This document shows positions 1-64,000 of a stretch of DNA of 64,000 bases, piece after piece. Under the pieces are notes generated by a model. The model saw only the letters and a list, made by a program, of their open reading frames with translations, was not told the DNA's origin and ran no database searches. This DNA comes from Tetrahymena thermophila SB210 (taxonomy: Eukaryota; Ciliophora; Oligohymenophorea; Hymenostomatida; Tetrahymenidae). The stretch lies in assembly GCF_000189635.1 (NCBI RefSeq), contig NW_002476188.1, forward strand, positions 186,001 through 250,000. Direction: 5' to 3'. Numbering within the stretch: position 1 is the first letter of the stretch; each line of letters starts with the position of its first letter. The position numbers were made by a program, and so were the translations under genes.

Positions 1-2166
1 AAATTCTTGTTTGATTTATGCTTTAAACACTAAATAGTTACAATATCTATTAGGATTATTATATCACTTGCAATAAAAATCACTTTACGAATAAAATAAA
101 TTGTAAATAATTTTAGTTTGAGTTTGTAAATACTTTGATACATTAATTTTGACTATCTTTTGTTCTAATGCGGAAATTTCTAAAATCTTTTTCCCCTGTA
201 TGATATATTTTTTTCTTTTGAGATTGTAAAACAATTTAGAATCATTTAATAATACTTTTTATTATAATTTATAAAATTTAAAAATTAAGATATATTTAGA
301 TATAAAAATGTGATATTTTAAATTCTTATTCAAAGCATGAACTTAAAATGAATTATTAATAATATAAATTCAGTCTTATTGCTAATTATTCCCTTCTTAC
401 TTACTAAAGTTTGGAATTAGAGGAAATTAAATTAATTTGGTAATATATGAGAAAGTTTGAAAAATACAATTTGATAAATATATTAAAGTTTAAGACTGAC
501 ATTGCCAAAATTAATAAAATTACGGATTATTTATATTTGATTATATTCAAAATCATATTTAAGGAAATTAATTATCTCTAAATTAGTGAATTGTAATAGT
601 AAATTTATACAATTTACATTGAGCAAAAATTAGTAAATTTGTGCTATTTTTTAATTCAATTTCATAAAGGAAATCAAAATTATTTTCTAAATTCTGTAAA
701 ATAAATACTTAAAATTTATATTAATTAGATTTATTTTAATCTATGATAAAGTAAAGTGCTAAAATAATTAAGCTGATGAATTATATTTTTCTAGAAACTT
801 ACTTGATAAAATCTGTTTTTGGAAATAAATAATTCTTTTTCTGAAGGTATTCTATAATAAATTAGGAGCGCCTACCAAAGAATTTATATAGAAGAAAAGA
901 AAAATGATCAATGAAATATTATTTTTTAAAAATCGACAGAAAGAATCAAATCAAAATTAATGAAATAGAAAGAATTTTTAACTGAAAATTAAGCAATTCT
1001 TTTAATAGTATTATTACCAATTTTGTATGAAATATTCCTTTTGAATAAAAATAAATTAATAGCTATTTTTAGCATGCGAAATATTATTAATATTTGTTGA
1101 CTCTTATTGTTAACTTTCAAAAAAAGTAAAAAATACTACTCTATTTTACAAAGCATGATTGTGAGTATATGTTATTTTAATATAACACCTCCTACTGAAA
1201 AGAATTTATTAGATATTAATTAATTTACATAAAATCTTTATTAATTGTAATTTATTGATTAAAATTTTCACTGCCAATGTAATTTATCTGATATTGTTTG
1301 TTACTAATTTATCTTACTAGCAAGCACCTTTCTATTATTTGCTACATATTTTCAAATTTGCACAATATAAAAGCTATCAACCTTATCTATGTTTTTGTCA
1401 TTCTTCATGCATATTTCACTTACATTTTTTCTTTCATTTTCTTAATTATTTTCAATTTTTTTCTTACAAAAATTATCAATATTTAAAATATTAATTTTAT
1501 CATTTACAAAAAAATTTTTTATGTAAAAAAAAATATGTGGCGAGATATTTTTTGGAAGTCAAATTGCGTTAAAAATTTTTATAAATTTTAATAGAAAGTA
1601 AAAATAATTAATTTTTGGTTGAAAATTTTTGTAAATTAGACGATATCTTCTTAATTTACAATGAAAAAAATAAGCTTAGTTACAACGCTATTTTACTCGT
1701 GTAATTAATTTTGGCTGCATTATTCAAATCCACAATTTGCTTCATTAAAACAGGCTTTCTTAAAAGATTACTTTTTACAATTAACAACCGCAAGTCAAAC
1801 AAAAATGATGGATTAAAATTTTTCACCTTTTTGAAGGAAGATTCTTGTTGAATAAAATAAATATATTTGATTATGTTAAAGCTTACCTTAGATTGTGTAA
1901 CCAACTTGAATACAAAGCAGTAGAAATCAGCTATTACTCAGACTTATTCGTATAGTAATTAATTTTTTTCGTGAATTTGTAAGCAAATAAAAATTTTTTA
2001 GAGAAAACGAATAGATAGATAAATCTTTTTGATAAATCAAATAGACTAATTTTTTATCTTGTGAAATCTTCAAAAAGAAGGAGGGGGATAATTACTAGAA
2101 AAATAATTTAAATACCTAAAAAAAAATTTAATAAAAAAAAAAAGATAAAAATAAAAAGTTAAGTCG
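1..2166. other. A+T-rich spacer, no gene seen
   Basis: Both strands consist of short A/T runs with no sustained TGA-free reading of gene-like composition. The short open frames near 1298-1486 and 1680-1904 are low-complexity and have no recognisable domain. A purine-rich patch near 2078-2092 lies just before the first gene and may belong to its 5' flank. Confidence 0.6.
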
Positions 2167-3867
2167 ATGAAATTAGTTAACTCGGAATACCAGATCTTTA
2201 ACTAAGATGATACAAGTTAAACAATTGATAATCTTAGGTAGTTCTACTCCCTTGAGAGAACAATTTGTTTTGAAAAAATGTTTGTAGATGAACCTACTCA
2301 TTACAAATTATTTAAAGCAATTGATTTTTTACTAAGGATAGCAATTATTATTTACGTTAGTGTGAATCAATTGGAAGATCCTATAAGTTTAGGCTTAGGT
2401 ATAGTAGCAGCAATTTAAACTGGATTAAATATTGCGATCAATTACTATTACTACTAGGCATACTAATAAACTATGTTCTTAGGTTAGAACTCATTTACTA
2501 AAACCATTTTGAACATAGTTTCTTCACTTATATAAGTTGACTGGGTGCTATTCACAAACCAGTGCAAATTCAATTAAAAGGGCTAGCATGACGTTACTAA
2601 TTATGATTATTCAACTGTATAGTGGGTTTATATTAAAAGATTAGCTATAGCTGCAAGAATTCACTTGATAACATATTGCTTTTTTTACTTTTCTTCTAGC
2701 ATCAACAATTTCTCTTATGTTGTCTTCTCTCTTTCTTTTGTGTTGATGATATACTATAACCATTTGAATTCAAATAAATTTATTTCATCTTCTCTATAAT
2801 CCCAACAACCTAAATTAGATTAAATTATCACAAACATAGAACTCATTATATAATTTCTCTAGTCTCTTCTCTTTACAATTTACATTGGTGCTGCATCTCT
2901 AGCCTGGGTAGCAGTTTTCCTTCCTTCTACAACTGTCCTTTTTTCCTTCCTTTCATTCATTGATTCAAGGTTCAAGTTCGAGCCCTTCACAATTGGAGTT
3001 ATTGAGTACATTTTCTTAGGATCTAACACCTGTCACTTGATGCCTATCTTAAAGAATGACTTCTCCATGGCCCAAATTCATATTAGCGGCGTTTTGAAGT
3101 TATTCTTTTTAAGCATATTTTGTATCGCTTAGGCATCTATATAAGGATTGATAATTTCTTAAGGCAGAGACAAAATGCCAGAAGGCGCTTTCGAATTATA
3201 GGTGGCGTTGGTTTCAATAATAAATCCTATTATGCTGATTAAATCTACTAAAGTAGTAATGCATTTTTTCTAGTAGATCACCATTTAAACTAATTCATTT
3301 AAAGATATTTCTCCAAATTAATTTAAAAACTAACCTAAACAAGTAGTTTACTATCAAAATAATAAAATTTTATCACCTGAAGATTTGAATGTTTTCGAAC
3401 AGCTAATTAACAAGGACGTTAGAGAGTACTATATCTTCATAAACAACTCTTTCTGCATCTAAACCTATCATAGACATGCTTAAATCACTGTATCTAGCAT
3501 GAAAGATCCCAAAGACAACGAAAATTTAAACATAATATGCCTCAGTCTTCTAAACAAAGCCAAAAGTTTAACCATTAAGTTGAATATGAACCCCTTAAGT
3601 CACCAACATAAAGATATAGACAGATTCTTTATTTTTTTACTAAAAAATATGATGAATCCAAGTGAATCAATAATCTCATTTGATCAAACGCTATTAATCA
3701 ATTTCATTATTGAGGGTAACAAAACAAAAAAATTAATTAATATTGATGAAATCTTCAACTATCCAAAAAAATCAATTCTTGAATTTATTGTTTTCGAAAA
3801 ATATCAAATGCCTTTCCTGCTTAATAATCATCATTAAATTTACTACGACCTCTTTGAGGAAATGTGA
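2167..3867 (+). CDS. Multipass membrane protein with soluble C-terminal domain, function unknown
   Basis: A single uninterrupted frame of 567 codons (566 aa) under the ciliate code, ending in TGA, with TAA/TAG read as Gln throughout. I do not recognise the family. About eight hydrophobic segments fall in the first 370 residues, roughly at 50-66, 70-93, 110-127, 160-178, 182-197, 230-253, 315-337 and 347-363. The last 200 residues are hydrophilic and probably cytosolic, ending close to a His-His pair and an acidic tail. No signal peptide stands out. The start at 2167 is the farthest upstream ATG I found in frame; a second in-frame ATG lies at 2278 and would remove 37 residues. There are no introns. 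Codon composition is clearly richer in G+C than the flanks. It could be a receptor-like or transporter-like ciliate membrane protein, but nothing in the sequence decides this. Confidence 0.75.
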
Positions 3868-5333
3868 TGAAATAATAATCCTTGTAAAGTAAGTAACTTC
3901 ACAAATTTAAAGGTTAAAATATAAAAACTGTAAACAAAAGCAAGCTTGATAAAAAAATGTAAATTATTTACGCAATAAAAAATACTAAAATAAACCACAA
4001 AATTAAGATATCTTACATCATATTAAATATAAAATAAATAAATAATAATTATTATCTTACTTCTATTTAATTAATTAATTTATTAAACCAACAAATAAAA
4101 AATATTTCCTACTCATTTTCTTGTATATATTAATTTAAAGCAAGTAATATTTATATTTACATATAAGTATTCTTTTAGTTATTTATTATCCAAAAAAAAA
4201 AAATTATTTACTCTTTTCGAACGAACACCTTTTGTTTCAAATTTTTAATTTTAAATTCTTCTGCACTTACTTATTTTATTAATAAGATTACTAAAAATTT
4301 TTAAAGTTGAATTCTCACCACTTCCCGTAAATAAATATTTTTAAATTAAATTAAAAATCTTTAATCCATCGATGTAATTTCAAAAGAGCTTTACAACAAA
4401 TCATCCTGAGTTATCTAATCACTTTACACATTAAAATTAATTGAATATATTCTAATTTTTTATAGTTCATTACTTATGTAAAAAATATATATATTTCTCT
4501 ACTTGAAAATCATTAAAAATATTTTTACATCTTTAAGTTACTTATCAATTAAAAATCCTTTATATTGAATTATCCTAATTATTTAGTACATATTTTAAAT
4601 TTATTATCCTTGTTTTTTTAAATTTCTAATTTTAAAAATTGAAATTTTAAATTCTGCTAATATATAATTAGTGTTAATAGAAATATTTATTTTATATAGT
4701 TTATACAGTACAATTTAAAAATTTTCATATGAGCTTATATAAAATAAAATTAATAATGAATTTTTTATTTTTATATTTAAGATTAATTTTTTTTATAAAG
4801 TTTAAAAATAATTTTTTTGTTTATTTAATTATTAAATTTAAATAAAATTAGAAATTTTCTAAAAGGAATTAATAAATATTCTATAACAAATTAGAATAAA
4901 AAAATAAGAGTTGAATTTTCTATGATATTTTTGCATTTAATGAGTCCAACGAACTCATAATTTTAATGATTCTCGCTTTTTAGACTTAATCAATCATCAG
5001 ATTGGCAATATCTAATCTGATAAATATTTATAATTATAGAGACAGTATTTTAGTGAACCATTTGTCATTTTCTTTAACTTGTTTGATTGATTAATTTTTT
5101 ATATAAAAAACACTTTACTTAACAAATTATTATTTGCAGTCATTCATGATTTAGAATAAATTTAAAAGAAGATTTAAAGATAAGCGAAAAATAAATTAAT
5201 ATATTAGTAAAAATTTAATAAGAAATTCTATCCTAAGCATTAATTAGTAAGATTATAGAAACCAAAATTTAAGAAAGCCAATAGGGAGATAGAATATCAA
5301 AATATATAGGTTAAATCATAAAAAGAGAGAAAA
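3868..5333. other. A+T-rich spacer, no gene seen
   Basis: This stretch is dominated by poly-A/T and TAAATAAA-type runs, and I see no coding composition on either strand. It separates the membrane-protein gene from the Rab gene, both transcribed rightwards, so it should hold the first gene's 3' signals and the second gene's promoter. I cannot point to either. Confidence 0.6.
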
Positions 5334-6752
<1,419 letters not shown>

Positions 6753-7589
6753 TATAAATAAAATCAATTAATATTATTTTATTAACATATGTATATATCA
6801 TTTAATATTGTAACAAATAATTGTTAATTAATTTTTCTGCTAATCAATCAATCTATTTACTTTTTGATTGCTTTTTTGCTTATTGGATTTTCTTAAATAA
6901 TACTTTAATCTAAAGCAAAACAAATTTATAGAAAATCTCAATCAAAATTTTCATCTTAAAACGCTTTTTCTTTTTTTACAACATTTAATACTGTTTTTAG
7001 CTTTGTTATTTTTTAAGAATAAAAACGTTTTTAAAGACAAACATGAATTCAATTAATCCATTTTAGAAATATCTCACCAAATTAAAAGTAATTTTTTTTT
7101 AAAACTTTTATTTGATTATTTGATTATTTTTAAAAAATTCATTTCTACTACTGCAAATAATTAATTATAAGCTATTATTGCTTTTGGCTATTACTATATT
7201 TTTATATAATAAGCTATTTTTAGGTTTTTAAATGAATAATATTTGCAGAAGAAATATAATTGATAAATTAATATTTGTAGACTATTTGTGGAAAATAAAT
7301 GTTTTAATTGTTGATAAAGATATTGAATTAACTAACATACGAGCATAATAATTATATATATATATAATGAAAAATAAATAGATAGATAGATTCTCTAAAA
7401 AATTATGTTTGGAATGGAATAGCTTGTTTGTTTATTATACTAAAAATTTAATGTATGTATGAATGAATGAATGTAATTATGAATTATTTAAATTAATTAG
7501 TTTTTTTATTAAGTTGATAAAGCTTTCTATTATATTTTGTTTAATTGTCCATTGATTTTTTTATTGGTTTATAATTTTTATCCAAATAT
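6753..7589. other. Spacer between two convergent genes
   Basis: A+T-rich DNA between the stop of the Rab gene (+) and the stop of the R-SNARE gene (-), so it holds two 3' ends. Short tandem GAATGAAT and ATAT tracts occur near 7346-7372 and 7460. No gene or structured RNA was recognised. Confidence 0.55.
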
Positions 7590-8261
7590 TCATTTAACAA
7601 TTGCTATGATAATGTAGAGAGCAATGCCTACCACGATTAAGAAGAAAATAATATTGAGCTTATAATTACGCCATTTCATAATTGATTCCAAGTCTTTTGC
7701 TTAACTTTAAAGCTGTTTTGATTAGAGCTACATTTTTTCACTTTTTTATAATGCGGTGTCAGCGTGATCCATATTGTTAATAGCTATGTTAATATTTTCT
7801 TTCATGGCTGACTAAGTAGCATCTATTTTACCCTAGATTTATTTCAACTTATCAACTCCGTCTGAATTGTAATGAATTAAAAGATTTTCAGCAGTGTTCT
7901 TGCCATGCATTTTTAAAACTGTATCTACCTCTTCACCATAATTATCGCTTATCTTTAAAAAGTGCTTTTTCAACTCCTAGATCATTTCGTAAGCATATCT
8001 CTCAGGGTAATCGAGAGTGCAAATAGTCAAATAAATAATATCTTAACTGTCGCACATGCAAAACCATTGGTATTGACCTCCTGTATTTTCTAAAGTAATT
8101 TTTTATCTCTCATTTGCAACAAGCCTTATTTCCTTTAGCTTTTTAATTACATACTCGCTCTATTCAATAATGCTCTTTTCTTAAGATCTTTCGTTAGATG
8201 CAATGTGTAAAATCTTGCCTGAATCAAAACGTCCATATATAAAGGCCTTTATTTTTCCCAT
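7590..8261 (-). CDS. Longin-domain R-SNARE (VAMP7-like) with Asn at the zero layer
   Basis: One exon, 223 aa, stop TGA. Residues 1-120 read as a longin fold, starting MGKIKAFIYGRF with later ICTLDYPERYAYEMIQEL. Residues about 135-195 form a SNARE coiled coil. A hydrophobic anchor of about 20 residues lies near the C-terminus (IIFFLIVVGIALYIIIAIV) after a WRNYK membrane-proximal motif, so this is a tail-anchored vesicle SNARE. Aligned on the conserved Met of the coil, the central ionic-layer position that is Arg in R-SNAREs is Asn here (codon at 7773-7775, near residue 163). The function in vesicle fusion is inferred from the family. Several Gln codons are TAA/TAG. It lies tail-to-tail with the Rab gene, but nothing indicates joint control. 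Sec22- or Ykt6-type longin SNAREs are alternatives; Ykt6 is disfavoured by the transmembrane tail. Confidence 0.9.
7773..7775 (-). other. SNARE zero-layer codon encoding Asn instead of Arg
   Basis: The codon AAT (reverse strand) lies ten codons after the Met in AMKEN, which is the spacing from the equivalent Met to the zero-layer Arg in synaptobrevins. Neighbouring heptad positions (I, I, A, M, A, L) keep the hydrophobic layers in register, so the alignment has no obvious gap. Confidence 0.7.
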
Positions 8262-10115
8262 TTCTACTCAATATATTTTATTATCTTATTTATTTATTTT
8301 ATTTTGTGATATTTATTAATATTTTTTCTGTTAAAGCAATAAATCGCTTGCTACTCTTCTTTTACTATGATTTTATAATTTAAATGTTTTTTCAATAAAT
8401 AATTCATATAAATAATAATGTATGCACAACTATTTATATTATCAAGTAATAAAACAAACAAATAAACATATTAGATACAGTACCAAATAACAAATAAAAA
8501 TTTCATTTAATAAATTAACAAATAAATAAATTAATTGGTTTGTTTTTGATTAATCGCTAATTGATTTGCATGCATAATTAATAGAGTTACTTGCTGTGCT
8601 TATTATTATCTCTATATAGAATCTTGAAAATAGATAAACAAATATTTATTATCTAACAAATTATTATTACCTAAGATTTAAATTTTTGAAATAAATAAGT
8701 CTTCTATTTTCAAGGCAAACACAATAAGAATTAAGATTAACTTAAAAGTTAAATGGCTGGTTAATAAAGTTAATTTAATAAAAAAAGATACAAAAAGATG
8801 AAAATTAGAGAATATGAAATCCATATTTAATTTCCTTTTGAATTTAAAGTAATTGAGCTATTTATTTATGATAAGCCTTTATTTAAAATACCATAAATAG
8901 AAAGTTTGTCTATAAGATATTTTTTTGATAATCACAACTGATTAAGTAATTATTAATGTAAAAAGAGAAATAGTTAGATCAAAAAAATTAACTAAATATA
9001 TTTTATTAAAACTCAGTGTCATATAATCAAAAAATATAATTCTCCTTCCTTAATTTAAATAATTTATTTATTGATTGATATTCTAATTAAAATTAGGATA
9101 TTAATTTTAAAAATATTACTGATATTTCTAAAAATCGAAATTAATCATTAAAAATGTAAATTATTTCATATTTTAATTTTTTGATGCATATATTAATAAG
9201 TTGATCAAGTATTTATTATTTTGCATATATTTATTAGTTATTTTTTAATTAGATAAACTTATTAATAATACATAAATAGACTAGCAGTTTGCAAAAAATT
9301 TAAAAACAAGATTTAAAAATAATATATTATTAACTAAAATAATTTTTATTTAAATGCTAAGCTTGAAAATGATGAAATAAATAAATAAATAAAATATTTA
9401 TTTTTATAATTTAAGAAACACTTTTAGCAGCTTAATCTTAAAATAATTGGACTAAAATTAATTTTTGAATGATATGTATATTTGAAATAAAAATGGATAA
9501 AACGATCTTGCAATGCTTATTGATATTTAATAAGACTTTAAATATAACAAAAATATTTTTCTTAAAATTTGTTTATATTTTATCAAGGATAATATTTAAT
9601 ATGTAAATCAGCTAATAGTAATACATTTATGAATAATCAAATCATTTATTTGTTTACTTAATTAATTAATTTGATTGAAATTTTAATCAACTAAATAAAA
9701 TACACATAAAAATTATTTTTATTTTGTTAATCGGAAAGATTTGCTTTTTTAGCTAAAATATATTGAAGCCAACATGAAAATTTTAAAAATTTATAAAGTT
9801 TTTCATATTAATTTTACACTTATTTCATCAACAGTGCTTTTTTTCCAATAAATTCTAATTTAATTTATTTGAAAAAAATTATTATTTTATTTTAAATTTA
9901 AATAATTAAAAAAGAAATTATTTATCTTAATATCTAAAAGATTTTGACCACTTGAAATGTAAATTTTCCTTTTAATAATTTAATGCTATTGTTTCTAATT
10001 ATTGCTACTAAAAAAAATACCTATGAAATAAATATTGTTATAAATATAGATTTTGAATTAAACTCTTCTTTATAACTAACTATATAAATAAATAAATTCA
10101 CACTAACTCACTCTT
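8262..10115. other. A+T-rich spacer, no gene seen
   Basis: About 1.85 kb upstream of the R-SNARE gene and downstream of the RRM gene. Only A/T runs and short TAAA-type repeats (for example near 9376-9395) are visible. I see no TGA-free stretch with coding composition and no RNA gene. Confidence 0.55.
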
Positions 10116-12082
10116 TCATTTATACTCAAATAATTCTAAATATCTATTTTCAATATATGAGAAATTCTTTGTTTTTAGAGCTCTTTGGGCTTCAAGCTCG
10201 TCTTCGAATGTAACGAGAGCTGATCCACTAAATTTGCCAGTATGAGAGCAAAGAAGATGTATTTCTCTTTCATTGATGTCAAATCCTTTGAAGAACTCTA
10301 AAATCTTTTATTTAGTTACACTGAAAGGCATTCCCATAACCATGAGAGTTGATTTTCTTTTCTCTTGTGGAATATTTGGCATGTTATCTTTACTATAAAC
10401 AGGAGCAGAATTAACAAAGTTATGTGCCATATAATTTTCGAATTCCTTAACTGTGGCTAAGAAAACTTCTATAAATCTGTTGTGAATTTTTTCCATATGA
10501 AAATTAAGAGCTTTATGAGCATCATCCTTGTTTTAAAATATTACAAAACACTCTCCTCCAGGTCTGCCACCAAGAATAGCTCTCTTAATACCTAATCAAA
10601 TCAAACATAATATTTTAACAAAAAAAAGAAAAAATGAGTAAAGTATATTTATTTACCTCCTTGTAAAATAGTTAATCCTTTAAAGAATTTTTTAATATCT
10701 TCTTCAGTACAAGAGTAGGGTAAGCCTCTAATTCTTACTACTCCTGCTCCTTCAGTGACTATTTTATTGAGATCAAATTGAGTTTCATTTGGTAGCTCAT
10801 CATCTTGATTTCTCTTTTCTGGGAATTAAGAAATTTTAGCTCTATTAAATTCATTTTCTGTAGTTTCGAAAATCTCAACAAATCTTCCTTCAACCTTATT
10901 TAAATTGTAGCACAAAGCTTCTTGTTTATCTAGCTAGCTGTAAACTCTTACATATGCTTCTCCAGAGAATTTACCTTCGCTATCATAAAGAAAAGCAATA
11001 TCCTCTTTATAAATCCTAATATTTTTAAGTAATTCGTAGATTTCAGGTTCTCTTGCAGAGTAAGGAAGGCCTCTTATGCGAATAAAATGTTATTGTGAAA
11101 GGTTTTTAAATGGTTCAGGGCTTCTGCCTCTGACATAATTATTTTTTGACTTCTTTTCTCTTGATTGAATATATCTAGTCTTAGAGTCCTAATTGTCTAA
11201 CACAACTTGATAAGAGTTATTGATCAATTTCTATTTATAATAAATAAAAAATATTAGCAATTATTGATGAAATAAATTTCTGCTCTTCTTGATATTATTT
11301 GAATTTGAAAATTGATCATTTTCTAATCATAAACAAGAAGGGCAATTATGTTGTTTTCAAGTCAAGTCAAGAATATAATTTTAATAAATTTAAAATGTTG
11401 TTTTAAAAATTTAAATTACAGGATGATTGAAGACATATCCGCTTCTTACAAGCATATTTACTAATCTTACTATGTTGCTCATTTCAAATTACCCTATAGA
11501 TTAGTCTAAAAGTGGTTTTTCTTGGAGATTAGTGTATGTTAACATTTCATGTAGTGTTTTGATAGATATGGCATGAGAGAAATTCTTTTTGAATTCATTT
11601 CTTATGTCAAAATAAGTGAAAAAGTGGGAAGCAAGTTTCATTTGATTAAATTAAGCTTCTCTGGGTAAGATTCTAGTCATGAGAGCATCTCCGTAAGTGA
11701 CTATGCAGAAACTCTTGTTTTAGCGTGTGAAATTAGTATATGTGTAATCATTAAACTCCTAAATAAGCTTGCTAAATAGCAATGCACCATCGAACTTGCT
11801 AAGAGTGATTTTATTTTTGGTAAGAGTCTCATTATTAACTAAGAAATCTTCTCCCTTGATGAATCTTTAGAACTATTCAGTGACGATTTACTTTTTAGTA
11901 TCGTAAATGCACCAATTAAACTCTATCATCCTTCCAAGCTACTCAGTAGAATCATTATCTTCTTGGAGTTAATTTTAAAGATTGTTGCTTGTGCTCTATT
12001 TCTATTCCTCCTAATTGTTTCTCTCCAATTCTTTTGTTTAACCTGATGTTAATACTATTAAATAATCAAAACCTTGATTCAT
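10116..12082 (-). CDS. ESRP/Fusilli-like protein: degenerate exonuclease-fold domain plus three RRMs
   Basis: Three exons on the minus strand, 12082-11420, 11230-10657 and 10591-10116, give 570 aa. Introns are 189 and 65 bases, GT..AG. Residues 1-221 resemble the DEDDh-exonuclease-like N-terminal domain of animal ESRP1/2 and Fusilli. Shared landmarks are a start of the form DYLIVL, the stretch TYGDALMTRILPREA and FFTYFDIRNEFKKN. The catalytic DxE and HSGxDDA motifs are not there. Three quasi-RRMs follow at about 269-345 (IRIRGLPYS), 385-460 (VVRIRGLPYS) and 493-570 (TLMVMGMPFS). The 'RGLPY' form is typical of hnRNP F/H and ESRP qRRMs, which bind G-rich RNA. In animals these proteins control splicing; a role in RNA processing here is inference. 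The protein ends directly after RRM3. The second and third RRMs are split by, or near, introns. An hnRNP H-like protein is the alternative if the N-terminal match is misleading. Confidence 0.87.
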
Positions 12083-12239
12083 TTTATTTATTTAAAACTA
12101 ATTATTATTCTTAAATTTCTAATTTCTAAATTTTTGTGAGAGATCTGCTTTTGGTATTGTCTAATTAATTAAACTAATTTTGATGTTTTTTATAATTTCA
12201 AAATTTAATTTTTTTTCAAAATTTTGCGGATACATGATT

Positions 12240-12835
12240 AAGTTTAATTATCTTCTCATCTTTTAATATAAAAAAGATATGTATATAAACATCAAGTTGC
12301 TTTATTAATTAAGAATAGCTTTAGCATTTTTTATAAAGAATTTAACTAATTGCTAATGATTCTAAGCTTTAATAATGCAGATTGTTCCCTCCATCTTATA
12401 TTTTGATATTTCTGCATATAAATATATGCATCAATATTATATATTAAGTATATTGTTAAATATAAAATAAATAGTATTTGCTTGCTTTATAAAAATATTA
12501 TTACAAATTATTCTGAGCTTAATAAAGTAAACACTCCATTTTATTTTATGATAATTTGATGTATAAAATATACATTAAGTTGTCTTAAAATTAAATAAAA
12601 ATAAAAAGAATAAATGGTATAAATATTTATTGCAAAGAATTTAATTGCTAATTCTTTTATTCAAGTTAAAAAATGCAAACTCTCGTTCAAAGAATAGATA
12701 GAATTTGTGTGTTTTTCATATTGATTATTTTAAATAATTAGCTTAGTAATTTAAAAATAAATTAGAAAAAAGATAGTTAATAAATAAATATATTTGCATA
12801 TGTAATATATTTAATTTAATAAGTATTTGGAAATA
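12240..12835. repeat. Diverged tandem repeat, copy 1
   Basis: This block shares long near-identical strings with copy 2 in the same order. Examples are TCCATCTTATATTTTGATAT, ATATATGCATCAATAT, GTATATTGTTAAATATAAAA and GCATATGTAATATATTTAAT. It begins with a TTTTAATATAAAAAAGATAT-like segment that recurs at the start of the following copies. No reading frame is conserved between copies, so this is a noncoding duplication. The boundaries are approximate. Confidence 0.8.
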
Positions 12836-13345
12836 TCTTATAATTTTTCAATATAAAAATACATTTTTTATAAGAATTTAATTAATTGCTAAGGATTCTA
12901 AATTTTAATAATGCAAATTAATTGTCCCCTCCATCTTATATTTTGATATTTCTACACAAAAATATATGCATCAATATAATATATAAGGTGTATTGTTAAA
13001 TATAAAATAAATAGCATTTGCTTACTTTTTAAAAATATTATTGCAAATTATTCTGAGCTTTAATAAAATAAACATAATTTGATGTATAAAATATACATTA
13101 AGCTTTCTTAAAATTAAATAAATAGTATTAATATTTTTTGCAAAGAATTTAATTGCTAATTATTTTATTCTAGTTATAAAATTCAAAATCTAGTGTGTTT
13201 TTTCATATTGATTTTTTTAAATAATTAGTTTACTAATTTAAAAATAAATTATTGAAAAGATAGTTAATAAATAAATAGTTTAAACATATTTGCATATGTA
13301 ATATATTTAATAAAATAAGTATTTAGAATTATCTTATAAGTATAA
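12836..13345. repeat. Diverged tandem repeat, copy 2
   Basis: Direct repeat of copy 1 with small indels. Compared with copy 1 it lacks the stretch around CTCGTTCAAAGAATAGATAG and a few short runs, and it ends with the same TCTTATAA..TATAAAAAAGATAT junction. The order of shared strings is identical, which supports a tandem duplication followed by drift rather than chance A/T similarity. Confidence 0.8.
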
Positions 13346-13580
13346 AAAAGATATTTGTTTACAAATGATAAATTAATTTAACTGATAATTCAATAAAAAT
13401 AAAAAAGATAAACAGCATTAGCATTTTTTAATCAAGAATTTAATTTCAAATTATTATTTTTAATTAAGAATGCAAATCTCTTCAAACCAATTTATTATTA
13501 GAAGAAGTGTTTGTGTTTTTGCATATTGATTATTTGAAATAATAAATCAATTTAATCATAAAAATGAATTAAATATTTTC
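13346..13580. repeat. Partial third copy of the noncoding repeat
   Basis: Weaker similarity to the second half of the unit: a TTAGCATTTTT-like start, AAGAATTTAATT, an AATGCAAATCTCTT string, GTGTTTTTGCATATTGATTATTT and a run of AATAAAT. Its first half is missing or unrecognisable. The call rests on order of shared strings only. Confidence 0.5.
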
Positions 13581-14007
13581 AATAATAAATAAATAAATCA
13601 ATGAGACGTAGTTTGTTTGCAATTAATTTTGTTTTCTTTAAAAATAAATTTAATGATTCTTATTTTAATTAAAAATTTATTTAATTGTTTTATTAATCAA
13701 GCTTAATAAGTTGCAATAAAATTTTGCAAATAATTATATAAATAATTTTTCTCAACCAAAATAATTTTTCTGTAAAAAACTAATTGATAAATAGAAATTC
13801 TATTATTATGAAGTAAAAAAGCATAAAGATGATTTTGCTTATTTATTTCAAGCATATTTAATAGCAAATTTGTAGAGAATTATTTAATGATTTGTTATAA
13901 TTTATTAAGTAAAGTAGATTGATTGGATATACATCAAATAATATTTATTTTTTATAAATCAATTTATTAATAACATTTTATTAAATTAATTTAATAATAT
14001 GAATATC

Positions 14008-16796
14008 TCATTAAACGAATTCATCACCAAGACTCATTCTTGAAATTCTAGCATTTTTGTTTTTTGGATCATAGTCTTTAGCTTAACCGAAAAGGATAAG
14101 AATCCAAGCTAACAAGCCAGATGCACAAGGAATAACAACTGTAACAAGACGGATAAAAGTAGGATTGTTATTCTTATAATAACTACTTTCAGTAATAGCA
14201 AATAAAACAATACCTGTCATAAGCTTATCTAGGAAACTGTAAGCACCAAACACAAAAGCACCTCCAGCACCTCTAAGACCAATGACTTCACTAATTAAAT
14301 TAATAGCAGTATTTAATTGAAGGGCTTGTGCTGCACCAACAACTAAGGCTAAAGGATAAATTAAGTTCTTTAAGAAAGAATTATCAGCTTGCAAGAAGCC
14401 CATAGGAATCAAAGAAGCAAGCATCAATACAACTCCTAAAGTGTAAGTTTTCTTTCTTCCAATTTTTTGATATAGCAAATTAAGAATAGAAGAAGCACCG
14501 ACTGAAGAAATGTACAACAAAAGAGGAACCAAGGCCAAAGAAAATGTCATTTTAACTTCATCATCTTCTTATACCTCTCCATTAATTTAAATAACATAAT
14601 ACAAATAAAAGTTCATCATTGTAGTTACAACATTGCAGAACAAACGAGCTAACATAAAGACTAATCCGTATTAATAGAATTGCTTTTCCTTGAACCATTG
14701 CCTTTAATTTATAAGAAATTAATTAATAATCTGATAATAAATTATGCTTATTAAATTAATAAGTCTGAAAATTTCTTAGCTCATTATATTAATTTCATTA
14801 AAATGAATTTTAATTTAATCAAAAGAAAGGAAAAAATGAATAATTGATTATGTAATGTTTAAATTTAATCTAAGTTAAATTTTATTTATTTAACTACATC
14901 CTTTTCTAAAGAGTGTAATGAAAATAACTGATTATTTCTGCATTAAAGAAGATTTTTGTTACTTTTTTAAAAAAGATCTAAGCAGCATTCTCAATAAATT
15001 AATATTAAAAATAACCTAAAAAAAGTAGGAATCTTTCAATTTATTTTTAGATCAAAATTTTTAATAAAATTAATCACATAAAAACCTATTTTTTTTGGAG
15101 AAATTTGAATCTTATTATCTTTATCAAAGTGATAGTATTTAAAAACTATTAACAAATTTTTTTTAGAATCAAACAAAATGAATTTATTTGTTTTCTATTT
15201 ATTTTCAATTTAATTTCTCACAGTGAAAGACTTAACTATGAAATAAAACTAATTATTTAATTATAATGATGATGATAATGATGATTTTAAAAATTATTTT
15301 AGTTTTATTAATTTATTTCCATTATAAATCTAGCAATTTATTTATTTATTTATTTTTAATATGAGAATTAATTTCAGTTTTTAAATTGATGAATTTTTCT
15401 AAACTAATTAATTAATTATATCAAAAAAGAGAAATTTAAAAAATAAAATTTATATTTTTACTTCCAATTAACGATGCTTTCAGACAAAGAACCTACTCTG
15501 CTTCCTCTGAGAACAGATGCTTTAACTTTTACTTGGCCATTATTTTATTAATTTTCATCTTCTTCGTCGTCTTCAAATTTATTATATCCTTCTTATTGAT
15601 CTTTGTTAAAGATAACATCATCTATTTTATTACCATACTTATCGAAAACTTCTGCCTCTTCTACTTAACTTGTATCAATTTAATCATTTTCTTCTTCACT
15701 TTTCATTTTATTTTCTTAGCTTCCTTTAATTTAATTTTCTATGACTTCTTTTGTCTTTGAATTCAATACGACACTTTATTCGCTTTCATGATGAGATGAA
15801 GCTTAATTGATTTTTTCTTACTTGGTTTTACCACCATCTTCTAAAAGTAGAGACTACCTCTTATCTCCTTCTCTAAGCTTCAAAACATGTTTAATATTTT
15901 TAACAGCTTCATCACAGGCCTTGGTAAGAGGGACTTCTTTTACTGTTAATAAAAAGATAACTGTGCAAACAGAGCCAATAACTGCAACGATAAGGCCTAA
16001 AGCTTAAAATTGCTATTCACTAGTGTCAATTATTTAGAACAAAAGTAAAGCAATTAAGAGTAAAAGCATTTATGCAATAAAAGTAAAAGTATTTCTGCGA
16101 GCATTGAGAGTATCTCTATTAACTCTAGAACAAGTCATTGAAGGAACAAGTGAAATATGAGCAATATAACCAAAAGCCCATGTAAAATTAAATATAGAGG
16201 GGAAGAATATATAGAAAAAATTTCTAAAGTTATCATTATCCATAGGCAAAAAGGTGTTTAAAATTGGGTAGCACCACATAGGAACGAATGTGAGCAGCAC
16301 AAAAATATATGATAAAATATACCATGGAATACGCTTTCCAATACGTGTATTGTATTTATCTGACAGAATACCAGCAGAAGGAGTACCTAATGCATCGAAG
16401 ATCTGTCCAAATAACATTGAGTATGAACTATTTTCAAATTTCAATACTTTTGAAAAGTAAAAGAGCAGGAAGCTATTTATATATAAAAACAGTTGAAATG
16501 AATGAATAAAATTCAACAATCAATGGCTTTTTTATTTTTTTTATATTTTTGAATATTCTTTTAGCTCTTTAAAAATAAATAATCATTTTGCTTTCATCTT
16601 TTTTAAATTTAAAAATAATTAATTATTACTTGAACCAAGCTGATGCGCAAAGATCGTTAAAAACATGACCTACAGAGTAACCCCAATAAACCTTTGGAGT
16701 TAATCCATCGAAAATCATTCTTTGGCTCTTTTATGGTTATTCATTTTCGTTTTAAGGATCAATAAGTGATTCTTCAATTTTGTTACCTTATCCCAT
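14008..16796 (-). CDS. MFSD12-like major facilitator transporter
   Basis: Three exons, 16796-16630, 16472-15462 and 14701-14008, give 623 aa. Introns are 157 and 760 bases. The first helix region carries YWGYSVGHVFNDLCASAWF, followed by LLFYFSKVL and GQIFDALGTPSAGILSDKY with a basic TRIGKR loop. This order and these motifs are those of MFSD12 and the glycoside-pentoside-hexuronide branch of the MFS. MFSD12 is needed for cystine/cysteine handling in animal lysosomes and melanosomes; substrate here is inference. The loop between helices 6 and 7 is unusually long (roughly residues 230-390) and rich in E, D, K, N and Gln encoded by TAA/TAG. Helix 7 onward starts at WFKEKQFYQYGLVFML; the C-terminus is a short hydrophilic tail. 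Splice phases are consistent (2, 2). Open frames on the opposite strand at 15533-16007 are shadows of the acidic loop. Confidence 0.9.
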
Positions 16797-19748
16797 TTTT
16801 TATTACTTTTGTATCTAAAAAATTTACTTGCGTATCTTTATTATAAAATTTAATTAATTATAAATAAAGGAACCTTCAAAAGAAATATAAATATGCAAAC
16901 ATACAAACACTATTAATAATGATTAAATGAGTAGAATTTATGGGAATTAAGCTGATTTATATCAATCTTGCTTATATTTTTTTAATGATAAAAAAAAGTA
17001 ATTAATTTATATATTATTAAGTGATCGAATATTAACAGATAATAACTTTATTACGTATTTAATTCTTTTATTACTCTGAAACATATCATATGGTAATACA
17101 ATAACAGCTTTATAGATTCAAATTTAGAAGACTTAATCCATTTTACTCTATCATTGAATATTTTTATAAATATAATAATTTGTTTACAGTTATTTACTTT
17201 ATCTCCCTCATTAAAATAACTACAAAACTATTTATTTAGATATTTTTACTTAAGATATTAAATAGAAATTAAATTTATATAATTTAAGTAAGTAAATTTG
17301 AAAATTTAAGAAGTAACTTAGAATTTTCTTGCATAAATAACAAGGTTGAATTTCACCATACATTTATTTAATTGTTGTATAGAATTGTAAAATAAAATGA
17401 ACACTTATTTTATAAAAAATTAAATTTGAGTAAATTATTTCAATTTAACATATCTTACGAAAGTTAAGTAAAATCAAAAAATTTACAGTTTATATAATTC
17501 TTTTACTATGAATATACAAAAAAAAGTAAGAAATGCTTTCTCTTACTCATTGTTTTGAGTATTGAAATTAAATATTTGCATTTAATATGTAATTTAAATA
17601 AGTTTAGCTTCAAAATTTTAACAAAATATTTTCCCTATTAAAATTCAAAACAAAGTTAAAAATAACATTCTTTTATTTTTTCTTTAGAAAGTATTTATCC
17701 TTTAATACTTAGATTTTTAGTTTATTACTGATATTAGAGGAAGTATTAATATTTAGTTAGTCAGTCAGTCAATCAGTCTGTTTTCAAAGATTAAATGATT
17801 CTAAATTTTTTTATTTCTAATAATTTTTTATCAAAAAATATTATGATTCAAAATATGAATTATATACTCAATTTGTTACATCATAAGTTTTTCTGGAATT
17901 ATTCTAAATAAAAACAGTACTTGCGATATATATAATTTCTAAGATTTAAAATTCATATTAGAATTTTCAAATGTGAATCAATATTAGCAAACAAAAGTTA
18001 TTTTTACTAGAATTACATTTTATTTATTTATTTTTCTCCTTATTCTTAAATAAAATTCATTTATGCTTTCAATCAAATATTTATAAATAGATTCAAATAA
18101 TTGTGTTTATTTATCAAATTTAAAAATAAATAGATTAAAAATAGTTAATTATTTTAACTTGATAACATTATTTTCTTGTTATTTTTATATTATATCAATT
18201 TTAATTACTTATATTCTTAGAATACATTTATGTTTAATAAATTATCTACTTAAATCAAAAACTAACAATATAATCCATTATTTTAAATATATATTCATCA
18301 TATCTATCTTATTTATCTCTTTACTAAATAATTATGAATTTAATTAATTCATTTTTTTATTAAAATATAGAGTAATATATATTGTATGTTAAAATTTGTT
18401 TTATATATTTAAAAATGTTTCAATAAAATGCAATATTAAAGTATTAATATAAATAAATATACATATCATTAATTTTATATTTATACTTAATTTTGTTATA
18501 TATATCTAAGGTAAAAGTATTAGAGGTGTTTGTTTGTTTAAACCTTTTAATCTTAAAAAATATCTCACTAGCAGCTTAAAAAGTTATTTTTGATTTTTGA
18601 AACTCATATTCATTATAAATTAAATAATATTTTAAAATGAACCATATCACTACATAAAAACTATAATAATAATTATTAATTGGTAAAAAATAAAATTAAA
18701 TATTAATATAATAATAGCCAAATATTTGATTGTAGTGATAATAACATATATTAAATAAAATAAATAAGTTAAATACAAATTTTATTAATTTGGTTGAAGA
18801 TAAATTTATATTTTAAAATAATTTTCAATATTTTTTGCAAATTGTAAATTAAAAGCTTAAAATGTAATTTATCATAAAAAAATAATCCTTTTAATAGAAA
18901 TTAATAGAATATTTCTTATTTTTAATATAATTAAATTTATTTAAAACTAAGCTTACTATTGTTATAATTTTTATTCAATTTTTAGAACAAACAATTCTAG
19001 TTAAGCAAAATAAATAAATTTGATTCAGCTTATTATGAATATTAAAAATAATTTATACTCTGACTATTTTGGTTCTTATTCTCTTAGTATATTAAAATCA
19101 CATACTAGTTAATTACTTTTACTCTTTAAATAAAATTTTAAATCTTTCTTTAAAAAACAAAAACAAAAATTTTAATTGTAAAATATTAAAATCAGTTAAA
19201 TTTGCACTTATTTTTTCATAATTTTTTAATTGAAAAATCAATAATTATATTTTTTTAGCTTGTTTGTTTGTTTGTTTGTTTGTTTGTTTGTTTTTGCTTA
19301 TGTGGTTTATAAAATTTTTATTGTATTCAAAAAAGCTGCTTTAATGTTTTTACGATTATTAAAATTTCATTTTCATCCTAATCATTGAATTATTAGTAAA
19401 TAATTGAAGTGGCAAAATCTGTAGACTAGGTGATGATGGTAGAGAAATAAGATAATTACTTAATTTTTATTGGGATAAAAACTAATTTAGAAAGTTGTGG
19501 ATTTAATGTATTCTGTGATTACTAAAAAAATACTTAATTTATAATGTATATTATTAATTATTGGTTATGGATTTAATTATTAAATTTATAATTGAAAATT
19601 GCCTTGCCTCTTTTTTAATTTATTGTTACATCTTCTAAAATATATCTTCATACCTTAATTAATAAAATCTGTCATAAAATTAATAATTTATCTCAAAAGG
19701 GCTTTTAAATATAAGTATTATTTACTTGTTATTTCTGAGAGTAAATCA
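16797..19748. other. A+T-rich spacer, no gene seen
   Basis: About 2.95 kb between the divergent MFSD12-like (-) and cyclic-nucleotide-binding (+) genes, so it should contain both promoters. I see only A/T runs, an AGTC-type tract near 17757-17780 and a TTTG microsatellite near 19261. The frame at 18159-18347 is pure A/T low complexity. A lone TGATGA near 19430 resembles a snoRNA C box, but no partner D box follows. Confidence 0.55.
19261..19293. repeat. (TTTG)n microsatellite
   Basis: About eight uninterrupted TGTT units lie in the spacer some 460 bases upstream of the cyclic-nucleotide-binding gene. It is a simple-sequence tract with no visible coding role. Confidence 0.95.
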
Positions 19749-22700
19749 ATGAAATCAGGTTCTGAAGAGGAAAAAAAGCCTAATGGCTAAGGAATTTAAA
19801 AGATTTTAATTTAGGATATATTTATAGATGGTTCCAATACTAGTTTAAGCAAAGGAAGCAAGCCAAAGACTTATTTAGACAAGTTTAAAGATCAATTCTA
19901 AGAAACGTTTGATTAATTTAGTAGCAGTAAATTTAGGAGAGGTAGTCATTTAGTTAGCAGCAATTTAAATTATGGTCTTTAGCATAATAACGAAAAAACT
20001 TAGACTTTCAACAAATGCGATTCAATTATTTATCCTAGCTTTACTAGGGGAAGGAGCTAGTCTTTTAACTAAAAAAAGGAGTAGTTTGTAGATAATAAAT
20101 ATATTTTAGATTTATAAAAACAAGAGGATTAAGAAATACTCAAAAATACCTTGTAACTCAAAAATTAAATGTCTGAGTTCCAGATTGATATGCTCAAGAG
20201 GACGTTTGCAAATCTGAAAATATTTATAGATCTAGAAAAGTAGATGAAGAAAGATGAATATATAAAAATGATTCAAAATTTTGGGTTTTTGAAGCTCCAA
20301 AAGGGATCAGTAGTTTTTGAGTTTGGAGATTTAGGAGAGAAGTATTTCATTATATTGAAGGGTAGTGTTTACGTGCTGTTAAAAACGAATTATGGTGAAA
20401 CAGTAAGAAAAATGAAGCCCATAGATGACGAATAAAATATCCTAGAAAAAAGTAGAAAGGTGGAATCTGAGAATAAATCTGGTAATCTTAGTCCATTCGG
20501 CAGAAAAAACACAATTGAATAAATTCAATCAGGAGATTAGAAATTACATGCTGAACTTTTTACAAAGAGGAGTAAGTCCACGATGGCTGACTTCGAAATA
20601 GATTCAGAGCCAGATTTAGAGTGTAAAGGAATTACTTTGAAATAAGAAATTAAATAAAAATACCCTCATTTCAGTATTGTTGCTAGTCATTACGAAGGAG
20701 AAGGATTTGGGGAGTACTCGCTTATAAAAAATATAAGAAGAACGGCTACAATAATAACATCGTAAGATACAGTTTTTGCAACAGTGGATAAAAATGAGTA
20801 CAACGAAATTATGAAAGATCATATAGAAACTATTTTTTAAAAGAAAATTTAATTTTTGAGGTCATTTAAAATATTCGAATCCTAAGAAAAGAAATTATCG
20901 AATTTAGTTATGTGCTTTCAGAGTATTTTTTACCAGCGTGGAGATATAATTTATAAAGAATAAGATGATTCAAATAGTATGTATTTCATTTAAAGTGGAG
21001 AAGTTGAAATATCGATGTATGAATCAAACCTAAAAACCTAAAAATAAGCTGAAAATGAAGAGGAGGAGCTTGATGATTAAACAATTCAGATGAACAGATT
21101 ATTTTTAGTTTCTTCCCAAAAGCTAAAGAGAATTAAAAAAAGAGTTACTCTCGCTATACTTAACGATAAGAGTTATTTTGGTGAGGAAGAAATTGTATAA
21201 AAGTAAAAGAAAAGAAAAACTTAAGCAAAAGTAATTTCTGCTGAGTTTTCAGGATTAAAAATCAGTCTAAAAAACTTTTTATTACTTTGCAGATTCACTG
21301 ACGTAATGAAAAAATTACGCTTAAACTATAGAATGAAACAGGAGTGGAGAGATTCTTATCATGTAAACTGTGTAGAGACTATACAAAAACTTAATTCCAG
21401 CAATTTCTCTTCAATCTCACCTCCTAGATAAGAGGAAGCTCATTTCTCATAAGTAAAATTAGAAAGTCCACAAAAAACTACTAACAATGTAAGCTTTAGC
21501 TTTAATTCAAATAGTAAAAATTAATTCAAGACTCAATAATCTCCAATACTTAAAGGGAATAAATTTGGAGTTTCGTAAGAACTTATCCTTTAATAAAAAA
21601 AGTAATCAGGGTAAAATTAAAATAATTAGCATGATAATTAATAACAACATGATTAAAACTCAAGTTTTCTCCTTAAAAAAATTAATAAAAACACAATTCA
21701 TCTAACAGATGAATTTAATAAAAGTTAGGTAAATATCAATTCGATTCCTAAAGACAATATAAATTCAAATGATAATGGTAACTTAATCAATCTTTAAAGC
21801 TTTCTAGGAAATTAAGAATAAATATCAATTTTTGGGCATCTATCATCAGTTAGCAATAAATTTAATTTCTCACAGTCACTTTCTCCAGATTAAAAAGCGA
21901 AAAATTAGGTGACTTCTGATTAAAAATAAGAAAGTTTTTTGTAATCCGATCTCAATAAATCCACCTAATTTTAGTCAACATGCTTTAGTCCTATCTAAAG
22001 AAGTCATATAAACTCTCTTGTTTCTAATAATGCAAAAAAAAGTAGTAATTTTAAGATAAAACAACCACTTTCTCTTCTTTCTTCTTATGATACAAACTAA
22101 GTAAATTATTTTTTCTCTCACCATAAAAATTTATCACTTTTGAAAATTTAACTTTGGGGATTTTTTTCTTTCCCTATTTTTTAAGATGTTTTTTGAATAA
22201 ATAAAAGTATTTTAAAGCTTAAATGATATTTAATTTGAATTTAAAGTTGTTTTTTAAATAATAAAATTATAAAATTATGAGTTTATATAATTAAATTAAT
22301 TTTATATAAATTACATATTAAGTTATTTTAATTGTATAAATAGAAGAACTTTAAATTGAATTTGCAACAATTTGGACACAGTAGACCGATAACTCCTCAT
22401 CAATAAGAAGATAGAGGTGAGAACTAAATATCTTTTAATAGCTAAGATAATCAAGAAACTACTAAATTAAAAGATAGATTCTTAGATAAAAATTATTAAG
22501 CCAGCGAATTTGAAAAACTAAAAACTATGCCCTCTCGTGAATTGGTTTCTATTAGTAACGAAGATAAAATACCTTTTAGAAATGAAAATAATATGAAATA
22601 TTTTAATTCCTTAAATTAGTCATTTTATAATAGCAGTAACATCATTTCTCCTTAAAAGAATTAAAAGTAGATCAGGGCTTATTCAACTGGGAAAAAGAAT

Positions 22701-23621
22701 AATATTTCTATGAATTTAAGTGATTGTAATTAATAAAACCTCTAAAAAATATTTTAAACAAGTAACAGACTTTAAACATCTCCATCTAACAATACTGAAT
22801 CAGAAGATATTTAGGAGGAGACGCGTGTTTAGTAAATGAATTAAGGCTTTTCTTATTACAAATATTTATAGTAAAATGAAGAAGGTCCTATAGGTAAGAA
22901 AGATAGAAAAAAGAAGGACCCAATTTCAAGTAGTGATAAGATAGATGAATAATTTCTTCTTTAGAAATATACATAAAAATTTGACAATACACAAGATATT
23001 TCAAGTCAATTATTTGGAGTATAATTATAGAATAACTCTCACTTAGTATATAATTACCAAAAGATACACCAAAAATTGATGGTTAATTCAAATCTCATTA
23101 AATCTAATGAAAAGGGCAGGAGAATGATGTAATATTACAACGACGTTTAGAAATGTCAGACAGGCACTTTTAAAAAATTTATTAGTCCATTCATTTTCTA
23201 TAAAGAAAGAAATAAAGAAGTCTCAATATTATAAAATGATTATAAAAGGTTAGATGAAAGAAAATCATCTCTCAACAGGACAACCGACTCTGCATTTAAA
23301 TAAAACAAGCTTAGGAACAAAAGCATGGATGCATCTTTAGAAGGAATCAAAAGCGATTAATTAAATATATCTTTAAATTAACAATATCCAGTGTAATAAA
23401 ATAATGAAAAAACTGATTATAAAATGATCTTTTTAAGGAAAAAAGTAAAGAATTATGATAATAAAGAGTAAATTACTGATCAAAATAACCTAGTTTTGAG
23501 AATTTCGCCATTAAAAATTTAATCATAATAAAATAATTAAGTGAAATCATAATAAAATAATTAAGTGAAATCATAATAAACCAAATAAGTTTAATCCATC
23601 TAAAAACATTCTTAATAATGA
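19749..23621 (+). CDS. Large protein with two cyclic-nucleotide-binding domains and long Gln/Asn/Ser-rich tail
   Basis: Two exons, 19749-22100 and 22344-23621, with a 243-base phase-0 intron, give 1209 aa ending in TGA. CNBD A spans about residues 175-360: GFLKLQKGSVVFEFGDLGEKYF, then an insert of about 75 hydrophilic residues, then a phosphate-binding cassette GFGEYSLIKNIRRTATI with the expected Glu and Arg. CNBD B spans about 367-515 (IFYQRGDIIYKEQDDSNSMYFI, later YFGEEEI) but its cassette lacks the usual R-A-T ending, so binding is doubtful. There is no kinase, channel or other catalytic domain; residues 540-1209 are disordered and rich in N, S, Q and K. The frame is carried across the intron by GT and AG sites in matching phase. 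A function as a cyclic-nucleotide sensor or scaffold is inference. If the intron call is wrong, the second exon would be a separate gene lacking an obvious start. Confidence 0.82.
23521..23590 (+). repeat. 24-base in-frame tandem repeat in the C-terminal tail
   Basis: Two full copies and one diverged copy of a 24-base unit lie inside the last exon of the cyclic-nucleotide-binding gene. Each unit encodes eight residues, SQQNNQVK, with all three Gln from TAA. The unit length is a multiple of three, so copy-number changes keep the frame. Confidence 0.93.
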
Positions 23622-25929
23622 ATTATAAATAATTCGGCATTAAAAAAGCTTACTCAAAATTTAAAAAAAAAGAGTATTTTGTAAAAAAAATGTAAATATA
23701 TTATCAAGAATATATAAAATAAGTAATTTAATAATATTGAAAATCAATTAAATTTATATTAATTCTATATTAAAATAATTTTATAACTTATTATTGGATA
23801 TCAAATAAAGTAAATCGAGCTTTTTATCATGAAAAAAACTTTCTTTTTACTATGATAAAGCAACAATGTTTGATTTTATTCTGAAAGCTGTAATAAAATA
23901 ATAAAAAATAGCTATTTAATTAATTTATAAAATATTTTCTAAGATAAAAATTAAAGAATTAAAATAACAGTTAATTTTTATTTAATTGAGCATTTTGCCA
24001 AAATAAAGTTAGTCATAGTAAAATATCAATTAATTTTAACTCTATAAAATTATATATATAAACAAATAAAATCAAAAAAACTTTATTTAGATGTATGTAT
24101 GGTATAAAAAGCTTGTATTAGAAATTTATTTTTAATTATTAGGTAATAAGCAAAGATATAATTACAGTGATCTGTAAATTACAACCAAATTTACTTTAAT
24201 TTTCTATTTATAGTAAAATAATTAAATGATCTTAATAAATTAAAAGTAAATAAATATAGCCTTAGAAATGAAGATTACCTCACTACTATGAATTACTTTT
24301 ATCTTATTAATAGTAAAATAAAATTTTAAGTAAAGTATCTCAAAACAAGAAAGAATAAACCACATTTTTTTAAAATATGGAATTAATTTTTGTAAGTAAA
24401 TTACTCACTTTGATTACATTCTCTTAAACTGTAAAATTAAACACCACAACTGGAAAAAATAAGATTGTTTACTCTACTATTCTTACTATGTAATCATTAC
24501 CAAAATTAAAAATAAAAAGTAAGTTAAAGTCTTTAAAATATTAAAATAAGTAAAAGAATTAAATTAATTTAAATCAGCAAATTTTTAATAAAAACCTAAT
24601 AAGCACCTCTTCTTACTTTACTTTTTGACAAAAGTAATACAAATTATAATTTTTCTTTATTATTTATATTTGCATATCCTTTATTTTCTTATTAAAATTT
24701 TTATTAGATTTAATTCTTTCTTTTGTGAATACATAATTCAAAAAAATATTAATCTATTAATTTAATTTATCATAAAAATTATTTCAGTAAATTTTTTTAA
24801 ATACAGTTTTTTTTTTAGTTAATTAACAAAATTTAGTTAAAAATACACTTTTTTAAAAAAATTCACTTGTTATAATGAATTATTAAATATTTATTTCTCT
24901 CACAAATATTCACATTCGATTATTAACATTACCAATTACTTTTCAAAAATACTGAAGATAAATATTTTTTTTTTTTTTAAGTTAAAAAATAGATTACACA
25001 AGTACTAAACGCATTAAAATTTATTAATGCTGAGTAAATAAATTTATAAAATACTAATAACAAAATTTGAAAAGGCGCTCAATAAATATTTTTACTATGG
25101 AATATTAAATATTTATATTTTTACACTCAATTCATTTTTTAAAAAGCTTAAATGACGTAAAATGAGATTTATAGAAAAATAGAAGAAATGAAAGATTGAA
25201 ATTAGATAATTTTATAGATAATTGAGAATAAAACACCTAGCTATTTATGTACTAAATAGATTAGAGTGTGTCATGATTTGGATTATCTGATTTGACAAGA
25301 CGTAGGAAGTGTTAAATTTTTCTTTTAATTTTCTATAAAAGATAAATTTGTATATCTCTTTATAAACTTTAAATTTTCTCAAATGAGGCAATTTTTAACT
25401 AATTCTGAGAAGCAATTTTTGATTTTCTTTTAGATTTTTATTTAAAATAGTAAAATTTTAATTTAATTACTCAAAAATATCTTTAAATTCTGATGAAAAA
25501 GCATCATATATTTTCTATTTATGAGAAGTCTTATTTAATAAAAATTATTGAGTTAATTAAAATGTTGTAAAAACAGGAATATTTATGTCTAATTCCAATA
25601 ACTATTTTGAATCAGAATGAAGTAGTTTTTTTATTTTTTTGATATCAGTATCTATCTATCTTATATCTCTCTATTAATAATCAATTTTGTATGATAAGGT
25701 ATTTGAATTTCAGAAAATTTTGATAAGTAAAATATCCATAAATCTTTTTTTCCTTAGAAGTAATACGATGAAAATTTAACCTTTTCTAATTAATTAAAAC
25801 CATCAAAAACCAAAAGAAATGCAATCAAAAATAGAATGAATCCTTCTTTCATAATTAATTATTACTCGCAAAAATTAATTAAATTAGCTTCTAAAAATCA
25901 AGCAATAAAAACCTAAAAAATTAAGATTA
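23622..25929. other. A+T-rich spacer, no gene seen
   Basis: About 2.3 kb between two rightward genes. It holds poly-T/poly-A runs (for example 24968-24980) and no reading with coding composition. It marks the left edge of the transporter array. Confidence 0.55.
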
Positions 25930-27880
25930 ATGGCCATATCAAGCCCTTTCGCAAAGTTGCCCTTTAAAACAAAAGGCTATATTACCCTAGCAGGAGGTTT
26001 CTTAATTCACTTCATTTTAGGTACTTTCTACTTATGGGGTAATATGGGTTCATATATTGCCTCTTACCTTTAAAATGATGGCCAAGATTATACAAATAAT
26101 GATGTAGGAGCTGTTTTTCCATTTATGATGCTTGCAATTAACATTGGTATTCTTTTCGGTGTCACAATTGCAAAAAAAATAGGATTTAGATTGCTCTGTC
26201 TCATATGTTCCTTTTTCATAGGCGTAGGTATTTTTACCAGTTCCTTCGCTCTCAAAAACTTTGCCCTTTTTACATTCCTTTATGGTTTCGTTTTTGGTGT
26301 CTTCAATGGTTTAGCTTACATGCTTCCCTTTAACTTATGTTATACGTAATTAATTATATTCACTATTGTATTCTTTAAATTACATTCATAAAATAAGATA
26401 ACTTTTCAATTTTTAAAAGAACTCGAAAAAGCATAGGAATATTACTTTATATTAACACATTTTTAAGCCATACAAATAAATAAATTGGATAAATTAATTT
26501 TTAAGTGATTTTAAATTTTCAATAACTCCTATCAGCTTTAATATCACATCGAATTTTCAAAAAAAAAAAAACAATTGCTTATTCATAGGTTCAAATTTAG
26601 ATTTACTTATATATTTATTTAGTTAGCTAATAAGTATGTTCCTTGATTCAATCATTCAAAAAAATAATTTAGAGCAAATATAATTTAATCTACATTCATA
26701 ATGATTGAATTTATCTTTATATTTATTAGAATTAATAAAAGATCAATTAATTTTATCAAGCAATAAATAAATAAATAATTTATTATGAATATTTGACATT
26801 TCAAATAGAAAAATAAATAAAATTTTATTTAGAAAAAATAATTTATTTATTAATTTATATTATTTATAAAAATTAATTAGATACTTCCCTGAAAAAAAGG
26901 GTATAGTTAGTGGTGTAATTGCAGGCGCTTTTGGTTTAGGTGCAGCTGTGTGGATTTGGTTAGTTAATGGATTAATAAATCCTGATAATATAGATCCTAT
27001 ACATACTGATCCTAATGATAGCGATTCACCTAAATACTATCCTGCAAGTGTAACTGACAACCTTCCAAGGTCTATCAGAATATTTGCTATAGTTTATTTT
27101 TCTATTGCAACATTTGGTTCATTGTTGATTGAAGAGCCTACAAAAGAAGAATTATAGCAAATTGAAGAAGAGTAAAATGCATAATTTGAGAAACTTATTG
27201 ATGGATATGAATAGCATAAAGAAGTTGAGTGCGAGAATCTTAAGGATGGACTTAAAACTCGTTTGATTTACATTACATTTGGCTTGGCAGCTATGTATGC
27301 CAGCTTCGGAGCTATGTTAGTTGCTAATTATAAAAACTATGGTCTATATTTAAATTTTTCTTCCAGCTTTTTAAGTATTGTATCAACAGTTGGAAGTATT
27401 TCTAATGGTTTATCAAGATTTTTCTGGGGTGCTGTGTATCAAAAAGTACCTTTCAAATGGATTGCTATCCTCAATCTTTCATTATAGTGTGTTATTAGTT
27501 TTACATTGAGATGGGCTTCATAGGTAGAGGCTGTTTACTTAATATACATTACTTTTATGTACTTCTTATATGGAGGTTGGTATGCTGTATTACCAGCCAC
27601 TATTACCAAAATTTATGGCAAAAAAATTGGAAATATAATTTATGGTGTCACTTTTTCAGGTTTTACTATTGCAGGTTTCTTCTAGTTCTTTGTCGTAACT
27701 AAAGTTCAAACAGCTATTGGTTGGGGAAATATGTTCTGGGTCTTTACTGGTGTCTAACTACTTGCAATTATCTTTACATTTTTTGTAAAATTCGAAATTA
27801 ATTGGAAGGAAAGATACGCTGCTCTTAGATAAAAAGACGAAGAATTCGAGTATTCTTCAAAATCTTTAGACACAAAATGA
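25930..27880 (+). CDS. OFA/monocarboxylate-type MFS transporter, array copy 1
   Basis: Exons 25930-26345 and 26881-27880 (intron 535 bases, phase 2) give 471 aa. Helix 1 carries the array hallmark HFILGTFYLWGN; a KKIGF loop between helices 2 and 3 stands in the place of MFS motif A; LYGFVFGVFNGLAYMLPFN forms helix 4. After the intron comes YFPEKKGIVSGVIAGAFGLG, a pattern shared with oxalate/formate and monocarboxylate carriers. The second half repeats the theme (ANYKNYGLY, SNGLSRFFWGAVYQK, YFLYGGWYAVLPAT). The central cytoplasmic loop is the shortest of the array, about 45 acidic residues. Twelve helices are expected; substrate is unknown. The next gene right is an antisense LRR gene, which isolates this copy from the other five. 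Confidence 0.9.
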
Positions 27881-28551
27881 AAGCTTGGTTTTAATTATAA
27901 ATTATAATAGATTTGGTATGATTATTTATTGTATTAAATTTACCTTTTACTAAATACTTATTTTTATGTTATTTTATATCTGTAATAAAGTTTCAAACTA
28001 TTTTCAAATTTAATAAATAAATAAATAAAAAAGTTGCAAAATACCTTCATTTTTTCATTCAAAAAATCAAAATCTATTATTTCTTGTTATAGATTTAATT
28101 GTGGATAGTTAGAAATGGCTTTAATTTACTAAGCATATAAACGAAGCAATATATAAATTATTTATTACTATTGTTGAAAATAGCTTCGGTTTTTTTTACG
28201 TAAAAACCCAAACAACTTTTGAAAAAAATTTGAATAATGATTTGATTTTCGAAAGGAATTAATTGAAAATAATTTTTTTTATTTTTGCTAATTTTGCTAT
28301 TTTAGGAATAAAATCAATTTATTTTATTCAAATAGTTATTTTTTTATGTTCAAATTTTTAAATAAAATAAAAATTTTATTCATTTTCATCCTTATTCATT
28401 ATGAATAAACAGATAAAAATAAAAATTAGATGTGCTATTCACTGAGCAAATTTTAATAAAATTTATATTTAAATATAAAAAATATTTAAAAATTGAGCAT
28501 TAATTAATGAGAATTTACAATATTACATATATCTAAAAAATATTGAACTAT
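27881..28551. other. Spacer between convergent genes
   Basis: A+T-rich DNA between the stop of transporter copy 1 (+) and the stop of the LRR gene (-). It contains an AATAAATAAATAAAT run near 28012 and runs of T. No gene was seen. Confidence 0.55.
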
Positions 28552-29676
28552 TCATTTAAATATAACTACCCTTTACAACTTTCTCATAATTCTAGGTGCT
28601 ATTTATTTTTTGAATTAAAGATTGAATTTGAAAAAATACAATTATTTTATATTTTTGATGAGATCAATAAATTAATTTAATGCTTAAATTCTTCCATTAT
28701 CTTAGTTGATATTCTCTTCTTCTTCATCATCAAAAATAAGATCAATATCCAAAATTTTAATAAATAATAGACCTTCTAAGCACTATCCTAGATAAGTTAT
28801 TTAGCTAAAATTAATTTAATTAGAATATCCTATCTTAATTTAAAGCTAAGTTAGCTACTTGTTATACTTTATTCCTTCACATATTGATTAAAATCCTTAG
28901 TTAAGAATATTGTTGGATTCTAGAACAAGTTTTAATTTTTTCAAAATTCCATTCTCTTTTATACCTTTTGCTATGCCTTAAGCTCCTTTGGATTATATAT
29001 TATTATCACATATTATGCACTCTAAAATTTCAAGCTTTTTTAAGCTTAAAAAACAATTTCCTAAAGCTAAAGCTCCTTGTATAAATATGTAATTATCATT
29101 TCCTATCTAAATATGAAGTTAAATTAAATTGTAAAGTTTGCTAATACTTTCTAACAAGGATTTAGAACCTTCTTATCCAATTTCATTATATTCAATAATT
29201 ACTTACAATTTTGTTAAATTGAGTAAATTTTTTAATCCAAATCCCAAACCTATTGCTCCACTTGACTTAATATTGTTAAAGCTTCTAATTATCACTGATA
29301 AATCTACTAAATTACTTAAATGAGCTAATCCCTTTCCTAATTCGATTGCTCCTTCTTCTCTTATAAAGTTAAATTCTATTGATATATGAAGTCTTTTAAG
29401 CTTTTATAAATAAAGAAAACTTTTAGCTATAAATTCCATGCCTTCTGAATAAATTTGATTTCCACTCTTTAAATCTATACTTAAATCTTCTAAACTAGTA
29501 AAAAGCTGCAAACCATCTGATATTATTTTAGACCCGTGCACTCCTATTTTCTTTTGATAGCCAATCTTAAAGGACAAAGACTTTTGATAAGAAAAGCAAT
29601 CTATCGAGTTCTTCAAATTACTTGAATTTTGTTCCTCACTTAAAAGTTAATAAAATTTTTAAAAGCTTTAAATCAT
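28552..29676 (-). CDS. Leucine-rich-repeat protein, ribonuclease-inhibitor-like
   Basis: One exon of 374 aa, ending in TGA. From about residue 60 the protein is built of repeats of roughly 28-35 residues of the type LxxLxIxI..NxIxxxGAxxLGxGLxxLxNL. Clear copies include FNNIKSSGAIGLGFGLKNL, YNEIGQEGSKSLLESISKL and NNIQSKGAQGIAKGIKENG. This is the alternating helix/strand LRR class seen in ribonuclease inhibitor and in many ciliate LRR proteins. Such folds bind proteins; the partner is unknown. No kinase, F-box or membrane segment is visible. The start at 29676 is chosen because an in-frame TGA lies nine bases before it; an upstream ATG near 29790 could join through an intron, but I could not build one with confidence. 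It lies antisense within the transporter array and is unrelated to it. Confidence 0.8.
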
Positions 29677-31605
29677 TTTAATTCAAAATGTGTTTTAATT
29701 TTGAAAAACAATTCCTTCTGTTTTAAATATAAAATGTTTTAGATCAGTTTCTTTTTTAATATTAATTTTTTCTGTAAATTTATATTTATTCATTTATAAA
29801 TAAATTATTTCAATTTTAAAACATCAAGCTTTATTGAAGTATTTTTAATACTCTTTAAAAATAATTTTATTCACAAATGGAATTTAAATTTAATATTGAA
29901 AATTATTATTTTAACTTTTTAAAAAAAAAAATTCAATTTTAACAATGAAAGTGAATCATAAATAATTAAATTCTAAAATTAAACCTTAACAACTAAAATT
30001 AATGTGATATGATGAGAATTATCTAGCAGAACCTACACAATAAATAGATACTTTGAATGTTTTTTATTGATCCTAAAAAATAAAAATTATCAACTGGATT
30101 AAAATTTTTCTTTTGTGTTAATGATTGATTGATGATCTGCAAGAAAGTATAAACTTAAAATCCTTAATTATGATAAAGTAAAAATATTGTTAATAATAAA
30201 TATCTAATTGAAAAAAAATAAAATCACTTAAAATAAAATTAAGTATTTATTTTTAAATATTTTTATTAAAAATTATATTAAGAGATTTATTTTGAGAGAT
30301 TTTTATTTAATTTTCATCATTTTATTAAATTTAAGAAGAGTTAATGAAATTTATTTATTGTTTTAAGAAAATATTTTAAAAATTTATTATCTTTAAAGAT
30401 TTTAATTCTTTTAAATAATTTGGAAAAATATTTAGAATTTCAAGTTTTGAAAAATTGAAATAAAATATATTTGTATTTAATTATTTAAATTAGTTTAATA
30501 AAATAAAGAGTTATTTCAACAAAAAAAATTGCTAAATAAACAATAAAAAACAAAATTTTTTGATATCTTTGTGAATTATGTAAATATCAAAGCCATTTAA
30601 TAGCATAAATATGTATTTATTTACAATTTATAATTCATAAATAATGAAAATATGAAATTTAAAATGAGTAAATTATTCAAAGTAACTATGTAAGATTTGT
30701 TTACTTATTCTTTTATAAGAATAATAATATTTCCAAAATTAGATTTTGAATATTAAAAATCTATCTATACAAAGGAAGTATTTGATGATAATAAATAGAT
30801 ATTTAAACATTTTGATTAACATATGTGTGCATTAATTAACTAGTTTCGGAAATTATAAGAAATCAAAAAAGAAAATTACTAGAAACTATCTTGATATCTT
30901 TTGAAAGAAAATCTAGAAGTAAATTATGGAGCTAGTTAGCTAAGGTTTAGCAACTAAATATTTTTGTATTTTTATGGCAATATCATAACAACATGCAATT
31001 ATCTAATATTCAGACTAAAATTTTTGTGAAAAATGTAACAAAAATAAAAGAGGATTAATTATAAATTGCTATTATCAAATTTATTTTGTTTATATTTTAT
31101 TTTGTTTCTTTTTTGTATTTTAATATCTAGAAGAATCCTTTAAGAGATAAATGAGTGGTATAACAAAATTATGTAAATTTGTAAGCCAAAATATATGAAT
31201 GTTCTACTTTAACAGGATTTTTTATAATATTTTAGTTTTGTTTTAAATTTTACGACAACTTAGTTATACTGCATTGTAAAATAATCGATGCAAGCTAAAT
31301 ATTGCTAAGTTTAAATTACATTCTCGAATACGTCATAGGAAAAGTAAAATCTATGTAATCAGACAGGAAGGTTAAAATATTAGTTAAGTCAATGCAATTA
31401 ATAAATAATCTGTACTACAAATAGTAAAATTATGTCATTTAATTATAATAAAGAATATCTTAATACGTAATTCAATCGGATTGATGGATATTTTCACCAA
31501 AATTTTATTCTATTTATTGCTTTAAAGGATTAACTTGGCATCGAACGCTTTGATAAATAATATTATATTTTATAAAAAATACAAAAACTTAACTAACTAT
31601 TTAAT
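29677..31605. other. Spacer with one doubtful open frame
   Basis: Intergenic DNA with the divergent LRR gene (-) and transporter copy 2 (+) at its ends. A frame starting at 30664 gives about 77 codons to a TGA and stays open in the same frame for a further 50 or so codons after it. Its composition is slightly less A/T-biased than the flanks. This may be a decayed gene or chance. The rest is plain A+T-rich sequence. Confidence 0.45.
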
Positions 31606-33217
31606 ATGGTCTCTCTCAGTATTCCTAATCCTTTAAATAAACTTTCTTTTAAGACGAGAGGCTATATTGCTTTGGCCTCTTCTTTTTTTTAGCACCTCAT
31701 CCTTGGCTCTTATTATGTATGGGGAGGTATTCTTACTTATGTCACTTCTAGTCTAAGACACGATGGCTAATCATACACAAAGTAAGATGTTGCAATGCTT
31801 GCTCCTTTTGTGACTCTTTCTCTTAACATAGGTACTCCTTTTGGACCTATTTTAGCAAATAAAATAGGATTCAGACCTCTCATGTTCATTAATTCTACTT
31901 TGATGGGGTTAAGTGTGATTGCGAGTTCATACTTTGTCAACAATTTTCCTGCTTTCGTTATATTATACGGAGTCTTATTTGGTTTACTTTCAGGTGCTCT
32001 ATATATGGTTCCTTTCAACACATGTTACTTGTAAAAAATATAATTTTTAAATTTTAATTTTTTCATATAAAATCTTAAATTATAGGTACTACCCAAACAG
32101 AAAAGGTCTAGTAGGAGGAGTTATTACAGCAGGATATGCTCTTGGATCAACTGCTTTGATATGGGTTATGTTTGCATTGATTAACCCAGAAAACGAGAAA
32201 CCATCAGTCAAAATAGATGGTGATACTTATTTCAGTGCAGAAATTTGTGATAGACTTCCTTTCGCATTAAGAATTTTAGGAATAATTTAAATTTTCAGTT
32301 TCTACATAAGCACTCTTTTTCACCAAAGACCAAGTAAAGAAGAAATTTAGGGAATCATGAATTAATCAAGTCCTAGTACAGCTCCTTACTTATAACCTAA
32401 ATACTCTGTAGCAACTTAAAATGGATTACCTACTTAAAATTAACTTAATAAACAAGAATCTGAAGCTACCAAATTAAATCAATTACAAACAGAAGTTAAT
32501 CCTACTAGCAATATTATTTCTACAGATATCCTTTAGGAATAATAATTGGTTATTCCTGAATCCTATTATGAATATGATACAATAAAAGAGTGTTTAAAAA
32601 CTAAATTTATATATATGAGCATATTCTTGGCAGCCATGTTTACAGTCTACGGGTCAATAATTACTTCCAATTATAAAATTTTAGGTGAAAAATCATCTTA
32701 CAGTGACTCTTTTTTAAATGCCGCAGGCACAACTGGATGTGTAGTTAACTGCATTTCAAGAATCTTTTGGGGTAATCTTTTTGAAAAATATACTCTTCGC
32801 AGAATAGCTACTGTAAATCTTTCTTTCTAGATTTTGTTGAGTGTTACTTTCTATTGGTGCTCAAAAGTAGAACCTTTATTTTTCATATAAATTATTCTAG
32901 CTTTCTTTGCTTTGGGAGGCTGGCTATCTATGCTACCTGCTTAGATCGTTAGAGTTTATGGAAGAAAAATAGGAACAACAATTTATAGCGTAACATTTGT
33001 TGGATTCTCAATTGCGTCCTTTTCAGCTTTCTTTATCTTAAAATCTGCCTCCAAATCAGTAGGATTCGCGTATATGTTTTATATTTTCACAGGAATATAG
33101 ACATTAGCTTTAATTATAGTTTAATTTATTGATTTTAACGTTAAATACAGGAAAAAACAATTAAGTTAAGAAATATTAAACTAGTTTTAATAAAAATAAA
33201 AAGAAGTAAAAATATGA
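31606..33217 (+). CDS. OFA/monocarboxylate-type MFS transporter, array copy 2
   Basis: Exons 31606-32030 and 32086-33217 give 518 aa. The intron, only 55 bases, is the shortest in the array and sits at the same codon and phase as in copies 1 and 3-5. The first helix reads QHLILGSYYVWGGI, so the usual G-T-F is G-S-Y. The NKIGF loop, LYGVLFGLLSGALYMVPFN and YYPNRKGLVGGVITAGYALG follow in family order. The central loop (about residues 220-310) is rich in P, T, S, N and Gln rather than charged residues. The second half has SNYKILGEKSSYSDSFLNAAG and SRIFWGNLFEKY. The C-terminal tail ends in a Gln/Lys-rich stretch, mostly TAA codons. An antisense frame at 31767-32021 is a shadow. Substrate unknown. 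Confidence 0.9.
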
Positions 33218-36200
33218 AATTTAAACTGAATTTAAATATATTTATTTCTTTATTTATTTTGGTTGTTTACATTTCATCTATTTATCTAAATGCTAAATAA
33301 AGCATTTAATAATTAATTTATTAATAAAATATATAATAATGTTTAACGAGGGTTACAAAATAAATATATATAAAATGTATTGCTCATAAAAATATATTTT
33401 GAGTAAATATTTTATAATTACTTTTTTCTAGTATCAGGTTGGAAGCCTGTTTTAAAACCTTTATTTTATTTCTTTTAAATTTTTTTATTTATTAAATAAT
33501 ATTTATTGTCCTACTAAATATATTTATTTATTTCTTACTCACATAATATTTATCAGAGAATAGCTGCATAAATTTAAAATTGATTATAAAAAAACAGATA
33601 GATTTAAATACTTTTGAGTACTAACGCAAGATGTTAGGTATGAAACATGTAAAATAATTGAAAAATATAATTTGAAATCGTTTAATTTTATAAAATAATA
33701 ATTTAGCTTATTAATTTTAAATTTTAATATCAAAAATTTAATTTACAAATTGCAATAATAATTAAAAGTAAATTAATTTTCATAATATTTAAAATTTAAT
33801 TTAGATTTCTCTTGATATGCAAATCATTCAAAAGTATTCACAATTTTATCGATGCAAATTATAATTAATTTATCATAAATGTATACTAATTCTTTTAAAA
33901 ATATTTTTATAGAAAAAGTTGTCTAATCAAATTTCAAGCATAAAAAATATAGGGGAATAAGTTTTTAAATCATTTTAATAAAAATAGATGCTTAAGAAAT
34001 ATATTTAGTATTTTAAAATAATATAATAAATATTTTCGAACTATTTTAAGTAGACAATTTTACCTTAATTTACTCAAGATATCTAATAAAAAATAAATTT
34101 AATTATTTTTTACTCTTTTATATTGATTATTCAGCTTTTAAATAAAAAAAGGAGATAATAAATGTTTTTGAATGATTTCTAACATATGAAAGAAATATAA
34201 TTAATTTTAATTCTATGATCAAAAAAATATTTTTTTGTTATTTGATTTAAATGTATTAATGAATTATATTTCATATTTCAATTAGGCTTTAATAAATTCT
34301 TAATTAATGTTATTCAAATATTTAAATTACATATGAAGCGTTTGAAAATTATTTTAATTTATTTTAAGATATTATTACATTTTATAATAAAAATGGTAAG
34401 TATTAAACATTTTTAATTCGTTTTTAGAAAGTTATTTAAAAATAAACTTCAATAATTTTCAAATTAGGATAATGTACTTAGAATGTGGTCATAAACTTTT
34501 TTAATATTAAAAATAATCTGTAATAAAAATTTTTGATATTTTTCACTCTAATACAATTTGTTTTTTGTGTTAGAAATAGAAATCAAAAATGGTTTTTATG
34601 ATTTTTAATAGAAGACGCTGGAAAAATACCGTTATAAATCAGGTAGTAATATTTGCTTTTGAGTTATTTTCATTAAAATTTACTAAATTAATATTTTATA
34701 TCTTTTATAAATTCAATTATATTTTTGAAGGTTTTTGTATGAAAAAATATAATAATATTTCTTATTAAACATATGAAGGAATCTATTAACAATTTTAAAT
34801 AAATTTCATTCAAAAATACTCATTACCTTTATTTATTGAGTAAAATAAATTTAATTTAAATTACATTTAAAAATGTTTAGAATTATTTTTCTTTTAAAAA
34901 ATATTAAAAAGTTAAAAATTTTGAAAAGTTATTTTTTAAAAGATGTTTTTAAATTATCTTTTATATTTAAAATAAGTAATATTAAATATATTTTAAGTTG
35001 TTTTTATTCAAAATATTGATAGATTATTTTATATGTTATAAATAGAAGTAGTAAATATTATTTCATTACTTGAATTAAAAGATGCTAATGATATCTTTAT
35101 ATTTAAAGTATGAAATAATAATCTATTTTTAATGAATTTCATTATTAGATACTCCTCAATCAATTAATTTTTTTTAAGATAGGGAACTGTAAAATTTGTG
35201 AATAAATTTAATAAGAAAACTATTATGCATTATCTTTTGCACTGTGTGCATTAAATATATTTGAATAAACTCTATGAGATTATGCTCATAAATTATATTT
35301 TGTAAAAATGAAAATATGATGCTACTTTCATATTCTTATAGTAAAATTTAAGCAAAATATTACAGTAACTAAATAAAAATAAGACAAGTATATGCATTAT
35401 TTAATAAAATAAAACAAGTAAATTAGAATTAAAACAAACAATTTAATATTTAAAAAATATTCTTTTTTAAAGTACTATCATTCATTTATTAAGGTCGCAA
35501 ATAAATAATCTAGTTTTAAAGAATATTCTTTCTTTTAATTTGAAAAAACCTAAATTTAATACAAAAGTTTTTTCATTTAATAGATCTATAAAATAAGATT
35601 TAAAATATTTAAAAATATTAAATCTAAAATCAACATCCATTTACTGATATATTTTTCCCTTCTTTCCCTTAATTTATTTATTGATTGTTGATTCATATTT
35701 AAATTAAAATTTTGGAAAAAAATGTACACTTTTAATGAATGTGTATTAACAATAATTGAAATGCTAAAGAAGGATATCTTTCATACTTACTAATCAAGTA
35801 TATATACATGAATAAAATGAACCTATTATGGTTAAGCTGATCACTATTTGAGGTAATAATAGAAAATTTTTTTTTTTAGTAAAGCATTTTATAAAATTTA
35901 CTTTTCTGATTTGGTTTTTGTAAAAACAATAATGGTCTTTAGCAAATTTTTTTTGTTTATACTATTTTTTGAACAGAAATGTAAATAACTATGATTATAT
36001 TTGTGTGTTTAAGAGCAAAAATAATAGCAGAAATAAACACAAGCGTTTGAATTTAAAACTATTTTTTACAGGTGAAAATTTAAAAAAAGTAAAAGATGAT
36101 CGATTTTTGGTTGTTCTGATAAGTGTTATTATTGTTAGATGATTAGTTACTATTCTTATTAAATTTGTGTATAATTTGGATAATTCTGTAGCTTACAGAG

Positions 36201-38259
36201 TGAAAACTGATATATTTAATAAATTTGAAATCTGATAAAATCAACTATTTTGAATATCCCTTAAATTTTTTAAAGACCATGTAATCTAAAAATAATAAAT
36301 ATACTTTGTTAATCAAATGAAATTGGAGGCATTAATGTATTTTTATGAATTTAAAATTTGTAATTAAAAAGAAATGTATGAAATTGGTTTATAGTTTATA
36401 ATTTTGGAGAAGTAAATTGAGCAATATTTAAGTGTAATTATAAATTATAAACAACAGGATAGCCAGAATTATAAAAAGAAAACTCTTGAAAATTCTTAGC
36501 TATAATAGCTTTAAAGAAGTAATAAATATTTTTTATAATAGCTTTATTGTCAGGAAAAGCAAAAAATTTGAATTCTAATTTATTATATTATAAAATTCTT
36601 TTCTAACGCACTAAAATATCGTCAGTATTTTAGTTTTATTCTAAAAGGTGACTTCCAAAGGTTAATAATGTTGTAATTAAACAAGTTAGAAAAAAAATAA
36701 TAATTCTTTTTGATTATGCGAAGAAGTCACAAGCTGTATGTGTGTAAATCATTTGAAACTTAGATGCAAAAATTGACTTAATTTGAATAAAAAGTCTTTG
36801 CACCGTTAACAACCAGATATTATTTCTTTTCTATGCTTTTTATTAATTGGATATAGTTTTGAGTTGCTATTGGCATCATTTAAAGAAAAATGACTTTTGA
36901 AATAAATTAATATGAATGATTCCCAAGAAATTCCAATATTAATTGGATGAAAATGAGATTATGTGGCGCGCGAAGCTGTGGAATTATTTACTCATAAAAA
37001 AAAATGCAATTAAAATAACTAATAATAGAAATGAAAATGACTAATCAAAAAATCTTTTGAGTGGGTGGCAGCAATAAATAAATAAATAAATAAATGATGA
37101 AGACTTCTAGTAGGAAAAAGATAATAAGTTTTGATTATGTTTTATTAAGAAGTAGAAATATTCAAAATCAAATAGTATAATTAAGAATTTTTAATTAAAT
37201 ATAAGGACAATCTGTTAATAATTACTAGAAGAATACTACCGACTTGATGATAGACTTAAATATAGTCATATCAATCTAACTATCTAGCTAAAAAAGTATA
37301 TAAATGATTCATTAGAACCTTTTCATTTTCCTTAATTATTAAAAACATAGATTTTAGCAGGCTTAACTCTTAGTTATACTCTTGTTTTATGCCGAATATT
37401 ACTAAATATTAATTGGAGTGTTACTGAATTCATGTTCTTTATATTGTATTCCATGCAGGCTCAGGTACACATTTCAATCTTATAAAAATTAACTTTTTAA
37501 ATACAATGAATTAAATTATTATTTTTGTAAGCCCGAAAAATTATATTTAGTTAAGAAAACCATCTAATTATGCTCTTCGATTAATTCATGTTCTTCGAGT
37601 TATTTGAAAACCAACGAAGCATGTTGACGTCAGGATATTCATAAATAGGCTATTTGCGACTTACAAATAATTAACTTACAACGCTTAAACATTGGTTTTA
37701 TAAATAAGGGTCAAAACTTACAAAATAGCCATCCAATTAGCTAGATGTTTTTTAAAAAATAAATTTACTCAAACAAAGTGCTTATTTATCAACAAGCAGA
37801 GCAGGTATGCAACAGTTAAGTGAAAAAAGCCGGATTAGAACGAATTTTGTAAAATGTTATATTTTTAAAAAGCATTTTTATATTTTTTGGATTTTTTACT
37901 ATTTTTAGTAAAGGCAAATTACCTAAAGACTAGCTGATTAATTTTTGACTATTACAAATAAGTGATTAATTAGATCAATCAGAATGATCAAAAGTAAAAA
38001 GTAATCGCATTAATTAAAATCACCAAAATAAGATTTTTGAGCTTTTATAAAAATCCTGGTTAATCAAATCTAAAGAACATATATTCTTTTCTAACTAACT
38101 AACTACCTACAAAATCTTAAATCAAAGTTTGCTGAATATAATTAGAGTTTAAATCAACCTAATTAATTTTTTTCTTTAAATTCTGTCTACAAAATCATTT
38201 AGATCATATAAATTAAATAATCAAAAACAATTACTTTAATTATAAAAAAAATAAAAACA
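33218..38259. other. Longest spacer, about 5 kb, mostly featureless
   Basis: Nearly all of it is A/T runs without coding composition. Slightly less A+T-rich patches occur at about 36600-37100, including a GGCGCGCG string near 36964. An open frame at 37094-37627, listed separately, has a start region resembling one upstream of transporter copy 4. I see no RNA gene or mobile-element ends. Confidence 0.5.
37094..37627 (+). other. Possible gene or gene relic upstream of transporter copy 3
   Basis: A TGA-free frame of 177 codons begins with two Met codons and MMKTSS. Its first 20 bases nearly match those of the frame at 42254 (one substitution in ATGATGAAG[A/T]CTTCTAGTA). Both lie 1.0-1.2 kb upstream of the most similar transporter pair and read in the same direction. 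The predicted product has one hydrophobic stretch and a few Cys but no domain I recognise, and the two frames do not align beyond the start. In DNA this A+T-rich a TGA-free run of this length is not rare, so coding status is doubtful. Confidence 0.25.
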
Positions 38260-40276
38260 ATGGCATTTGAAAATCCCTTAAGAAAGCTTTCTTTCGAGAC
38301 TAGAGGCTGGATAACTTTGGCTTCTGGTTTTGCTCTCCACTTCGTTTTAGGTACCTTTTACCTTTGGGGAAGTATCAGTACTTATACTACTTCTTATCTC
38401 CGTCAAGATGGTTAAAACTACACAAAAGAAACTGTAGGAGCTGTTTTCCCTTTCACTTTCCTTGCATTAAATATAGGTACTCCTTTCGGTGTTTACTTAG
38501 CTAGAAAAATAGGATTTAACTTGCAAATTTTCATAGGAAGCATCCTTATTGGACTCTCTACAATTGCTAGTTCTTTTGTCGTCCACATCTTCCCCTTGTT
38601 TGTCCTATTTTACGGATTTATCTTTGGAATTCTAAACGGATTACTCTATATGTTACCATTCAACTCTTGCTACTTGTAAATTTTTATAAAAAACTTTTAC
38701 ATTAAAGCGATTTTTCTAAAAATTTTATCCCTCTAAATGAAAGTTTAATTTTATTGCTTACGCTTTAGCACAATTTAAAGTTAAAAATTTAATAGAATAA
38801 AAATCATTAGGATTAAGATTTTTCTATTAATTAATTAATTAAATTGAAATGCATCACACAAATAGATAGATAGCTTATTCCCACTAGGCAAAATTAATTA
38901 GATAATTTCAAATTAGTTAATTACTGCATATAAAAATTAATCTAATGAATCCCTATCCCATAGCAGCAATAGATAAATAAATAAATATAAGATTTCAATT
39001 ATCGCTTTTATATTTAAAAAACTTTCAAATTTTATAATGATTATAATCTTTTTAAAATAGATATATGCCTCATAGAAAAGGTCTCGTTAGCGGTGTAATT
39101 GTCGGAGGATTTGGATTTGGATCAACTGCATTTATCTGGTTAATTTATTCTATAGTCAATCCCAACAACGAAAAACCCACTGACTTGATTGATGGAGTTA
39201 AGTATTTTTCAAAAGACGTTTGTGATAGATTCCCTGAATCTTTAAGAGTTTTAGGCTTAGTTCAAATTGCAATTGGTGTCATAAGTTGTTTTATTCACAT
39301 TAGACCTACCGAAGAAGAATTAAAGCTTTAAGAAGAAAAGTTGAAAGTGAAAACATTAGAAAAAGCCAATGAACTTGAATTCTGTGAACTCAAAAATTAA
39401 AAAACAGAAAGCAATAATTCAGAAAAGCAAGAATAAGAAAAGGTAGCTTCATCTGATTTAGAAAAAGGAGGCTGCTCAACTGAATAAGAAGCTTTATAGG
39501 TACATACTAGTGCTATAAACAAAGATGCTCGTCCTCATTTCGAATTTTAAGTTGAGCTTACTCAAAACGATCCCAAAATAAATGATTAATAAAAAGATAA
39601 GGTTGAAGATAAGAAAAAGAAAGTTGAAATCTATCACGAATTCCAAACTTTTAAAGATGGTATGCATACTAAATATATTTACATCTCAATCGCATTGGCT
39701 TTGATGTTCACAGTTTATGGAAGTATGATTGTTTCAAATTATAAATTGTATGGTGAATACAACAGTTATGATGATAACTTCCTCAGTACAGTAGGTACAG
39801 TTGGTAGTATATTCAATGGTTTGTCTAGATTATTTTGGGGAGGTATTATGGAAAAACTCAAAATTGAATAGATTATCATTATTAACATAACATTTTAAAT
39901 GGTAGTAAGTTTTACCTTCCGTTGGGCTGCATAGTATGCTGCTTTGTATTTAATCTATATCGTTTTGTCCTATTTCCTCTACGGTGGCTGGTTCTCCATA
40001 TTCCCAACTCTTTCAGCAAGAATTTTTGGTAAAAAGATAGGAACTTAAATTTATGGTATTACCTTCTTGGGTTTTTCTTGCGCTTCTTTCATTTAATACT
40101 TCGTCGTCATGGAAGTTTAAAAAGCTATCGGCTGGGGAAACACTTTTTGGGTTTTTACTGCCGTATAATTGATCGCTTTAATAATTGCATAATTCGTCAG
40201 ATTTAATGCTGAGCCTCCAATTAAAAAAGAGGAAGTTAAATAAATCGAAAATTAGACTGAATAAATATAAGCTTGA
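38260..40276 (+). CDS. OFA/monocarboxylate-type MFS transporter, array copy 3
   Basis: Exons 38260-38675 and 39061-40276 (intron 385 bases) give 543 aa. The N-terminus NPLRKLSFETRGWITL and the post-intron segment YMPHRKGLVSGVIVGGFGFG are almost identical to copy 4, making these two the youngest pair. Helix 1 has HFVLGTFYLWGSISTYTTSY; the RKIGF loop follows. The second half carries SNYKLYGEYNSYDDNFLST, GLSRLFWGGIMEKL and YFLYGGWFSIFPTLSARIFG. The central loop, about residues 215-335, is Lys/Glu-rich and ends in a conserved YHEFQTFKDG entry to helix 7. Short C-terminal tail rich in Lys, Glu and Gln. A plasma- or organelle-membrane carrier of small organic anions is the family expectation; nothing here fixes substrate. 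Confidence 0.92.
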
Positions 40277-43200
40277 AAGATTAATAATTTATTTTAAGAA
40301 TGATTAAATTAATCTTAAAATGCATTAGAAATACTGATAAATTTTATTAAAATAACTAAAAGAAAGACTATCTTTCTTCTAAAAAATCAATTAAATATAT
40401 TATTATTACATACATACACACTATCACTTTTACAATTATTTTTCTGTTTTAATATTCCTACTAAATTGTAACCATCTTATTATTAATGTTATATTATTAC
40501 ATAATCTCATTTGTACAAATTAGTTTGCTATGTTTTTATTTCATTCATTATTCATTTCAAAATTTAAATAAACTAATAAATACCTCATTTTTATTTTCTT
40601 TCTATTTATTTATTATCAGCTCTACAAGTTTATTGATTAATGCATGTAATTTTGAATAGAAAATATTTGCAGTTTTTATTCTATTTTGTAATTAGCTGAT
40701 AAAATACCAGTATAAATAATTTGAAATTGTAAAATAGTATTTATATGAAAATAATTTAACAGTAATTGTTTTTGTTTGTTTATAATAACTTTACAGATGA
40801 AAAATGAAGCAGCAAAAATTTTGTAAGATTTATCACTGCTAAAAGTTTTCATTGAATTAAAAATAGTTTTCATTATTTAAATTGAAGCATTTTGCTTGTT
40901 ATGTTTACAATAGCATTTAATACTTATAAGCACATTATAAAGAAAATATCTCGGTTAATTATTGTTACTATAAAATAATGTAAATTCTTAATGTATTTCA
41001 ATACATTTTTACTAAATTATGTTTTTTTAATTTATTTAATATTAATTTAAGAATATATTAACAGTACACTAAAAACCTAATCAGCTTACTTGTTAAAAGA
41101 ACCAAATTACAATTTATTACTCTTCTTATTTAATAATTCATTTTGCAAAAAGAACAATTTTTATAAAACTAAAAAGCCAAAATCTTTTCCATATTGGTTT
41201 AAGAATCTAAAATATTTACATATGATGAGCGAAAATGTTTAAATTAGTATTACATATTACATATAAAACTTATTAAAAAATATAATATTGTTTCCCATAA
41301 TTTAATACATTATCTAATTTTGAAAATTAACAATCGAGAAATAATAATTTTTAATATTACATAATGGAAATAAAACATCTTTTTCTTTAATTAAAATATT
41401 AATTATTACAAAGATCAATGTCACACTCTAAATTAAAAGATTTGATAGATGAAATTTTTTTAAATAAATATTTTACTGTTTTTTTTTTTTTTGCATATTT
41501 AATAATCTCAAATAAATAGTATTTTTTTGTATTGGTATATTATATTGTTTTGATTTATTATATACATAATTAAATTACTAATGAATTTTAAATGGAATTA
41601 CTTAATTAATTTCTTGCTGGTTTTCAAAAAAAAGGAAATTTATTTTAAGAAACAATTTTAAATATGGTATTATCATCATTCATTCATTATTTTTTAGAGT
41701 TTGTTTTTATTTTTAGTAATGAAAGGTTATTTGCAATATCCAAATTATAGCGTGAAATTTTACAAGAAGAGATTTAAAATATCAGTATTTTTCACACAAA
41801 ATTATCCTTCTTGAAAATAATGAAATAAATGTAAATTTAGAACAATAACAATTTGATTAGGAATTTATCAAGTATAAGTTGCATATTAAAAATTCGTCAG
41901 TTTTTAGATTGATTATTGAATTGTGATTAATTAAATAATCATACAAATAATATAGTCATTTAATATATATTGAAATTAAAAGTGATGCAAAAAGCAACTA
42001 AATCTCATACTGGTTTATAATTTATAAAATTTTAATTTATAATTTATAAATACATTTAATCCTTTTTAATAATTGCTCAATAAAATTACAATAATAAAAG
42101 TTTTTGGAGAACAAATATTGTTTTAGATATGAAAATGAGTCAATAAACTAGGAATTTCGTATAAAGTTTAAAAAATACACTCAAAAATTGAAGTTTTGGA
42201 TTATTTTTAGTTGTGATAATTGAAACTAATTTAAAAGTTATTAATTAGAATAAATGATGAAGTCTTCTAGTAAGAATATTAATCAAAATTTAATTTATAA
42301 GCAAACAAAGATTTAAGAGTAAAGTCCATTCTAAAAACTCAAGGATAATTTTTTAAGTATTACTAGAAATGCACTTGTTATTTCTCCATAATTATAATCC
42401 TAAAATGGAAAATTAATTTTATAATTGCTATTAATAGATTTCATTTTTACTTCAAACCTTATTTAATTTGATCCTTCGATTTACGATAAAAAGACTTCTT
42501 ATTTGCTTCCAAAATTCATTATAAAAAAATAATTTATTTTTAAAGGTTTTTAATGGAGAAGGATTTATTTTTTTAATTTGCATGAATTATTGAAATCTAA
42601 AATTTAATTGTCTTTTAATATAAATTTCAATAATTGCTACTATTTTTAAAAAATAGCCAAATTATGAAGCTCGTTAATACTTGAAATTAATCTGATTTGA
42701 GTCTAAAAAATACCTTTTGATTTAGTCAGACAATAGTTAATATTCAAGCTAAACAAACTAGCTTACAGAAAATGAACTAAATATCAAAACAGTTTAAGCA
42801 TAGAATTTTAACAAACAAATGAATTTTCTTTTCATTCTAATAATCACTCAGTAGACAATATCATGATGGAAAGCTTTGGTTAATGACTTCTATACGTATG
42901 TATTATAATCAAAAATAAAAAGGAATATTTTAATGATACAAAATGTAAGGTAAAAAATACATCTGTAGTGGCCAAAGGAATCGATTATTATTTTTTACTT
43001 CTAATTTGTAAAGTTATCAAACAATTATCAGAAAAAATAAGAATCTATTTAAAAATATTAATTTATTAGGTCTTACCCCTTATTATATATATACATTATG
43101 TATGTACTTAATCAACATATTTAAAAAACTTTATTTTTTTCAAATTTTCTCATGATTATGTTATAAGCAACTAAATTGAATTTTTTTCTAATACTATTTT

Positions 43201-43301
43201 TATATAAATTTCCATTTGATTTTGCTATAAATACTTTTTTCTATTTACATATTTAGGTATAATTAATAAATAAAAAAAACAATAAACATCATTATTTAAA
43301 A
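40277..43301. other. A+T-rich spacer with one doubtful frame
   Basis: Spacer between transporter copies 3 and 4. A frame at 42254-42667 is listed separately. The remainder is A/T runs, including a poly-T near 41479-41492, with no coding composition on either strand. Confidence 0.5.
42254..42667 (+). other. Possible gene or gene relic upstream of transporter copy 4
   Basis: A TGA-free frame of 137 codons starts MMKSSSKN. Its opening bases match those of the frame at 37094, and it sits about 1.05 kb before copy 4, mirroring the arrangement before copy 3. The product is rich in L, I, K, N and Gln and has no motif I recognise. It may be the start of a spliced gene whose later exons I could not see, or a remnant carried along when the transporter duplicated. 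Confidence 0.22.
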
Positions 43302-45201
43302 ATGGCTATTAAAAACCCTTTACGTAAACTTTCCTTTGAGACTAAGGGATGGATCACACTTTTCTCAGGATTTTGTTTGCACTTTGTTCTAGGTACTTTC
43401 TATCTATGGGGAAGTATTAGCACATACACAGCTTCTTATCTATAGTAGAACGGATAAAACTATAATGCAGAAACTGTTGGTGCTGTATTTCCTTTCACCT
43501 ATCTTTCATTGAATTTAGGAACTCCTATAGGTGTTTACTTTGCTTCGAAAATTGGATTTAATCCTTTCATCTTTATAGGTAGCATTCTTATTGGAATTTG
43601 CACTATTGTTAGCTCTTATGTGATAGACATATTCCCTCTTTTTGTTCTATTTTATGGAGTCCTCTTTGGGTTTATCAGCGGCTTGCTTTATATGCTTCCT
43701 TTTAATTCATGCTACTTGTAAAAAGCTATTATTTTTTGAAAAATACTACAAAATAAAATTGAAATAATTTAGCAATTTCTTTATTTAATTACAAATTAAT
43801 TTAATTATCTAGAAAAAATTTTTTTAATCCTTAATAAGATAATGAAAAATTTATTAATAAATATTAAACAATGCTAAATTGTTCATAAAATTATTCAAAG
43901 AGCATTTATTTTATTTCAGTTTTATGTTTCCAAAAATAATTGTTTTTATTATTTTATTAATTAGATATATGCCTCATAGGAAAGGTTTAGTTAGCGGAGT
44001 CATAGTTGGTGGTTTTGGGTTTGGGTCAACTGCGTTCATCTGGCTGATATATTCTATAGTTAATCCTCACAATGCTAAGGCAACAGACTTAATCAATGGT
44101 GCTAAATACTTTTCTAAAGATATCACTGACTAATTCCCTGATTCACTTAGGGTTTTGGGTATTGTTTAAATTTTTATTGGAATATTTAGCAGCTTCCTTC
44201 ACATAAGACCTACATAAGAAGAATTAAAATAATAAGAAGAAAAAAATAAGATCAGAGCAATAAACTAAAACTGCATAGAAGAACTTCAATAGCAATAATT
44301 TATACTTATCAAGGCTTAAAGCTCTATTGAAACTCAAACAAATTAGAACAATTAAAATCAAGCTATTACTGAAATGAGAGGTACAGCAACTGAATCTGAG
44401 ATTTTAAGAACAGGAACTATTCCATAAGAAAAAAATAATTGCTAAGCTTTTGAATAAAACTTAGATTAATAAAAAATTGTTGATAATTAATCATAATTAG
44501 CAGCTTAAAAAGGTGCTAAAAAAAATCAAAATGAAGAAGTTTATCACGAATTTTAAACCATGAAAGAAGGATTAATGACTAAATTTATATATATCACTGT
44601 TGCTTTGGCTTTGATGTACACTATTTTCGGAATTTTGATCATTTCAAATTACAAGGTTTATGGTGAATATTAGAATTATACTGACAATTTTTTGAGTACA
44701 GTTGGTACTGTAGGAAGTGTCTTTAACGGTTTGGGAAGATTCTTCTGGGGAAGTCTTATGGAAAAACTAACGATTCGATAAATTATTATCATCAACCTCA
44801 TTTTTTAGATCATAGTAAGTTTCACCTTTAGTTGGGCAGCTCAAAATGCTGCTTTGTACTTAATTTATGTTGTCTTAGCTTACTTCCTTTACGGAGGTTG
44901 GTTCTCTATTTTCCCTACTTTGGTTGCTAGAGTGTATGGCAAAAAGATAGGAACTTAAATTTATGGAATTACTTTTTTTGGTTACACAATTGCTTCTTTC
45001 CTTTAATACTTTGTTCTTATAGAAATCAAAAATGCTGCTGGTTGGAGAGCTACTTTCTGGATCTTCACTGGTATCTAAATATTTGCTATTATCATTTCTC
45101 AATTTGTAAAATTCAATTCTGTTCCACCATAAAAATAAAAGGAGTTCATATAAGCTGAAATTGAAAAATAAAAAAGTAACGAAATAATGTAATTACCTTG
45201 A
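43302..45201 (+). CDS. OFA/monocarboxylate-type MFS transporter, array copy 4
   Basis: Exons 43302-43717 and 43965-45201 (intron 247 bases) give 550 aa. It is the closest relative of copy 3: NPLRKLSFETKGWITL at the N-terminus, HFVLGTFYLWGSISTYTASY in helix 1, SKIGF loop, YMPHRKGLVSGVIVGGFGFG after the intron. The second half has SNYKVYGEYQNYTDNFLST and LGRFFWGSLMEKLTI. In contrast the central loop (about residues 215-345) no longer aligns with copy 3: it is very Gln/Asn-rich, mostly from TAA codons, and regains similarity only at EEVYHEFQTMKEG just before helix 7. Membrane halves are thus conserved and the cytoplasmic loop evolves fast. Frames on the other strand around 44875-45102 are shadows. 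Confidence 0.92.
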
Positions 45202-48200
45202 TTTAGTCATGACAGTTGACTGTATTTAATTGATATAACTTTAATACAAAATATTCTTATTACTACTTTAAAAAAAATCAAAATTAAAATACCAAATAAA
45301 ATATAAAATCATAAAATAAATTTATAAATATATGTAGAGCAAATCCTTGTAATTCATTCATTCATTCATTCATTCATTCTTATATATATTTATTTTTGCT
45401 TACAAAAACCTTATTAAAAAACTTCATAATCAATTCAAAGTAATCTTTTATAGCATTTATTTTTAAATTACCTATTTATAAACTGATATTGCAAATATTT
45501 ATTTATATTTAAGCTTAAAATATAAAATCACAGAGAGTACCATGAATGAGGAGGAAAAATGATGTTAAAATCTATGCAAATTGTCTATTTTAAAGTTTTG
45601 CAAAGCATTATAAAACAAAAAAGAAAAGAAATTGTTAACATTTTTCCTAATTTTATTTTCTTGGTGAATGATACACACATACATATCAACCAACAATATT
45701 TTGTAAATTCTCAAATGTTAGACCCAAGGAATCTAAAAATTTTTAGATAATTTTATTGATTATTATAAATATAATAACCATTCATAAAATACTTTAAATT
45801 TAATATTTTAAATTATTTAAAAATTTACTTTTTTTATTTTCATTTAATTTCATAAACTACTAACTATTTATTGAAACTAATACTTTAAAAAGATTGTAGC
45901 AAAGACACATATGTTAAGAAGCAGTTTATTTACTCTTCCTATATCGTTAACTAAATTTTTATGAAAGCTAAAAAGCTAACTTATTTTTTATTTAAATAAT
46001 CTTTTAAACATTTTTAAATTTTCTTCTTTGTTTAAACTTTTTTCTATCGATTCAGACATCAATGCTTTTAATTGTTATAGTTATTTCTTATAAATATTTT
46101 CTAACTAATAAGTTCAACATTATAATTATATCTATAAAATTTGTAAGAAAAAAATAAATAAAATAAAATTCTATCAAAAACAAAAATTCAGTAATATAAT
46201 ATGATTGTAAAACCCTTTTTGTAGTATTTTTTTTAGTGAAAAAATAGATAATTGGTTCTATTTTTCTTTAAATAGAGCTTGATCCTCCGATAGGAAATAT
46301 TAATTTATTTTAGTATTGTTCTATAATTAATAAGCAGAAGCTAAAAAAAGTTAATAAATGGATAAAAGTATGCATTGATATCAAAAAAAGGAACAATTTT
46401 AAAATTATAAGAATAAAATAAAAATCAATAAAAGTAAAATATTTTATTTAAGAACATAAATTATTGAGAAAAAAAAAATTGTTTTTTTTGTAAATTTGAA
46501 AGTAGAAGAATAAACACTATAGAACCAAAAAAACTCGTATTTGCTTTGAAAATAAAATGAATGTAAATTAAGTAATAACTAATATACATAGTAAAAAAAA
46601 CACAAACATTTAGTTAATTTTGTTTAATTGAAGAAATAAAAAGTAGATTTTAAGTTTATTTTAAAATTATTATTCTTTTATTTTCAAAAATGTTTTAAAC
46701 TAAAAAAAATTTAGTTGTTATTCGTTTGTATACTATCCTGTATCTACTGGGTAATTATTAAAAAATTAATGTTCTAAGGAATAAATTAATATTGATAGAT
46801 AAATTTTTATACGAAGGTATGGATGAGCCTTATTTAGAAAAAGCTTTGGAATGGATTTATTTGTTCTAAAATTTAATTAAAGATAAGTAACTATCCTTTA
46901 ACACCTTTATTTGTAAATATTTAATAAAATTTATTATAAAATGATTCCTATTAATCCATCCCATAACGATGCATATAATCCTTGTAACATGTTTTGTTTT
47001 TATTAACTGGATCTATTCCATTAGTTGTTCAAATTTTATTTAAAATATAAAAGCAAAAACGTAGGAGTCTCATACAAAAAATTATGCTAATATAACAAAA
47101 TTTACAACCCTCATTAATTGAATGATATCAACAAAAGTATAAGGATAATTTTAAAAGATTAACAAAAAAATACCAAAAAATATATCATGTAAATTTTACA
47201 GTTAAGCTATTATAAACTATCTTAATTTTTTATAGTTTATACTAGAATCTTATAATAAATCAGTAGCAACGCTATAGTAATAATAATTGGTATATAATTT
47301 TTACACTCTTTTAGTAGATCTATTTTTATATTTAAAAAAGCGAGTAGTTTGGAAAATTTAATAACAGAAGTGTAAAAAATGTAAAAAACTATTTATATTG
47401 TCTTTACTTCATACAAATTATGAAATAAAACTTAGATAAAATATAATATTTTAAGGTAAACAAAAATGAATTTTTATGTTAAAAAATTGAAGGTATTCAA
47501 TCTATTTTTTAAGTTTAAGTAAACTTTAAATTTAAAAAAATAGGAATATTTAAAAGGAATTCCTAAAAAAAGAAATCAAAGGATAGCTAAAAATTTTAAT
47601 TTAATGCTTTAAATATTCTGTCTCTACCAATTAATATAATTCTGGGAGAAATTTAGATAAAATTTTTACAAAATTTGTCATTTAATAAATTAATGTTTTT
47701 TATTTAGACTATTCTATAAACTTTGAATGTAGTTTGAGTTTACGTTCTATAACAATAAAAACTTAAAAATTGTTATCTACTCAAATAATATTGATGTGAT
47801 AACCATTTTATCTTATTATTAAGATCGTGGTAGACCTTATCATCATTTTTAGATAAGAAAACAAGAACATATTTACAAATAAAAATGTGTTTGAAATCTG
47901 ATACAACATTTTTAGAAATGAAAATTAATTAATTGTGTATTCCAAAAAAATCAATTAATTTGTTAAGCTGATATACAAATTTTAGTACTGTTTATCAAAA
48001 ATGTACACTGGATCAAAACCAATTTTGAAAAATATAGGAGGGAAATTAATTGTAAAATAGTTCACGCATACCTAATTATAAAATAAACTTCAAAAGCGTT
48101 AAGAATAAAAATTGTGAAAGTAAATTAACAGAAATTTAGTAAGTATTAATAGCAATACTTTTAGAATGCCTATTTTTTTTAAATTTAATGTAAGGGCAAA

Positions 48201-49009
48201 TTTTAAGTGAAACAAGCATGCATTAATAATTTATTATATTATTTTATTTTAAAACTCTCAATGATGATGTATTAAAAATTAATAGGTAGATGATAAATCA
48301 AATAACAACATCTATTAGATAATAACGAATTGGAATCTTGAGCAAAAATAATTTGACTCTCATAACTTTTTTTAAACATAACGAACAACTAGTATACATT
48401 CTATGCTGATTGATGAAACCAGATAGCTGCCATTTCTTATTATTGTTTAGTAATATTGTGCTATTTAAGCATGTCAAGATATCGAAAATATACAGTAATA
48501 GTGTGTATTAATTTTAAATTTAAAAGAAAATGAATAATAACTTCTTTAATAAAAATAATAATACTTAATTTATATAATTGTAAAAATAGGCTCAATCTGC
48601 TAGTGCTTTTAAACACTTTTCAGTTTATTTAATACAATAAAATGAATAAATAAGAGTTACAGAACATTTTAAAATTTAATAGAAAATTTTTAGCTTAATT
48701 TCTGGTTTTTAAATACTAATAAATGAATGAAGTATTTAGCCCTTTATTTAAGATGGTTATGCATAATATCTTTATTTACTTTTGTTCGAGTAAGAAGACT
48801 CTTGAAAATACTGGCGAAATTAATGGGCATATTCAATCTAAAAGTTTATATTTAGCACCAATCTTTTATTCTGATTAAATTTTACATTTAAATCCTATTG
48901 AGTAAATTATTTTTGTAATTAATTTTAAACAAGAACGTACAAAAATTTTACTTAAAATAAATATTTAGAATAAAAACAAATAAACCTCTTTGCATTCAAA
49001 TCAATTAAG
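45202..49009. other. A+T-rich spacer, no gene seen
   Basis: About 3.8 kb before transporter copy 5. It contains an (ATTC)n tract at about 45352-45379 and long A/T runs. A 63-codon frame at 45559-45750 begins soon after a purine-rich GAGGAGGAAAAATG but has no domain and soon hits a TGA. I cannot support a gene. Confidence 0.5.
45352..45379. repeat. (ATTC)n microsatellite
   Basis: Seven tandem ATTC units lie about 150 bases past the stop of transporter copy 4. Simple-sequence tract. Confidence 0.93.
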
Positions 49010-51096
49010 ATGGTGCAGTTTAAGAGTCCATTTAGAAATCTCCCTTATTAATAAAGAGGGTATTTAACATTAGCATCAGGCTTTCTTTTGCATTTTATCT
49101 TAGGTACATTCTATATGTGGGGTAGTATCAGTACTTACATTGCTTCTTATTTGCAGCATGATGGATAGGATATTTCAAAAGAAGTTGTCGGCGCAGTATT
49201 TCCTTTTACTTTCTTAGCTATTAACATTGGAACACCCCTCGGACCTGCTTTAGCCAAGAAGATTGGTTTCAGATTGTTTCTCTAAATCTGCTGTACCTTA
49301 CTTGGACTTATTGTAATCATAAGCTCCTTTTTTATAGCTAAATTTTATTTATTCGTCTTCCTCTATGGCTTTTGCTTCGGTCTCCTCACTGGTTTGATGT
49401 ACATGGTGCCTTTTGTATCAGGATACTTGTAAAATATTTAAATTTTTTTCTATCTATTTTCAAACACACTGATTGCTTTTTTACCCTAAAAGAAGTGTTT
49501 CAAACAAACTGAATAAAAAAAAAGTATAATTTTTAAACCTACTTTTAATCATATAAAAATGTACGATTTAGTTTATTTATATAACTATTGAATAAGTGAT
49601 AAGCTAATTTATGAGAGAGCACAATAAAATATAAGCTTTTTTATTAACATCATTTTTAGCTTCGATGCCAGCTAGATCATTCAAAATTTACATTTGAATA
49701 TTTTTTAATTATAAATAAACCTCTACCTTAAGTTTTCTGTTTAAAACGCTTTTTTTAATTTCTTTATTTATATTTTTTGATAATATCATGCATAGCAATC
49801 AATCAATCAATCAAACAAATAAATTAAATTAAATTGTATCTTTCTAATATCTTACTTAATTATTTATATAGATACTTCCCAAAAAAGAAAGGCCTAGTTA
49901 GTGGTATTATTACAGGGGGTTTTGGTTTTGGAGCATGTGTCTTTATTTGGGTTATGTATGGTTTAATCAATCCTAATAACGAGAAAGCTACCTTCCCAAT
50001 AAATGGTTAAAAATATTTCTCCTAAGATGTATGCGATAGACTGCCTAACGCTATAAGAATTTTAGGAATAATTTAAATCATTGGTATTTCACTTTCAAAT
50101 CTATTGCATGAAAGACCTTAGCCAGAAGAAATTATTGAACACGAAAAGCTAGAATGCGAAATGTCTCATCAATAAGTACACCATTCAGAATCAAATTCTC
50201 CACCTCTTGGTTCTGCAGGTATCAATATCAACATGCACACTGATTAGCTCCATATAGATTAACATCACTCCCATGATAACCACGATCATCATGGAATTAA
50301 CGATGATCACCATCATGATGAACACCCTATTAACAAAGATTCTATGAAATCAGATCATCCTAGCTCATAGAATCCAGAAAACGGAGCAACAATAATAAAA
50401 CCTTCATCTTCATCAGGATAAATGAGTGAACAATAATTGTAAGTAACAAAATATGATGGAGAGGAATATTTTGAATTTTAGAGCTTAAAGGATGGATTAA
50501 AAACACCTTTTATTTATTTGTCTGTTTTATTGAATCTCATTTATGTTGCATATGGAGCTATGACTGTCTCTAATTATAAACTCTATGGCGAAGACTTAGG
50601 CTATTAAGATAACTTTTTAAGTGCTGCAGGTACAGCTGGAAGTGTTTTCAATGGTATTTCAAGAATGTTTTGGGGCAGTCTAATGGAAAAGTTCAAAGTT
50701 AAATAAATTATATTTGCTAACCTTACCTTACAAATAATTGTGAGTATTACTTATCAATATGCTGCTTAAATTTAAGGATTATTCATTCTATATGTTATCT
50801 TGGGTTACTTTGTCTATGGAGGTTGGTACTCAGTTATGCCAACTCTCATTACTAGAATTTATGGTAAGAAAATTGGAACTACAATATTTGGTGTCACTTA
50901 TATTGGTTATACACTCGCATCATTTACTTAATTCTTTTTAGTAGCTCTAGTCTAATAGGCTATAGGTTGGGGAAAAATGTTCTTTGTATTTACAGGTATT
51001 CAAGGCTTAGCTGTTATTCTTACTTGTGTCATAAAATTTAAAGCTATCCCTCCTCAAGCTAAATATCAAGCTCAGTAAAGGCAATAAGTAAAATGA
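49010..51096 (+). CDS. OFA/monocarboxylate-type MFS transporter with His-rich central loop, array copy 5
   Basis: Exons 49010-49428 and 49872-51096 (intron 443 bases) give 547 aa. Helix 1 carries HFILGTFYMWGSISTYIASY, then a KKIGF loop, FLYGFCFGLLTGLMYMVPF and, after the intron, YFPKKKGLVSGIITGGFGFG. The second half has SNYKLYGEDLGYQDNFLSAAG and SRMFWGSLMEKF. What sets it apart is the cytoplasmic loop between helices 6 and 7 (about residues 225-345): a window of 21 residues near residue 270-290 contains ten His mixed with Asp and Asn. Such His/Asp clusters occur in loops of ZIP and CDF metal transporters, where they bind zinc. The rest of the loop is Ser/Pro/Gln-rich. Metal sensing by this carrier is inference; the membrane core looks like an organic-anion carrier as in its neighbours. 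Confidence 0.92.
50263..50325 (+). other. His-rich segment in the central loop of transporter copy 5
   Basis: These 21 codons encode ten His, five Asp, one Glu and two Asn, as HHSHDNHDHH followed by a short spacer and DDHHHDEH. No other copy of the array has this. His codons are both CAT and CAC, so it is not a pure triplet expansion. Confidence 0.95.
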
Positions 51097-51909
51097 AAGT
51101 GAAACTAACTAAACTATTTTAGGCTATTTAGTCACAATTTATGTTTTTTTCAAAACAGATCTCTTCTTTGTTTTCTTATATATCTATTAAATTGGTTTCT
51201 TAAATTTAAATATCTACTTTTTAATGTAATTGAATGTATTTTAATAGCTTTAGTAACTATCTTAATTATCTTCAAATTATTAATATAGTATTTATTTATA
51301 ATCTCTTTAACACCGATTATACATACATATATACATACATAAAAAATAATTTAATTAATGATATTTATATATAGTCTTAATTTATATCAATCTTTATCAT
51401 CTTTCAATCAAATTTTTAATATTAGCCTTTTTTAAAAATTAAAAATGAATTTTTTATTTATTTTCTCTTTATAAATTTTTTTTTCGAAAATTTTTAAATA
51501 AAAATTAAAAATATTCAATAATAAACTGCTTTAATTTTTTTAAATGTTTAAGTTTTAAAAAAATTATTTAAAATATTTTAAATTGATTAATATTTATAAG
51601 AAGAATTAAACTAATAAAAACAGCTAATAAATAATATATTTTATTCTCAAATAAAAAGAGTTTCTTAATTAATTAATTAGCTATTTCAATTCCTCATTTT
51701 TTTTTCAACCTTAAAAAAATAAAATCAATCAATATTAAATAATAACTTTCAATTTCCAAAAATTATACAAACATTTGAAAATAAAAATATATGATAATAA
51801 AATTATTTAAAGTAAATAATAAATATATTTAAATATTCAATTTTTTTCAGAAGTTATTTTTTAAGAATTTATATGATGAGTACTGTAAATTTTAAATTAT
51901 TATTATTTT
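51097..51909. other. A+T-rich spacer, no gene seen
   Basis: Spacer between transporter copy 5 and the tRNA gene. It has ACATACATA repeats near 51322-51342, and poly-A/T. As the tRNA is transcribed leftwards, its terminator lies at the right end of this stretch. Confidence 0.55.
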
Positions 51910-51918
51910 AAAAAAAAA
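51910..51918 (-). terminator. RNA polymerase III T-run terminator of tRNA-Met
   Basis: On the transcribed strand nine T follow directly after the tRNA discriminator base. Runs of four or more T terminate RNA polymerase III. Confidence 0.85.
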
Positions 51919-51992
51919 TGCCTGCGGAGGGGATCGAACCCTCGGCCTCGAGATTATGAGACTCGCGCTCTAACCAACTGAGCTACACGGGC
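51919..51992 (-). tRNA. trnM-CAU: Elongator tRNA-Met (CAU)
   Basis: A 74-base cloverleaf on the minus strand, with discriminator A at 51919 and the CCA end not encoded. The D arm GCTC..GAGC contains the A-box form TAGCTCAGTTGG. The anticodon loop is CTCATAA, giving anticodon CAU. The T arm GAGGG-TTCGATC-CCCTC matches the B box GGTTCGATCC. A T31-T39 opposition at the top of the anticodon stem and the general sequence around it are as in eukaryotic elongator tRNA-Met rather than the initiator, which has AUCG in the T loop. The acceptor stem pairs except for C4 opposite A69 and a T6-G67 wobble. There is no intron. It separates transporter copies 5 and 6 on the opposite strand. Confidence 0.95.
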
Positions 51993-52266
51993 TTAGTACT
52001 GTTTATTTTTGTGTTGTAAATATAGATTAAAATGAATTTAAAATTTAATATTGTTTCTACCTATAAATAAATAAATCAGTTTGTAAGTATAATGAGAAAT
52101 TAAATAAATAAAATAAATTCTACTCATTGATAACATAATTTACTTTTATAATTAGCTGTTTGGAATGTGCTATTCAAAATTTATTTTAAAGTAAAAATAA
52201 GATTATAATTTATTTATTATTCTATTTTTGAAGATAAAATTTAATAAGAATTAATTATTGAGAATT

Positions 52267-53958
52267 ATGGAAGCAATTAACAAATTAGACTTTAGATCAA
52301 AAGGGAAGCTTGGAGTTTTAGGAGGATTCTTAATACATTCTGTGTTAGGATCTATGTATATTTGGTCTAACTTGTGCGAATATGTTTCTGCTTATTATGT
52401 TTAGTAATAGCACCAAGACTTAACAACAAAATAGGCAAATATTGTATTTCCAATTTCTCTTTTATTCTCCCCATTAGGGATATTTTTTGGTGTTCGTTTT
52501 GCTGATAAGTATGGTCAAAAAAAGGTAGCATTTTTGAGCGCTCTAGGAATAAGTCTTAGTGTTATTTTAAGTTCATTCGCTACTAAATACTGGGTATTTG
52601 TGATCTTTTATGGGATAACTAACGGTATTTCCATGGGATTTATTTACATGATTCCACTTGATAATGCTCAAAAGTTTTTTCCAAATAGAAAAGGAACTGT
52701 TTATGGAGTTATCATATGTGGCTACGGGTTAGGATCTTTAATGTTTAATTGGGTATTATATTATCTCATAAACCCTTCAAACATCAAAGCAGAGTGGAAT
52801 GAAGCGTATTAAGAGTATATGTATCCTCCATAAGTTAGCGTTAATCTGCCTCATGCTCTACTAGGGTTGGGTTTAATGTATTTCGTTATAGCTTCGATAG
52901 GGTCATTATTAATTATCAAACCCTCTCAAAGAGATTTATTAGAAATCCAAGCAAGCATGGTTAGCCTGCAAAGTCTAGAATAAAATGCTAATTAATTCAA
53001 AGAAGTTGCTTTTGAAGTAGCTAGTCCTGACAATAAATGTGACGAAAAAAACTCTGAAAAAAATAAAAATTAATAGTTTTAAGAATAAAAAAAAAATAAT
53101 TAATAGAGTATTTAGAACGAAGTAACGGTTATCACTTGGTAAGCTGGACCAAGCACTTAAAAAAATGATTAAAAAATTGAAAAAATGAGATAGGATTAAT
53201 TATAAAATTTAGGTGCAAATGAATGTAGTAGTTTATCTGTAGCTTTGAAACAGAAAGAACTTTATGTATCCTTAATACTAGGTTGCATAGGTGTATGCTA
53301 TGGCCTTGTGATAGCCTCAAATTACAAAAGCTATGGTCTAAATTATCACAACGATGACAAATACTATTACTATATTTCCACAATAAGCTCATTTGCCAAC
53401 GGCTCTTCAAGATTTTTTTGGGGATATATGATGGATAAAATAAGGATAAAGCGCTTAATTATATTAAATTTGTTAACACAAATATTAATTAATATAACTT
53501 TGCCTTAAATTGTGTAAAGCTAATTATTATATGCTTTCTGTATAATATGTGCTTTCTTCTGTTATTGTGGATGGTATGTTATAATGCCCACTCATTGCTA
53601 TCGATTGTTCGGATCAAAGATAGCATCCCAAGTTTATGGTGTGCTTTACATGGGATTTCCTTTATCAGGAATGATTCAGTAAGCTGTAGTTTTAAATTTT
53701 AGTTGGCAAAATATTTTTATAATTATTTTTGGCATCTAAGCTTTTGGGCTTATGATAGTAAATGCATTTTCACTAAACATAAATTGGAGAGAGTTGGCAT
53801 TATTGGAAAGTATCAAAGAATCCTGCCAAAAAAATACTGAAAACGCTCTAGAAGCTAGAACAAGCTCTTAATCAACATAAAAAGATGAATAAACAAATAA
53901 AATTTAAAAAGGATTTATCCAAAAAAACGACTACCAAATAATGGATTATGAAATATGA
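52267..53958 (+). CDS. OFA/monocarboxylate-type MFS transporter, diverged intronless array copy 6
   Basis: One exon of 563 aa. It keeps the family skeleton but has drifted: helix 1 is HSVLGSMYIWSNLCEYVSAY, the loop 2-3 motif is DKYGQKK rather than xKIGF, helix 4 reads FYGITNGISMGFIYMIPLDN and the segment at the intron site is FFPNRKGTVYGVIICGYGLG with no intron. The second half shows SNYKSYGLNYHNDDKYYYYIS, SSRFFWGYMMDKI and FFCYCGWYVIMPTHCYRLFG. The central loop (about residues 220-325) is rich in N, K, E and Gln. A tRNA gene lies between this copy and the rest. It may have a different substrate. An antisense frame at 53132-53410 is a shadow. Confidence 0.9.
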
Positions 53959-54342
53959 AACAAATAAGGAAAATACTAAAACTAAAATCAATTAGGAATT
54001 TATCAAATCAATAAATTTCACTTAATAAAAGAAATAAAATTAATTAATAAATATAAAATTCATTCTCATTATTTTAAAATAAAGTAACGTTGGATGAAAA
54101 CAGGTTCAATACCATTTAGGTTATTTTTTAATAATTTATTTATAAATTTTATTTTTTAGGTGTTAAAAAATTAATTTACTTAGATTCATAATTTGAGAGA
54201 TTATATAAAAAATGTTTTCTTGGAAATATTATTCAAATTTAGTGTATGTAAATATATATGAATGAGTTTATTTATTCCTAAAATATTTTAAATTAAGATA
54301 AATTAATTCTTGTGACTTTGGTTGGTATTTGTATCAAAAAAA

Positions 54343-54393
<51 letters not shown>

Positions 54394-54684
54394 AATATAA
54401 ACCTAGCTTTTTTGTTTACTTTTAAATTAATTTGTGTAAAATTAATTTTATTAAATTTTGAGTTGAAATAAGTAAAAAACAGTAAATTATAATTTAAAAA
54501 TAACATAAAATTAAATAAACATTTTACAAAAATTTAAGACAAAATGATTAACAAATTAAATAGTACAAATAAATTTTTTACAGAAAACAATAAATAATTA
54601 TAATTTTTTTTTTTCAAAATAGATTTCTGAAATTAAAATAAAAATTTTGTTAACTTATAAATTATTTTAAGCGGAAAAACGAAG
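53959..54684. other. Spacer between convergent genes with (AAAT)n tract
   Basis: A+T-rich DNA between the stops of transporter copy 6 (+) and channel A (-). Its most visible element is the tetranucleotide tract listed separately. No gene was seen; the apparent small protein at 54303-54506 is a translation of that tract. Confidence 0.6.
54341..54394. repeat. (AAAT)n microsatellite
   Basis: About 13 uninterrupted AAAT units between two convergent genes. Likely variable in length between strains. Confidence 0.95.
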
Positions 54685-57600
54685 TCATCTGAATGACACC
54701 ATGGTTTATTTAGCATATTAGGTATATGTAGATTTTTGTTTAACTTTTTTAGTTTTTCTATTTATCTTGAGATAGTATTAGTACCATCTTTTCAGGACAT
54801 TTTACAAATTATAGTATTAGAAGTAATGGGTAAAGTCTTACTGTTGGTCAATTTTCCAAATATAAGAATCTTTGTCCATCTCTAAGTATTAACCTGACTC
54901 TACTCTCTATTAATAAATCATTTAATTAAACATCATTGTGTTTCCTTGTCTCATATATGTTTAAGGGCCGTCCTTTTTCCCAGCTTCATGCAGATGTAAA
55001 AGAGAAGCACCTTATTTATCGTTTTTTTGTGCATAAAGCTAGCTTGTTGGATCTAGAGAAGAATGATAATGTTTACTTTCTGACTTTTTGATGTCCATTT
55101 TTCCATAAGCTGACTAAATATTGTGCTAACTATCAGACTTTTACCTGCCATTATTATTGTTCGAACCTCTCCTTATATTTTAATTTGTTGAAATAAGTTT
55201 GCTAGAATGTGGAATATTCCTATCAGAATGACTTTCCCTGCCCATACCAAATTGATTTCTATTTAAATTATCATCTGAGTGATAAAGTTAAGGCGATAAA
55301 GGTGCTCTATCATTTTGTATAGGTGCAGGTGACTAAAATGTTGCTATTGTTTATTTAATAATAAATTTAATTTTTATAATGAATTTAATAAAAAGTTTTT
55401 TTACTTTTTTTAGTTTATTTTTTTTTGTCATCTCTTTTGGAGAAAGCCTTTTAATTTAATAATTTTATTTTAATAAATTTAATTCAAATACTGATAAGTT
55501 TTTAGAGTATTTTTTTATAATCGAGAACTTTTTATTTTTAGAGTTTTGAATCTAAATAAAAAATTATTTCAAAAAAACTTACAAAATTATTTTTAATTTA
55601 TTCATTTAAGCTGTAATTTTTTTTTTTTTGAAAATAAAGGATAAAAAGCTAGTTTGGATTTATTATGAAACGAAAATGAAAATATTTAATTAACTGATTT
55701 ATCAATTAAATATGGTAAAACAATCCAAATATAAAGAGAAACTAGATATATTTACCTTTTTTGCTCTTGGAGGAGAGTTTATAATATGGTTATCATAGTC
55801 TATTTCTTCGTCTTCTTTTATAGCATTAGATCCAAAAAATGTTTCTATTACTTAATTCTATAATTGATCGCCATAGATTTGATTTGGAGCTACTGAAAAA
55901 GTTTCTAATGGAGTATTCGCTCCAGCTGGATTTGTTTTGGACTCTCTTCTTTTTAGACTTTTTTACAGTTTTAAAGAGTTTGCACTCTCCATAACATACT
56001 CAGAATTTGTGTTATTACCATTATTTTTATGACTAAGACCCATTTTATAATTAATACTTGTTTCGTCATCTGAGTTTTACTTTTCTTCAATTGACTGATT
56101 GTTAACTTCATATTTTTTACTGTACATGTCTTGCTGACTCATTTATTATTCATAATAGGATGATTGAGTTTGTTCTGTGTAATCTTCACAGTTGGAAGAT
56201 CCAAAATCATTCATTTCTTAATATTGTAGAATATGATAAGCTAAGTTCCTCTGTAGAGATACTGAATTAGTGCTCCTTAAAGGATTTCTATGGTGGCCTT
56301 TGCTTCTTTCTTAGTCAGTATTTCTTAAGTGTCTAAATATAATATACGGATTTAGCTTATCAAACTAAACTTTGTTACACTCAGAAAAAGTATGTTCTTA
56401 ACTTTTACATACATAACAAATAATCTTCTTACCAATCTTAGTATTTTTATCTAAATAAACTTTATCTTTCAGTTCCATAAACTTTTCGAAATCTTCTTTG
56501 TTTTCCTTTATAATGTTGAGGAATAAACTTCTTTAAATTTTAATCACATGGGTATATTTCTTAGACATAATATTAGCAATTTTATCTGTTCCTGTTATAA
56601 AACTATGCAATCCAAATGTCTCCCCATCTTTGAGAGTCACAAGGTCTTTTTTATTTTGGACATTTTTTTTCATGTTTATATTAACCTCAGATCTAATATC
56701 ATAATAAATACATTTGAAAATTAGATAGAATATCATCTAAAAATATACTTAATATAATTATTTGAAAGTAGTTTTTATGCATCGTCGTTTTCTTATCCTC
56801 TGACAATACCTTATGCTCCTCTTTCAATGTATAATACAACTTTTTAAAATAATAACTTTTTAATCAATGTTTTATCTATAAAAATAAGTAAGCAATATAC
56901 CACTTCCTTTGATAATTAAGTAAATATTATCATTAAGGGTCTCTGCATCACAATTAAATATAATCTGATTAGGTGCATAGACTTCCTCTTCCATAATTGA
57001 GTAAAGTTTTACCATAGTATCTTCACTGAATAAATCATAAAAAATTGGGAACATCTTTGCTAGTTTCTAGTTAGATTAAACTAAGAGTTCAGATTACATT
57101 TACTCAGGTAGTTTATTAATAATTTCTTTTTCTTAACCAACTTTATCTTTACTTTGTTACTAATAATAGTTAAGTAAACTTAAATTAGCTCTCCTTCTAA
57201 GACTCCTTTTTATAAAATTATGTAAATAACATTTTGCAATTAAATTTTTTAAATTAATTGTTCATAAAAAAAACTAATCTTGAATAATATTCTTAAAATT
57301 TAAGCTATTTATTTCTAAAATATATTATACTTTTTATCTTAAAAGATAACAATTATAATTTTTTAAAAATTGGGATTTCTTGTTTAACATTTTTTAGACT
57401 TTGCTTACTTATTCTTTTCATTTTAAAGCATTTAGGAAAATCTTATTTGTTTGAGTAAGTTAAGCATTTATTTAACATTTTTTATTTTTTTAAATAATAT
57501 ATAAATGATTGATTACAGGTCAATTTTTTTTCTTTTCATAAACTAGTTTAGAATGTTGAGATCTTTTTTATATTCTTCATTTTATTTGTCAATTTCGTTG

Positions 57601-59628
57601 AGAATTTCACCAATTGAATTTAGTAGATAAACAAATAGAAGGCTGGAAAGTAACATTATGGTTGATGAGTAAGCTAATTCAAGTAAAGTAACAGGCTTTT
57701 CTTGGGAATTGTGCACTATTTAAGAAAAAGACCAGTAAAGAGCTTCTAAATAGTAAGTCTACCAAGGAAGAGTAGCATTTGCATCTCCGAGATGCTATTA
57801 ATTAATATTTTAAATCCAGCATTCATCATCTTCCATAAAATGCTCTTCAATAAGTCCAAGACTATACCAAGAGCATGCAATAATGTGCCCGAATATAACA
57901 ACTTACATACAGAGTTTAAATAGAGTAAGTATATAGGGTCTTTATAGGACTTGTAGAATGTAAAATTCTAGTTTCTAAAGAATAATCATCATACCTTTTA
58001 TCTTAAGCAATAGAGGTAAATGGAGCAAAATATTTACTAAGTTATTTGGGGATTTGTTTCCTTCAAAAAGAATAGGAATAATTTCAAAAAAGAAGTATTC
58101 TTTGAGGTAAATTTTCATAATAACCTTTCTATCTGTAACAAATTTATTGTCATGATAGCAAGATGTATTCATCTAAATCAGCATTTCTGAAATCCAACAA
58201 AATGTAGCTATTGAATTAAAAATATTGTAATAAGAGCCAAAGTGAGCCTCGAAGAACACTTCTACTGACATAATAAATAAATAAAAGCAGTTATAAGCTA
58301 CAATTATGGTGTTGATAATTAATTTGATAGGATTTTCAGGGTTTATCAAAGGAATTTTATCTATTCTCAAGCATCTTAGAATTAAAAGAATAAATTCAAT
58401 TAAAATATTAAAAAAGAAAGAAAAGTTCAATTTTCTCTTCATTAAAAACTATAAGTCATCACTAAGATCATTAATATACATTCTTATATTAGAATCTAGA
58501 TATCTTACTTTACCACTGAAAGTTTTGGTTTCTAAAAACTTTCTCATTTTAGGGAGGATAAAAGTAACCATTCTTATCTAAGTCTAAAATTTTTTTGTTG
58601 TTTCATTCTTTTTTACCATATATCTAGTGTTATCATCTCCTCCATTTCTATTAAATGATAAAAAATTTAAAAATAACGAAAAATTAAAAATTATTTCTTA
58701 AAAATATTCATTTTTTAAATTAAATTTGGAAAAACCTTTTTATTTTTAACTAAATTAACAGTTCACTATTTTTAAACAATCAAAACATATCTCTATCACT
58801 AATTAAAATTTATTTGATTTTAAGAAATAACTTTAAAATTGCAAATATTCAATTATTTCTATAGAGTAAATTATTATATACTAATAACCATTCATTCATA
58901 TTAGTAATAACTATTAATAGTAGAGAGTTCACTCGAAAAAAAAAATAAACTTTTAAGCAAATATTTTAAGCTAAGCTACTGCAAGACAAAGTTTTCTTAC
59001 ATATATTTTTAGAAGGGAAATTTCATAGCTGAAAAGTAGAAATATCTAATTTATCCTAATGTCAATTTTATTGTAAAAATGCTTACAGGTTTTTATTTTT
59101 GAAAATGTCTTCGTTTAAAGGAGTTGCGCCTAAATGCATAGAACTATCGTTGTGGGCATTATTTTTTGTATCTCCATTAATTATTCCAAGGTTTTTAATC
59201 TTGAACAAATTGGTATTATTCGATCTACTACGCAAAAATGACATAGAAACATTTGATTTCTATGTATTTGGGTTGTCTAAAAATTTTAATCCTCCTAACA
59301 TATCTTTATCTGTATTCTATTTCTTATCTAAATTGATGGTGTTAATTGAAATTTTATCATCAATATGCATTGAACTTCCTATATCTTGCTTTTACGACTT
59401 TTACATATCAAGAGACTTTATGAATGAGCTATCTCCTCCCTGATTTTGATGAAAGTGGTAGCTATGTTTACTTGAATCTGCATTTTCATCATATCTTTCA
59501 CTATTATCTACAGAGAATGGAGTATCTTTTCTCATATTCATCATATTTAGTTCTTTGTGCTCGCTAATGTTAAACACCATACTTTTGTTCTAACGCTCAG
59601 CAAACTCACTCTTTTTACTAGAGTTCAT
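54685..59628 (-). CDS. CNG/EAG-like ion channel A with atypical pore and zinc knuckle
   Basis: Five exons on the minus strand, 59628-59087, 58647-57517, 57205-56857, 56685-55756 and 55332-54685, give about 1199 aa. Residues 1-230 are a disordered N-terminus. Residues 240-535 hold six membrane segments; S4 (LPLLLKIKGMMIILQKLEF) has few basic residues, S5 ends FGHIIACSW, and S6 leads into EILNEIDKQNEEYKKDLNILN as in EAG/HCN/CNG channels. The pore loop is ALYWSFSQIVHNSQEKPVT: the aromatic pore helix is normal but no GYG, GFG or GET filter is present. The C-linker (KKIDLSLRRRANLSLLNYY) and a cyclic-nucleotide domain (MEEEVYAPNQIIF.. LKDGETFGLHSFITG) follow. Next is a CX2CX4HX4C knuckle, a long disordered stretch and a conserved C-terminal WKID module. 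The third intron (56856-56686) is my weakest splice; its acceptor may lie elsewhere. Confidence 0.83.
56377..56418 (-). other. Zinc knuckle (CX2CX4HX4C) in channel A
   Basis: The residues CYVCKSQEHTFSEC follow the cyclic-nucleotide domain directly (near residue 764). Spacing is exactly that of CCHC zinc knuckles, which bind single-stranded nucleic acid or protein in other contexts. Confidence 0.85.
57680..57745 (-). other. Channel A pore loop lacking a recognisable selectivity filter
   Basis: Reads LEALYWSFSQIVHNSQEKPV on the minus strand. The YWSF pore-helix motif aligns with YWAF/YWST of EAG and CNG channels, placing HNSQE where TVGYGD or TIGET would be. There is no Gly in the filter region. 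Confidence 0.85.
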
Positions 59629-60934
59629 ATCTTATAGAGACGTGTTTATTAAATTTAAAATTTCAGAAAAACGTTTGTTTTTCTACTCTCCTACTATTTA
59701 ATATTAACAAAAAACTAGTTAAAGTGATATTCTTATTTAATCTATCTATCTTTTAATTCACTTAAAATTTATAAAAGTTATTTACAGTCTATAAATAATA
59801 TTTTCAAGACAAGCATAAATCTAAAAATATTATAAATCCCACTCTACTTTTAATAATAAATTTATTATTTGTCACTAAAAAATTACAGATTTTTTCAAGT
59901 AACAATTTCGTTTAAACGATAAAAAAGCTATTACCTAGCTGATAATAATAATTTATTTTGATTTAATTCTAATAATTAAATAAAATTACAAAACAAAATT
60001 CACTTTTGGAGTATATTTTCAAAAATTTGGTATCGATTTATTTACTCATCTTCAAAGACCTTACAAATAAATAAATAATTATAAGTATAATTTAAAAAAA
60101 ATTTATTTATTTCTATTTGTTTTTATCTAACCAGGATTAACTTTAGTAATAAAAATATGCTGTTAAATCACAAAAACAAACGAAAAAAATGAATTTTTTT
60201 ACAATAAAAAGCCTCAAAAAAGATAAAGTATTGCAAATATATATTTAAGAACAATACAAATTGATTAAAAATTAAGCACTATTTATTCATAATTTTCATT
60301 ACACAAACCTTCCTAGCTAATTATAAATTAAATTTATTTCTTAATGAAATAAATATACACTTGCTGAAATGAATAAATTTAAGTAATATTTTATTTCATG
60401 ATATATTTTATCATTTTAAAGTATCTGAATTTTTTAGGGTGGCTATAAATAGATTATGGAGTTTGGCTACATCTATGATAATTATAGCCAGCGTTGAAAT
60501 TTGAGTTTGTATTTTCAATAGTGGAGATTTTTAAGAAAAAAAATAATTTGGAGGTGAGTCTTAATTATTGAAGAATTAAAGTATATTGTGATTTATTATA
60601 TTATGAATCTTAAATTGTAAAATTAAATTCTTTGGTTATAGTAGTATAAGAAAGTAATATCTAATTTATAATGATATATATGATTTTAAATATTTAATAA
60701 ATGAGGTTACAAATTTATATTTATTAATTCATAAACTGATTATGCAATTTATTGAATATTAGCTTATCAATAATATTTATTATTATAAATGAATACTTAA
60801 TCAAAAGCATGAGCGATTTATTTTATTTTACAAATTTATTATTTACAAAAATTATTATTAAAATAAGTAAGCACGTTTTAATTAAATAAATGCTTACTTA
60901 TTTTTGTTTACAAAATTCATTTTAATACTATTTA
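59629..60934. other. Spacer between the two channel genes
   Basis: About 1.3 kb that should hold the promoter of channel A and the 3' end of channel B. Mostly A+T-rich. A less A/T-biased patch at about 60430-60545 contains an 8-base perfect inverted repeat (GGCTATAA .. TTATAGCC) enclosing a further GGCTA. No gene is supported. Confidence 0.5.
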
Positions 60935-63900
60935 TCAATTTAAATCATTTTCACTTGTTTTTATAATGCGATCATCTTATGGCAGCTAATTAATTGACAT
61001 GCTAGATTACTAGCGAGATCTTTGCTTTGATTCTAATTGAATTCCAGAGGGCCTTAGTAACTTAATTCCAGAAATGGCTTTTAGCTTAGTTTTAGTTGTT
61101 CTTAAAGTTTTTTTTCTTTTACCATTTCTAACATATAAATTATTATTAAATCTCCTAATTACATTGATATAATTGTAATAGACATAATAATTTTGAAATT
61201 CGTGTACTTTATCAATCTTCCACTCAAAATACTCATCAGTTTATAGGTTTTCTTAAGTTTGCTATTGTTGCTAGCTATAAAATTTTTTAATAAAGTTTGC
61301 ATCTAAAAATCTAATCGAATGACGATGCCTTCCGTGAGTATTCATAGTGTTAATATTAGAAGTTTTGAGGAATTGATTGTTTGATGCTTCATCTTTTTCT
61401 TTTTCATTATTTATTATTAAGATAGATTTTCTAGGAGCCAAAGCAGGTGTAGCCCCGGCTAGTTCATAAAAAACAGAAGGTGATTGAGGAGATCTTTCCT
61501 TAAAAGTGTTAACATTTGATTTGGTTTTTTCATAAATGCTATCCAATTTAGATTAAGGAGTAAAATCTACTTTTTATGATTCAGTTTACCCTTTTGGAGA
61601 AATTACATCTTGTTCACTGCTTAATTTATAAAGTGAGCTTTTTTTGACATTATTTGTCATATTGTGATGCGACTTAGTCCTTGATCTAAAGAAATTACTT
61701 ATCTCTTCATCTCCTATGTACTCTGATGCAAATTCTTTTTCAGTCTATTTTATTTTAATAAAAATATATTTTAAAATGATTTTTAAATTAAATCTAATTC
61801 ACTTTATTCAATAAAATTTTTTAATTAAAATTAGAATTCAAATTTACTTGTTTTGTTGTTTGTTATTTTATGTTATATGGATCTTCTAAGTTTTCTGACT
61901 ATAGAGAAGTGATATCGAAGGACTTTAAGGCACTTAAACTATATTTTTTTTTTATTATTGACTTAATCATTTTTTCATCTTGAACATTTTAAATTTAATC
62001 TTTTAATGATGATTAAGATTTTTAATCATTATCTTCTTAATCATCGCTTTATGACTCAGAAGATGAACTTTGTGAATTCTAAATAGGGTTTCCTTATGAA
62101 TCAAAAGAAATATCGTGATCACTATCTATTAGACTATTATCTTCAGCATAATTTTTAGCTTTATCTTCAATACTTCTTTTATTTTAGAAGCAATTAAGCT
62201 TTTTTAGCTTTCTTTGTAAAACATTGTTATTTCGTATTTAATTTGGACTATAGTTAAAGTGATGAAAAATATATATATTTTATTTGTCAAAGAAAGTTTT
62301 GTTGCAAAAATCGACCATGTGATCTTAACTATGACAACCAGCGCAAGTCAAATCTTTTATCACTTTATAATTTTTATCATAAAGTATCTTATCTTTTATT
62401 TCCATAAATTTTTCATAGTCAGCCTTATTTTCTTTGATCACAGTAAGAAAGTTATTTCTATTTATTTTTATGATTTAGGAAAATTTATTACTCTGCGCAC
62501 TTATATTTTTATCAATTCCAGTAATAAAGTTGAACAAACCAAATGAATCTCCGTTTTTCAAAATTTGCAGTGTCTTTTTAAGCTTATGAATACTATTCTC
62601 TGGTTATTGCTACTTCTTGTTGAAATATCTTTTTAAAATAAATTTATTAAATTTACACAAATAATAATAATTATTATTTATATTCAAAATCTCAATTTCA
62701 ATATAAAAAGTTAAATATTTAGTTTGAAATTTCCAATAATATTTTAATGTTATAAGCTAATTATTTTTAAAATTTTAAAAATCAAGGCAAAGATTTTTTT
62801 TTTTAATTATAAAATTAAGTACATTGAAGTAGACTGAAAATTTATTGGCTGTCCAGATGTTTAGATTTCTTCTCTCTCTACAAAAAGGGTAACTATAAAT
62901 AATAAATTAATTTGAGTTTCATTCATTTAATTATGATTTTGTTAAAATACCTTAGCCTTGCTAAATCAAAAATATGCTGTCTTCATGCCCTTAATATTAA
63001 CTAAATATCATTTAATTAGGTGCATAAATGACTTCTTCCATAATATTATATAATTTAGATATTGTTTCTTGTGAAAAGGTTTAGTAAAACAATGGAAATT
63101 GCTTTAGAAGCTTATGGTTAGAAGAGTAAATAAGTTCATTTTAGATGTATGGACTCAATTTAGAGATAGTTTCTTTTTCTTAAATTATTTTGTCTCTTGA
63201 TTATTAATGGTAATACTTGAGAAGATTTGAATTCACTCTTCTTCTTAGACTTCTATTTATTATTATAAAATGTTTTATTATAAAATTATTTTGATTTTTA
63301 TAAAATGTATTACAAATCTATGTTTCTTCTCTTCATATATGAGTTTAAGATGTTAAGGTCTTTTTTATATTCTTCTTGCTACTTTGAAATGTCTGCTAGA
63401 ATATTTCCAATAGAATTCAACATAAAACCAAATATAATGCTCGTAAGCAACATAATTAAGCATGAGTAAATCTATTCAATATCATTACTCGGTTTTTCTG
63501 ACAAGTTGTGCATCATTATTGCAAAGGACCAATACAAACATTCTATATAAATTACATGCCATTCCGCTGATTGAAACTGAGCAACCCATGTGTTTTGCTC
63601 TCCTAATACATGTACCTCAAAGCTAGATATTATATTTCTAGTACAAGCAATAATATGTCCAAGGATTATAATATTCCCACACAGTTTAAGTAGGAATAAG
63701 ATATAATGCTTTTCTAACATTTATAGTGCATAAAACTCAATTTTTTTTAGGATAATCATAATTCCCTTAATTTTCAGAAGCAGTGGCAAGTGCAACATAA
63801 TATTTATTGGGATAGAATCCGAACTTCTCCCTTCAAAAAGTAGGGGAAGAATTTCAAAAAAAATATACTCTTTAAAATAAATTTATAATATTAGTTTGCG

Positions 63901-64000
63901 ATCTTTGGTAAATGTATTGTTATAATATGTAGCTGTGTTCATTTGTAAAAGCATTTCTGTTATCCAAGCACCTAAAGCAATAGAATGGAATATATTAGCA
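60935..64000 (-). CDS. CNG/EAG-like ion channel B, paralog of A, 5' end outside window
   Basis: Minus-strand gene cut by the right window edge. Visible exons: 64000-63314, 63252-62951, 62599-61848 and 61744-60935. The first begins inside the membrane domain (ANIFHSIALGAWITEMLL) and aligns almost residue by residue with channel A through S4 (LPLLLKIKGIMIILKKIEF), S5 (ILGHIIACTRN), the pore (CLYWSFAIMMHNLSEKPSND) and S6. The filter is again missing. C-linker LSLRRRVNSNLLKYY, a cyclic-nucleotide domain (MEEVIYAPNQMIF .. LKNGDSFGLFNFITG), a CAGCHSQDHMVDFC zinc knuckle and a C-terminal WKIDKVHEFQNYY module follow. The join between 62951 and 62599 is doubtful: the sequence after 62951 still encodes GILT as in channel A, then meets TGA, with no better donor. 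Either an unusual intron or a damaged cyclic-nucleotide domain is possible. The C-terminal half is Ser/Glu-rich and probably disordered. Confidence 0.8.
62304..62345 (-). other. Zinc knuckle (CX2CX4HX4C) in channel B
   Basis: The residues CAGCHSQDHMVDFC have the same spacing as in channel A and the same place after the FEKFMELKD/YEKFMEIKD helix, although most non-ligand residues differ. Confidence 0.85.
63494..63553 (-). other. Channel B pore loop lacking a recognisable selectivity filter
   Basis: Reads ECLYWSFAIMMHNLSEKPSN. As in channel A the YWSF helix is kept and an HNxxEKP stretch replaces the Gly-containing filter. Conservation of HN and EKP between the paralogs argues for selection, not random decay. 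Confidence 0.85.

Follow-up and report, generated by a model that had tools for sequence, protein, structure and literature searches.

The 64,000-nucleotide window analysed here (contig C308:186001-250000 of the 101 Mb, 445-contig Tetrahymena thermophila genome) carries two tandem channel-like genes on its minus strand, A and B, whose reading frames work with the ciliate code (code 6, in which TAA and TAG encode Gln). The channel exon of gene A (57517..58619, containing YWSFSQIVHNSQEKPVTLLELAYSSTIMLLSSLLFVYLLNSIGEIL) encodes S1-S6; its putative start is the earliest Met in the conserved part, and it ends at a GT donor at ID-L; an open frame at 59062-59757 may supply an upstream N-terminal exon. 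Within the channel exon lie the S4 region (LLLKIKGMMIILQKLEFYILQ, 57951..58013), the pore helix with the filter (YWSFSQIVHNSQEKP, 57693..57737) and S6 (LLSSLLFVYLLNSIGEIL, 57600..57653). A putative exon at 56901..57205, its two ends taken from GT and AG, encodes the C-linker and the first half of the cyclic-nucleotide-binding domain (CNBD) (SLRRRANLSLLNYY...GSG); the second half begins with QNKKDLVTLKDGETFG (56611..56658), and a CCHC motif of the form C-X2-C-X4-H-X4-C (CYVCKSQEHTFSEC) lies at 56377..56418. For gene B, the window holds the part of the channel exon at 63312..64000 (containing YWSFAIMMHNLSEKPSNDIEQIYSCLIMLLTSIIFGFMLNSIGNIL), the match extending past the right edge to about C308:250380, with the pore helix and filter at 63490..63534 (YWSFAIMMHNLSEKP), the start of the second CNBD half at 62538..62579 (KKTLQILKNGDSFG) and the CCHC motif at 62304..62345 (CAGCHSQDHMVDFC). 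As originally predicted, the filter position reads HNSQEKP in A (57693-57713) and HNLSEKP in B (63490-63510), and S5, the pore helix, S6 and the C-linker are all found in both genes.

The pores of A and B each lie well within one open exon and neither contains GYG, and the first intron after S6 starts with a GT donor at the identical codon (ID-L) in the two genes. Together with the near-universal absence of GYG among the relatives described below, this makes a skipped exon or misread frame hiding GYG unlikely, and we set that possibility aside. AlphaFold2 prediction on the two window sequences gave an unusable model (pLDDT 38.8, pTM 0.22). A search with the C-terminal motif of gene B found nothing beyond the query itself in the pieces searched, which excluded the C-terminus of A. 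Elsewhere in the window, the plus strand carries a run of Major Facilitator Superfamily genes (26789-53955; MFS_1 match in six of the nine long open frames scanned) and an 866-residue open frame with a cyclic-nucleotide-binding domain match (19596-22193); in the PDB it matches, at E 1e-10, only four sequences, all of cGMP-dependent protein kinases.

Profile comparison places the family in the CNBD-channel superfamily (KCNH, CNG, HCN and plant Shaker), with matches to CNGA1, KCNH1, KCNH2, AKT1 and HCN and with aligned C-linker and CNBD exons. The family matched chain C of the T. thermophila PDB entry 7w5z at E 7.4e-34 and, with profile A1, CNGA1 at 4.5e-16, and 7w5z_C was the best PDB match of A and of profiles A1, A2 and A3. 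The Pfam Ion_trans model matched 4 of 24 clade I members (clades are defined below); it matched neither A nor B, and none of the 12 members of A1 that belong to clade II. By these profile matches the family belongs to the superfamily, yet A and B lack the filters that define K+ and animal CNG channels: neither HNSQEKP nor HNLSEKP conforms to the T-x-G-[YF]-G of the former, and the T-I-G-E of the latter occurs in none of the 57 channel domains that we aligned.

The predicted CNBD is present in A and B but matches its Pfam model only weakly, at 20.4 (A) and 17 (B) bits against a cut-off of 27.5. In the phosphate-binding cassette, which in cyclic-nucleotide-gated channels carries a Glu and an Arg, both genes have Leu for the Glu (FGL in A) and, just downstream, Lys for the Arg. 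Both residues are kept in only 2 of the 40 rows in which these columns are filled. The pocket of A and B has lost its key residues, and the two are unlikely to be gated by cyclic nucleotides in the usual way. The C-X2-C-X4-H-X4-C motif directly follows the CNBD in 40 of 41 CNBD rows, a count that leans towards the motif because the search query contained it; the exception, a fragment of 51 residues, stops short of it. In an alignment of ten rows, 11 columns do not vary, and the four putative zinc ligands account for four of them. The motif is that of a CCHC zinc knuckle, which would bind zinc. Pfam zinc-knuckle models gave a below-cut-off match in two of six proteins scanned, and none in A or B. 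The CCHC motif probably predates the loss of GYG, since the GYG-bearing 7w5z_C has the same pair of CNBD and CCHC. Among the literature matches listed for this combination, the term zinc knuckle does not occur.

The original prediction treated the changed filter as a property of two tandem paralogs; the residues stand, and the trait proved to be clade-wide. Searching the T. thermophila genome with A gave 110 matches, nine of which are by our count second exons of split genes, leaving 101 places. Channel domains were read at 57 of them, a count that takes in A and B, and at 10 others, which hold more distant relatives, the pore was read; the remaining 34 places are unread, and 8 of these have E below 1e-24, within the score range of the clade. 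GYG is absent from 56 of the 57 domains, L059 being its sole carrier, and G[YF]GD is kept in all 10 distant relatives. T. thermophila thus has a large family of K+-channel-like proteins without the standard K+ filter. The 57 rows leave out ten open reading frames that repeat genes of another locus (nine judged by place, and L033 and L057_p_4415 by identical letters), four short fragments of L051, and the pore-less partial genes L044_p_9059 and L057_p_8699. In L026, and probably in L018, the reading crosses an intron-like insert, whose columns drop out as insertions. At L051 (C59:115000-124999), the minus-strand frames L051_m_5461, 5723, 7058 and 7457 hold short, disrupted fragments of a clade I gene, TSSNICSANLE among them; they are apparently what is left of a decayed copy next to intact genes.

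When the filter columns are removed before tree building, the 56 non-GYG domains form one clade against the GYG proteins L059 and 7w5z_C with support of 100/99, although the root is less sure than this value implies: both GYG proteins sit on long branches, which, as the tree program cautions, may be joined falsely. The clade divides into clade I (36 genes, 99/95) and clade II (20 genes, 99/99), which includes A and B. From the pore-helix Trp to the following Glu or Gln there are 21 residues in L059, 18 in 40 of the 57 rows and 19 in 16, suggesting that the non-GYG clade descends from a channel that lost its filter with a net loss of two to three residues.

The two clades carry different filters. 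Clade I has a short xTGS type, mostly LTLM-T-T-G-S-N, in which the first T is also A, S, I, C or V; in the one exception, L049 (C129:95500-101200, plus-strand gene 4346-5365), it reads TGQN, a plant CNGC triplet perhaps reached by convergence. Clade II comprises A, B, seven further genes of the C308 array, L019 on C361 and ten genes whose filters mostly resemble NSYSSSV, here called the NSYS group. The nine array genes have nine filters: HNSQEKP, HNLSEKP, TVGTSP, NVTTKP, NIGTTP, NTSTSP, NNQIFMP, SMQYNPP and SNYNKQP. Between the pore-helix Trp (W) and the Glu, all 36 clade I genes have their single glycine at W+8, whereas in clade II there is none in 15 of 20 genes, one at W+6 in three and one at W+9, the K+-channel place, in two. 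The array genes L015 (NIGTTP) and L017 (TVGTSP) still look CNG-like. A proline is present in all ten filters of the A/B half of clade II, and both clades retain S6 and the C-linker. With its scaffold kept and this proline present, the pore could still be working.

We also examined the charge of S4, which had been described as poor in Arg and Lys. A and B have 3 and 4 such residues per 24-residue window and lack the Arg/Lys-rich S4 of voltage-gated channels, but this is a trait of the family and not special to them: the mean is 3.2 in the 20 clade II rows and 3.6 in the other 37, and the GYG protein L059 has 3. The S4 region of gene A overlaps the stretch with the largest conservation gain in clade II.

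The argument first made for selection on the pore was that HN..EKP stays the same in two copies that have diverged in other places. The channel exons of A and B share 55% of 355 aligned residues. HN..EKP agrees at five of its seven positions, a level equalled or exceeded by 141 of 349 windows of that length. The match is therefore not above background, and by this chance test we rejected it as evidence in itself. Selection on HN..EKP can be assessed only between A and B, as neither gene has a close relative; across the channel exon pN is 0.28 and pS 0.74, with synonymous sites saturated, and the eight filter codons (pN 0.32, pS 0.80) carry little weight alone. Closer pairs exist in the NSYS group, where the 11-codon filter stretch has a pN/pS of 0.17 in five close pairs (flank 0.14) and of 0.17 in three independent pairs (flank 0.10; Fisher p 7e-6). 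Clade I pairs give 0.16 at the filter (seven pairs, two sharing one gene) and 0.11 in the flank, the out-of-register pair L036/L039 being left out. Where selection can be gauged, namely in NSYS relatives with other filter letters and not in A and B themselves, changed clade II filters are therefore under purifying selection. In addition, each of the 20 channel domains of clade II covers the whole length of the profile, from a single open frame or, where the gene is split (eight cases), from two.

Comparison of the sister clades revealed a shift of constraint centred on the filter. Only 2.1% of windows are at least as conserved as the filter in clade I, as opposed to 80% in clade II as a whole, 73% in the ten sequences around A and B and 40% in the NSYS group. 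In the NSYS group, conservation of the filter (0.65) is close to the average of the other windows (0.58), so a loss of filter constraint stands out only in clade II taken together and in its A/B half. After thinning to below 60% identity, which left 27 clade I and 14 clade II sequences, overall conservation is higher in clade II (0.43) than in clade I (0.36), but at the filter it is far lower (0.16 against 0.71). This is the largest shift of the channel domain in the thinned set, reached by 4 of 331 windows, namely the filter window and three overlapping it.

The gains in conservation lie at opposite ends of the domain. With helix limits assigned by us, the six stretches gaining most in clade II are all in S1-S4 or at its edges (LPLLLKIKGM, EYFFFEIIPI, NTIIVAYNCF and KIPLINPENP, for example), and the six gaining most in clade I are all in S5, the pore and S6. 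With the filter left out, conservation of S1-S4 divided by that of the pore domain gives 0.62 for clade I and 1.46 for clade II; over 200 subsamples of ten this ratio ranges from 0.57 to 0.68 and from 1.38 to 1.54, respectively, ranges that are narrow in part because the clade II draws come from only 14 sequences. Within clade II, the ten sequences of the A/B half have a ratio of 1.45 and the NSYS group one of 1.2. From these ratios and the filter shift, we read selection as having moved from the pore to S1-S4: in clade II it would have left the filter and pore and grown stronger on the sensor half.

The original prediction of a selected, different pore or a non-conducting sensor or regulatory subunit, as opposed to decay, is thus supported, although by other evidence than the HN..EKP match on which it had relied: the filter-centred constraint shift between sister clades and the purifying selection on the altered filters of relatives of A and B. 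These findings suggest that many family members are no longer ordinary K+ channels, and permeation in A and B would be lost or changed. The absence of GYG does not imply absence of conduction, because CNG and CNGC channels conduct without it.

The A/B family derives from CNBD-type (EAG/CNG-like) channels. In the interpretation that we favour, clade I would comprise CNG/CNGC-like, non-K+-selective cation pores, and A, B and their kin would not be K+ channels by themselves. Most likely, A, B and their kin would serve as subunits with an altered pore, silent or weak in conduction, that join conducting relatives by way of S5-S6 and the C-linker, the copy-specific filter tuning or blocking the shared pore; in a homotetramer of A or B, the Lys beside the Glu would form a ring unfavourable to cations passing. 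Alternatively, within the same view, they may be non-conducting sensors signalling through S1-S4, the CNBD-like domain and the zinc knuckle. Taken whole, this statement (cation pores in clade I; silent or pore-modifying subunits, or sensors without flow, among the kin of A and B) seems to us evenly poised between right and wrong. A bolder and less probable reading would make clade II a set of pseudo-channels, tetramer-type cation channels in which selection gave up ion selectivity as the conserved role and moved to S1-S4, giving expanded ciliate membrane sensors or adaptor subunits with a selected pore plug in each array copy.

A and B might instead be conducting channels of a new selectivity, for example for Ca2+ or for cations in general, each filter of the array serving another ion or block profile. 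Purifying selection on the filter in close clade II pairs and the presence of nine filters in nine array genes are in keeping with this, as is the resemblance of the array filters TVGTSP and NIGTTP to the CNGA1 filter TIGETP. Plant channels offer parallels: the filter triplets of CNGCs include GQN and AND (PMC7830781), and in MtCNGC15b a filter Gln-to-Glu change abolished the Ca2+ current (PMC12284214). A pore-centred explanation predicts the reverse of what we observe in clade II, where S1-S4 is more conserved than the pore domain, and A and B have Lys in their filters; we regard new selectivity as rather unlikely.

Two further explanations appear improbable. Were the clade II pores drifting towards pseudogenes after loss of function, one would point to the filter's standing among the less conserved stretches of clade II (80% of windows as conserved or more) and to the broken fragments of a family member on contig C59. 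Simple decay is rejected by the filter pN/pS of 0.17 in the recent NSYS pairs and by a pN of 0.28 against a pS of 0.74 between A and B; moreover, the 20 clade II domains are intact end to end and the clade is overall more conserved than clade I (0.43 against 0.36), so that relaxed constraint is quite unlikely. Of similarly low probability is a structural or scaffold role apart from ion flow, in which family relatives could be recruited as accessory subunits of membrane complexes. It draws on 7w5z_C, the best PDB match noted above: this GYG-bearing, channel-like protein is listed as a chain of a T. thermophila complex IV dimer entry, and 7W5Z is named Tt-CIV2 in PMC10227065. Yet 7w5z_C keeps GYG and falls outside the non-GYG clade, and neither 'cyclic nucleotide' nor 'ion channel' appears anywhere in the main text of the two papers examined, PMC10227065 among them.

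A survey of eukaryotic Kv and CNBD channels (PMC7576140) describes significant departures from TVG[YF]G as rare and confined to individual channels; in the set that it analysed, metazoan CNG alone departs as a whole clade, and plant CNGCs, outside that analysis, are named there as non-canonical too. The family described here, with at least 56 genes of one ciliate, is a clade-level filter departure with two sister branches under opposite constraint. Among the literature matches listed, titles and the beginnings of abstracts do not announce these filters in ciliates. The sister clades offer a natural comparison of residues for permeation with residues for sensing, and they carry a warning that such ciliate genes should not be counted as K+ channels.

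Among known systems, 7w5z_C (T. thermophila 'Cyclic nucleotide-binding domain protein') shares with A and B the six-helix channel domain and C-linker, followed by a CNBD and then CCHC; unlike them, it keeps TVGYGD and, in its phosphate cassette, FGE and RKA. Plant CNGCs likewise have short filters, and the TGQN triplet of the clade I gene L049 also occurs in Arabidopsis CNGCs (PMC7830781); A and B differ in having no glycine between Trp and Glu. This comparison was made by published triplets, with no CNGC sequence aligned, and no CNGC is among the PDB matches of the family profiles. The animal CNG channels CNGA1, CNGA3 and TAX-4 are also CNBD channels with a shortened, non-GYG filter, but their TIGE occurs in none of the 57 domains read, and A and B have changed the ligand-binding Glu and Arg. 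Homology to EAG/ERG (KCNH) channels and to the plant Shaker channels AKT1 and KAT1 spans much of S1-S6 (hERG at E 3.3e-9 with A alone, AKT1 at 1.3e-17 with clade I), whereas the family of A and B lacks GYG or GFG and has low S4 charge. The modulatory subunits CNGB, KvS and KAT3 provide precedents, KvS subunits keeping GYG; by analogy with such silent or modulatory subunits, A and B may act as altered members of a heterotetramer.
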